Source of the DNA: Verrucomicrobiota bacterium
GTDB taxonomy: Bacteria > Verrucomicrobiota > Verrucomicrobiia > Limisphaerales > UBA9464
Length of the DNA: 43,602 bases
Assembly: GCA_947454705.1 (NCBI GenBank)
Contig: CANGKZ010000041.1
Location: forward strand, 1-43,602
Direction: 5' to 3'
Part shown: positions 1-43,602 of the stretch, piece after piece
Position numbering within the stretch: position 1 is the stretch's first letter
Layout of the letters: each line of letters starts with the position of its first letter
The notes under the pieces: model-generated
What the model saw: only the letters and a program-made list of their open reading frames with translations
The model's database searches: none
Told to the model about the DNA's origin: nothing
Translations under genes and position numbers: made by a program

Positions 1-346
1 CCAACGTGCTGTTGGGAGGAATCACCACTGGCGGAAGGTCCGAGTGCATCTGCTCCCGGTACTGCACCAGGGCGATTTCGTAATAGTCGGAACCCGGATA
101 GGTCGTGGTATCCGGCACAGCCACCGGAATCGTCTGTCCGAGGTTGTTGGTGCTCGTCCAGGTGGGGAGCGAGTCCTTGAACTTCTCCAACAGCGGACTG
201 TAAGCGTAGTTCGGCTTACTGTAGTCCACTGAATTATCTCCAGTCAGGGAGGGGGGAAGAGCATTCAACTGCGAGAGTCCGACTGCCAGACCTGCAATTT
301 GAAGCGCTCTCCTCATCAGAGCTTTTGGTTTCATTCTTATATGCAT
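1..346 (-). CDS. Multicopper oxidase, N-terminal part only (cut by window edge)
   Basis: Only the first 115 codons are present; the frame stays open to base 1. The protein begins with a signal-like stretch (MKPKALMRRALQIAGLAVGL) and then reads SDYYEIALVQYREQMHSDLP, a segment I associate with the start of secreted bilirubin-oxidase/CotA-like multicopper oxidases, which oxidise metals or phenols with reduction of oxygen to water. The copper ligands lie beyond the window, so the assignment rests on the N-terminus alone. The first ATG is at 346; the ATG at 334 also gives a good signal peptide. No strong ribosome binding site precedes either. It lies on the same strand as a two-component system and a complete second multicopper oxidase, separated from the regulator gene by 980 bp. 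A surface or periplasmic oxidase is likely; substrate unknown. Confidence 0.6.
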   Translation of the reverse strand, partial: MHIRMKPKALMRRALQIAGLAVGLSQLNALPPSLTGDNSVDYSKPNYAYSPLLEKFKDSLPTWTSTNNLGQTIPVAVPDTTTYPGSDYYEIALVQYREQMHSDLPPVVIPPNSTL

Positions 347-440
347 GATTTCACCGAAATCAGCGTTTGATGTGCTTTCCCGCACGGCAGGATTGCCGCT
401 GATATTGGGCGGATCCTCTCATGGAACGATGGGTGTTCAA

Positions 441-450
441 TGAACGTTCA
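441..450. promoter_or_regulatory. Small palindrome upstream of the partial multicopper oxidase gene
   Basis: TGAACGTTCA is a perfect 10-bp palindrome about 95 bp upstream of the oxidase start, within a broader imperfect inverted repeat (GTGTTC...AACAC). It could be an operator, but a palindrome of this length is not rare and there is no second copy to support it. Confidence 0.25.
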
Positions 451-524
451 AACACGCTCCAGAGGTTTAGATCGTCGGCCGTCGGGCTGGTGTAGGGTTT
501 ATTCCTAAATTAAATGAGGCGTTT

Positions 525-548
525 GCCCCTCCAAAAAAGGGGCTTTTA
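525..548 (+). terminator. Terminator-like hairpin with no obvious upstream gene
   Basis: GCCCCT and AGGGGC form a 6-bp stem around a 7-nt loop, followed by TTTTA on the plus strand. It resembles an intrinsic terminator, yet no plus-strand gene is visible before it. It may end a short untranslated transcript, or be a chance structure. Confidence 0.3.
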
Positions 549-1026
549 TACCCGGGAGAAGCCTCAGAAAAAGACATCGTATCCGTTTCTCCTTCAGTGA
601 GTTGTATCACGTTGCAACCTCCTCCGAAAAATCAAGCATACTTCCTAGTCAGCGAACCCCGATCCCGGTTGGCTCAACTGGGCGTACAATAAATGCAAAC
701 AACCCCCCTAAACCCTAGGGGTGTGCTAAACGGCTCAGAAGGGCTCCGTAGTTCCCGAAAAAGCTGAATGGGCGGAGCCAACGAGGGGGGCCACCGGTTC
801 GTTGACTTGAGTTGAAGCCAATCCGAACCAGTTTTTCCGATGAGCTCGCGGGAGGCGAAAATCCCAAAATCGACGAAGATTCACGGCCTTTTCGTTCCAC
901 TCGCCTGAGTCAGGATTGGAGCGATCCAGCTGAAAACGGCAGTGGAGAGGGAAAGCAACCGCAGATAACCGCGGATGGACGCGGATTCGACTGCGCGGAA
1001 CGGAGGCCATTGACACCTCCTCAGTC

Positions 1027-1092
1027 GGTGAATGGATTGGAGGCGCATCGAACGATTCAGCTCCTTCTCCCTCCGCGTTCGTCGGCGTCCAT
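1027..1092. repeat. 66-bp dispersed repeat, copy 1
   Basis: This block aligns without gaps to 37655-37720, with about 55 of 66 identical bases counted by eye. It shares GGCGCATCGA and CTCCTTCTCC and ends in GCGTCCAT. Both copies are non-coding, which points to a dispersed intergenic element. Confidence 0.7.
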
Positions 1093-1326
1093 TGTAGATC
1101 CAGCGGCCGTGTTCCGCTTGGAATCAGAGTATTTCACTGCAACTTCATGGCCCGACCCGATTGGCAAACGGGATCGTCACGAACAAATCCACCCAACCGC
1201 TGGCCCTGCGTCTCGGTTTAGTTTTGATCCCGAGCCGATATTCCCCGCAGGCTTGCCCGCGCATCCTTCGGATTCCTCGCAGGCATTCCTGGAGGGGGGA
1301 ATAAGACATGGAATAAACCAAAGGCT

Positions 1327-1989
1327 TCAGACTGCGGGTGATGTCGCGGTGACTTTGGCGTAAAGGAGTGCAGCCTCCGTCCGGGTCGTGACCCCTAGCT
1401 TGGCAAAAATGCGGGATAAATGGTTTCTTACCGTCTTTTCCGACAATCCCACGTCCGTGCCGATTTCCTTGTTTCGCCGTCCCATGGCCAGCCGGCGCAT
1501 GATCGAATGTTCCATTTCGCTGAGTCCAAATGCGGACTCCCCTTCGCCGCCTCGGTGCCGTGCCTGCCGAATCACGGCCCCCGCCACCGCCGGATCCAAC
1601 ACCTGCCCGCCGCGCGCCACCTCGATCAATGCTTCCGAGATGGATGGGCCGGCCGAGTGCTTCAGCATGTAGCCATCCGCCCCCGAAGCCATTGCCGTCA
1701 CCACGTTGGCATCGTCCCCATAGGACGTTAGAATCAACACCCGGGTCTTTGGACAGACCATTTTGACCCGGCGGCAAACCTCGGTGCCCGGCAGGTCCGG
1801 AAACCGGAGATCCAGCAGCAGCACATCGGGATGGTGGGCCAGGCAGTGTGCGATCGCCTCGTGCCCCGAACCCGCCTCGCTTACCACCCGGAGCGCGGCA
1901 CATTCGTCCAACACCGCACGGATCCCCGCGGCGACCACTGGATGATCATCGGCCACCACGACACGGATCTGGTTGATAAAATCACTCAT
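1327..1989 (-). CDS. NarL/LuxR-family response regulator
   Basis: A 220-residue two-domain regulator. The receiver domain (about 8-125) has the acidic pair D14/D15, phospho-acceptor D60 in LLLDLRFPD, T88 and K110. The C-terminal LuxR-type helix-turn-helix (about 150-210) contains GLSEMEHSIMRRL and GLSEKTVRNHLSRIFAKLGV. It is expected to bind DNA when phosphorylated by the kinase encoded immediately upstream. I chose the ATG at 1989 because it overlaps the end of the kinase gene in ATGAGTGA, an 8-bp overlap typical of translational coupling; an in-frame ATG at 2040 would add 17 residues not expected for the family. Its position between two multicopper oxidase genes makes those genes candidate targets, which is inference. 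Confidence 0.92.
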   Translation of the reverse strand: MSDFINQIRVVVADDHPVVAAGIRAVLDECAALRVVSEAGSGHEAIAHCLAHHPDVLLLDLRFPDLPGTEVCRRVKMVCPKTRVLILTSYGDDANVVTAMASGADGYMLKHSAGPSISEALIEVARGGQVLDPAVAGAVIRQARHRGGEGESAFGLSEMEHSIMRRLAMGRRNKEIGTDVGLSEKTVRNHLSRIFAKLGVTTRTEAALLYAKVTATSPAV

Positions 1990-3808
1990 CGTTTTTGAAT
2001 TCGAAATAAAGATGGGTCGGCCCACCGGTCCGGGATTCAATCCTCACGCTGCCGCTCATTTTTTCGGCACGTAATCGCATGTTGGTGAGGCCCCCCCCCA
2101 CGCGAAATGCGTCTTCGCCAACCCGGAAGCCCGCTCCGTTGTCCGTGACCAAAAGGCGGATAAACTGCTCGTCCCGGGTCAATCGAATATGAATCCGAGT
2201 CGCTCCTCCGTGGCGTATCGCGTTACTCGCCCCCTCGCGCGCCGTTTGGATGAGATGGACCACCTTCTCTTGATTCAGCCCGGAATCCGAACCGGGCTGA
2301 AAGGTGAACTCCACCTCGCGCCCGGTCGCCTTGCGCAGGCGGTCAGCCAAGATCGTCAGCGCGGTTGACGCAAGCTGGCTTGGTGAGATTTCCGGGTCCA
2401 ATTCCACGAGGAATCCCCGGAGATCCTTGATCATCGCATCCATCTCGTGCAGGACGTCCTGAATCATTTGAGCCTCACGGGACCCCTCCAGCCGCCGGGC
2501 TACGCGCCCAAGGCCCAATTCAATGGCGAAAAGCGACTGCACCGTTCCGTCGTGCAGGTCGCGGCTGATGCGGGCTTGAATCTCGGACGCTCGGCTCAGC
2601 AGCTGGCGCGACTCCTCCAACGACACGGCCAGCGCCAACACACGGCGGCGTTCCCGAAGTTGAATCCACAATGCCGCCGCCACCACCACGCTCAGACAGG
2701 TTCCCAACCCGAGCACGGTGTGGGCCCGCCTGGCAGTCGATTGCATTTCAAACAGCGGAGTGGAGTAAAACCTCACTACCATCTGGCGGGTATAAAAGGG
2801 GCGGATCATCTCCAGTTTGAAGCCGGGGTTCCACGACAGCCCTCCGCCGGCACTTTCCCCGGTGGCCGCCCACGAGGGAGGAAATTGGTTCATGGGACGT
2901 TTCAGTCCCGCGAATCGGGGCTTCGGAGGGATGTCTGCCTCCGTATCCAGCAACTCCATGCAGATCTCCTGGGGGCCACGTCCAAGCACTTCCTCCAGCA
3001 TGCGATCGAGAGAAACCGACGCGGTCAACAAACCGAAAATCAGGCTGAACCGGCGATCCACCGCTAATTCGGAGGAATTTTCATACTCCGACTCGCTGGT
3101 GGACGTATTGCCGTCCAGAAAGACTGGGAGCGCAAAGGTAAATCCGCGTATCGCCCTTCCGTGAACGTCCATCCCCACCACCCGGGGACGACTGGCCCGG
3201 ATCAACCCGTTCACGACGGCCCGGCTCATCGTCAACTCCAACTCCCGGTCGGGAAGCCCGGTTTCGCATCGGGATTTAATCGTCCACATCGCATTGTACC
3301 AGACCAGCGAGGTCGCAGCGCCCGGGGCAACTAGGGGACTTGGAATGACTTCGTAGGAGATAGAAACACCAATGTCTTGCCGTCGGCAAAGGGTCACCAT
3401 GCGGCGCCAAAGCGCTTCGGTCATCGGGGTCCACCGGAGCTCCGTCAACGCCCCAAAATTGACGATAGGGTTGAGTTGATAGGTGAAGGTGTCGAACTTC
3501 ACCTGATCGATTGGCAATTGGTTCCGGGAGAAATCTTGGAACCGTTCCAAGGCGTGCTGATACGTCTCGATCTTGGATTCCAAACGCTCCCACATGGATT
3601 CACACCCGGCCTCAAACCGTCGACGATCGGCGACACGCGCATCCTGCCAGATGGATCTGGCCTCAATGAGCGTGAGCAAAATTCCCAACAGCAGAGAGAA
3701 GCACGGAATCACCCATGGAATCCGGACCCAAAACCGCTGATTTGCTCCTCGATACACCCCCGCGATGTTTGACCGGGGAATTTTTGATGTCGAGCGATCG
3801 CATGGCAT
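1982..3808 (-). CDS. CHASE-type membrane sensor histidine kinase, HisKA_3 (NarX/DesK-like)
   Basis: A 608-residue sensor kinase. Transmembrane segment 1 is at about 31-49 and segment 2 at about 364-384; the roughly 310-residue region between them should be periplasmic and resembles a CHASE ligand-binding domain (for example FGALTELRWTP and GFTFALPVFLDG). The cytoplasmic part has a HisKA_3 H-box RDLHDGTVQSL with H419, then an ATPase domain with N-box GASNAIRHGG (N529) and G-boxes TDNGAGF and GGGLTNMRLRA. It should phosphorylate the overlapping NarL-type regulator. The ATG at 3808 lies 1 bp from a 14-bp palindrome; a GTG at 3757 (YRGANQRFW follows) is an alternative that leaves the hydrophobic segment intact and puts the palindrome 53 bp upstream. 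The ligand is unknown. Confidence 0.9.
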   Translation of the reverse strand: MPCDRSTSKIPRSNIAGVYRGANQRFWVRIPWVIPCFSLLLGILLTLIEARSIWQDARVADRRRFEAGCESMWERLESKIETYQHALERFQDFSRNQLPIDQVKFDTFTYQLNPIVNFGALTELRWTPMTEALWRRMVTLCRRQDIGVSISYEVIPSPLVAPGAATSLVWYNAMWTIKSRCETGLPDRELELTMSRAVVNGLIRASRPRVVGMDVHGRAIRGFTFALPVFLDGNTSTSESEYENSSELAVDRRFSLIFGLLTASVSLDRMLEEVLGRGPQEICMELLDTEADIPPKPRFAGLKRPMNQFPPSWAATGESAGGGLSWNPGFKLEMIRPFYTRQMVVRFYSTPLFEMQSTARRAHTVLGLGTCLSVVVAAALWIQLRERRRVLALAVSLEESRQLLSRASEIQARISRDLHDGTVQSLFAIELGLGRVARRLEGSREAQMIQDVLHEMDAMIKDLRGFLVELDPEISPSQLASTALTILADRLRKATGREVEFTFQPGSDSGLNQEKVVHLIQTAREGASNAIRHGGATRIHIRLTRDEQFIRLLVTDNGAGFRVGEDAFRVGGGLTNMRLRAEKMSGSVRIESRTGGPTHLYFEFKNDE

Positions 3809-3809
3809 C

Positions 3810-3823
3810 GGGACATTTGTCCC
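3810..3823. promoter_or_regulatory. 14-bp palindrome shared with the oxidase promoter region, copy 1
   Basis: GGGACATTTGTCCC is a perfect inverted repeat (GGGACA-NN-TGTCCC) just upstream of the kinase start. The surrounding 17 bases, read on the minus strand as GAGGGACAAATGTCCCG, are identical to those at 6563-6580, upstream of the multicopper oxidase. Copies before two same-strand genes suggest an operator. The inner ACA-NN-TGT matches the core of CopY/BlaI/MecI-type operators, but that similarity is only suggestive. Confidence 0.55.
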
Positions 3824-4040
3824 TCGAAGCCATCCATTTCACACGCCCCACCCACTCAAACGAAGGGGGCGTGCAGTGCTTCGCTCTCAGCTCCTGGTGC
3901 GATGCGGTTCGGTGGGGTGCAATGAAAAAGGAGGACCGGGGCGCAGCCCTCCTCAACAAACCGGGATGGAAGGATTCATCCGCCAACGGCGTCATCCGCC
4001 GCGGGCTTTTGGATGAATCAATCCACCCGGAGCATCAATC

Positions 4041-4072
4041 TCCGCTCCCGGATATTAAACGCCGGGAACGGA
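4041..4072 (-). terminator. Strong hairpin just after the multicopper oxidase gene
   Basis: TCCGCTCCCGG (4041-4051) and CCGGGAACGGA (4062-4072) form an 11-bp stem with one mismatch on the plus strand, which becomes a G-U pair in minus-strand RNA, around a 10-nt loop. It lies 25 nt past the oxidase stop codon. There is no U-tract, so it may protect the mRNA 3' end or work with Rho rather than be a classical intrinsic terminator. Confidence 0.45.
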
Positions 4073-4096
4073 GAGGATGCGTGTTGGATTCTCTTA

Positions 4097-6505
4097 TTAG
4101 TGACCCGCTGTCTTGGAAATGACGAAGGGACGCATCATGTCATTGTCTTCATGATCAATGATGTGACAGTGGTACATATAACCTGGCCCACCCGGGAGTC
4201 CGAAGCCGTCGTTTTTCACTCCCATGGGCGCGCCCGGATCGAACGGGAAGGTGTTCTGTCCCGGTTTGACGCTCAAGACTCCCAGATCCTGCGGAGCCCA
4301 TCGAACCACAAAGCGACTGACCGTGCCGGGCATGACATTAATCGTATCCTTCCAGCCCGCTTGGTTGGGGTCGGGAGGGATCGGATTGCCGATCAAGTAG
4401 GGAGTGGTATCAGGATTTCCACCCATCGCCCCGGGAGAACTCAGGTAGGGCAGCGGAGTGCCGCCTCCATAGAGCGCGCCAATCTGGGAACCGCCAAGGA
4501 ACCAGGAATACTCGTAGGCTTCCGTCCGATATCCCGGAGAACTGAAATAGGGATTGGAGGGATTTGGATTCGCCGGATTTTGATCCGGCCGAACCGCTCC
4601 CACGTTAAGAATTTGATTGTTTAACAGCTGGAATTGAACCAAGTGGATGTGCATGGGATGCGCATCCGGAGTCAGGTTCACGAACTCCCAAATTTCGGTG
4701 CTGCCAATCTGGGGGTACTCCGAGACGTTGACCGTTCCATTCGCGATCGGGGTGGTGTCGGGAACCGGCGCACCGGTCTGCCAATTGAACGAGCCCACGG
4801 GGGTCTCTCCATTGTAATGGGTGTTGTTGATCAACACCTTGACCGGAGAACCCGTGTCGGGGTGCTCCTGTTCGATCAGAACCAGGCGCCGGGTGTTCTG
4901 CACTTTCACCCCGGCTCCAAAGCCTCCGCGTCCGTTGGCCAACTGGACAATCTGATCTGCATTGCGTCGCAACTGCGCATTGGGAACGGCGGGATTGAAG
5001 GACAAATCCTTGATGGGCAACCCGCTCTTGACCCTGAACTGCATGACCAAACCGTCCAAGGCGGGATCGGGAGCGGTTCCGCCCGGAAACGGGTAGTTGG
5101 CGTCGTTGCGAACGGTCAACGTCCGGCCGGCGAAGCCCGCGAAGTCGACGATCACATCGAACCGTTCGCCCGGAGACATCAGCATTCGCGGCTGCTGGAT
5201 CGTTTGGGATCCGAACGGACTTGCCGAGGTGTCATCCCGATTGAACGTGAAGGGGATGAACGAGCTGAGAGCCACCGGCTTGTCGAGCAATCCACCGTCC
5301 GTACCGATCTGCCAGATTTCAGGCACCGCTCCGGGACCGGACTGGCCGGCCTCATTGGCCATCGACAGGGAGAGGAACCGGGCGTTGCAACCGTTCAGAA
5401 AGCGGAAGCGATAACGACGAGGCTGGACCGTCATGTAGGGCCAGCTCTTTCCATTGACGACGATGACATCCCCGTAGGACTCCGGGATCAAGTAAGGATG
5501 CAACCCGGGGTTTCCAGGATCGCCATTCAAACCGGCGCCGCCCGGATTCCCGTCGGCGAAGTAGAGCTGACCGTTGGTGTCGAATTGCCGATCCTGAATT
5601 ACGATCGGCACTTCCTGGTCCTCGGAGGGAAGTGCCGGGGAGACCTTGGACTCCAAATCACCACGGATCAGGTAGAACCCGGCCAGACCGGCATACACGT
5701 TCAAACGGGTCTCTCCCACCGTATGATCATGATACCAGAGAGTGCTGGGTTGGTTGCGATTGACGTACTTGAAGGTGTCGGAAACGAAGGCAGGTCCCTT
5801 GATCGCAGCGTCGGGCGTGAACCAGGAGTCCGGATGACCGTCGAATGCCGACGGAACAATCCCGCCGTGGAGATGAACAATGGTGGGTTGGGGTCCGCTG
5901 TAAAAATCACTATTTCCCCAAGCCAGGCCGGTCTTGGGATCGCTACCGCCGAACTTCATGGGTGTTTTCAGGGGATCCGCCCAATTGAGGGATTGATCCA
6001 CCGTCAGGAACTTTTGGAGCAACGGTCCGGGCAACACGTTTCCATCGAGATCCTTGAACGGAACGAGCTGGTTGACCATTTTCACGCTGGTGGCCTTGCC
6101 AAATTCAGCCTCGATCGTGGGAGCCGGATAGGACGGGCCGAAGGAACGGCCGTTCTGGTCGACGCGATAGCCCCAAAGGTAGGTTCCCTTCTGGGGATTG
6201 ATCCGGGCGACCTTGGCCCCGGTGGCTTGGTCTAAATAGGTCACCGAAGTGGGCAGCGATGCGTAGAACGATGCAGGCAGGATTCGTTGCTGGAATTCGG
6301 AAGCAGTGATCGTGATTCCTGTCGAGTCCGCGCTTTGAACCACCGAATATCCTGATCCCGTCGGAATGGATTCACTGAACTTGGCTAGCCGGAAAGGATC
6401 CAAGACGGTCTGACCGATTTGCTGATTCGCAAAGGCCATGCCGACCGGTAAAACCAGCGCGCTTCCAGCGAATAATCGCCTGATTTTGGAGTTAATTCGT
6501 TTCAT
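4097..6505 (-). CDS. Secreted multicopper oxidase (CotA/bilirubin oxidase-like)
   Basis: An 802-residue exported oxidase that should couple one-electron oxidation of a substrate (phenolic, bilirubin-like, Mn2+ or Cu+) to reduction of oxygen to water. All four copper-binding segments are visible: HLHGG (H211, H213), WYHDHT (H259, H261), HPMHIH (H616, H619, H621) and YHCHIIDHEDNDM (H779, C780, H781, H785, axial M790). An axial Met, rather than Leu or Phe, predicts a moderate type 1 redox potential. The protein is about 300 residues longer than CotA, with extra segments between the copper regions. I chose ATG 6505 because it begins a normal signal peptide (MKRINSKIRRLFAGSALVLP); an ATG at 6541 would add 12 residues. 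A 14-bp palindrome lies 61 bp upstream and a hairpin follows the stop. Confidence 0.93.
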   Translation of the reverse strand: MKRINSKIRRLFAGSALVLPVGMAFANQQIGQTVLDPFRLAKFSESIPTGSGYSVVQSADSTGITITASEFQQRILPASFYASLPTSVTYLDQATGAKVARINPQKGTYLWGYRVDQNGRSFGPSYPAPTIEAEFGKATSVKMVNQLVPFKDLDGNVLPGPLLQKFLTVDQSLNWADPLKTPMKFGGSDPKTGLAWGNSDFYSGPQPTIVHLHGGIVPSAFDGHPDSWFTPDAAIKGPAFVSDTFKYVNRNQPSTLWYHDHTVGETRLNVYAGLAGFYLIRGDLESKVSPALPSEDQEVPIVIQDRQFDTNGQLYFADGNPGGAGLNGDPGNPGLHPYLIPESYGDVIVVNGKSWPYMTVQPRRYRFRFLNGCNARFLSLSMANEAGQSGPGAVPEIWQIGTDGGLLDKPVALSSFIPFTFNRDDTSASPFGSQTIQQPRMLMSPGERFDVIVDFAGFAGRTLTVRNDANYPFPGGTAPDPALDGLVMQFRVKSGLPIKDLSFNPAVPNAQLRRNADQIVQLANGRGGFGAGVKVQNTRRLVLIEQEHPDTGSPVKVLINNTHYNGETPVGSFNWQTGAPVPDTTPIANGTVNVSEYPQIGSTEIWEFVNLTPDAHPMHIHLVQFQLLNNQILNVGAVRPDQNPANPNPSNPYFSSPGYRTEAYEYSWFLGGSQIGALYGGGTPLPYLSSPGAMGGNPDTTPYLIGNPIPPDPNQAGWKDTINVMPGTVSRFVVRWAPQDLGVLSVKPGQNTFPFDPGAPMGVKNDGFGLPGGPGYMYHCHIIDHEDNDMMRPFVISKTAGH

Positions 6506-6541
6506 AGTAGGTAGTAAGGGGTAGACAAACGTCCCCCCCAT

Positions 6542-7022
6542 CGAAACGAGACCGATGCCTCAGGAGGGACAAATGTCCCGCAGCTTATTCCCCACACCTC
6601 AAATTCCGGTAGGGAGATTCTGGCTCTGCATAAAAAGTTGATTCATCACATCGCAGATAGGAATAGGAGTTTTTCTTATTACTCGTAGGGTGTGGCGCTT
6701 CCATTTTTTCTCGCGGTCGCTTTTGAAGATGGGTTTTTTCCAGGCCTTTCATTGGCTTTTTTCTAGTTTATCAGACCCCTAGATACGACCAGTCGTGTTC
6801 TTAGGCATTTTCCACAGAAAGAGCCTGTTCCGGGTTTAAGACCGTTCGCGTGAGTATCAACAAAACCCTAAGAAGGCATTTTTTCAGGAATAGGCGCTGA
6901 AACTTCGAACAATCCGCAGAATTGCGAATGCTCAACATTGGCAAAAGGTCAGCTTAAATCCGCCAATTGGAGAGCCTGCCGAGGGGAGAAAGTGGTTGGC
7001 GTTTTCGGGAATCGTGAGCGAA
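6542..7022. other. Gene-free, AT-richer region upstream of the multicopper oxidase
   Basis: No coding frame is convincing here. The stretch contains the palindrome at 6566-6579 and, from about 6640 to 6900, T-rich tracts poorer in G+C than the neighbouring genes. It should hold the minus-strand promoter for the oxidase. The base composition contrasts with the surrounding coding DNA, as expected for a regulatory or degenerating region. Confidence 0.5.
6566..6579. promoter_or_regulatory. 14-bp palindrome shared with the kinase upstream region, copy 2
   Basis: GGGACAAATGTCCC lies 61 bp upstream of the multicopper oxidase start codon. It is the same perfect palindrome as at 3810-3823, with identical flanks over 17 bases. 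The distance fits an operator overlapping or close to the promoter. No further copy was found in the window by eye. Confidence 0.6.
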
Positions 7023-7169
7023 ATGAGCGTTGAGATGGTTCACCCGGCAGGTGACGGACCTCAGGATTTTGCTGGTGAAGCAATGCGCGGGAGATCACGG
7101 GGGTGGATTGAATTGGGTTCAGTTCCGCAGAAAGGCACCCTATTCACTATTCGAATCCCCTTCGGTTAA
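7023..7169 (+). pseudogene. Remnant of a histidine kinase C-terminus
   Basis: The 48-codon frame ends in RGWIELGSVPQKGTLFTIRI, which resembles the final strand and G2 box of a histidine kinase ATPase domain (family pattern: GGxIxVxSxxGKGTxFTIxLP). Nothing upstream supplies the N, G1 or F boxes, so this looks like the tail of a decayed kinase gene. It lies 54 bp before an intact receiver/kinase gene on the same strand, which may once have been its partner. The match is short, so a chance resemblance is possible. Confidence 0.45.
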
Positions 7170-7223
7170 GTTGAGCTTCCCTGCTATGCCCTGATCCAGT
7201 TAATTTGGCCTTCTGAAAGTGGA

Positions 7224-8354
7224 ATGAAAGCACCTGTCCGCATCCTCGTCGTCGACGACGATAGCTTTCTCCGGCGCCAGATCGTTCAAATCCTAGAGCT
7301 CGAGAGCTACTTGGTCACCGAAGCCTGCAATGGGCGAGAGGGGCTTGCAGCCGCGCTAAAATTCCAACCAAGTTTGATCCTCTGTGATGTCTCGATGCCA
7401 GACATTGACGGATACGAGATGCTCCGTCGGTTGCGCGAATCAGAACCGTGGATCCCCATTCCCTTGATCTTTCTTTCCGTCCGGGCGGCACGAAACGACG
7501 TCCGGGTCGGCATGGAACTTGGCGCTGACGACTTCCTCGCCAAGCCTTTCGAAATTTCCGAACTTCTTCGCGCCGTCGAAACCCGCCTTCGCCTACACGC
7601 CCAAGCAGAAGCCCGGGCCGAACGACTCGTCGTCAACGAGCACGCCAAAATTCTGCTCAGGCTTCCCAACGAACTTCGCACGCGCCTCCACGGAATCATG
7701 GGGGCTGCTGAAATACTCAAACTGGACCTAGAAGCCTCGGGAAACCTTGCAGGTGAACCCGCTGGGATGCTCGAACTGATCCAAATCTCGTGCATCCGGC
7801 TTGAGCAACTCGCCACCAACCTAGTTCTACACCTGCAGCTTGAGCTCGCCACCAAGGTGGGGGCCGACAGTTCCAGCTTTACCGACGCCGGCCCGAGCCC
7901 GCTGGGGGACTGCGTCCGCACCTCCGCCGAAGCCGAGGCCAGCAAGCACCAAAGGCCACGCGATCTTCAACCCTCCGCCGCATCCGAAGTCAGTGTCGCC
8001 ATCGGGAACGAGTTTCTGAACAAGATCCTCCGCGAACTGATCGACAACGCCTTCAAGTTCTCCAAGCCCGGCACGCCGGTGGAAGTCTCGTGGCGCCAGT
8101 CAGAAGCGAGTGCGGAAGTGCTCATTGAAGACCGCGGCATCGGAATCACGCTGGAGGAAGCCGCCAACATGCGTCCCTTCCAGCAATGGCGACGCGCGCA
8201 ATTTGAGCAGCAAGGATTGGGTTTGGGATTCGGCATCGCACGCACTCTCGCGACCCTGAACGGCGCCACCGTGGCGATCGCTCCCCGTCTCAGCGCCGGC
8301 GGCGGCACGAGCGTCCTGCTCTCCATCCCGAAAGCTGTCCGTCCGGCCTTCTGA
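7224..8354 (+). CDS. Receiver domain fused to a histidine-kinase-like module lacking the H-box His
   Basis: A 376-residue protein. The receiver (about 6-123) is complete: D12/D13, phospho-acceptor D55 in LILCDVSMPDIDG, S85 and K107 in FLAKPF. The kinase-like part follows: the H-box region reads LPNELRTRLHGIMG, where the family has SHELRTPLNGIIG, so the phospho-accepting His is Asn149 (codon AAC, 7668-7670). The ATPase domain looks intact, with ELIDNAFKFSKPG, EDRGIGI and GLGLGFGIA. Hybrids of this order are cytoplasmic and take input through the receiver. Without the His, normal autophosphorylation is not expected; the protein could act as an allosteric or scaffolding kinase relative, or phosphorylate a different residue. 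No membrane segment. The gene stands alone on its strand. Confidence 0.88.
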   Translation: MKAPVRILVVDDDSFLRRQIVQILELESYLVTEACNGREGLAAALKFQPSLILCDVSMPDIDGYEMLRRLRESEPWIPIPLIFLSVRAARNDVRVGMELGADDFLAKPFEISELLRAVETRLRLHAQAEARAERLVVNEHAKILLRLPNELRTRLHGIMGAAEILKLDLEASGNLAGEPAGMLELIQISCIRLEQLATNLVLHLQLELATKVGADSSSFTDAGPSPLGDCVRTSAEAEASKHQRPRDLQPSAASEVSVAIGNEFLNKILRELIDNAFKFSKPGTPVEVSWRQSEASAEVLIEDRGIGITLEEAANMRPFQQWRRAQFEQQGLGLGFGIARTLATLNGATVAIAPRLSAGGGTSVLLSIPKAVRPAF

Positions 8355-8370
8355 ATCGGCACCGCCTCCC

Positions 8371-8573
8371 TTTGGAGTGCGGTGGCAGAGCGCAGCGTCG
8401 ACACCGCTTTGGAGATCGGGCGTGGTGTTAAGTCGACCGATCTCGATCGGATCCGTATCAAACTTGAAACTCCCAATCCCTCTGCGTCTCCGCGCCCCTG
8501 CGGTTCATTGCCCGGGTTCGTGGGCGGACGTTGAGCAAAGCGACGTGGCGCTCCGCTTCCCGCCGCACCAAAA
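8371..8573. repeat. Inverted-repeat-bounded intergenic element, copy 1
   Basis: The left end begins GGAGTGCGGTGGCAGAGCGC and runs to ACACCGCTTT; the right end reads GCGACGTGGCGCTCCGCTTC and on to CGCCGCACCAAAA. The right end is an imperfect inverted copy of the left (about 40 bp each), so the element has terminal inverted repeats around a core of about 115 bp. The core carries the TCTGCGTCTCCGCGCCCCTG motif. There is no coding capacity, so it resembles a MITE or a REP-type element. Confidence 0.75.
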
Positions 8574-8866
8574 TCGTACGGGTAAGCTGGATTGCGGTCG
8601 GGCAACCCCAATGAAACCGCGGAGGCCTTTCCACATCCGGATCATCCGCCTTCTCCCGGCGGCGGCTACGGGGAAAAGAAATCTAAGATTAAGGATCGGA
8701 GATCGTGTCTCGGTGGAGGGCTTGGTTCCAGCCAAGCCCCATATTCGTTTGCGGACCCGGTGTGAAGTCGCAGGCCGAAATGTGGAAGCAACCGCAGAGA
8801 CGCAGAGGGGAGAAAATGCGGAGTAGATGGCAGTTGGAAGTTTGGCGATCGAACAGCGCCGCGCAA

Positions 8867-9032
8867 TTTTGGAGTGCGGTGGCAGAGCGCAGCGTCGACA
8901 CCGCTTTCGAAACCGGTGCGAAAAAGAAACCGACCAGCCCCTTCGACCACAACTGGGTTTCCTCTGACCGCGTCCACGTGACCCCGGTTGAGAAAAGCGG
9001 CGTGGCGCTCCGCTTCCTGCCGCATTCCAAAG
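8867..9032. repeat. Inverted-repeat-bounded intergenic element, copy 2
   Basis: It has the same two ends as copy 1: GGAGTGCGGTGGCAGAGCGC from 8871, and AAAGCGGCGTGGCGCTCCGC from about 8994 ending CGCATTCCAAAG. The core is shorter (about 75 bp) and different in sequence, so only the ends are conserved. It has the same orientation as copy 1, 300 bp away. Confidence 0.75.
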
Positions 9033-9093
9033 TCGCCGTCCGCCTGTTCGAGCTCCGATCTCCGAACTTCGATCTGCCATCTCTCCCCGCCGC

Positions 9094-10623
9094 TCATCCC
9101 CAGAGTTGCCGATCGAGCGAACGGTACTGAATGGCCTCCATCACATCTTCCGCGATCACCGCATCGCGACCGGAGAGATCCGCCAGGGTTCGCGAGACTT
9201 TGAGAATCCGATCATAGGCGCGCGCGGAAAGGTTCAGGTCGGTCATCGCAGTTCTCAAGAGCCCGGCGGTCGATTCATCCAGCGTCACAAATTGACGCAA
9301 CTCCCGGGAACCCATGCGGGCGTTGCACCGGACTGATCGACCCGCAAAGCGCCGGTGCTGAATCTCCCGCGCCGCGATCACGCGTGCGCGAACCGTGGCG
9401 CTGGACTCCCCCGGACGTGCTCGGGACATCTCGGCGAATTTCACCGCGGGCACTTCCACGTGAAGATCAATGCGGTCCAGCAACGGACCCGAGATCCGCC
9501 CCAGGTATCGTTCAATTTCGCGAGGCGACGATCGGGACTCCGCCGGCATCTTGCCATCCGGCGTGGGATTCATCGCCGCAATCAACATGAACTGCGCGGG
9601 AAAAGTCATCGACCCCGCCGCCCGCGAAATGGTGACCCGTCCCTCCTCCAAGGGTTGACGCAACGTTTCAAGAACCCCGCGTTTGAACTCCGGAAGTTCA
9701 TCCAGGAAAAGCACCCCATGATGCGCGAGCGAGATCTCACCCGGCGTGGGTTGAACATTGCCCCCGAGCAATCCGGCATCGCTGGCCGTGTGATGCGGGG
9801 CCCGAAACGGTCGCTCCACCACCAATCCCTGCCCCGCCTTCAAAAGCCCGGCAACACTGTGAATCCGCGTGGTTTCCAATGCCTCGTCGAGCGTGAGCGG
9901 AGGAAGCAGCGTGGCGAGCCGACGCGCGATCATGCTCTTGCCAGTTCCCGGCGGACCGATGAGCAACAGGTTGTGACCTCCGGCCGCAGCGACCTCCAAC
10001 GCGCGCTTCACGGACTCCTGCCCCTTCACATCAGCAAGGTCGATCTCGTTGTCTACCGGGAGTTGGAACAACGCCGTGGGATCCAATCGAACGGGATCGA
10101 GCGGTTGCTGCCCTTCGAGGAACATCGCGGCCTCACGAAGATTCCGAATCGGGATGACATCCAACCCCGACACGACGGCCGCTTCCCTGGCATTCTCCGC
10201 CGGGACCAGAAGCCCGCGCATTCCGGCGGCCTTGGCCTGAAGGGCGATGGAGAGGATTCCCTTCACCGGGCGCACCGCTCCCGTCAAAGCGAGCTCGCCC
10301 ACAATCATCAAATGATCCAACAGCCCGGCCGCCGGTTCGATCTGCTCGCTCGCGGCGAGCAGGCCGAGCGCGATGGGGAGATCAAAACTCGGTCCCTCCT
10401 TGCGAAGATCGGCCGGGGCGAGATTGATCGTGGTGCGACCCACCATGAATCGAAACCCCGAGTTGGCCACGGCCGTAGTCACCCGGTCCCGACTCTCCTT
10501 CACCGCCGTGTCCGGCAGGCCGACCACGACAATGTTCATCTGGCCGTAGCCACAATCGACCTCGACCTCAATGCAATGGGCGTCAATTCCCTGGACCGCC
10601 GCCGAATGGACCTGTGCTAACAC
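9094..10623 (-). CDS. yifB: YifB/ComM-family Mg-chelatase-like AAA+ ATPase
   Basis: The 509-residue protein has three parts: an N-terminal Lon-protease-like fold (about 1-165, with VVVGLPDTAVKESRDRV and INLAPADLRKEG), an AAA+ core with Walker A GPPGTGKS (223-230), HHTASDAGLLGG and Walker B FLDELPEF, and a C-terminal Mg-chelatase helical domain (SARAYDRILKVSRTLADL). In Vibrio the homologue ComM is a hexameric helicase that promotes branch migration during natural transformation. A GTG at 10623 is chosen because VLAQVHSAAVQGIDA aligns with the usual family N-terminus; a TTG at 10659 would overlap the stop of the upstream hydrolase gene in TTGA and is the alternative. It is last in a run with a TatD-like and a SufE-like gene. 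Confidence 0.93.
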   Translation of the reverse strand: MLAQVHSAAVQGIDAHCIEVEVDCGYGQMNIVVVGLPDTAVKESRDRVTTAVANSGFRFMVGRTTINLAPADLRKEGPSFDLPIALGLLAASEQIEPAAGLLDHLMIVGELALTGAVRPVKGILSIALQAKAAGMRGLLVPAENAREAAVVSGLDVIPIRNLREAAMFLEGQQPLDPVRLDPTALFQLPVDNEIDLADVKGQESVKRALEVAAAGGHNLLLIGPPGTGKSMIARRLATLLPPLTLDEALETTRIHSVAGLLKAGQGLVVERPFRAPHHTASDAGLLGGNVQPTPGEISLAHHGVLFLDELPEFKRGVLETLRQPLEEGRVTISRAAGSMTFPAQFMLIAAMNPTPDGKMPAESRSSPREIERYLGRISGPLLDRIDLHVEVPAVKFAEMSRARPGESSATVRARVIAAREIQHRRFAGRSVRCNARMGSRELRQFVTLDESTAGLLRTAMTDLNLSARAYDRILKVSRTLADLSGRDAVIAEDVMEAIQYRSLDRQLWG

Positions 10624-10655
10624 CTGCCCATCGTCGAGAGCCCAATTCCACTCGG

Positions 10656-11537
10656 TCAAGTGTGCACACCGGTACCGAAAAGATTTATATAATTTCGCTC
10701 CATCTGGGCGGAAAACGCACAGAGATCCTGCCCAAGAAATTGAGCCGCCTGATGCTGAATGATTGCCAAGGTTCCTGGGTGATTTTGTGCGGCTTCAGCG
10801 GCGATGGAATCCGCGAAGGGGCCCATCCATTCTGTGGGCGGAAGTTGATACGGCGCGTCGGACTCAATGAGCAGGCGGTCGAGCGGAATGGATCGAAAGA
10901 CCGCGAGCTGGCGTTGCTTTCGCAGATGACCCAACGCTCCAGAGAAACCAAACCGCGCGCCAAGATCGGCAAACGGTTTCACCAACTCGCGAGATCCGCC
11001 GTAGCTGTGAAGCAGGAACCCGCGCGACGGGAGACGCGCCTTTTGAAGCAGTTCCAACAAATGTCCCCACGCTTGAATGCAATGAATGCTGGCAGGTCGG
11101 TTCAATTCCGCAGCGAGGGCCAGTTGCTCCAAAAACACCGCATCCTGAACTTCCATCGATGCGGGCACCACCGCCCCAAGGCGTCCGCCCCAACGAGCAA
11201 GGGATGCGGGGTCCTGCTCCAGAATCCATCCATCGATTCCGATCTCCCCCACCCCGGCAGACGGGAACTCGGCGAGCAGAGACCGAAGGCGATCGATCCA
11301 GTTCGCGGACCGAAGCGAAACCCGCCACGGATGGTAGCCGAACGACGGGATCACCCCGGGATTCGTGCGGGCAAGTTCAGCCACGGCGTCCCAATCGGAC
11401 TCGCAGGTGCCGTTGACCAACATCGATCGGACTCCCGCCGCCGCGGCTTCGGTCATCCACTGTTCCCGCGTGGCGAGTGGTTCGATCGACTGCACGTGGT
11501 TGTGGGCATCCCACGAGGGAACGTCGGTCGGATTCAT
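10656..11537 (-). CDS. TatD-family metal-dependent hydrolase
   Basis: A 293-residue TIM-barrel hydrolase of the TatD (DNase/amidohydrolase-like) family. Metal ligands are visible in order: AHNH (H12, H14), GEIGIDG (E98), SIHCIQAW (H152), LHSYGGS (H177) and ESDAP (D227), with the family GYHPW motif at 67-71. TatD enzymes are cytoplasmic 3'-5' exonucleases or related hydrolases; the exact substrate here is unknown. A stretch of about 25 residues after GEIGIDG lacks the usual spacing. The start overlaps the SufE-like gene by 4 bp (ATGA), and its end is next to the YifB gene, so the three are probably co-transcribed. Confidence 0.9.
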   Translation of the reverse strand: MNPTDVPSWDAHNHVQSIEPLATREQWMTEAAAAGVRSMLVNGTCESDWDAVAELARTNPGVIPSFGYHPWRVSLRSANWIDRLRSLLAEFPSAGVGEIGIDGWILEQDPASLARWGGRLGAVVPASMEVQDAVFLEQLALAAELNRPASIHCIQAWGHLLELLQKARLPSRGFLLHSYGGSRELVKPFADLGARFGFSGALGHLRKQRQLAVFRSIPLDRLLIESDAPYQLPPTEWMGPFADSIAAEAAQNHPGTLAIIQHQAAQFLGQDLCAFSAQMERNYINLFGTGVHT

Positions 11538-12001
11538 GCGGACGCGGCGGGCGGTGGAGGTGCACCAAGGGCCTCCGAGGCGAAGGCGTGAATCAGGTCC
11601 TCGACGCGAAGCACGGTGGCACGGCGATTGTCGGCCAGATGTCGAAGCAGGCCCAGACGCTCCAGCGGGGCGCGTTCCCCTTGAATCACCTCGAGCGGCG
11701 TCCTGCCCGAATAGTGTTGGGACAGAAATCCGGTGAGGGCCTTGAGGCTGACCGCATCAGAATCGGTACGGAACCAGCATCGCCCCTCTCGAAGTTCGGG
11801 AATCCACCACAGACGCACCTGGCATCCGCTGACCCGGTGGCGATCGATCCGGTCCTGAACTGGAAGCGAAGGCTGATGCCTCGCCCAGTCCACCAGCCAG
11901 GAGAGTCGGGCCTGGGGATCGGTCAAAAGACCAAGAACCGCGGCCGGAGAGGACTCCGGGGACGCGGTTCCGTGGGGGACTGTCGAAGGCGGCGCTTCCA
12001 C
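11534..12001 (-). CDS. SufE-family sulfur acceptor protein
   Basis: A 155-residue protein matching the SufE/CsdE fold: VSGCQVRLWW with the persulfide-accepting Cys60, then FRTDSDAVSLKALTGFLSQH, SGRTPLEVI and LGLLRHLADNRRATVLR, in the family order. SufE accepts sulfur from a cysteine desulfurase (SufS/CsdA) and passes it to an iron-sulfur scaffold or a sulfur-transfer pathway. No desulfurase or Suf scaffold is present in this window. The start is GTG at 12001; the first 25 residues are Pro/Ser-rich and not conserved, so a later start is possible. It overlaps the TatD-like gene by 4 bp, an unexpected pairing for a sulfur-transfer protein. E. coli CsdE works with CsdA and TcdA; a TcdA gene lies about 21 kb to the right. 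Confidence 0.85.
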   Translation of the reverse strand: MEAPPSTVPHGTASPESSPAAVLGLLTDPQARLSWLVDWARHQPSLPVQDRIDRHRVSGCQVRLWWIPELREGRCWFRTDSDAVSLKALTGFLSQHYSGRTPLEVIQGERAPLERLGLLRHLADNRRATVLRVEDLIHAFASEALGAPPPPAASA

Positions 12002-12048
12002 TGCGGCCCCAACGTGTCAGAACGCGGGGCCCGGGGCGAGTTCGACCA

Positions 12049-12285
12049 TCAGGCGGCCATCAGGCGGCGCGGCGCGGCGGTTCGGCCGAGAATGAAATAG
12101 ATGACCGATCCAATAAACGGGAGAAACCACACCAATGCCGCCCAGAGCACGCGGGAGGTTCCGGTCAGATTGTCGTTCCGAATCGAGTGAACGAGCATCC
12201 ACACCCAGAACGCGAAACAAGCGAGCCCGAACGGAATTAGCATCAGCAACAGAAACAAACCCAGGAGCGAGAGAAGAACGATCAT
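12049..12285 (-). CDS. Small PLDc_N-domain membrane protein, paralog 1
   Basis: A 78-residue protein with two membrane segments (about 3-33 and 46-66) and the PLDc_N pattern MLVHSIRN...SRVLWAALVWFLPFIGSVIYFILGR. This domain is the N-terminal two-helix module of cardiolipin synthases but also exists as a stand-alone protein of unknown function. ATG 12285 is preceded by AAAGG about 8 nt upstream; a longer frame continuing to 12606 is rejected because it reads through the repeat element. A paralog follows at 12646-12894. Confidence 0.88.
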   Translation of the reverse strand: MIVLLSLLGLFLLLMLIPFGLACFAFWVWMLVHSIRNDNLTGTSRVLWAALVWFLPFIGSVIYFILGRTAAPRRLMAA

Positions 12286-12378
12286 ATTGGACCTTTCGTT
12301 GAACCAAGAACCCGACTCCCGGGAAAATGTTTCAAGAAATGGAACCGGAAGTGACCGGGAGAAGAAGGAAGCTGGGGG

Positions 12379-12584
12379 CTTTGGAGTGCGACGGGAAGCG
12401 CAGCGCCACGCCGCTTTGGTCAACGCCAACCGCGCAGCACGGCGAATGAACCGCAGAGGCGCGGAGACGCAGAGCGGTTTTCCGGGATGCTTTCTTAACG
12501 CCGATGAGATGTCACCGGTCGGTGCGGCACCACGAACGGTTTCGAAAGCGGTGTCGACGCTGCGCTCTGCCACCGCACTCCAAA
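12379..12584. repeat. Inverted-repeat-bounded intergenic element, copy 3 (inverted)
   Basis: This is the 8371-8573 element in reverse orientation: the left end (12379-12418) is the inverted AAAGCGGCGTGGCGCT end, and the right end (12545-12584) is the inverted GGAGTGCGGTGGCAGAG end. The core carries the ACCGCAGAGGCGCGGAGACG motif (12445-12475), in the same relative place as in copy 1. It sits exactly between two paralogous PLDc_N genes. Confidence 0.75.
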
Positions 12585-12645
12585 ATCGCGCCGCGGCTAG
12601 CCACATCCAGCATCCAGCGCCCGCGGCTTTCCCCCACCATCCGCT

Positions 12646-12894
12646 TTAACGCACCGCAGCTGACGCAGTGCCGGAGCTGGAGCGCGAAGTGCGGCCAAAA
12701 AGGAGGTACAGCACCGCACCGATGACGTGGGTCATGCAGATCACAATCGCCCAGATGATGCGATTCGTATCCGGGATGGAGGTGTTGCGAATGCAGTGGA
12801 CCAGCGAACCGGCCCAAAGAACAAAGAGCCCAAGGACGAGCGGAACTCCCAGAAGCAGGATGAGGATTTCGGAGGTACCAATGAGCGAGAGCAT
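12646..12894 (-). CDS. Small PLDc_N-domain membrane protein, paralog 2
   Basis: An 82-residue protein with the same layout as paralog 1: a first membrane helix (ILILLLGVPLVLGLFVLWAG), LVHCIRNTSIPDTNRIIWAI, and a second helix ending GAVLYLLFGR. The shared pattern (LVHxIRN...R-I/V-LWA...YxLxGR) marks a tandem duplication. The C-terminal tail is Ser/Ala-rich. Function unknown; the family is linked to membranes and envelope stress only loosely. It is 65 bp downstream of the DUF2500 gene and probably co-transcribed with it. Confidence 0.87.
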   Translation of the reverse strand: MLSLIGTSEILILLLGVPLVLGLFVLWAGSLVHCIRNTSIPDTNRIIWAIVICMTHVIGAVLYLLFGRTSRSSSGTASAAVR

Positions 12895-12959
12895 GGCTGG
12901 ATTAGGTTAGGTTTGATTGGTTGTTGGACGTTACAGGGACGGAGAAGTCAGAAATCAAA

Positions 12960-13472
12960 TTAAAGGGTTCGCTCCGGTTCGTGACGCGAAGTGGACCCGC
13001 AGGAGGGACATTTGGTTTCCACACCCGCAACCCGGCCACGGCAGTAGGCGCAGGTCCATTCCGGGAGCACCGGTGCGACGGCGGCTGGAGGCGTCGGAGG
13101 TTTGGGAGGGTGACGATGACGGACGAAACCCTTGAACCGGGTGCCCTGATACATGAGCGATCCGACATCCCCCTCGGCCAACGCACTGTAGTCGATGGAT
13201 TTGACCGAAAACTCCTGTCGCAATCCCTCATCCACGGTCTCGAACGTGGCGTAGTAGCTGGTGGATGCCATGGTGTCGTTCCCACCGCCGCTGACGTGCT
13301 GGCGCTTGGTTGCCACGCGGGCGGTGACGGTGAGAAGCGGCTGGGCGTTGTTGTTCTGCCATTCGGCGAAGTTTTTGAAAATGCCGACGATTATGCTGCC
13401 GATCACCAGGACGAAAATGATTCCGATAAAGAGAGGAACGAGAGTGAACATGGCGGTGAACATGAATCCCAT
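12960..13472 (-). CDS. DUF2500-family membrane protein with an added C-terminal zinc ribbon
   Basis: A 170-residue protein with one N-terminal membrane helix (about 8-32), then a DUF2500 domain (about 45-120): QPLLTVTARVATKRQHVSGG, STSYYATFET, DYSALAEGDVGSLMYQGTRF. DUF2500 proteins (E. coli YhhM type) are small single-helix proteins of unknown function. Here a proline-rich linker (121-137) leads to a four-cysteine zinc ribbon, C141-x2-C144 and C155-x2-C158, which the short family members lack. A good GAAGAGACC-type ribosome binding site precedes ATG 13472. The zinc-ribbon gene ends 12 bp upstream, so the two are co-transcribed. Confidence 0.87.
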   Translation of the reverse strand: MGFMFTAMFTLVPLFIGIIFVLVIGSIIVGIFKNFAEWQNNNAQPLLTVTARVATKRQHVSGGGNDTMASTSYYATFETVDEGLRQEFSVKSIDYSALAEGDVGSLMYQGTRFKGFVRHRHPPKPPTPPAAVAPVLPEWTCAYCRGRVAGVETKCPSCGSTSRHEPERTL

Positions 13473-13484
13473 AACGGTCTCTTC

Positions 13485-13718
13485 TTAGAGGGCGTACGAC
13501 TCCAGGTAGCCACAGTTGCGGCATCGATAGGTCTGCACCGAGTACTGGGCCTTGCCGTTCAGTTTGAGTCCCAGCCAGAAGGATTTTTCGGGGGCACCTG
13601 CAACCCACTTGGTCGCGCTGTAGGAGTTTCCATGGGCCATCTCAAGAAGGAACCCCTGGTCCTGAGTTCCGCCGCATTTCACACATGGACCCTGGGTAGG
13701 AGTGGGGAGGGCGTTCAT
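13485..13718 (-). CDS. Small zinc-ribbon protein (PF20097/DUF6487-like)
   Basis: A 77-residue protein with CVKCGG (C12, C15) near the start and CRNCGY (C66, C69) near the end, which together can bind one zinc ion, and a central WLGLKLNGKAQYSVQTYRC. This layout fits the PF20097-type 'PF20097 family' or DUF6487 small proteins, whose role is unknown. It is the first gene of a run with the DUF2500/zinc-ribbon gene 12 bp downstream and two PLDc_N genes; all are small, and three are membrane proteins. Family naming is from memory of the pattern, so moderate confidence. Confidence 0.75.
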   Translation of the reverse strand: MNALPTPTQGPCVKCGGTQDQGFLLEMAHGNSYSATKWVAGAPEKSFWLGLKLNGKAQYSVQTYRCRNCGYLESYAL

Positions 13719-13735
13719 AGATTCAGATCCGAGGC

Positions 13736-13755
13736 GACCGACACCCTAGTCGGTC
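13736..13755. other. Hairpin upstream of the small zinc-ribbon gene
   Basis: GACCGAC (13736-13742) and GTCGGTC (13749-13755) form a perfect 7-bp stem with a 6-nt loop, 18 bp before the zinc-ribbon start codon on the minus strand. It could be a 5' leader structure or the end of the upstream transcript; nothing decides between them. Confidence 0.35.
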
Positions 13756-13806
13756 CCCCGGATCTTCGACATCTGGAATTCCTGCCCCGGATTCCATCGG
13801 GCTCCC

Positions 13807-13838
13807 CCTTCCCCAACCTCGGTCGTGGTTGGAGAAGG
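13807..13838 (-). terminator. Long hairpin after the DUF1501 gene
   Basis: CCTTCCCCAACC (13807-13818) and GGTTGGAGAAGG (13827-13838) form a 12-bp stem with one mismatch (a G-U pair in minus-strand RNA) and an 8-nt loop. It begins 21 nt past the DUF1501 stop codon. As with the hairpin at 4041-4072 there is no U-tract. Confidence 0.45.
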
Positions 13839-13858
13839 CTCACGCTCAGCAATCCAGC

Positions 13859-15334
13859 TCAGGCCACCAGCGGCTGGACCACCTTGCCATGGATGTCGGT
13901 CAAACGGTAGTACCGACCCTGGAACTTGTAGGTGAGCCGTTCGTGGTCGATGCCCATCAGGCGCATCACCGTGGCCTGCAGATCGTGCACGTGCACCGGA
14001 TCGGCCGCGATGTTGTACCCGAAGTCGTCGGTCTCGCCATAGGTCACGCCGGGCTTCACGCCGCCACCCGCCATCCAGGTGGTGAAGCAGCGGGGATGGT
14101 GGTCCCGACCGAAATCATTTTTGGTCAACTTGCCCTGGCAATAATTCGTACGACCAAATTCGCCGCCCCACACCACGAGCGTCTCATCCAGTAGACCGCG
14201 CTGCTTGAGATCGGTGATCAACCCGTAGCAGGCCTGATCGATGTCCTGGCATTGACGCCGGATACCACCGGGGAGGCCGCCATGATGATCCCAGCCGGGG
14301 TGATACAACTGGATGAACCGCACGTTGCGCTCCGCCATGCGTCGGGCGAGGAGGCAATTCGCGGCGAAGGTGCCGGGGGTGTTCACCGCGGAGCCGTAAA
14401 GATCGCGAACCGACTGCGGTTCGCCCGCGATGTCGAGCGTCTCCGGAACGCTGGTCTGCATCCTGTAGGCCATCTCGTACTGCGCCACGCGGGCGTTGAT
14501 TTCGGGATCGCCCAAATCCTCGAACTGCGCACGGTTCAATTCCGCCAATCCATCGAGCATGGAGCGACGGCTGCCCGCCGACACGCCTTCCGGATTTTTG
14601 AGGAACAGCACCGGATCGCGGCCGTTCCGAAAGAGTACGCCTTGATGCAGGCTGGGAAGGAACCCATTGCCCCACAGCCGGGCGTAGAGCGGTTGATCAA
14701 TGCGGTCCTTGGAAATCAGCACCACGAAGGCGGGCAGATTCTCATTCACCGAACCAAGCCCGTAGCTGAGCCAGGCGCCCATGCTGGGACGACCTGCAAT
14801 CTGCGATCCGGTTTGCAGGAAGGTGATCGCGGGATCGTGGTTGATGGCCTCGGTGTGCATCGACCGGATGAAACACAGGTCGTCCGACAACCGCGCCGTC
14901 CACGGAAGCAACTCGCTGAACCAGGCCCCGGATTTTCCGTGCTGCTTGAAGGCGAACGGCGAACCGGCGATGGGAAGCGTGGCCTGGTTGGCCGACATTC
15001 CGGTGAGACGCTGCCCCATGCGAACGCTCGCCGGCAGGTCCTGTCCGTGCATCTGGTTCAGACGCGGCTTGTAGTCGAAGAGATCCATCTGCGACGGACC
15101 TCCGCTCATGAACAGGTAGATGATGCGCTTGGCCTTGGCGGGAAAGTGCAGCTGATCGATCACTCCCCGGGGAGCATGCCCGGCTTCGGATGCTGCCCCG
15201 GCGACCGCGGTGGAGAGCGACCCTTGAAAGAGCGACGCGAGCGCGGCACCGCCGAGCCCCATGCCGAATCGACCGAAGAAGTCGCGCCGATTCATGGCGA
15301 AGTTGACGTGGGTGGAATTCATGGAGGAGTCCAT
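13859..15334 (-). CDS. DUF1501 domain protein (Tat-exported)
   Basis: A 491-residue protein of the DUF1501 family, which has an alkaline-phosphatase/sulfatase-like fold. The N-terminus has a twin-arginine signal ([20 protein letters not shown]), followed by [20 protein letters not shown], a family hallmark, and [16 protein letters not shown] and [19 protein letters not shown] near the C-terminus. These proteins are almost always paired with a DUF1553/PSCyt gene in Planctomycetes and Verrucomicrobia; the biochemical role is unproven, though they are often near polysaccharide or sulfate-ester degradation genes. It lies 16 bp downstream of the DUF1549/DUF1553 gene. The start may be ATG 15334, 15322 or 15295; no ribosome site decides. 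Confidence 0.92.
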
Positions 15335-15350
15335 TGCGTTCGGTTCGGGT

Positions 15351-18300
15351 TCAGCGGCGCATCACGGCTTCATCGTGGTTCAACAGGGCCTGGGCGACCA
15401 CCGCGGCAGAGGCCAGGTCCACTTCCGAAATGCCCGGTCCATTGCGCGCCTCACCCACCGCGAGCAGGCGCGTGGCGGAGGCAGGATCGGCGGTGAAACG
15501 TTCGCGCTGCTGTTGCAACATGCGCACCAGCACGCCGAGTTCGCGATCGGTCGCGGTGCGTCCCGTGACCACCCGGAACCCGAGCGCCAATCGCTGACGA
15601 TCCTCCGGACCGGCTTCGCGGTACATGCGTTCGCCAACGTGCCGCGCGGCTTCGACAATTTGGGGATCATTCAACAACGCGAGCGCCTGCAACGGCGTGC
15701 TGGTGCTCTGGCGTTTCACCACGCAGCCGTTTCGCTCTGCGGCATCGAAGGTGACCATCGACGGCGGTGGCACCGTGCGCTTCCAGTAGGTGTAGAGACT
15801 GCGCCGATGCAGATCCGCCCCGTGCCCCTGGTCGTAGCGCGGATTGCCCATGGCCACTTCCCACAATCCCTCGGGCTGGTACGGCTTCACACTGGGTCCA
15901 CCGAGTTTTTCCGAGAGCAACCCGCCGGCAAGCAACGCCTGGTCGCGAAGCATCTCGGCGCTGAGACGGCGTGCAGGACCGCGTGCGAGCCATTCATTTA
16001 CTGGATCGGCGGCCAGCAGATCGGCTCCGGCCTTGGAGGATTGGCGATAGGTGGAGGAGAGCGCCATCTCGCGGATCAATTGCTTCCAATTCCAACCGCC
16101 ATCGGCGAATTCGCGCGCGAGCCAGTCGAGCAACTCGGGATGGGTGGGCGGAGTGCCCTGGGAACCGAAATTGTCGGAGGTCTCCACCAGACCGCGACCG
16201 AACATCATCTGCCAGGCGCGATTCACCGTCACGCGAGCCATCAACGGATTCTCTGGCGCGAGCAACCAGCGGGCGAGGCCGAGTCGATTGGCCGGAGCGC
16301 CCGCAGGCAGCGGAGGCAGGGCGGCGGGAACCCCCGCAGTAACCGGTTCGGCCGGGGCATCGTAGGCGCCGCGCTTCAGGATGAACGCCGGCTTCGGCTT
16401 CTCCATTTCCTGCATGACCATGATGTCGGGAATCGAAGACACCAACCGGTTCTGCTCGGCACGCACGCCGAACAAATCATCGCGCCAGCGCGACACCTCT
16501 GCGGAATACGCGCTGCAGAAATACTCAAACAGGGCCTCGCGATCGGCCGGGGTCAGCTCGGACACCGGGCGCACCAGCACGGCGGCGAAACGCGAGTCGC
16601 CCGCGAGATGGGATGCTTCCATCGAACTCAACGCGCGATCATACACGCGAAGCTCGTCCACCCGGCCGCCCTTGAATCCGGAATCCCGCATGCGGAATCC
16701 AATGGTGAGATCGGGCTCGCCGCCGCCGTAGGTGAAATCCTTCCACAGGCCATCGCGCACGACTTCCACTTCAGCCGGAGCGCCGTTCACATACAGATGC
16801 AGCCCTGCGGCGCGGCTCGATCCATCGTAGGTGATCGCCACATGGGTCCAGTCGTTGGTGGCAATGACCGAGCGGCTTCGGATTCGCAGAGAATTCCCGG
16901 GCCACATGTGATGCAGCCCGACCGACAGATGGCCGTCCTCGAGCAACAACTCGTAGCCGCGGCTTCCGGCATCCATCCACGCACGGCTCTTGTGCAACAC
17001 CACCCAGCGCGGCGCGCGTGCTGGTGGATTGATCCACACCGAGAGCGAAAACGGAGTCGCCCGATTGAATGCGCCGGCCCCGGGGAGCGAGACCCCATTC
17101 TCACCGCTCAACAGCAGCGACTCACCAAAACGTCCCGGCGCGGAGCCGGGGGCATCGGAGGGCTGGGCGGGTTTTCTACCGGTGACCGCATTGGCGAACC
17201 GCGTGTCGTTCGTGCCGTCGAAGGAATAGGCGGCCACCAATCCCGGGATCTCCGGAGCCTTCGGCCGGTTCGACAACCAAGTTTGGAACGCCGTCCGGGT
17301 GGACTCCACCACTTCGGAACGGCGGTTGCGCAGCCGTTCCTCCGCCGTCTTGAACCGTTCCAACTTTGCCGACTCTTCGTCGGTGGAGAGCAGCAGCGTG
17401 GGCACCGGCATCACGTCGCCGAAGTAAACGGTCTGCCCGGATTCATCGATGTTTTGGAACATCGAATAGAGCTGGTAGAAATCGCGCTGGCTGACCGGGT
17501 CGTATTTGTGATCGTGGCAGCGCGAGCATTCCATCGTGAGCCCAAGGAACGCGGTGCCGAAGGTGTTCACGCGGTCCACCACGTAGCTGACCCGGAATTC
17601 CTCCTCCACGATTCCGCCTTCCTCGTTTTGCAGGTGCTGACGATTGAAGGCGGTCGCGAGCCGTTGCTCCTGCGTGGCGCCCGGGAGCAGATCGCCGGCG
17701 AGCTGCCAGGTGACGAACTGATCGAAGGGAAGGTTCCGATTGAACGAGCGAATCACCCAATCGCGCCACGGCCAGACGGGACGGTACCGGTCCATCTGGA
17801 ATCCGTGCGTGTCGGAGTAGCGGGCGAGGTCGAGCCAGTCGGTGGCCATGCGTTCGCCAAACCGGGGCGACCCCAGCAAGCGATCCACCACACGCGTCTC
17901 GGCGCCCTCGGCGCGGTCGGCGAGGAAGGAATCGATCTCCGGCAGCGTGGGAGGCAATCCAGTGATGTCGAGCGTGACCCGGCGCAGCCAACGTTCGCGA
18001 TCCGCAGGAGGGGCGGGCTTGAGTTGGTGGGCCTCCAGCTTCGCCAGCACGAACCGGTCGATTGGACTCCGCGCCCACGAGGAATCCTTCGGGGCGGGAA
18101 CGGTCGGACGCACGATGGGACGGAACGCCCAGTGACGTTCCCACTTGGCCCCGCCGTCGATCCATTCCTTCAGCTGATCCTTCTGCCGCTGGGTCAGTTC
18201 ACGATGCGCCTCGGGTGGCGGCATCAGGTCATCGGGATCCTTGGTGAGAATGCGACGGACCAGTTCGCTTTCCGCACTTTTGCCGGGGACGATCGTGGCG

Positions 18301-18629
18301 CGGCCCTTGGCGTTGGCGCGGTAGGCGTCGTCCGGAGTGTCGAGACGCAGCTTGCCCTTGCGGGCCTTTTCGTCGGGTCCGTGGCAGTGAAAGCACTTGT
18401 CCGAGAGAATCGGAAAAATGTCGCGCTGGAAGTCCACCGGCGCGGCGGACAGCCACGAGGTCACCAGGGCGAGATGACTTCCCACCCCCAGGGCCAGTCC
18501 GAGCCCGAGCCGCTTCCAAACACCCGGCCGGGCTCCCAACGGATTCATTCCCACGATGCGCATGCGATAAAACGAGTGACGACTTGGACCCCCGGCCCCG
18601 CCGGGGAATTCAGGGGTTTCTGGATTCAT
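15351..18629 (-). CDS. PSCyt1/DUF1549/LamG/DUF1553 cytochrome c-like protein
   Basis: A 1092-residue exported protein. After a signal peptide (about 38-62) comes a planctomycete-type cytochrome c domain with haem motif CFHCH (C79, C82, H83) and [11 protein letters not shown]. Next is DUF1549 (PSCyt2; [20 protein letters not shown] and [20 protein letters not shown]), a LamG/concanavalin-like carbohydrate-binding insert (about 470-640, [17 protein letters not shown] and [11 protein letters not shown]), and a C-terminal DUF1553 domain (PSD1; [20 protein letters not shown]). The combination suggests an extracytoplasmic redox protein linked to polysaccharide use. ATG 18629 overlaps the methyltransferase stop in ATGA; starts at the Met residues 23 or 28 are also possible. 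It is paired with the DUF1501 gene downstream. Confidence 0.93.
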
Positions 18630-19315
18630 GAGGGTCGGGCCCGGAGTGCGATTTCCTTCAGCGGTCGGACGGCTTGCATTGCCCGACGCAGGAAACCGAA
18701 TCCCCCTTCGCCGAGGCCGAATCGCGCCGCCATCTGGGCCGCACGACGATCATAGCCGTAGGTGCGCAGCGCCAAATGCTCAATCCGGAACCCGGCCACG
18801 TTGACGAGGTTTCCGAGCGTCTGCGGATTCCAGGAAAACAGGTGGTGATTCGGCTCCGCGGGGTCGTATCGACGGTACCGCGCCTCGTGTTCATACGGCA
18901 CCGCGAGCAGCAGCAGCCCGGCAGGATCGAGCAATCGACGCGCCTCCGCGAGCATCGCCAGCGGATCCGGCACGTGCTCCAGCGCGTGATGGCACAGCAC
19001 GGTTTGAAATCCGCCGGCAGGCAGAGCGCCGGTGGAATTCACGAACTCAATTCCCTGCGCCTCAATTTCGGTACGCAACTGTGTGGCGACGTCGAATCCC
19101 ACGCGGCGGCGGCATCGGAGTGCGGCGAGGTTCCATCCGGCACCGCAGCCGAGTTCGATCACGGCATCCGCTTCCTTCACGAACGGTTGGTGGACCTCCG
19201 CGCGGGCGCGGGCGACCCACGGCAGGGAGCCGGGCGGGAGGCCGCGTTTCCCGTCGTGATACTCGTGCCCGGCCTGCCCCTGGTAGGCGGCGCGTGCGGT
19301 ATCGGCGGCGGACAT
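18626..19315 (-). CDS. SAM-dependent class I methyltransferase
   Basis: A 229-residue Rossmann-fold methyltransferase of the Methyltransf_11/23 type. Motif I is VIELGCGAGWN (52-62), FDVATQLRTEIEAQGIEF follows as the region of the acidic loop, and CHHALEHVPDPLAMLAEARR is the motif II-like helix. The C-terminal part reads HHLFSWNPQTLGNLVNVAGF, a pattern of sugar- or lipid-associated methyltransferases. The substrate is not evident. ATG 19315 is chosen because the 61 extra residues of the longer frame to 19498 show no conservation features and would overlap the divergent gene. The stop overlaps the DUF1553 start by 4 bp, so the two may be translated together. Confidence 0.88.
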   Translation of the reverse strand: MSAADTARAAYQGQAGHEYHDGKRGLPPGSLPWVARARAEVHQPFVKEADAVIELGCGAGWNLAALRCRRRVGFDVATQLRTEIEAQGIEFVNSTGALPAGGFQTVLCHHALEHVPDPLAMLAEARRLLDPAGLLLLAVPYEHEARYRRYDPAEPNHHLFSWNPQTLGNLVNVAGFRIEHLALRTYGYDRRAAQMAARFGLGEGGFGFLRRAMQAVRPLKEIALRARPS

Positions 19316-19488
19316 GAAGTTAGTATGCGGCGGGGACTCGGCGTATGGCCAGCCCGCACCGGGTTGAATTCTTCTCGGGAATTGGCGTCCGTTCCGGGCG
19401 CTCCGACCCGCCTTGTTTGCTCCGATCCCGATTCCCCGGCTTGCCTGCCGGGTCCGGGTGGACAAGGCTTGCCGGAGTTTCACCTCCG

Positions 19489-21858
19489 ATGAATTCACGA
19501 CCCCTCCTCCTGTGCCGGCTTGGCCTTGCCGCCGGACTCACCCTGGGACTGACACAGCCACTGTTCGCCGACGATTCCCCGGTCCGCGGACCGTTCTGGT
19601 CCGGCACCATCATGCGCGCCAAGGGCCAGGCCGCGGCCATGAAAGGCCTCGCCATCACCCTCGGCAGCTCCAAGGACCATTATGTGGTCTATGACCTCGA
19701 CACCCTGCGCCTCGCGGTTGGTTGGTCGGGCGAGTTTCTCGAGTTCGGCGACACCCTCACCAAGATTGCCTGGCCGCCTCCCCCGAGCGTTAAGGGCAAT
19801 GTGGCGTTTGAAACCCCGATGGGGCCGGGCTGGGCCGATGCCACCGGAAACATTTCCGACGTTCGCGCACGCCATCAGGGACCGCTGCCGAAGGACTGGG
19901 CGCACTACGAAGGCCTGTACGTCAATGGCGACCGCGTGGTGCTGAACTACACCGTTCAGGGAACCCCGGTGCTGGAAATGCCCGGCTATGAAACGGTGAA
20001 CGGCGGCGCGGCCTTTACCCGCACCATTCAGTTTCAAAAGAACGCCAAGAATCTGTCGCTCGTTCTTGCCTCCGGACTCGCCCCCGGCGCTCCGCTGGTG
20101 GGACCCGGTCGCGTGGGCGTCGCGAATTTCAAGCGCACCAATGGCGACACCCTCAGCATCGGGTTCGCAGACCTTCCGCTCGGCAGCGAGATCGCGACCG
20201 ATGCCTCCGGCACCGCCGTGCTGAAGTTGACCAAGGTGTCGGCCAACGCCCCGTTCGTGCTCTCCTTCTCCACCTCGGCGACCGGCGGATCCGCGCAAGT
20301 TCGTGACGGTGCAATCAAGCCCACCGACCTCCGCACGCTGATCAAGGGGGGACCGGCCCGCTGGACCGAAACTCCGGTCACGCAAGGCAAGCTCGGAACC
20401 GAAGACGGCCCGTATCAGGTGGACACCATCACCGAGCCGTTCCCGAACGCCTACAACACGCGCACCTTCTGGGGCGGATTCGACTTCCTGCCCGATGGAC
20501 GCGCGGTGATCTGCGCCTTCCACGGCGACGTCTGGGTAGTCTCCGGCATTGATGACACGCTCCAGAATCTCAAGTGGAAGCGTTTCGCCACCGGCCTGTT
20601 CCAGCCCCTCGGAGTGAAGGTTCAAAAGGGTGAAATCTACGTCGCCGGACGCGACCAAATCACCCGCCTCAAGGATCTCAACGGCGACGGCGAGGCCGAT
20701 CTGTATGAGAACTTCAACAACGACACCGTGGTCACGCCGAACTACCACGAGTTCGTTCTCGATCTCCACACTGATTCGAAGGGCAACTTCTACTACGCCA
20801 AGGGCGCGCCGTGGGAACCCTCCGTCTCCTCGCCGCATCAGGGCACGCTGCTCAAGGTTTCACCCAACGGGAAGAAACTCGAAGTGTACGCCACCGGCCT
20901 GCGCGCTCCGAACGGCATGACCGTCGGCCCCGACGACACCATCCTCATCGGCGACAACCAGGGCCACTGGATGCCGTCCTCGAAGCTCAACCTGGTAAAG
21001 CCCGGCGCGTTCATGGGCATGACCCCGGCGGCACAGCGGCCGTTGAAACTCCGCTATCCGGACGGACGCGAGATCACCGTAAACCCCAGCGATCCCGATG
21101 CCCGCAAGGCCAACAATCTGAAGGGCTGGGACGGCGCGATGCCGATTCCGACCTCGTACGACGAACCCATCGCCTGGCTCCCCATGCGCTGGGACAATTC
21201 GAGCGGCGGCCAGGTGTATGTGACCAGCGACAAGTGGGGACCCTGGAAGGGATCGCCGCTGTTCATGAGCTACGGCAAGTGCCTGCTCTACGGCATCATG
21301 ATGGACAACGTCGAAGGCACCACCCAGGCCAGCCTCGTTCCGTTCGGATTGAAGTTCGCCTCCGGCGTGATGCGCGCCCGCTTCAGCAACCGCGATGGTC
21401 AGCTCTACCTCTGCGGTCTTCGCGGATGGCAGAACAACGCGACCAAGGACGGCGGCTTCTACCGCGTTCGCTACACCGGCAAGCCGGTTCGCATGCCGGT
21501 GAAGTCGCATGTGACCAAGTCTGGAATCACACTCACCTTCAGCGCCGCGCTGGATGCCAAGTCCGCTCAGGATCTTGAGAATTACGCCGTGGAACTGTGG
21601 AACTACCGCTACTCCGGCTCGTACGGATCGGCCGAACTCTCGGTGAAGAACAAGGGCAAGGAAGGCCACGACAAACTCCAGGTGAAGTCGGCCAAGCTCT
21701 CATCGGATCGCAAGACCCTCTATCTCGAGGTGGACGGTCTCCAGCCCGCGGATCAATACAGCGTGAAGTACTCGGTGACTGCGGCGGACGGAGCTGAACT
21801 CCGCTCCGAAGTCATCGGCACCATTCACAAGCTCGGCGTCGACACCGCGCTTCGCTGA
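19489..21858 (+). CDS. Secreted DUF6797 plus beta-propeller protein
   Basis: A 789-residue protein with a signal peptide (about 1-27, LLLCRLGLAAGLTLGL). The N-terminal region (about 30-150, GPFWSGTIMRAKGQAAAMKG and VYDLDTLRLAVGWSGEFLEF) matches DUF6797. From about 330 on there is a propeller of the sorbosone-dehydrogenase/NHL kind: GDVWVVSGIDD, ITRLKDLNGDGEADLYENFN, RAPNGMTVGPDDTILIGDNQ. A C-terminal region (about 680-770) looks like a beta-sandwich (SGITLTFSAALDAKSAQDLE). Such proteins in PVC bacteria are predicted PQQ-like or haem-associated extracytoplasmic oxidoreductases; the activity is inferred. ATG 19489 starts the signal peptide; the longer frame from 19345 has no support. It ends at a strong terminator. 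Confidence 0.88.
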   Translation: MNSRPLLLCRLGLAAGLTLGLTQPLFADDSPVRGPFWSGTIMRAKGQAAAMKGLAITLGSSKDHYVVYDLDTLRLAVGWSGEFLEFGDTLTKIAWPPPPSVKGNVAFETPMGPGWADATGNISDVRARHQGPLPKDWAHYEGLYVNGDRVVLNYTVQGTPVLEMPGYETVNGGAAFTRTIQFQKNAKNLSLVLASGLAPGAPLVGPGRVGVANFKRTNGDTLSIGFADLPLGSEIATDASGTAVLKLTKVSANAPFVLSFSTSATGGSAQVRDGAIKPTDLRTLIKGGPARWTETPVTQGKLGTEDGPYQVDTITEPFPNAYNTRTFWGGFDFLPDGRAVICAFHGDVWVVSGIDDTLQNLKWKRFATGLFQPLGVKVQKGEIYVAGRDQITRLKDLNGDGEADLYENFNNDTVVTPNYHEFVLDLHTDSKGNFYYAKGAPWEPSVSSPHQGTLLKVSPNGKKLEVYATGLRAPNGMTVGPDDTILIGDNQGHWMPSSKLNLVKPGAFMGMTPAAQRPLKLRYPDGREITVNPSDPDARKANNLKGWDGAMPIPTSYDEPIAWLPMRWDNSSGGQVYVTSDKWGPWKGSPLFMSYGKCLLYGIMMDNVEGTTQASLVPFGLKFASGVMRARFSNRDGQLYLCGLRGWQNNATKDGGFYRVRYTGKPVRMPVKSHVTKSGITLTFSAALDAKSAQDLENYAVELWNYRYSGSYGSAELSVKNKGKEGHDKLQVKSAKLSSDRKTLYLEVDGLQPADQYSVKYSVTAADGAELRSEVIGTIHKLGVDTALR

Positions 21859-21896
21859 AGCCCGCAGGATCAGTCACGAACTGACTTGAGCTGAAC

Positions 21897-21929
21897 AAAA
21901 CGCCCGCCGGAATTCCGGCGGGCGTTTTT
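21897..21929. terminator. Perfect bidirectional intrinsic terminator
   Basis: A perfect palindrome occupies 21901-21924 (arm CGCCCGCCGGAA), flanked by AAAA at 21897-21900 and TTTTT at 21925-21929. It works in either direction: it ends the plus-strand propeller gene (39 bp past its stop) and the minus-strand membrane protein gene (whose stop is at 21968). Confidence 0.95.
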
Positions 21930-21967
21930 CGTTTAAACTCCGATTTGAGCCGTGAACTGGCGATCGC

Positions 21968-23524
21968 TCACCGTGGAACCAACTCGTAGAGATTCCCCGG
22001 GAATCCCAGGTCCGGCCCCTTCCACACCAAACGAGCCAACGGGCGATACGGATCAAGAGCCGACCGCTGGATATGTCCCGGGCGTTTGCCAATGTCGTGC
22101 TGTGTCCACTCCGCCTCCGAGAGCTCGAGCAAACCATAGATAAACACCCGGTTTCCATTCTTCCAGGTCTCCTTCACCCGACGATCCACAGGCGACATCT
22201 CTTCGCGTTCGTACATCAACGCGACCGTCTCGCGCTCGGGATGCTGAACGAGGTACATGGCTGAATCATCCCATCCGTCACAGATCAACAAATCCCTGGG
22301 TCCCACCGCCGACGACAGCGCACGACCCGCGAGGGTCCGCGTGTTGTCCTCGCGGTGGTAGTAGCGGATCACGTTGTTTGAGTTGAGCGCGATCAATCCA
22401 ACCAAAAGCACACCGAGGATTGCGCCGCCCTGCCGGATCCGCGCCGCCGCTAGCCCCCCCAGCGCGAAGAGGGCCACGAGCGGCATGATCCAAAGCTTGT
22501 TGTAGTACGGCAGCAGGTAAAACGGCGGAAACAATCCGGCGAGGAAGATCAAGAGGAGCCCCATCCGAAGGCGACCAGTTCCCTTTGGACCCGGACGCAA
22601 ACAGGCCAGGGTCGCGATCGCGACAGTGATCAACACCTGCACCACCAGAGCGATTCTCCCAATCCATCCCAGCGCCGCGAATCCCGTGCGAAGCCCTCCC
22701 CAATTCTCCATCGGCCACGGAGGCGAGATGGCTTGCGCCAGCCCCACGGGCACCTGCGGAAGGCTGCTCAAGCGGATGAAGCCCCAATACTCACCGTCCG
22801 GTTTTTCGGTCAGATACGCGATCACCCCCGACACGTTGTGGGCCCCGCGCGCCACTGCTGCTGCAGAAAACAACACGATGCCCACCACGCCGGCCGCGAC
22901 CACCCAGGCGGTCGCCCGACGAAACCGGGTGAAGGCGATCAACAACACCCCGGGCCCGGCGAGAAAATAGCTTTGATACGCCGCCACCGACATCGCCCAC
23001 GCCGCACCGGACAGCATGCCACCGGCTGCGCTGGAATCAGACGGATTCGCGGCGAACCACAGCGAAAGCAGAAGGAAGAACGCCGCCAGCATCGGCTCCA
23101 TGGGTTGCGCCGCGTTGAAGTACCAGGCGTGGGTCACCGCAAGGAGCAGCCCCGCCGCGACGGACACCACCAAGTTCGCCCCCTGACGACGGACGAGATC
23201 CACAAGCAGCACAATGCCACCCGCTCCGAGCAGACCGTTCAGGGCCCCAATCCAAACCATGCGGCGATCAAATCCCGGTTCACCAACGCCCAATTCCGAC
23301 ACCAGTCTCCACCAGTAATAAAACACCTTTCCGGAATAGGGATGGTTCACAGCGGCCACTTCGGGCGCTCCTGGAACGGACATCGACTGCTTCAACGCCT
23401 CCGTATCAAAGCGACGGATCGGCATTCCGATGAAGAACGCCGCCAACACAAGGAACAGCAGCATCCCCTGCCATTTGGCAAGCGACGGGCTCTCGGGGTC
23501 ACGTCGAAGAAATCCGGGAAGCAT
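21968..23524 (-). CDS. Polytopic membrane protein (GT39/DUF2723-like mannosyltransferase fold)
   Basis: A 518-residue integral membrane protein with about ten hydrophobic segments (for example GMLLFLVLAAFFIGM, IVLLVDLVRR, LMALFALGGLAAAR) and few polar loops. A short periplasmic stretch FDTEALKQSMSVPGAPEVAA follows helix 1. The layout resembles GT-C type dolichol/undecaprenyl-linked glycosyltransferases (PMT/DUF2723), but I see no certain DxD or HFH-type catalytic motif. The likely role, transfer of sugar from a lipid carrier at the outer face of the membrane, is inference. It ends at the terminator at 21897-21929, and the hydrolase gene starts 21 bp upstream, so the two are one transcription unit. 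Confidence 0.72.
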   Translation of the reverse strand: MLPGFLRRDPESPSLAKWQGMLLFLVLAAFFIGMPIRRFDTEALKQSMSVPGAPEVAAVNHPYSGKVFYYWWRLVSELGVGEPGFDRRMVWIGALNGLLGAGGIVLLVDLVRRQGANLVVSVAAGLLLAVTHAWYFNAAQPMEPMLAAFFLLLSLWFAANPSDSSAAGGMLSGAAWAMSVAAYQSYFLAGPGVLLIAFTRFRRATAWVVAAGVVGIVLFSAAAVARGAHNVSGVIAYLTEKPDGEYWGFIRLSSLPQVPVGLAQAISPPWPMENWGGLRTGFAALGWIGRIALVVQVLITVAIATLACLRPGPKGTGRLRMGLLLIFLAGLFPPFYLLPYYNKLWIMPLVALFALGGLAAARIRQGGAILGVLLVGLIALNSNNVIRYYHREDNTRTLAGRALSSAVGPRDLLICDGWDDSAMYLVQHPERETVALMYEREEMSPVDRRVKETWKNGNRVFIYGLLELSEAEWTQHDIGKRPGHIQRSALDPYRPLARLVWKGPDLGFPGNLYELVPR

Positions 23525-23545
23525 TAGAAATGGGGGAAGGTGGAA

Positions 23546-25933
23546 TCAGCGCGGCGCGGGCCAGTTCAAATGTCGGTGGAGAAACGCGAACGTGCCCACC
23601 CCGTGAATCGAATGGGGCCCGTCGAAGAACTCAATTTCGGTACGCTCCGAAAGCCCCAGCTTCACGTAGTGGCGACGCGTCTTCGCGTATTCATACGCCA
23701 CCCACTCGTCCGGGGCCACACCATCGTCATGCCCCCGTTCCACCATGAACGGGCGGGGAAAGATCAACCAGCTCATCTCCGCATAGTTGAAGGTATTCCC
23801 CAGGTTCCACTCCGGCATGTCGTATTCGTTGTTGAACAGGTAACTGTACTTCGCGCGCGCCGACACGTTCTTCCAGATCCACTCGTTGTAATCCGCCGAG
23901 CAGATGCTGAGGCAGTACCGCGGAACAAGAATCGGAATCCGCATCGCGCTCTTCCCTCCGTAGCTCAGTCCATAAAACGCGATCCGCTGTGGGTCCACGA
24001 ACTCCTGCGCGGCCAGCCAGTCGGTGATCACCTCATGCTGACGGATGATGAAGGACCACAGCGTGAGCCCCAGCGGCTGCGCCTGGTGCAGCACCTGACG
24101 GAACTTCGTGCCGCCGATGTACGGATTCTGCGGGGCAAAGGTCACAAACCCGCGCTCCGCCAGACGCAACCCGTACTGGTGATAATACTGGCTCTGGATC
24201 GCGGGATCCGACACGTCCACCGGTCGCCCCTCGAGTCCGTGCTGACACACCACCACGGGCCGGCGATCGCCCGTTTGAATTCCAACCGGCACGCACAGGA
24301 TCCCCTGGGCGAACACTTCGGGATACACCTGCAGCACCACCTCGTATCGACGAACCCCGTTGGTTTCGCCGAGGAACCGCGTGCGCGGATCCGTCGTCAC
24401 CGTCGCCGGCGGTAGGAATCCCACGACATTCGTCCAAAACATGCCGCGATACGTTTCCGCCGATCGAACGAACCGGTCCGCCGATTTGAAATCCGCGCGC
24501 GCCCAGAACTCGCCCCGCGCGTACTCGCCCTCGCGCATGAGCCATTGCGTGTCGTCCAAAAGCTGACGGTACATCCGCAGCGCCCGATCCGCCGCATTGG
24601 GCAGGGTCCCGGCAATCGCTGGCGCGGGGCCGGGCTTGAACATCACGCCGGGATTCGACCCCGTGAGCGAAAACAGAAACCGGCTGAGGTAATCCCCAAA
24701 ACGGTCCGGACGATTGTTCAACTGCCCGCCCGCCACCGATCCCGCGATCCGCTGCAATCGGGCGTGCTCCGCTGTGACGGCGTTGACCTCCGGACGCGTG
24801 ATCCGTCCCGGCGCGCCGCCCTTGGCATCGGTCTGGATCACTTCCGGATACGCCCCGGTCTCGATCCACAATACCCTCGGCGCCACCAGCGCACCGATCT
24901 CGGCATCACCGAATTCCCGGATCAATCCGAACACATTGCGGTCAATCGGTTGCTGCCACAGCTGCTCCTTCGGTCCGAAATAGCCGCTCACATAGGCCGA
25001 GTGAAACCGCGTGTCACACGCCGCACCGTACAACGCGAGCAACCCGCCTTCGCCATGTCCTACAATGCCGAGGAACTGGCGCGGAAGTTTCGTCGACTGC
25101 ATCGACTTCAGATTCTCGGGAAACTCCCACGTCACCGTTCCAGGCCGGCGCGTCTGCTCCAGCCAGTCGGCCGCGGCAAAAATCCGCTGAAGCTCGTAAC
25201 CGATGACCGTCCGTCCCATTTCATACCCCGCCCGCCAAAGCGTCTCCCGTTTGCTGTGTCCTGTGGACCTCAGCCCGGGCACCCCGGTGGGCTCGGTCGA
25301 ACGATCCACCAGGCACGGCACAATCACCCGGCACCCCTGCTCCACGCACAACCGCGCGAGCTGCTGGGAGGGTTCCAATCCTGGTACAAGCCCGGCGAAC
25401 TGCTCCGGAGTGGTCTCACAGTCCGGGATGGCAATGACGTCGCCCTTCGGTTCGCCGTCGGGGAGGAGCAGCAGTCCCTCGCCCTCAATTCCGCGGAACA
25501 CGGTCCACGACACCGCGTACACCTGATATCCCGGACCCCGGGCAATCTCGCGGGGGCCGGAGGCGGGGGCGCCGGAGAGGACCGCGGTTTGATGGAGCGT
25601 CACCGGCCCGCGCGCATCGCGGGGATCCGACAATCCAAGGGCCTGACGCAGCCGGACCCGGTTGGAATCGAACCGGTGAACAAAGGTCTCGAGCGTGAAG
25701 GGAACATTGCCCCATTTCCAAAGCGCGGCACGGCGCACCACGTTGGATTCCCCTTCCCGGTCGAGAAACCGGTGCAGGCCCTCGACCATGTCGGCGGCGA
25801 GGTCGTTGGTGCCGGTGAGAAGGCGCGTCCCCGGCAACGCAGTCCCGGCGGAGGAATCGGCCCGGGCGTTCGACGGCTCGAGGGCCAGGCCGGCCAGGAC
25901 CAAGGGAAGGAGGAACCATCGCGCGGGCTTCAT
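23546..25933 (-). CDS. Secreted double alpha/beta-hydrolase protein; first domain lacks the nucleophile
   Basis: A 795-residue exported protein with a signal peptide ([20 protein letters not shown]). It contains two alpha/beta-hydrolase-like regions. In the first, the nucleophile elbow reads [15 protein letters not shown]: the GxSxG serine position is G294. In the second, [14 protein letters not shown] has S657 as nucleophile, with [10 protein letters not shown] and DGPHSIHG supplying likely Asp and His. This second domain resembles acetylxylan-esterase/dienelactone-hydrolase relatives. A plausible job is hydrolysis of an ester in a polysaccharide or similar polymer outside the cell; the substrate is unknown. 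ATG 25933 is chosen for the signal peptide; an upstream start at 25963 adds ten residues. The membrane protein gene starts 21 bp downstream. Confidence 0.82.
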
Positions 25934-26040
25934 GGAACATTCAAAGCACGAAGTCCGGGCCAAGGCATGAAGAATCTGGTCCGCGGACCGTGCAGGATTT
26001 CTCTTTTTTGCCGGCGCGCCCCCGCCACACTCTCCCGCGC

Positions 26041-27207
26041 ATGAGCAAACCGCTTTCGAAGAAGTTCGCCGCGTATCCCCGCCTGAATCCGTTCGGCGTG
26101 GGCAAGAATATCTCGGCCGCCGACCTGATCGACCAGTCGATGCTGGCCTACAATGGCGGACGCCTCCGCGAGGCCGCCCAGCTTCTCGCGCGCAAGATGC
26201 TGCCCGATGACGGCTACGTGGGCATGTCCCTCACCGGCGCGCTCACCCCGGCCGGCCTGGGCAAGAGCTGCATCATCCCCTTGATGAAGGCGGGATTCGT
26301 GGACTGGATCATCTCCACCGGAGCCAACCTCTACCACGATCTCCACTTCGGCCTCGACATGCAGCTGCACAGCGGCACGCCGTTCCTTGATGACGTCGAA
26401 CTGCACGAGGAAGGCGTTATTCGCATTTACGACGTCCTCTTCGACTACAACGTGCTGCTCGACACCGATGCCTTCGTCCGCGAGGTCATCCAGGGACCGG
26501 AATTCCAGCGCGCCATGGGCACCGACGAATTCCACTACCTGCTCGGCAAGTACGTGGCGGCGCGTCAGAAGAAGCTTGGGATCAAGGACAGCTCGGTCCT
26601 CGCCACCGCGTATGAGTGCGGCATTCCCATCTTCACCAGCAGCCCCGGCGACAGCTCGATCGGCATGAACGTGGCGGCGATGGCGCTGCGCGATTCGAAG
26701 CTGATGTTCGATGTGAACCGCGACGTCAATCAGACCGCGGGCATCGTGTACCACGCCAAGAGCACCGGCCACACCAGCAGCGTGTTCATCCTCGGTGGCG
26801 GCAGCCCGAAGAACTTCATGCTCCAGACCGAGCCGCAGATCCAGGAGGTCATGGGCATCCAGGAAAAGGGCCACGATTACTTCCTGCAATGCACCGACGC
26901 CCGTCCGGACACCGGCGGCCTGAGCGGCGCCACCCCGGCAGAAGCCGTGAGCTGGGGCAAGGTCGATCCCGACAAGCTTCCGGACTCCGTGGTTTGCTAC
27001 ACCGACAGCACCATCGCGCTGCCGCTCCTGACCGCCTACATGACGGCCCGCGTGAAGCCCCGCAAACTCAAGCGCCTGTACCTGCAGCGCGACGCGATCC
27101 TGGGCAAGGTGCGCGAGAAATACCTGGCCACGGGAACCGTCAGCAAGGTCACCACCAGCCGCAAAGTCGCCAAGCGCGCGAGCTCCGTGGGTCTGAAGTC
27201 TAAGTAA
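26041..27207 (+). CDS. Deoxyhypusine synthase-family protein
   Basis: A 388-residue protein of the DHS family, which transfers the aminobutyl group of spermidine using NAD. The segment [15 protein letters not shown] carries the catalytic lysine, K307 here, matching EAVSWGKI around Lys329 in the human enzyme. NAD/spermidine-site segments [26 protein letters not shown] and [20 protein letters not shown] are also present. Eukaryotes and archaea modify eIF5A/aIF5A with it; bacteria have no eIF5A, so bacterial members are usually taken as homospermidine synthases or unassigned. ATG 26041 gives the family-like N-terminus ([20 protein letters not shown]). It stands alone on the plus strand, followed by a stem-loop at 27223-27256. 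Confidence 0.9.
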
Positions 27208-27222
27208 CGATTCCGCTCATCT

Positions 27223-27256
27223 CGCCCTGCCTGTGGATCATTCCGCAGGCGGGGCG
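27223..27256 (+). terminator. Long hairpin after the deoxyhypusine synthase-family gene
   Basis: CGCCCTGCCTG (27223-27233) and CAGGCGGGGCG (27246-27256) form an 11-bp stem with one U-G pair around a 12-nt loop, 16 bp past the stop codon. No U-tract follows. It is the third such hairpin downstream of a gene in this window. Confidence 0.5.
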
Positions 27257-27375
27257 CAGAGCGGTTTGGGGTTAAGAACGCGGCGGGAATGCCGATGAAC
27301 TGGGGTGCGGCCTGCAACCGTCAATGCCCCTTTTCATTCGGGTGAAGTTCTGCGAGAACTTCACTCACTCCGCCC

Positions 27376-30300
27376 GTGAACGCTGATATCTCGCAGCACG
27401 AGGACTCCCGTCTGGCCGCACTCGCGGCGCTGCATGTTCTCGACACGCCGCCGGATTCCTCCCTCGACGACCTGACCCGAATCGCCGCCCGAATCTGCGG
27501 AGTTCCGATCTCGGTGGTCAGCCTGGTGGATCACGACCGGCTCTGGTTCAAGTCCACACACGGCACCACTCTCACCGGAGCCCCGCGCAACGGTGCCTTC
27601 TGCGCGCACGCCATCCGCCAATCGGAACCCCTCCTGGTTCCCGACGCGCGCCAGGATCCACGTTTTGCCGAAAGCCCGGTCGTCACCGGATCTCCCGGCT
27701 TCCGCTTCTACGCAGGTGCGCCGCTGATCACGCGCGAAGGGCATGCGATCGGCACCCTCTGCGTTCTCGACACCGAACCGCGGACGCTGTCCTCCGATCA
27801 ACTCTCCCTCCTTGCAGCACTCGGACGGCAGGTGATGGCCCAGTTGGAACTGCGGCGGATCGGCCACTTCCAGAACACCGTGCTCAATCTCGCCAACGTG
27901 GCGATCCTCAGCACTAGTCCCGATGGCCTGTTGCAGACGCTGAATTCCGCCGGCGAACGGCTGTTCGGATGTCGCGCGACGGAGGTCATCGGTTCCGAGT
28001 TTGTATCCCGTTTGATCCTCCCTGCTGAACTCGCAGATCAAGCGAGCCGGATCGGACGACAACTGGGTGCGGCAAATCCCGGAACATTCGAAACCCTCGT
28101 GGCCCGCGCACGGGCAGGTGCGACGGAGGAACGCGAATGGACCTGCGTGCGTCCCGATGGGAAGCGATTCCCAATCCGACTCTCGGTCGCACCTCACCAT
28201 GATGAGAACGGCAGCCTCGTCGGATTCATCTTTGTCGCTGCAGACATCACCGAACCCCGCCTCGCAGCGCAGCGACTGCGGGACAGTGAGGAACGATTCC
28301 GCGTCATTGCCGAGGCCTCCCCGTTGGGCGTGTTTGTGGCGACCCATTCCGGCGAAGCCGTGTACGTGAACCAGGCCTGGCGCGCCGCATCCGGCGTTTC
28401 CCACGATCAGGCCATGGGACGCGGTTGGCTCGAGGCGGTTCATCCCGAAGACCGGCGCCGGGTCGAGGCTCTGTGGACCGACGAAAACCTGGCCCCTCCG
28501 CTCGGATTCCGTGCCGTCTTCCGGTTCCTGCATCCCGGCGGACGCGTGGTTTGGGTCAACACCCACGCCGCCCCGCTGCACCTCGGAACGGAACGTCCCG
28601 GCTTCGTCTGCACCGTGGAGGATGTCACCGAGAAGAAGGCCGCCGAGGAAGCCCTTCAGTCGAGCGAAGCCCGGTTTCGCGACATGGCGTCGAATGTCCC
28701 GGGGATGATCTATCAGTGGTACGAGCGCCGCGACGGAACGCAGGGATTCTCGTACGTCAGCCCGAAGATCACTGAAATGTTCGGGATCCCCGTGGACCAG
28801 GCCGACACCATGGCCGAGCGCATCCATCCGGAGGACCGGGAACGCTGGGCAAAATCGATCGAGGAGGTGAAGCGCACCCTGGCGACCTGGGAGTTTGAAG
28901 GCCGCCTGATCTGCCCGAACGGACAGACCAAGTGGTGGCAGGGAATCTCCAAGGCCGTGCGCGTGACGCCGGATGAAATCCTGTTCAACGGCGTGGTGCT
29001 CGACATCACCGAGCGCAAGCGCTTCGAGCAGGAACTTCACGACGCCCGCAAGGCCGCCGAGGCCGCCAACGAGGCCAAGAGCGAGTTCCTCGCCAACATG
29101 AGCCACGAGATCCGGACCCCCATGAACGGAATCGTGGGCATGGTCCGACTCGCCCTCGACACCGAGCTTCAACCGCAGCAACGACGCTACCTGAACAACG
29201 TCCTTTCGTCGTCCGAAGCCCTGCTGCAGATCCTCAACGACATCCTCGATTTTTCCAAAATTGAGGCAGGCAAATTGGAATTGGAACAGGTCGAGTTCTC
29301 GCTCCACGAAGAGGTCGAGGAAGTGGTCCGCCTGATGAATCTGCGGGCCGAGGAGAAGGGGTTGCAGCTTGAGGCGCGACTCGATCCCGCCCTGCCTGAA
29401 TTGATCCTCGGCGATCCGGGTCGGCTGCGTCAGGTGCTGCTGAACATGGTCTCGAACGCCATCAAGTTCACCGAGGCCGGCAGCGTGAAGGTGGAAATCC
29501 GTCCGGCCCCCGTGCAGCGGGATGCCGGAATCACGCCGATTCAATTCACCATTCTCGACACCGGCATCGGAATCCCCGCCGGGAAACTGCAGGCCATCTT
29601 CGCCCCCTTCACCCAGGCGGATGCCTCCACCAGCCGTCGATTCGGCGGTACCGGACTCGGCCTAGCCATCTGCTCGCGGCTCGTGCAGCTCATGGGCGGG
29701 CAAATCCAGGCAGAGAGCACGCCGGGGCACGGAAGCCGGTTTCAATTCACCCTCCCTTTCCACGAACCCGCAGCGTCCCCCAAGCCTGACCACTCCGGCC
29801 GGACGCATCGCTTCGTCGGAGCCCGGGTGCTCATCCTCGAAGACGACGGCCAGCACGCGAGCGAGGCGGCCGAGCTCGCGGCAAACCTTGGGATGATTCC
29901 CACCGTGGTGGATTCCGGCGCCTCCGCCCTCACCAACCTCCGCATCGCACGCACCTCGGGACAACCGTTCCGACTTGCCCTGATCGGCGATCGATTCGAA
30001 GGCAGGGATGGCATCAGCTGGGCCACGGAATGGCTGACCTCGGCGCAGCTCGGGCAATGCGAGGTGCTCTTCCTCATTTCCGGTACACTCGACTCCGCCG
30101 GACGGGATCGAATCCAGCGCTCCGGATTTACCGGCTGGCTCAGCATGCCCCTCCGGCGCACTGAACTCATCGACCGACTGAACCGCATCAGTTCCGGTAC
30201 GGCCGATGCCCTCCGGATCGCGCCCGAGTCGCAGCCGATTCGCGGACGCATCCTCATCGCCGAGGACAATCCGGTCAACGCCGAGGTCGCCGCCGCAATC

Positions 30301-31044
30301 GTCACCCGGCTCGGTCACGACGTGACGCTGGTTTCCAACGGCAAGGAAGTCCTGGAACGCCTGCAGTTGGAACCCTTCGACCTGATCCTGCTCGACATCC
30401 AGATGCCCGAGCTCAATGGGTTCGAAACCACCCGTCATGTCCGTCAGCTGGAGACCCTGACAGGCACGCGAATCCCGATCGTCGCGCTCACCGCCAATGC
30501 CATCAAAGGCGACCGCGAGCGCTGCCTCGCCGCCGGGGCCGACGACTACCTATCCAAGCCCTACTCCCCGTCGGAACTCGCCGCCGTTCTCGCGCGAAAT
30601 CTCCGGCAATCCCCGCCGCCAACACCGGGCTCGCGCCCCACTGTTTCCGCACCCGCCGGTCCATCCCACTCCATGCCGGAGCCCCCGGCGGTTTCCAGTT
30701 TTGATCCCGTACGGCCTTGGGATGACCTGAGTCCGATCCTTGCGGAAACCGCAGAAATGTTCTGCGAAACCGCCCCCGCCCTCTACCTCAAGCTGCGCCA
30801 GGCCGCCGCTGCGGGAAATCTGGAGGTGGTGATGTTCACCGCGCACTCCCTCAAGGGATCGATCTCGGTCTTCCGCGACATCCGCGGCGCCGCGGAATGC
30901 CACGCCAAGGTTCAGGAAATCGAAGAATTCGCCGCGCTGGAAATCCTCGAACAGGTGCAACTGCTCGCACCTCTTTTGGAACCCTACCTCGGACTCCTGC
31001 TGCATCACCTCGACGAGCTGGTGACCTCAGCCGGTCGCGGTTGA
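27376..31044 (+). CDS. Hybrid sensor kinase: GAF-PAS-PAS-PAS-HisKA-ATPase-REC-REC-HPt
   Basis: A 1222-residue soluble signalling protein. The N-terminal GAF domain (about 1-160) has [14 protein letters not shown] and [18 protein letters not shown]. Three PAS domains follow (about 168-290, 300-420, 430-550). The kinase core has the H-box [20 protein letters not shown] with H577 and an intact ATPase domain ([32 protein letters not shown]). Receiver 1 (about 815-935) has Gly871 where the acceptor Asp belongs (ALIGDRFEG) and is probably degenerate. Receiver 2 has D1007 in [13 protein letters not shown] and TANA and K in LSKPYS. A C-terminal HPt domain carries AHSLKGS with H1157. No membrane helix. 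The start is GTG 27376; no ribosome site was seen. Confidence 0.92.
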
Positions 31045-31051
31045 AGCCGGA

Positions 31052-31849
31052 TCACTTGGTCCGGCGTGCTTTCGCAGCCGGACTGGGTTTCGACTCCAGC
31101 TCGATGCCGACTGGACAGTGATCCGATCCCAGGATCGATGGCCGAATCACCGCGGATTGCAACGCAGGACGCAGCCGCGCCGATACCAGGAAGTAGTCGA
31201 TTCGCCAGCCCACATTCCGCTTCCGTGCGCCGCCCATCGGACTCCACCATGTGTAGTTTCCGCCCTCCTTCTCGAATTCGCGGAACGTGTCCACAAACCC
31301 GGCCTTCACCACCGCATCAAATCCGGAACGTTCCTCGGGCGTGAATCCGTGGTTCTTCACGTTCGCCTTCGGATTCGTCAGATCCAGCTCCGTGTGCGCC
31401 ACGTTCAAGTCGCCGCACCACACCACCGGCTTCTTCGCATCGAGCCCCTGCAAGTAGGCGAGAAAATCGCGATCCCATTGCTGACGGTACGCCAGCCGGG
31501 TCAGTTCCCGCTGCGAGTTGGGCACGTACACATTGACCAGGAAGAAACCCGGATACTCCGCGGTGAGAACGCGCCCCTCGCGATCGTGCTCCGCAATGCC
31601 GATGCCGCGCGTCACGTTCAGCGGCTTCTCGCGGGTGAGGATCGCCGTGCCGGAATACCCCTTCTTCTCCGCCCAATTCCAATGGGTTTCGTAACCACCA
31701 TCGCCCTCCCACACCGGTTCCACCTGATCCGGCCAGCACTTGGTCTCCTGCAGACACAACACGTCGGGCGACTCTTCCTTCAAGTAATCGAGGAAGTTCT
31801 TCTTCAGCACCGCGCGCAGTCCGTTGACGTTCCAGGAGATCAGCTTCAC
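31052..31849 (-). CDS. xthA: Exodeoxyribonuclease III (AP endonuclease)
   Basis: A 265-residue member of the ExoIII/APE family of Mg2+-dependent DNA repair enzymes, which cut abasic sites and remove 3'-blocked ends. Motifs in order: ISWNVNGLRA (N9), CLQETKCWPDQ (catalytic E35), NVYVPNSQRE, CGDLNVAHTELDL (D and N), NVGWRIDYFLVS and GSDHCPVGI (D243, H244). The start is taken as GTG 31849, because KLISWNVNGLRAV then matches the family N-terminus; an in-frame GTG at 31903 would add 18 residues. The length fits the family. The gene ends 7 bp from the convergent hybrid kinase stop and follows a ComEA-like gene. Confidence 0.93.
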   Translation of the reverse strand: MKLISWNVNGLRAVLKKNFLDYLKEESPDVLCLQETKCWPDQVEPVWEGDGGYETHWNWAEKKGYSGTAILTREKPLNVTRGIGIAEHDREGRVLTAEYPGFFLVNVYVPNSQRELTRLAYRQQWDRDFLAYLQGLDAKKPVVWCGDLNVAHTELDLTNPKANVKNHGFTPEERSGFDAVVKAGFVDTFREFEKEGGNYTWWSPMGGARKRNVGWRIDYFLVSARLRPALQSAVIRPSILGSDHCPVGIELESKPSPAAKARRTK

Positions 31850-31907
31850 GGGGAAATCATGCGCGACGCATCCGACCGGGCCAGCCCGAAACCGTTCTGC
31901 CACGCGG

Positions 31908-32276
31908 TTATTTCGCGGCGCTTCCGACCGTCACCCGCGGACGCAGCAATTCGAGCGTCTTTGGCCCGATGCCGCTGACCCGCTCCAAATCCTTCACGGA
32001 ACGATACGGACGCCCGGCGACAATCCGTCGCGCGAGCGCTTCGTTCACCCGCGGGAGCAACTCCAACTCGGCGATCGATGCGGAATTCACATCGATCACC
32101 TGCGTGGAGCGTTCCGCGATCTGCTCGCGGGACTGCGGCTTTCCGCACTGCTTGAGCCCCACCAGAGCCAGCAATCCACCCACCGCGAGCGCGGCGAGTT
32201 TGGAAACCAGCCGCGACGTCACCCGTTGCGTCACCTTCCGTCCCAATCCTCCGAGCGGATCCTGCGAAGAGCTCAT
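31908..32276 (-). CDS. ComEA-like helix-hairpin-helix protein
   Basis: A 122-residue protein with one N-terminal membrane segment (LAALAVGGLLALVGL, about 26-42) and a C-terminal tandem helix-hairpin-helix DNA-binding region (about 61-117): IDVNSASIAELELLPRVNEA, then GIGPKTLELLRPRV. ComEA proteins bind incoming DNA in the periplasm or at the membrane during natural transformation; other HhH proteins of this type have repair roles. The neighbours are exonuclease III (58 bp downstream) and a DUF1080 gene. The YifB/ComM gene in the same window also has a transformation link, but they are about 21 kb apart. Confidence 0.82.
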   Translation of the reverse strand: MSSSQDPLGGLGRKVTQRVTSRLVSKLAALAVGGLLALVGLKQCGKPQSREQIAERSTQVIDVNSASIAELELLPRVNEALARRIVAGRPYRSVKDLERVSGIGPKTLELLRPRVTVGSAAK

Positions 32277-32310
32277 GCGCTTGGATGTGGGATCGGAACC
32301 AAGACCTGGA

Positions 32311-33018
32311 TCAGTTCAACTTGCGCACCCAGATGTTCCGGTAGTGCACCGGATTTCCATGATCCTGCAGCAACAGCGGTCCCGTGGGCGTGGCGCCGCT
32401 GAACTTGGCTGCCGTGGAGGCATCGCCCTTCACCGGAATGTGATCCTGCACCAGCACGCCGTTGTGAATCACGGTGAACGAACCCGGCACCACCACGCCA
32501 TCGGCCCCGGGCTTCGGCGCGTGGAACACGATGTCATAGGTCTGCCATTCGCCGGGCTTGCGGCACGCATTCACCAGCGGGGCGTTGTGCCCATAGAACG
32601 AAGCGGCCTGGCCGTTGAAGTACGTCTTGTTCTGGTAGGAATCGAGCACCTGGATCTCGTACCGGCCTTGAAAATACACGCCGCTGTTGCCGCGGCCCTG
32701 TCCATCGCCCTTCACCTCGGCCGGGCTCGCCCATTCCACATGCAGCTGGATGTCCCCAAACTGCTCCTTGGTCATGATGCCGCTGCCGTGCACCTCGGCG
32801 TATCCGTTTTCGATTTTCCACTGGGGTGCACCGCCCTTCTCGCTGGTCCAGGCGGAGAGATCCTTTCCATCGAACAAGACGATCGCATCCGACGGTGCAC
32901 TGCCGTGGGTTCCCGGGGTGACCACGGGAGGTTCGGTGTCCGCGGCCTGGGCGAACGGGGCGAAGGACAATGCCGCAAGAGCCGCGACCGAAAGCAGGGA
33001 GAGGGAACCGGATTTCAT
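32311..33018 (-). CDS. DUF1080 (3-keto-disaccharide hydrolase) family protein
   Basis: A 235-residue exported protein with signal peptide (about 1-25, LLSVAALAALSFAPFAQA). The DUF1080 domain shows IVLFDGKDLSAWTSEKGG, DIQLHVEWASP, GNSGVYFQGRYEIQVLDSY and QDHGNPVHYRNIWVR, the family order of a jelly-roll fold related to concanavalin-like lectins. Members include 3-keto-disaccharide hydrolases and are widespread in Planctomycetes and Verrucomicrobia. The substrate is unknown; a saccharide is likely. Gene length is typical. It is 34 bp upstream of the ComEA-like gene, so probably transcribed with it. Confidence 0.9.
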   Translation of the reverse strand: MKSGSLSLLSVAALAALSFAPFAQAADTEPPVVTPGTHGSAPSDAIVLFDGKDLSAWTSEKGGAPQWKIENGYAEVHGSGIMTKEQFGDIQLHVEWASPAEVKGDGQGRGNSGVYFQGRYEIQVLDSYQNKTYFNGQAASFYGHNAPLVNACRKPGEWQTYDIVFHAPKPGADGVVVPGSFTVIHNGVLVQDHIPVKGDASTAAKFSGATPTGPLLLQDHGNPVHYRNIWVRKLN

Positions 33019-33120
33019 GACAGGAGGATTTTGGTACTGAAAAAATCCTCACGCAGGAACGCGCCCCTCTCAAGTCGTAAGTCAGCAATCCGCGCGCGGA
33101 AGTTGAACCCAAGAACGGTA

Positions 33121-33273
33121 GTTGAAACCACAGATGGACACAGATTCACACAGATCGAGAGGAAGATGGGCGGTTCGACTGGGCTCGAACGGTTTCGCCT
33201 TCTGAGTGATCCACAAGTGCTGCCGTTCTCCGAATTTCCATCTGTGTTCATCCGTGTCCATCTGTGGTTGAAC
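33121..33273. repeat. Inverted pair of CCACAGATGGACACAGAT repeats
   Basis: The left arm (33121-33155) reads GTTGAAACCACAGATGGACA and continues in CACAGAT units; the right arm (33234-33273) is its inverted copy, ATTTCCATCTGTGTTCATCC through CCATCTGTGGTTGAAC. About 78 bp separate them. The arms are imperfect but clearly related, so the region can fold into a large cruciform or stem-loop. There is no coding frame. Other copies lie near 955-994, 37690-37733 and 39784-39822. Confidence 0.8.
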
Positions 33274-33392
33274 TCTTCTTTGACTGGCGGATTTAGGCTG
33301 AAGGATTGAAACGCTGAAGAGCTGAAGAGGATGGGAAAAATGGCAGCAGGCAAATCCTGACAGCCCGGCCCGCGCGGGCTAGCGTGGATCCG

Positions 33393-34238
33393 ATGAGCGA
33401 CGCGGACAGCGCAGAACGTGAGAGCGAGTATCAATTTCGGTTCGGTGGCATCGCCCGCCTTTACGGACGCGCCGGGCTCGAACGCCTCCGCCGCAGCCGC
33501 GTGATGGTGATCGGGATCGGCGGCGTCGGATCCTGGGTGGCCGAAGCCCTGGCCCGCAGCGCGGTCGGACACCTCATCCTCGTCGACCTCGACGAAGTCT
33601 GCGTGAGCAACATCAACCGGCAGCTGCCCGCGATGAATTCCACCCTCGGTCAGCCGAAGGTCGAAGTCATGGCCGCACGCATCCGCGATCTCAACCCCGC
33701 GTGTGAAGTCGATGCCCGGATGGAATTCTTCACCGAAAGTTCGGCAACGACCCTGTTCGAGTTGAAGCCCGATGCCGTGGTCGATGCGATCGACGCCGTG
33801 ACCAACAAATGCCGTCTGCTCGCCGGATGCCATCAGCGCGGCCTGCCCGTCATCACCTGCGGCGGCGCCGGCGGACGTCGCGATCCCACCCAGATCCAGG
33901 TGCAGGACCTCGCGCGCGTCACGCACGACCGGCTCCTCAGCGAAGTGCGCAAAAAACTGCGGAAGGACTTTGGATTCCCACGCGGGGACAAGAAGTTCGG
34001 CATCGAAGCCGTCTGTTCCTCGGAGACCCCGGTGTTTCCGGCGGACGACGGATCGGTCTGCGATCGCGCGCAACTCCGGGCAAGCGGTGTGGCGACCAAA
34101 ACGGACGGGGCCGGTCCGCGATTGAATTGCGACTGGGGATACGGTTCCGCAACCCCGGTCACCGGCGCCTTCGGGTTCGCCGCTGCCGCCCGAATCCTTC
34201 AACGCATCGCCGCCGGACCGGCCACCCCTTCACCCTGA
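33393..34238 (+). CDS. tcdA: tRNA threonylcarbamoyladenosine dehydratase (TcdA/CsdL)
   Basis: A 281-residue E1-like ThiF-family enzyme that dehydrates t6A37 in tRNA to the cyclic ct6A form, using ATP. Motifs in order: RLYGRAGLERLRRSRVMVIG, the nucleotide loop GIGGVG (41-46), LVDLDEVCVSNINRQ (D65, D67, R76), GQPKVEVMAARIRDLNP, DAIDAVTNKCRLL, GGAGGRRDPT and the C-terminal SETPVFP/GSATPVTGAFG. Length matches the family. ATG 33393 is preferred over GTG 33384. It ends 4 bp before a VIT-family transporter on the same strand, so the two are probably co-transcribed, without an obvious functional link. Confidence 0.94.
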   Translation: MSDADSAERESEYQFRFGGIARLYGRAGLERLRRSRVMVIGIGGVGSWVAEALARSAVGHLILVDLDEVCVSNINRQLPAMNSTLGQPKVEVMAARIRDLNPACEVDARMEFFTESSATTLFELKPDAVVDAIDAVTNKCRLLAGCHQRGLPVITCGGAGGRRDPTQIQVQDLARVTHDRLLSEVRKKLRKDFGFPRGDKKFGIEAVCSSETPVFPADDGSVCDRAQLRASGVATKTDGAGPRLNCDWGYGSATPVTGAFGFAAAARILQRIAAGPATPSP

Positions 34239-34242
34239 TTCC

Positions 34243-34944
<702 letters not shown>

Positions 34945-34956
34945 TCGGCAGGAAAC

Positions 34957-37185
34957 TCAAGGCCGAGCCAGACGGTAGATCGCATTCGGCTCCACCATGG
35001 GGAGCGTGAGTTCATACCGATCGTTCCGGAGCGTCGGTGTCCCCGTTACTGGAATCCAGTTCAACGACGGCGTCAGGCTCGACGCCTTTTGCACCATATA
35101 GCCCGAAGTCCCCGCGGACCACGACACCGTAAAGCCGTTGCGAACAATCTCTCCGCGAAGCGCGGTGGGATTTCCAATCACCGCCAAAAGGCCGACGTCA
35201 CTCACCGCGATCTGAGTGAGGTTGTGATTGAGAGAAGTCGGCGGTGCGATTCCCAGCGCCGTTCCGTCGTCAAGCAACGCAGCCATGGAGGCCTGTCCGG
35301 CCGCCAGTTGCACGATGCGCCGTCCCGGCGGGACCTGCCACAACGGCAGCAACGTTGGTCCCGACCACCCGATCGCCGTGCCGTCCGATTTCAGCGCCAG
35401 AGTGAATCCATCCCCTGCGGCAATCGCCGTCACTCCGCTGCGGGCTGCCACCGGGATTGCTCCGGGAGTCGCGGAACTTTCACCCCAGGTCACCACCGCC
35501 CCGGATGCGGTGAGCGCAGCCGAATGCCGGGTGCCTCCGGCGATGGCCACCACATCGTGCTGTGCCATTTCCGGTACATCGCATTGATGTTGGGCATTCT
35601 CACCCCAGGCCACCACCCGCCCGTCCGACCGCAAAGCCAGGGAGTGATAGAACCCGGCTGCGATCGCCTTCACCCCGGTCTGGGCCTCGATCGGCACCGT
35701 GATCTGATGGTGGAAATCGTTTCCCCAGGCGATCACGTTTCCAGATTGGGTGAGGGCGATCGAGTGGTTCGCGCCACCTGCGACATCAAGGATGTTCGTC
35801 TTCGCAGCGTCGGGAACGTCGGCCTGTCCGAAATTGTTCCAACCCCAGCCAATCAGGGATCCATCCTCGCGAATGGCGAAGGCATGCCGATACCCCGCGG
35901 CAACCCGACTCACCCCGCCCAGAGTCTTCACCGGATAGTCCGGCAACAGATTTCCCAGCGGATCCCGCGACGCGCTCCAGTAAACCGTCCCGTTTCCCGG
36001 CACCACGCGAAGCGGCGCATCCAGCTCAGTCACCGCGATTCCAGCGCTGTTGCTCAACTTCACGGAGTATCGTCCCGCTTGGCTCAGCGAAACAGATCCC
36101 AGGTTGAGATTGGTCCCGGTCGCGTCCGGAAGGTTGGTTCCGTGGTGCATCCATTGAATCGCCCCGCCCACCGCATCCGGGATGGCCACCAGATTCAAGG
36201 GCTGCCCTTCCACCACTGGCTGGCTCACCGATTGAATCGCGATGCTCGGCAATGGAGGATTCACCAGTACCATCAGGTTGTCGTCACCGAGGGACACATC
36301 CAACACGCGGTTTCGAACCAACTGGGGAAGGCCCGCCGCAACCGATTCGGAATAGCCCCACACCGTCGCGGAACCATCGCCGTGGAGCACGGCCGTGGAG
36401 CGGCCTCCCGCCCGGATCGCCTTGATGTCCTTCTGCGCGGCCTCGGGAATGTTGCCGAGCCCAAACGTCGTCATGCCCCAGGTCACCAGGGTTCCGTCGC
36501 GTCGCAACGCCACATTGTGGGCCAATCCCGCGGCAATCGACACCACATCGCTTTGCGCGGCCAAGGGAACCACATTCAACCCAAAGCGGCTGTCGCCCCA
36601 GGCGATCACCGATCCGTCCTTCCGCAGCACCAGCGAATGATCGCCTCCTGCAGCGACGGCGACCGCTCCCTGCCGTGCCGACTCCGGAATCGTGGCCGCC
36701 CCCGAAGCGCTGGTTCCGCAGCCCACAACGGTTCCATCGGTCTTCAACACCAGCAGATGGGAATCCCCGGCCGCGATGGCCGACACGCCGGAGCGCGCCT
36801 CGGCGGGCGCCCATCCTGCGTTCGCAGCGGCGCCCCACAGAATCAACGTCCCATCGCTCTTCAACGCCTCGAAATGATTGGCACCAACCCCAATGGCAAC
36901 AACTCCCCCATTGGCCTCGGTGGGAATTTTCACGTGGGACTCACCGCCGTCCCAGAGCTCCACAGAAGCGTCCGGACGAATCGCCAACCCCACTCCGGAT
37001 CTGACCGCGATGGAGCAGACCCCGATGCGATTCCCGTTCCGAAACGAACCCTGGACCATCACCGTGCCCGGAATCCCCGGAGCCCCCAGACACAGGGATC
37101 CGCCGATCAGCGCCGCCACCGATATGCCCCAGAATTGGTACGCGCGTGACCGTAAAAACCGCGAACCCAAAGGATTTGTTTTCAT
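34957..37185 (-). CDS. Secreted RCC1-repeat protein with an Ig-like domain
   Basis: A 742-residue exported protein with signal peptide (about 16-40). About ten RCC1-type repeats (pattern AIAAGxxHxLxLxxDGxVxxWG) surround an Ig-like domain (about 320-400, VEGQPLNLVAIPDAVGGAIQ and AGRYSVKLSNSAGIAVTELD). The RCC1 units form a beta-propeller; in secreted bacterial proteins the role is usually binding or surface display, and no catalytic motif is visible. ATG 37185 is certain: it has a perfect AAGGAGG ribosome binding site 7 nt upstream. The extra 36 residues of the longer frame to 37293 are not needed. The C-terminal tail (about 680-742) resembles the short sorting-like domains of verrucomicrobial secreted proteins. 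Confidence 0.9.
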   Translation of the reverse strand: MKTNPLGSRFLRSRAYQFWGISVAALIGGSLCLGAPGIPGTVMVQGSFRNGNRIGVCSIAVRSGVGLAIRPDASVELWDGGESHVKIPTEANGGVVAIGVGANHFEALKSDGTLILWGAAANAGWAPAEARSGVSAIAAGDSHLLVLKTDGTVVGCGTSASGAATIPESARQGAVAVAAGGDHSLVLRKDGSVIAWGDSRFGLNVVPLAAQSDVVSIAAGLAHNVALRRDGTLVTWGMTTFGLGNIPEAAQKDIKAIRAGGRSTAVLHGDGSATVWGYSESVAAGLPQLVRNRVLDVSLGDDNLMVLVNPPLPSIAIQSVSQPVVEGQPLNLVAIPDAVGGAIQWMHHGTNLPDATGTNLNLGSVSLSQAGRYSVKLSNSAGIAVTELDAPLRVVPGNGTVYWSASRDPLGNLLPDYPVKTLGGVSRVAAGYRHAFAIREDGSLIGWGWNNFGQADVPDAAKTNILDVAGGANHSIALTQSGNVIAWGNDFHHQITVPIEAQTGVKAIAAGFYHSLALRSDGRVVAWGENAQHQCDVPEMAQHDVVAIAGGTRHSAALTASGAVVTWGESSATPGAIPVAARSGVTAIAAGDGFTLALKSDGTAIGWSGPTLLPLWQVPPGRRIVQLAAGQASMAALLDDGTALGIAPPTSLNHNLTQIAVSDVGLLAVIGNPTALRGEIVRNGFTVSWSAGTSGYMVQKASSLTPSLNWIPVTGTPTLRNDRYELTLPMVEPNAIYRLARP

Positions 37186-37192
37186 GCGCTTG

Positions 37193-37199
37193 CCTCCTT
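37193..37199 (-). promoter_or_regulatory. Perfect Shine-Dalgarno site of the RCC1 gene
   Basis: AAGGAGG (read on the minus strand, CCTCCTT on the plus strand) lies 7 nt before ATG 37185 and decides that start. Most other genes in this window have weak or no such site, so this gene is likely translated strongly. Confidence 0.85.
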
Positions 37200-37321
37200 G
37201 TCCCCAGACGCACCGTTTTTGATCCCTTTCCAAAGGTGAACTGATGCGCTGTGGATCTGGGGGCAATTTAGCAATCGCCGCGCCAACATTCAACCGGCGG
37301 CGAACAGGTTCACGGCGACTT

Positions 37322-37426
37322 TCAGCCCACCTTTTGATTTAACCGCCAGGCCCAGACGCTGAGAGCCGCGGTGAAGACGGTCAGCACGACAAACACCGGA
37401 TCCTTGACCAGCCACATGTGGGCCAG
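37322..37426 (-). pseudogene. Orphan C-terminus of a small membrane protein
   Basis: On the minus strand the codons from 37426 to the stop at 37322 read MWLVKDPVFVVLTVFTAALS and on to VWAWRLNQKVG. This is a plausible membrane helix with a positively charged end. Just upstream, the frame enters the repeated GTTGAAGGGTTAAA sequence (from 37428), so the rest of the gene seems to have been lost or replaced by repeats. A 31-residue membrane peptide starting at the Met is possible, but no ribosome site was seen. Confidence 0.35.
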
Positions 37427-37427
37427 C

Positions 37428-37997
37428 GTTGAAGGGTTAAAGAAGTTGAACCTAAAAACGGCAGTTGAAGGGTTAAAAAGTTGAAGGGTTGAAGGGGAAA
37501 GCGGCCCCGCGGCGTGGCAACGCCGCCGTTTTTTCGGTCGGTAGGGCGGCGCTGCGTGCCGCCGAAATTCCCAAAACGACCAGTGACAGCGCCGTCGTTT
37601 TCAGATCGAAAACCGGGCGTCAGACGGTGAAGGCCGCTCGTGACTCACCCAGCAGGTGAATGAATTGAAGGCGCATCGAGCGACTTATCTCCTTCTCCAT
37701 CTGCGTTTATCTGCGTCCATCTGCGGTTCGAACTGCCGTTTCTAGGTTGAAGGTATGAAGGGGAATCCGACGCTGCCGCGAGGGTTTTATCATTCGTTTG
37801 GAGTCCCTTCTTCAGACGGTTCCGCTAGGCGCGTGTGAAGTCATCCAGAGATTGAATCCCGCGCTTCCGATTAAATCCTGTCCAACATCAGAGCCGCGTA
37901 AACGCGGTACTCCATACACCTGAGCGGAACCGCGCGTTTCCCTTCAACGCTTCAATTTTTTAACCCTTCAACGGCCGCTTTCACCAACCCTTCAACT
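37428..37997. repeat. Mosaic of nested dispersed repeats
   Basis: The spacer has three direct GTTGAAGGGTTAAA-type units on the left (37428-37441, 37464-37478, 37480-37496) and inverted units on the right (about 37941-37997, ending CCAACCCTTCAACTT). Between them lie: the 66-bp repeat at 37655-37720, a CCGCAGATGGACGCAGATAA copy (inverted, about 37690-37733), a 10-bp inverted pair CGGTTCCGCT/AGCGGAACCG (37817-37826, 37923-37932), and a CCGCGTAAACGCGG hairpin (37893-37906). No coding frame is credible. Confidence 0.8.
37655..37720. repeat. 66-bp dispersed repeat, copy 2
   Basis: It aligns without gaps to 1027-1092. In this copy its right end runs on into a CCATCTGCGGTTCGAACT sequence (to about 37733) that belongs to the same family as the inverted pair at 33121-33273. 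Confidence 0.7.
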
Positions 37998-38010
37998 TCT
38001 GCACGCTCCC

Positions 38011-39810
38011 CTACTTCGCACGCTCCCGCGCCACTCGCAACGCATTGGCCACCTCGGCATTGGCGGGATCCATTTTCGCGGCCTTCTCCAACAACGGACG
38101 CGCCTCCTCCGCCCGACCCTGTTGAAGCCGGATCAATCCCAGCGAGGCGCAGGCGAGAGAATCGGTCGCATCCAGTTTCAACGCGGCGGCAAATTCTACC
38201 GCAGCTTCCTCCAGATGCCCGGCCTGCAATTCCAGCATGCCCAGATTCCCGTGCCCGCGCGCGTGCCCCGGGTTGAGCGCGACCGCACGACGAAACGAGG
38301 CCATCGCCTCCGCATTCTCCCCCTTCATCCGATGCGCAATGCCAAGGTAGTAATGCGCCTCGTCCAACTGCGGCGACACCTCGACGGCGGTCTTGAACTG
38401 CTGGAAGGCCGCTGTGTTCCGACGCTGCCCCAGATACGCCCGGCCCAGATTCACATACGCCGCCCCGTCTTTGGGATCGATGCGGAGGCGTTCCTGGTTG
38501 AACAAAATCGAATCCCGCAGCGCACGTTCCAGATTTGATTTCTCAAACGCCTTTTGTCCCTCCGCCGTGCGGGGAAGAAGCTGGAGCCAGAGCTCGGCCA
38601 TTTCATCGGTCGTGTTCGGACCAAACCGAACGCGCTGCGGTGGATTCGAAGGATTCCACGGATTCGCCGCGGAATTGTCGAACTGGATGCGCATCTGCAC
38701 CACACTGCCTGCCGGAAGAAACACCGGCGTGCGATAGGTGTAGTCCCCCTGCCAGTTGAAATCCCACGCAGGAATCAGCAGCAGGCTCTTCAGGGTTCCA
38801 TCGGGCAACTGCGCGTGCGCCTCCACCCGGCGTCCGAGATAATGCGTGTGGGGCAGGATGCCGAGAACCTCCGCATCGGCCGGGATCCGGTATTCATCGG
38901 TTGCGATGGCATTGGTAATGCCCGGAGCCAGATCGATCGAGTAATTCGCCAATGCCACCTTCACCGGCCGGTTTGTCGCGGCCTGATCGGTGAAGTAGAA
39001 TCCCACTTCAATCTCCAACGGCTCCGGTTTGCCGAGGGGCTTGAGGTGGGTCTGAACCACCAGATCACTTCCCGGCTCAAGCCTCCAGGCGAGCCCCGGC
39101 GGACTGCGTCGAACTCCTGCACCGGGCTGCCAACTTGCAAAATGACCGTCGGGTGACCGGACGGACATCGGCGTGTCCATTCCGGGGAATCCCGGCTCGG
39201 AATCCAAGGCGTCGCGTCGTCTCGCCTCGCCCGATTGGTCCACGCGGAGGAAGGCATGATGCGCCGCGCGGGAGTGCGGATGGAATTCCCAGGCGGCGAC
39301 ATTTCGCGCCACTTCAAGCGGAACCGGAATGACGAAGTGCCGGTACACATCCCGTCCCGCCGCGGGCACCGTGTAGGCCACCGGCATCCGCACGATCAAA
39401 TCCGGCTTTCCCAACGTCCATTCCCCCGGCCATTCGCGGGGCTTGGGAGCCTTTGCCGGATCGCCCTCCGGCATCCCGGCCTTGACCCAGGATTGGAACA
39501 CTTCGATTTCGGGATCCGTCAGCCGCCGTTCCCCGACAAATTCCTCGGACTGCGGCGCCGGCAGCCACGGAGGCATGTAGCGACGCGCCGTCACGTAGGC
39601 GATCTCGCGTCCATGCTTGGCCGCATCCGCAAAGGTCAGAAGGGAAAACGGGGCCGACTGCCCCGGCCGATGGCACCCCGCGCAATGCGTTTGAAGCAAT
39701 GGTTCCACGTCCTCGTGAAACGCAACCGCCGCCACCGCCTGTGACGAAATGAGCGACATTCCAATTCCGAGCACCAGACCTCTTCCCCATCCGTGTGAAT
39801 CTGTGTCCAT
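38011..39810 (-). CDS. Cytochrome c / PHM-like copper monooxygenase / TPR fusion
   Basis: A 599-residue exported protein of three parts. A cytochrome c-like domain has the haem motif CAGCH (C43, C46, H47) and RYMPPWLPAP. A copper type II ascorbate-dependent monooxygenase (PHM/DBH-like) domain pair follows, with both copper sites visible: AAHHAFL (H184, H185) and QTHLKP (H255) for CuH, and LPHTHYLG (H321, H323) with TTDEMAE (M404) for CuM. The C-terminus (about 445-590) has tetratricopeptide repeats (AAYVNLGRAYLGQ, AHYYLGIAHRMKG). The domains suggest oxygen-dependent hydroxylation of an unknown substrate in the periplasm, with the haem as a possible electron donor. ATG 39810 falls inside a dispersed repeat, so the N-terminal residues come from it; ATG 39759 is another possible start. 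Confidence 0.88.
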   Translation of the reverse strand: MDTDSHGWGRGLVLGIGMSLISSQAVAAVAFHEDVEPLLQTHCAGCHRPGQSAPFSLLTFADAAKHGREIAYVTARRYMPPWLPAPQSEEFVGERRLTDPEIEVFQSWVKAGMPEGDPAKAPKPREWPGEWTLGKPDLIVRMPVAYTVPAAGRDVYRHFVIPVPLEVARNVAAWEFHPHSRAAHHAFLRVDQSGEARRRDALDSEPGFPGMDTPMSVRSPDGHFASWQPGAGVRRSPPGLAWRLEPGSDLVVQTHLKPLGKPEPLEIEVGFYFTDQAATNRPVKVALANYSIDLAPGITNAIATDEYRIPADAEVLGILPHTHYLGRRVEAHAQLPDGTLKSLLLIPAWDFNWQGDYTYRTPVFLPAGSVVQMRIQFDNSAANPWNPSNPPQRVRFGPNTTDEMAELWLQLLPRTAEGQKAFEKSNLERALRDSILFNQERLRIDPKDGAAYVNLGRAYLGQRRNTAAFQQFKTAVEVSPQLDEAHYYLGIAHRMKGENAEAMASFRRAVALNPGHARGHGNLGMLELQAGHLEEAAVEFAAALKLDATDSLACASLGLIRLQQGRAEEARPLLEKAAKMDPANAEVANALRVARERAK

Positions 39811-39822
39811 CTGTGGTTGACC
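39784..39822. repeat. CCACAGATGGACACAGATTC repeat overlapping a gene start
   Basis: On the minus strand this is AACCACAGATGGACACAGAT followed by TCACACGGATGG, the same sequence as at 33127-33155. It spans the proposed start codon ATG 39810 and encodes the first residues (MDTDSHGWG) of the monooxygenase-like protein. Confidence 0.75.
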
Positions 39823-39830
39823 CTGCTTTT

Positions 39831-40436
39831 TCAGAGTGAACGAAACGTACACCCCACCGCCGGAACCACCCTCCCGGTCGCAATGCCGCCGGTCAAATAG
39901 TCACGCACCGCATCGGCGAGATCGTGCTGCGTGGGCTGGGGACGATCCTGGCCCAGGGCCGAGTGTTGATCATTGATTCGCCCGCGATAGATCAACCGTC
40001 CCTCACCCGTGAGCGCCACAGCCTCCGGCGTCACGTGCGCCTCGTACTGCCGTGCGACGCCTTGCCCGACGTCGCGAAGCACCGGAACATCGATCCCGTA
40101 TTCCTTGGAGTGCTGCCGGATTTCGGCCACGGATTCGAACGCGCTCGCGTGAACGAAATAGACAGGCATGCCGACCGCTTTGAATTCGCATGCGAGCGAC
40201 AGAAGTTCAGGAACCGCCCGATTCGCGATCGGACAATCCACGGCCACATACACCAGCACGCATCCGCGCGATCCGGCGAGTTGCGAGATTGGGACCGCTT
40301 TTCCGGAAAGATCTTTTAGGGAGAGACCGGATGTTTTCGGCGTCGATTTGCATCCCGTGGCTCCACCGAGAATCAGGAGGCCGAGCCACACCGCGAGCAG
40401 TCCGCGCCAAGGTGCTATGACGGCCCTGTCCCTCAT
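39831..40436 (-). CDS. Redoxin-like lipoprotein (thioredoxin fold)
   Basis: A 201-residue protein with a lipoprotein signal (LLAVWLGLLILGGATGCKST; lipobox GATGC). The redoxin/AhpC-TSA-like domain contains LVYVAVDCPIANRAVPELL with a single Cys where many redoxins have Cys-x-x-Cys, then VYFVHASAFESVAEIRQHSK and TPEAVALTGEGRLIYRGRIN. This type is often found fused to, or next to, PHM-like copper monooxygenases in PVC bacteria, as here. ATG 40436 overlaps the upstream gene stop in ATGA. The longer frame to 40802 is rejected because it lies entirely inside the upstream gene. Confidence 0.85.
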   Translation of the reverse strand: MRDRAVIAPWRGLLAVWLGLLILGGATGCKSTPKTSGLSLKDLSGKAVPISQLAGSRGCVLVYVAVDCPIANRAVPELLSLACEFKAVGMPVYFVHASAFESVAEIRQHSKEYGIDVPVLRDVGQGVARQYEAHVTPEAVALTGEGRLIYRGRINDQHSALGQDRPQPTQHDLADAVRDYLTGGIATGRVVPAVGCTFRSL

Positions 40437-41995
40437 GGACGCTTTTGAATCCGCGTGTTGCGCAGCACGAGTGCATTCACCCCATTGGTCTTCCACGACG
40501 CTTGAAGCGCCGGCGGAATCTCGATCGCCGGGGGCCCCTGCGAAAACGCACCCAGCACGAGATCGATGTCGCCGTCGCCGTCCACATCCCCGGCATCCAT
40601 CGAAATCCAGCGGCCCTGATTCGCACCGTGGAACGTGTGCGGCGAAAACTTCATTCCGCCCCGATTCTCCAAGTAAACAAATCCCTCGGACACGGAACGC
40701 GAGAAATCCGGGAAGAACGAGATCACCGCCAAGTCCAGATCCCCGTCCCCGTCGAAATCGCGGGCCAACGTTTTGAACGCCCCGTTGATGGGATAAAACC
40801 ACGACTCCTTCAGGTTCATCTTTCCATCGTTCAAATAGATCCGGACCCCGTGGTAGCGCTTGAAGGGCGACGGGTATTCCCCGTTGTCGCCGTTGGTCAC
40901 GATCACATCCGGAATGCCGTCGCCGTTCATGTCCGCGATCTCAAAATGAACGGACCCATAAGCCGGCGGAAACTGAATCAAAGGCCGCAGGGTGAACTCG
41001 CCTTTTCCATCGTTGGTGAACAGGTTGAGCCCCTCGCGTCCCTGCGCGATCAGCACCAGCAGGTCCGGTTTTCCATCGCCGTTGAAATCACGAATCTCCG
41101 CGTGCACCGCGCCGGGTTGCTCCAGCAGCACGTGTTCCTCCAGCCCGCCGAGCCGCTTGCGCTCAAACCACGAAAGCCGGCCCAGATAATTCCCGAAGGA
41201 ACAAACGAGATAGTCGTTGAGACCATCGCCATTCAGATCAGCAACCAGGCACTGCACCGGACGCGCGAGCGAAGTCACCAGCGGCGGATACACCGAAGTA
41301 TCCCCGGGTGACGGCACCGGCACGATCTGTCCGTCCGCAACATCGGACGGATAAATGTGACCGATCAGGGTAGCGAACAGCCGCGAGCCATCGCGCTCCA
41401 AGTGAACCGGCGCTCCCCCCAGCGCCTGCTTTCGAAGCCACGTCCCATCGCCGCGAAACGTCACCAGCGATCCGCTTGATCCGTCGCCCAACCGAATCTC
41501 GCGCGCCGCCGGATCGATCGACACCAACGTGGTGAGCGGAAGCCAATCAGGAATGGTCAGTTTCTCGGCAGCGAACAACGTTAGATCCGGGACAATGGGA
41601 TCATGCGGCGGCTGCGGAAGCGCGTTGGTGGGGGCTGTACGTTGATAGTACTCGGAGATCGCAAACCAATCGTCGCGCGGCAAAATGGGCGACGGCGGAA
41701 ACAGATTCGCAGCCTGCAGCCGCGCCGCATCGGGCCGATTCTCCATGCGCACCTGCGCCACGCCCAAGAACGGCGCCATCTTGCGCAAGGTGTGATGCTG
41801 CCACGTCGCCTGCGTCAAAAGATCCGGCTCGGGAAACAAATGGCACACCGAACAATACTGGTTCGCCAACACCCGTCCCCGTTCCAAGCGCTCGGCCAAA
41901 GCGGGCTCCGCTCCAGCCGCCGACAAAACCCAACCGACGCCCACCGCGAGAGCCATCGCGAGTCGCTGCATCCAATTTGGTTCAACTGGTTTCAC
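40433..41995 (-). CDS. Cytochrome c / FG-GAP repeat protein
   Basis: A 520-residue exported protein. After the signal peptide (WMQRLAMALAVGVGWVLSAAG) comes a haem motif CSVCH in NQYCSVCHLFPEP and then FG-GAP/VCBS propeller repeats with Ca2+-binding loops: DLNGDGLNDYLV, DFNGDGKPDLLV, DMNGDGIPDVIV, DFDGDGDLDLAV, DVDGDGDIDLVL. The GTG at 41995 overlaps the upstream stop in GTGA and follows AGGAG at a usable distance, so it is preferred to ATG 41971. The operon order suggests the protein works with the redoxin and monooxygenase genes that follow it. Confidence 0.87.
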   Translation of the reverse strand: MKPVEPNWMQRLAMALAVGVGWVLSAAGAEPALAERLERGRVLANQYCSVCHLFPEPDLLTQATWQHHTLRKMAPFLGVAQVRMENRPDAARLQAANLFPPSPILPRDDWFAISEYYQRTAPTNALPQPPHDPIVPDLTLFAAEKLTIPDWLPLTTLVSIDPAAREIRLGDGSSGSLVTFRGDGTWLRKQALGGAPVHLERDGSRLFATLIGHIYPSDVADGQIVPVPSPGDTSVYPPLVTSLARPVQCLVADLNGDGLNDYLVCSFGNYLGRLSWFERKRLGGLEEHVLLEQPGAVHAEIRDFNGDGKPDLLVLIAQGREGLNLFTNDGKGEFTLRPLIQFPPAYGSVHFEIADMNGDGIPDVIVTNGDNGEYPSPFKRYHGVRIYLNDGKMNLKESWFYPINGAFKTLARDFDGDGDLDLAVISFFPDFSRSVSEGFVYLENRGGMKFSPHTFHGANQGRWISMDAGDVDGDGDIDLVLGAFSQGPPAIEIPPALQASWKTNGVNALVLRNTRIQKRP

Positions 41996-43602
41996 TGGAT
42001 GCGATCTCCTGCTGTGTTGATGCGAATGGCGCGTGTGTTGGGCGGGAGTTCGGTGCGGGTCTCCCGGCCTCCGGGCCACTTCACGCGCACGGCTCGGATT
42101 TCACCGCTCTGGTTCATCACCTGTTCGGCTCCGTCCTGACTCCAGTATCCGCTGCCGCCGTGCACTTCACGGGCTGCTCCCAGTTTCCCGGTCGCGTCCT
42201 CCAAGCGGATCACTGCTCCGTATCCATCCCGGTTCCCACTTGGACCCACGAGCGACACCCGCAGCCCCGGCTTGGCTTTCTCGTTGTGGTACACTTTCAC
42301 GCTCCCGGCGTTCTGTCCCACCACCAGATCCACTCGGCCGTCTCCATCGTAATCACACACCGCCGTCCCGCGGCCTTCCCCATACACAGCAATGCCCGTT
42401 TCCACTCCATCGACTGCTGTAAAGCCTCCCCGGCCATCGCCCTTGAGCCACACTCCGCGCCCGGCATCGCTTCTCGATTCCGCCGCATTCACACCAAAGA
42501 AGTTCTGGGCGAGGAACACGTCTTCGTTCCCGTCCCCGTCGTAGTCCGCCACGCTCACCCCAAAGCCCACTGCGCGTTGGGCCAGTTCCGGCAGTTTCAC
42601 GGCTTCAAACTTTCCCCCGCGGTTCAGGAACACCGTGCTCTCCAGCCAGTCCACTTCCAACACTTCGGCCTTTTTCCCGTTCAGGATTCCTCCCATCTCC
42701 GCCTCGGCCCAGGCCTGGTGGCTGGGATACTTCTCCCGCACCCAGGGCATCATTTTTGATACCGTGTTTAGGTCTCGCACCGGCTGCCATTTTCCGTTCT
42801 CCAGTTCGGCTTCCAGGAGTTCCACCTGTCCGAGTCCGCTCAGGTCGCCCCAGTACAGACGTTCGTGTCCGTGACGCGTGTTCGTTCCCCAGTTCGATGC
42901 CACCAGGTCCATGCGTCCGTCTCCGTCAAAGTCTCCTGCGCTCACGCCATTCCAGAAGCCCCGATACTTCCCGAGTCCCAGATCTTGTTCCACCAACTGG
43001 CCGTTCCGGTTTTGGTACGTCTTAAGTCCGCCCCATTCCGTCGCCAGCACCAGTTCAGGTCGCCCGTCGCCGTCTAAATCCGTGAACACGGCTCCAGTCA
43101 CCAGGCCGCTGTTCTTCAGGGCTTCGGTGTTTTCCAGGTCCGGTTGCCAAGTTTGGTTTACCCGTTTCCACATCCGTGAGCCTTCCGATTCCGGATACCT
43201 CGCAAAGCGCACCCGGTTGCCCACGAAGAGTTCGAGTTCGCCATTTCCCTTCAGATCCGCCAGCGCCACCGCGCCGCTCGATCCCCACGGGCCACTGACC
43301 ACTTTGTTTGTGCCCAGGTCCAGGCTCCACGCTTCGGCTCCGCCGCCGGTGTTCGATCCGTCTTCGTGATTGGCACTGCCATAGATCACCGTGGTCTTCT
43401 TTCCTTCACCCGGGAGTCCGGCAATGCCGGTTTGGTCCCGCTCTGCGGCGGGACCGGTCTTGGGTTCAAAGCTTCCCGTGCCGGTGTTGCGCAGCCATGT
43501 GAGGACTCCTCCGCGGCCACTGCCCAGCACCACGTCCATCTTTCCGTCTCCGTCCACGTCCATCCAGCCGACGCCGGGGCCCAGTTGACTGAGCTTTCTC
43601 GG
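41992..43602 (-). CDS. FG-GAP / ASPIC-UnbV (CRTAC-type) protein, cut by right edge
   Basis: The visible 536 residues are the C-terminal part of a larger secreted protein; the frame is open to base 43602. It contains FG-GAP/VCBS repeats with Ca2+ loops (DVDGDGKMDVVLG, DLDGDGRPELVLA, DFDGDGRMDLVAS, DYDGDGNEDVFLA, DYDGDGRVDLVVG) and ends with an ASPIC/UnbV domain: GYGAVIRLEDATGKLGAARE, GGSGYWSQD and VRVKWPGGRETRTELP. Family members are calcium-binding, secreted and of unclear function. The stop overlaps the GTG of the next gene, making it the first visible gene of a four-gene operon. Confidence 0.9.
   Translation of the reverse strand, partial: PRKLSQLGPGVGWMDVDGDGKMDVVLGSGRGGVLTWLRNTGTGSFEPKTGPAAERDQTGIAGLPGEGKKTTVIYGSANHEDGSNTGGGAEAWSLDLGTNKVVSGPWGSSGAVALADLKGNGELELFVGNRVRFARYPESEGSRMWKRVNQTWQPDLENTEALKNSGLVTGAVFTDLDGDGRPELVLATEWGGLKTYQNRNGQLVEQDLGLGKYRGFWNGVSAGDFDGDGRMDLVASNWGTNTRHGHERLYWGDLSGLGQVELLEAELENGKWQPVRDLNTVSKMMPWVREKYPSHQAWAEAEMGGILNGKKAEVLEVDWLESTVFLNRGGKFEAVKLPELAQRAVGFGVSVADYDGDGNEDVFLAQNFFGVNAAESRSDAGRGVWLKGDGRGGFTAVDGVETGIAVYGEGRGTAVCDYDGDGRVDLVVGQNAGSVKVYHNEKAKPGLRVSLVGPSGNRDGYGAVIRLEDATGKLGAAREVHGGSGYWSQDGAEQVMNQSGEIRAVRVKWPGGRETRTELPPNTRAIRINTAGDRIQ

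Follow-up and report, generated by a model that had tools for sequence, protein, structure and literature searches.

Work on peptidylglycine alpha-hydroxylating monooxygenase (PHM, part of PAM) and dopamine beta-hydroxylase (DBH) has centred on the animal enzymes, which take their electrons from ascorbate, and DBH carries an extra N-terminal domain, DOMON. A haem protein also serves as donor to a copper oxygenase where cellobiose dehydrogenase feeds LPMO. In PHM, residues Q170, Q272 and H108, waters and the substrate make up one network (PMC6123673). Neither a haem-fused bacterial PHM nor a redoxin partner of such a protein was found among the literature matches listed, which were available in part.

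Here we describe four minus-strand genes, g1-g4, at positions 38011-43602 of contig CANGKZ010000041.1 of Verrucomicrobiota bacterium (UBA9464); the window, the whole stretch of DNA that was analysed, is 43,602 nucleotides long. We propose, with a probability of roughly 0.6, that g3 and g4 form a two-part system in which an exported monooxygenase of the PHM/DBH fold receives electrons from a haem c domain of its own and works with a dedicated redoxin.

Layout of the locus

Re-reading of the sequence showed that the four genes, coordinates and junctions given in an earlier note on this DNA are correct, including the tight coupling by GTGA and ATGA overlaps. The former joins g1 (stop TGA 41992-41994) to g2 (start GTG at 41995) and the latter g2 (stop 40433-40435) to g3 (start ATG at 40436), while g4 starts either 22 nt within g3, which stops at 39831, or after a 20-nt gap (Table 1). 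Promoter and terminator scans of the locus were near chance. The N-terminal leader of g4 comes from a dispersed genomic repeat.

Table 1. Genes, domains and ligand residues of the locus
Feature	Coordinates	Strand	Basis
g1: CRTAC1-type FG-GAP beta-propeller protein, UnbV/ASPIC C-terminus, 5' part missing (contig end)	41992..43602	-	Pfam, motif count
g2: monohaem cytochrome c + FG-GAP propeller, hydrophobic N-terminus, GTG start	40433..41995	-	Pfam, alignment
g2 haem-binding CSVCH, residues 48-52 (C48-C51-H52)	41840..41854	-	sequence motif, alignment
g3: redoxin (AhpC/TSA; 2cvb/2ywi/3u5r-type thioredoxin-like), possible lipoprotein (GATGC)	39831..40436	-	Pfam, structure, profile
g3 Cys68 (DCPI)	40233..40235	-	52/52 in alignment A3; 61/62 + 1 gap in first alignment
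g3 Cys196 (VGC)	39849..39851	-	52/52 in A3; 62/62 in first alignment
g4: haem c - PHM-like - TPR protein	38011..39852 (start GTG 39852 or ATG 39810)	-	Pfam, AlphaFold model, profile
g4 leader MDTDSHGWG, encoded by dispersed genomic repeat copy	39788..39817	-	genomic repeat
g4 cytochrome c domain, residues 44-135	39448..39723	-	alignment, model; weak Cytochrome_CBB3 match E 0.035
g4 haem-binding CAGCH, residues 57-61 (C57-C60-H61)	39670..39684	-	105/107 ORFs, 2 gaps
g4 Met93 (MPPW), presumed axial (distal) haem ligand	39574..39576	-	107/107 ORFs; ligand role inferred
g4 two-domain PHM/DBH-like copper monooxygenase core, residues 145-430	38563..39420	-	model + structure/profile matches
g4 CuH ligands His198, His199	39256..39261	-	107/107 ORFs; aligned with PHM VHH
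g4 CuH ligand His269	39046..39048	-	107/107 ORFs; aligned with PHM LQVH
g4 CuM ligands His335 + His337 (HTH)	38842..38850	-	107/107 ORFs; aligned with PHM HxH
g4 CuM ligand Met418 (DEM)	38599..38601	-	104/107 ORFs, 3 gaps
g4 C-terminal TPR repeats	38023..38535	-	Pfam

The first gene encodes a CRTAC1 protein of which the C-terminal part is present, the contig end cutting it at 43602, and most of its relatives among the matches listed occupy open frames about 1,200-1,400 aa long; in Pfam it matches FG-GAP and UnbV/ASPIC, the latter (UnbV_ASPIC) exactly at its 23.4-bit cut-off. The second matches FG-GAP, with weak cytochrome matches (E 0.017-0.086), and its C48, C51, H52 and M73 are each found in 24 of 26 aligned rows, its own included. 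Each of the two genes encodes five motifs of the DxDxDG type.

Relation of g4 to PHM and DBH

The PHM part of g4 gives no Pfam match at E 0.01, and neither the PDB nor Pfam revealed it when searched with the single g4 sequence. Cu2_monoox_C scores 11.5 bits (E 0.21) where 23 are required, so that the curated Pfam cut-off (PF01082/PF03712) is not reached; at E <= 0.01, PF03712 matches 28 and PF01082 one of 76 relatives of g4. In the own genome the Cu2_monoox_C matches (C13 and C34) reach 18-19 bits, below the cut-off, and no place lies above it; the same loose search gave below-cut-off matches also in 2 of 14 control genomes. A search of NCBIfam brought up no relevant family. This failure is a limit of the Pfam models and not a biological feature, the decision resting with fold and ligands, and because the PHM part falls below Pfam detection a family profile and a structure model were needed.

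Using an AlphaFold model of g4 (pLDDT 94.2, pTM 0.89), a structure search found PHM (1sdw) at E 3.7e-14. The model superposes on rat PHM (3mic) with Z 20.4 over 257 residues (3.5 A, about 17% identity), the alignment with PHM spanning model residues 108-387 and PHM residues 62-326, and on human DBH (4zel_A) with Z 19.2, whereas the first unrelated chain scores Z 7.7. A PDB search with the profile of the 76 relatives retrieves PHM (E 2e-7) and places their VHH, LQxH, HxH and DEM over those of PHM. The two-domain fold, the three-His CuH site and the His-x-His plus Met CuM site of the PHM/DBH superfamily are all found in g4. Convergence of the His and Met residues on copper sites, which the earlier note asked for, is supported by the alignment of all six ligands with those of PHM and by a model that has the PHM fold, the sites being predicted by alignment and not by geometry.

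In an alignment of 107 ORFs of this family (haem-PHM hereafter), some of them duplicate fetches, the copper ligands and the haem CxxCH and Met are invariant except for gaps. Judged by sequence motifs, the N-terminal domain has both the CxxCH and the likely distal Met of a c-type cytochrome. The haem cysteine pair is present in 76/76 relatives and the next-best cysteine column in 12/76, while Gln stands at the Q170 equivalent in 69/76 and at the Q272 equivalent in 76/76. The fusion of cytochrome c, a PHM-like domain with all copper ligands, and TPR repeats claimed in the earlier note is confirmed. The wider picture, a copper monooxygenase with haem c on the same chain, an adjoining redox partner and export-like N-termini, is likewise supported, with activity and export putative. 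Export of g4 is probable, as judged from the hydrophobic N-termini and the CxxCH motifs rather than by a signal-peptide predictor.

With PHM, g4 shares the two-domain fold, the six copper ligands in register and the Q170/Q272 equivalents, but it differs in its N-terminal haem c fusion, TPR tail and redoxin partner, in having no conserved cysteines beyond the haem pair, in its replaced substrate-carboxylate residues and in its low identity. As in DBH, an extra domain precedes the same copper core; in g4, however, this domain is a c-type cytochrome. As with cellobiose dehydrogenase and LPMO, a haem protein would be the one-electron donor to a copper monooxygenase, yet the haem type and the copper fold are different, and donor and oxygenase lie on one chain.

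The redoxin and its linkage to haem-PHM

The g3 product matches AhpC/TSA (E 4.5e-10) and Redoxin in Pfam, and its nearest solved structures are 2cvb, 2ywi and 3u5r (Z 18.7-19.5), followed by ResA-type reductases (14.5) and PrxQ (13.0). Its profile matches the first three at E 2.5e-29 to 2.3e-23. The redoxin belongs to a wider thioredoxin-like family, and both of its cysteines have aligned counterparts in 2ywi, so that they are no peculiarity of the pairing with haem-PHM. The depositors' titles assign no definite function to the three structures; g3, by contrast, is tied to haem-PHM. A search of PHROGs brought up no relevant family for g3. Sco-type copper chaperones have CxxxC and a distal His, and we rejected this type for g3, which has a single conserved Cys in DCPIANR and its second conserved Cys 128 residues on. 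No Sco-like protein is among the 50 structure matches listed either, an absence to which we give no weight.

Among 102 redoxin relatives from 58 genomes, the own genome included, 51 lie in the same frame as a haem-PHM, 28 lie within 3 kb of one and 23 are not near, compared with a chance expectation of about 0.4 (0.37, a rough estimate). In an overlapping set of loci, a redoxin is linked at 52 of 94 assessable haem-PHM loci (38 upstream, 8 downstream, 6 fused); since the other 42 have none closely linked, a nearby redoxin is not obligatory. The linkage state changes at least 21 times on a quick tree, which indicates that the link survives rearrangement or comes back. Neighbour clustering also brought out the redoxin as the clear recurrent real gene (51/97 loci), the crude clusters being otherwise swamped by antisense ORFs. 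Of the conserved linkage that the earlier note expected, the pair of redoxin and haem-PHM stands as the conserved core, whereas the four-gene order does not; beyond the window it was found only at L014 (on the same contig as G007/L141), at L015 (three genes, up to the contig end) and, with a gap, at G030 (L123).

The haem-PHM family occurs in 50 of 58 genomes near this lineage, the own included, and in 6 of 145 genomes of a phylum sample, again including the own, counted with another query and cut-off. The own genome holds three full-length g4 paralogues, all of which begin with a redoxin encoded in their own frame, and five further weak matches (E 1.7e-9 to 9e-4) that cover at most the cytochrome part. 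The neighbours of haem-PHM genes gave no substrate clue among 70 scanned ORFs, hand-chosen among 110 of 138 candidates; seven of the 70 are sulfatases, in which genomes of such kind are rich.

Proposed function and its alternatives

A bacterial PHM in the strict sense, a peptidylglycine alpha-hydroxylase with glycine-extended peptides as its substrates, would have the fold and six ligands that g4 shares with rat PHM. We consider this very improbable, because the residues that we take to bind the peptide carboxylate in PHM (R240, N316 and Y318) are replaced, their positions holding Arg in 0/76, Asn in 1/76 and Tyr in 1/76 relatives; nor is any NHL/PAL-type lyase found in the best 25 of the 92 families matched by the 70 scanned neighbours, a partial look. 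Copper sites that serve electron transfer or copper storage, without oxygenation, would be compatible with the up to seven haem-PHM matches per genome (fragments included), a number that fits many roles, but the 3-His and 2-His-Met sites are retained together with the Q170/Q272 equivalents, which storage alone would not require, and the idea seems improbable to us.

The overlapping genes, and the same order at the few loci named above, would suit a single conserved system with one electron path through both cytochromes, the redoxin and the propellers, in line with the extracytoplasmic path of the earlier note. Conservation does not support such a path, since the propeller and cytochrome genes are mostly found at other loci: a haem-PHM is no more than 6 kb from a g2-type gene at 4 of 40 places, 20 fetched g2-type stretches hold a CRTAC1 gene in 13 cases and a haem-PHM in three, and a strong CRTAC1 match is found in the flanks of 7/97 haem-PHM loci (108 of 194 flank sides reach 5 kb), while CRTAC1 is a multi-copy family (46/58 genomes, with five strong places in the own genome). 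Often side by side, the cytochrome/FG-GAP and CRTAC1 genes seem to make up a module of their own, and we regard the single path as unlikely. A somewhat better case can be made, as a minority view, for g3 as a scavenger of H2O2 from uncoupled turnover instead of a maturation or electron-donor factor. In 2-Cys peroxiredoxins one Cys stands where the first helix begins and a second is distant, and g3 has this arrangement (DCPI) along with its AhpC/TSA match, which is at superfamily level only. The peroxidatic motif PxxxT/SxxC of 2-Cys and PrxQ peroxiredoxins is, however, absent, the A3 consensus around Cys68 being FLxxDCPI, and PrxQ ranks below the thioredoxin-like and ResA-type structures, with a gap between ResA and PrxQ of only 1.5.

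In the monooxygenase-redoxin system that we favour, the N-terminal haem c domain of g4 would take the place of soluble ascorbate. A periplasmic donor would reduce the haem, electrons would pass singly to CuH and CuM, and CuM(I) would bind O2, leading to hydroxylation of a C-H bond in a substrate other than peptidylglycine, while the TPR tail may hold partners. The dedicated redoxin g3 would keep g4 competent; as haem-PHM conserves no cysteines other than the haem pair, the likeliest job of g3 would be thiol chemistry at metal or haem sites during assembly, either to supply Cu(I) or to reduce the haem CxxCH. The products of g1 and g2, calcium-type propellers and one more cytochrome c, would be a second module that sits in the same gene string in this lineage and may dock to or feed g4.

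More tentatively, with the odds slightly against it, PHM-fold monooxygenases wired by haem c, g4 among them, may be a widespread class of bacterial enzyme in Verrucomicrobiota and relatives, with several paralogues per genome, in which oxygenase and donor share one exported chain, a dedicated redoxin is fused in some paralogues and adjacent in others, and the substrates are not peptides. If the same-chain haem donor is true, it would provide an ascorbate-free system in which the electron step from CuH to CuM could be followed optically. Being common near this lineage and sparse in the phylum sample, haem-PHM may mark an ecological trait.

The PHM-like core of g4

The g4 product, which we call haem-PHM, joins a haem c domain to a core resembling peptidylglycine alpha-hydroxylating monooxygenase (PHM) and to TPR repeats. 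Its PHM domain is nearly invisible to single-sequence comparison, as Cu2_monoox_C matched only at E 0.21 and a single-sequence search of the PDB with the core gave no match. We therefore rely on an alignment of 76 haem-PHM relatives (A1), which was the input for an AlphaFold2 model with a pLDDT of 94.2 and whose profile matched PDB chains of PHM at E 2e-7. The top 31 Foldseek matches of this model were all entries of PHM or dopamine beta-hydroxylase (DBH), and VIA-align gave Z 20.4 against PHM (257 residues, 3.5 A) and 19.2 against DBH, compared to 7.7 for the best unrelated chain.

When the A1 profile is aligned with PHM, the motifs VHH, LQxH, HxH and DEM fall on the PHM copper ligands. The copper ligands predicted by alignment are almost invariant in a set of 107 haem-PHM ORFs, some of which duplicate the same gene: H198, H199, H269, H335 and H337 are kept in all 107 and M418 in 104 (3 gaps), while the haem CxxCH is present in 105 (2 gaps) and M93, the presumed axial haem ligand, in 107. 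In a separate de-duplication, 105 distinct ORFs remained out of 118.

Haem-PHM is present in 50 of the 58 genomes of our survey set, which lie near this lineage (single-sequence query, E 1e-10), and in 6 of 145 genomes of a phylum sample (A1 profile, E 1e-20), two counts that both include the own genome and differ in query and cut-off. Among titled contigs that carry a g4 relative, those nearest to the window are MAGs of Verrucomicrobia, a number of them under the name Pedosphaera; the titles include Verrucomicrobia, Planctomycetes, Acidobacteria and Bacteroidetes, although MAG titles can be wrong. Among the papers listed by a literature search covering few subscription journals, none dealt with a haem-fused bacterial PHM.

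The gene string and its surroundings

The four genes g1-g2-g3-g4 run in this order on the minus strand from 43602 down to 38011 of contig G000:C41, all of whose 43,602 bases make up the window and which belongs to a genome of 5.4 Mb. They meet at GTGA (g1/g2) and at ATGA (g2/g3), while g3 and g4 either overlap by 22 nt or lie 20 nt apart. In each of the products of g2, g3 and g4 a hydrophobic stretch falls within residues 1 to 60-75 (best 15-residue mean 1.7-2.2), and the stretches later on are less hydrophobic (best 19-residue mean 0.9-1.2); g3 also has a lipobox-like GATGC.

Features of the window and of three fetched stretches around haem-PHM relatives
Feature	Position	Strand	Remark
g1, CRTAC1-type FG-GAP/UnbV		-	5' end missing
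g2, monohaem cytochrome c and FG-GAP propeller		-
g3, redoxin		-
g4, cytochrome c, PHM-like core and TPR		-
ACAGATGGACACAGATNNACACGGATG repeat	39788-39817	-	exact copy; supplies first codons of g4
ACAGATGGACACAGATNNACACGGATG repeat	33127-33156	+
ACAGATGGACACAGATNNACACGGATG repeat	33239-33268	-
Multicopper oxidase (Cu-oxidase_2/3)	4097-6541	-	another copper protein on the contig
PSCyt1-PSCyt2-laminin-G-PSD1 gene	15261-18755	+
Open frame antisense to it	15351-18629	-
RCC1-repeat protein with Ig-like match	34957-37293	-	downstream of g4
Tandem haem-PHM genes, L030	7458-9641, 9663-11540
Tandem haem-PHM genes, L063	7956-9647, 9790-11715
Tandem haem-PHM genes, L048	7818-9635, 9733-11550

When up to 2 mismatches are allowed, the genome contains 110 copies of the 27-nt core repeat ACAGATGGACACAGATNNACACGGATG, against none for the reversed control. 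Many of the copies listed are paired, inverted and convergent, at a distance of about 110 bp, much like a small palindromic mobile element. Relatives in L014, L015 and L017 are without the repeat-derived g4 leader. About 0.7 kb, with repeat-like stretches by eye, separates g4 from the RCC1-repeat gene. The antisense open frame (1,164 aa) has no Pfam match at E 1e-5 and is most likely an artefact of base composition.

Linkage to the redoxin and to g1-g2

The redoxin was found in 51 of the 58 genomes (E 1e-5). Among its 102 matches, 51 are read as fusions, being in frames of 550 aa or more and no further than 2.5 kb from a haem-PHM match; 28 lie in shorter frames at most 3 kb away, and 23 are not near any haem-PHM match. 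The chance expectation for proximity is 0.37, a rough estimate for a 5 Mb genome with some 3 haem-PHM. Long frames (692, 860 and 621 aa) occur in three of the 23, which could be fusions whose partner was unlisted or below the cut-off. A second, overlapping set comprised 105 distinct haem-PHM ORFs, 94 of them with at least 900 nt of upstream sequence. At these 94 loci the redoxin is directly upstream in 38, downstream in 8, fused N-terminally in 5 and C-terminally in 1, and 42 have no redoxin close by. On a tree of 91 rows built by a quick method, 5 of them without an assigned state, the linkage state changed at least 21 times and linked versus unlinked at least 16 times. Without some functional bond to haem-PHM, it is difficult to account for the occurrence of upstream, downstream and both fused arrangements. 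The own genome has three further full-length g4 paralogues (C3, C13, C34), every one fused N-terminally to a redoxin. At the three tandem loci a redoxin was not found within the stretch examined.

Cys68 and Cys196 are present in 52 of 52 aligned redoxins. The g3 model (pLDDT 94.7) is nearest to 2ywi, 2cvb and 3u5r (Z 18.7-19.5), followed by ResA (14.5); the profile matches are at E 2.5e-29 for 2ywi and 1.6e-11 for the ResA type. Because 2ywi aligns with g3 at both cysteines, the pair is not special to the haem-PHM link. The only conserved cysteines of haem-PHM are the two that bind haem (76/76; next column 12/76), which leaves the haem CxxCH, copper, peroxide or the substrate as targets of a thiol protein. 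We favour a role in assembly, in which the redoxin would deliver Cu(I) or reduce the CxxCH; its main rival is removal of peroxide.

At 4 of 40 places (G000, G007, G030, G010) a g2-type gene and haem-PHM are no more than 6 kb apart. In 20 stretches around g2-type genes, most of them taken from high in the match list, a CRTAC1 gene occurs in 13, often adjoining, and haem-PHM in 3. CRTAC1 is a multi-copy family present in 46 of the 58 genomes (E 1e-60), with 5 strong places in the own genome, and matches strongly in the available flanks at 7 of the 97 haem-PHM loci; in the near-identical relatives L025 and L027 it begins 38 nt downstream of haem-PHM. We read g1-g2 as a distinct module that was joined to g3-g4 in the own lineage. 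In L123 (G030:C97) the order of all four genes is kept, with g1 a fragment at the contig end; the redoxin and haem-PHM domains are separated by about 1.3 kb, and haem-PHM has a frame of 861 aa.

Substrate side and proposed mechanism

R240, N316 and Y318 are the residues of PHM that bind the peptide carboxylate. At the equivalent positions of haem-PHM, Arg is found in 0, Asn in 1 and Tyr in 1 of 76 sequences. Gln is found at the Q170 equivalent in 69 of 76 and at the Q272 equivalent in 76 of 76, two residues that in PHM belong, according to PMC6123673, to a water network which also takes in H108 and the substrate. Judged by the alignment, the family has retained the metal sites and the second-shell Gln but not the peptide-recognition residues, and g4 probably does not bind a peptide carboxylate as PHM does.

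The mechanism we consider most likely draws on sequence for its first half and on established PHM/DBH chemistry for its second. The g4 product would be exported, have its haem attached and be loaded with copper; its haem c domain would be reduced by a periplasmic donor and would pass electrons to CuH and CuM. Animal enzymes of the PHM/DBH type depend on ascorbate, whereas in g4 the haem c domain would take the place of ascorbate. DBH carries an additional domain at its N-terminus, as does g4. O2 would then be activated at CuM, leading to hydroxylation of a non-peptide C-H bond.
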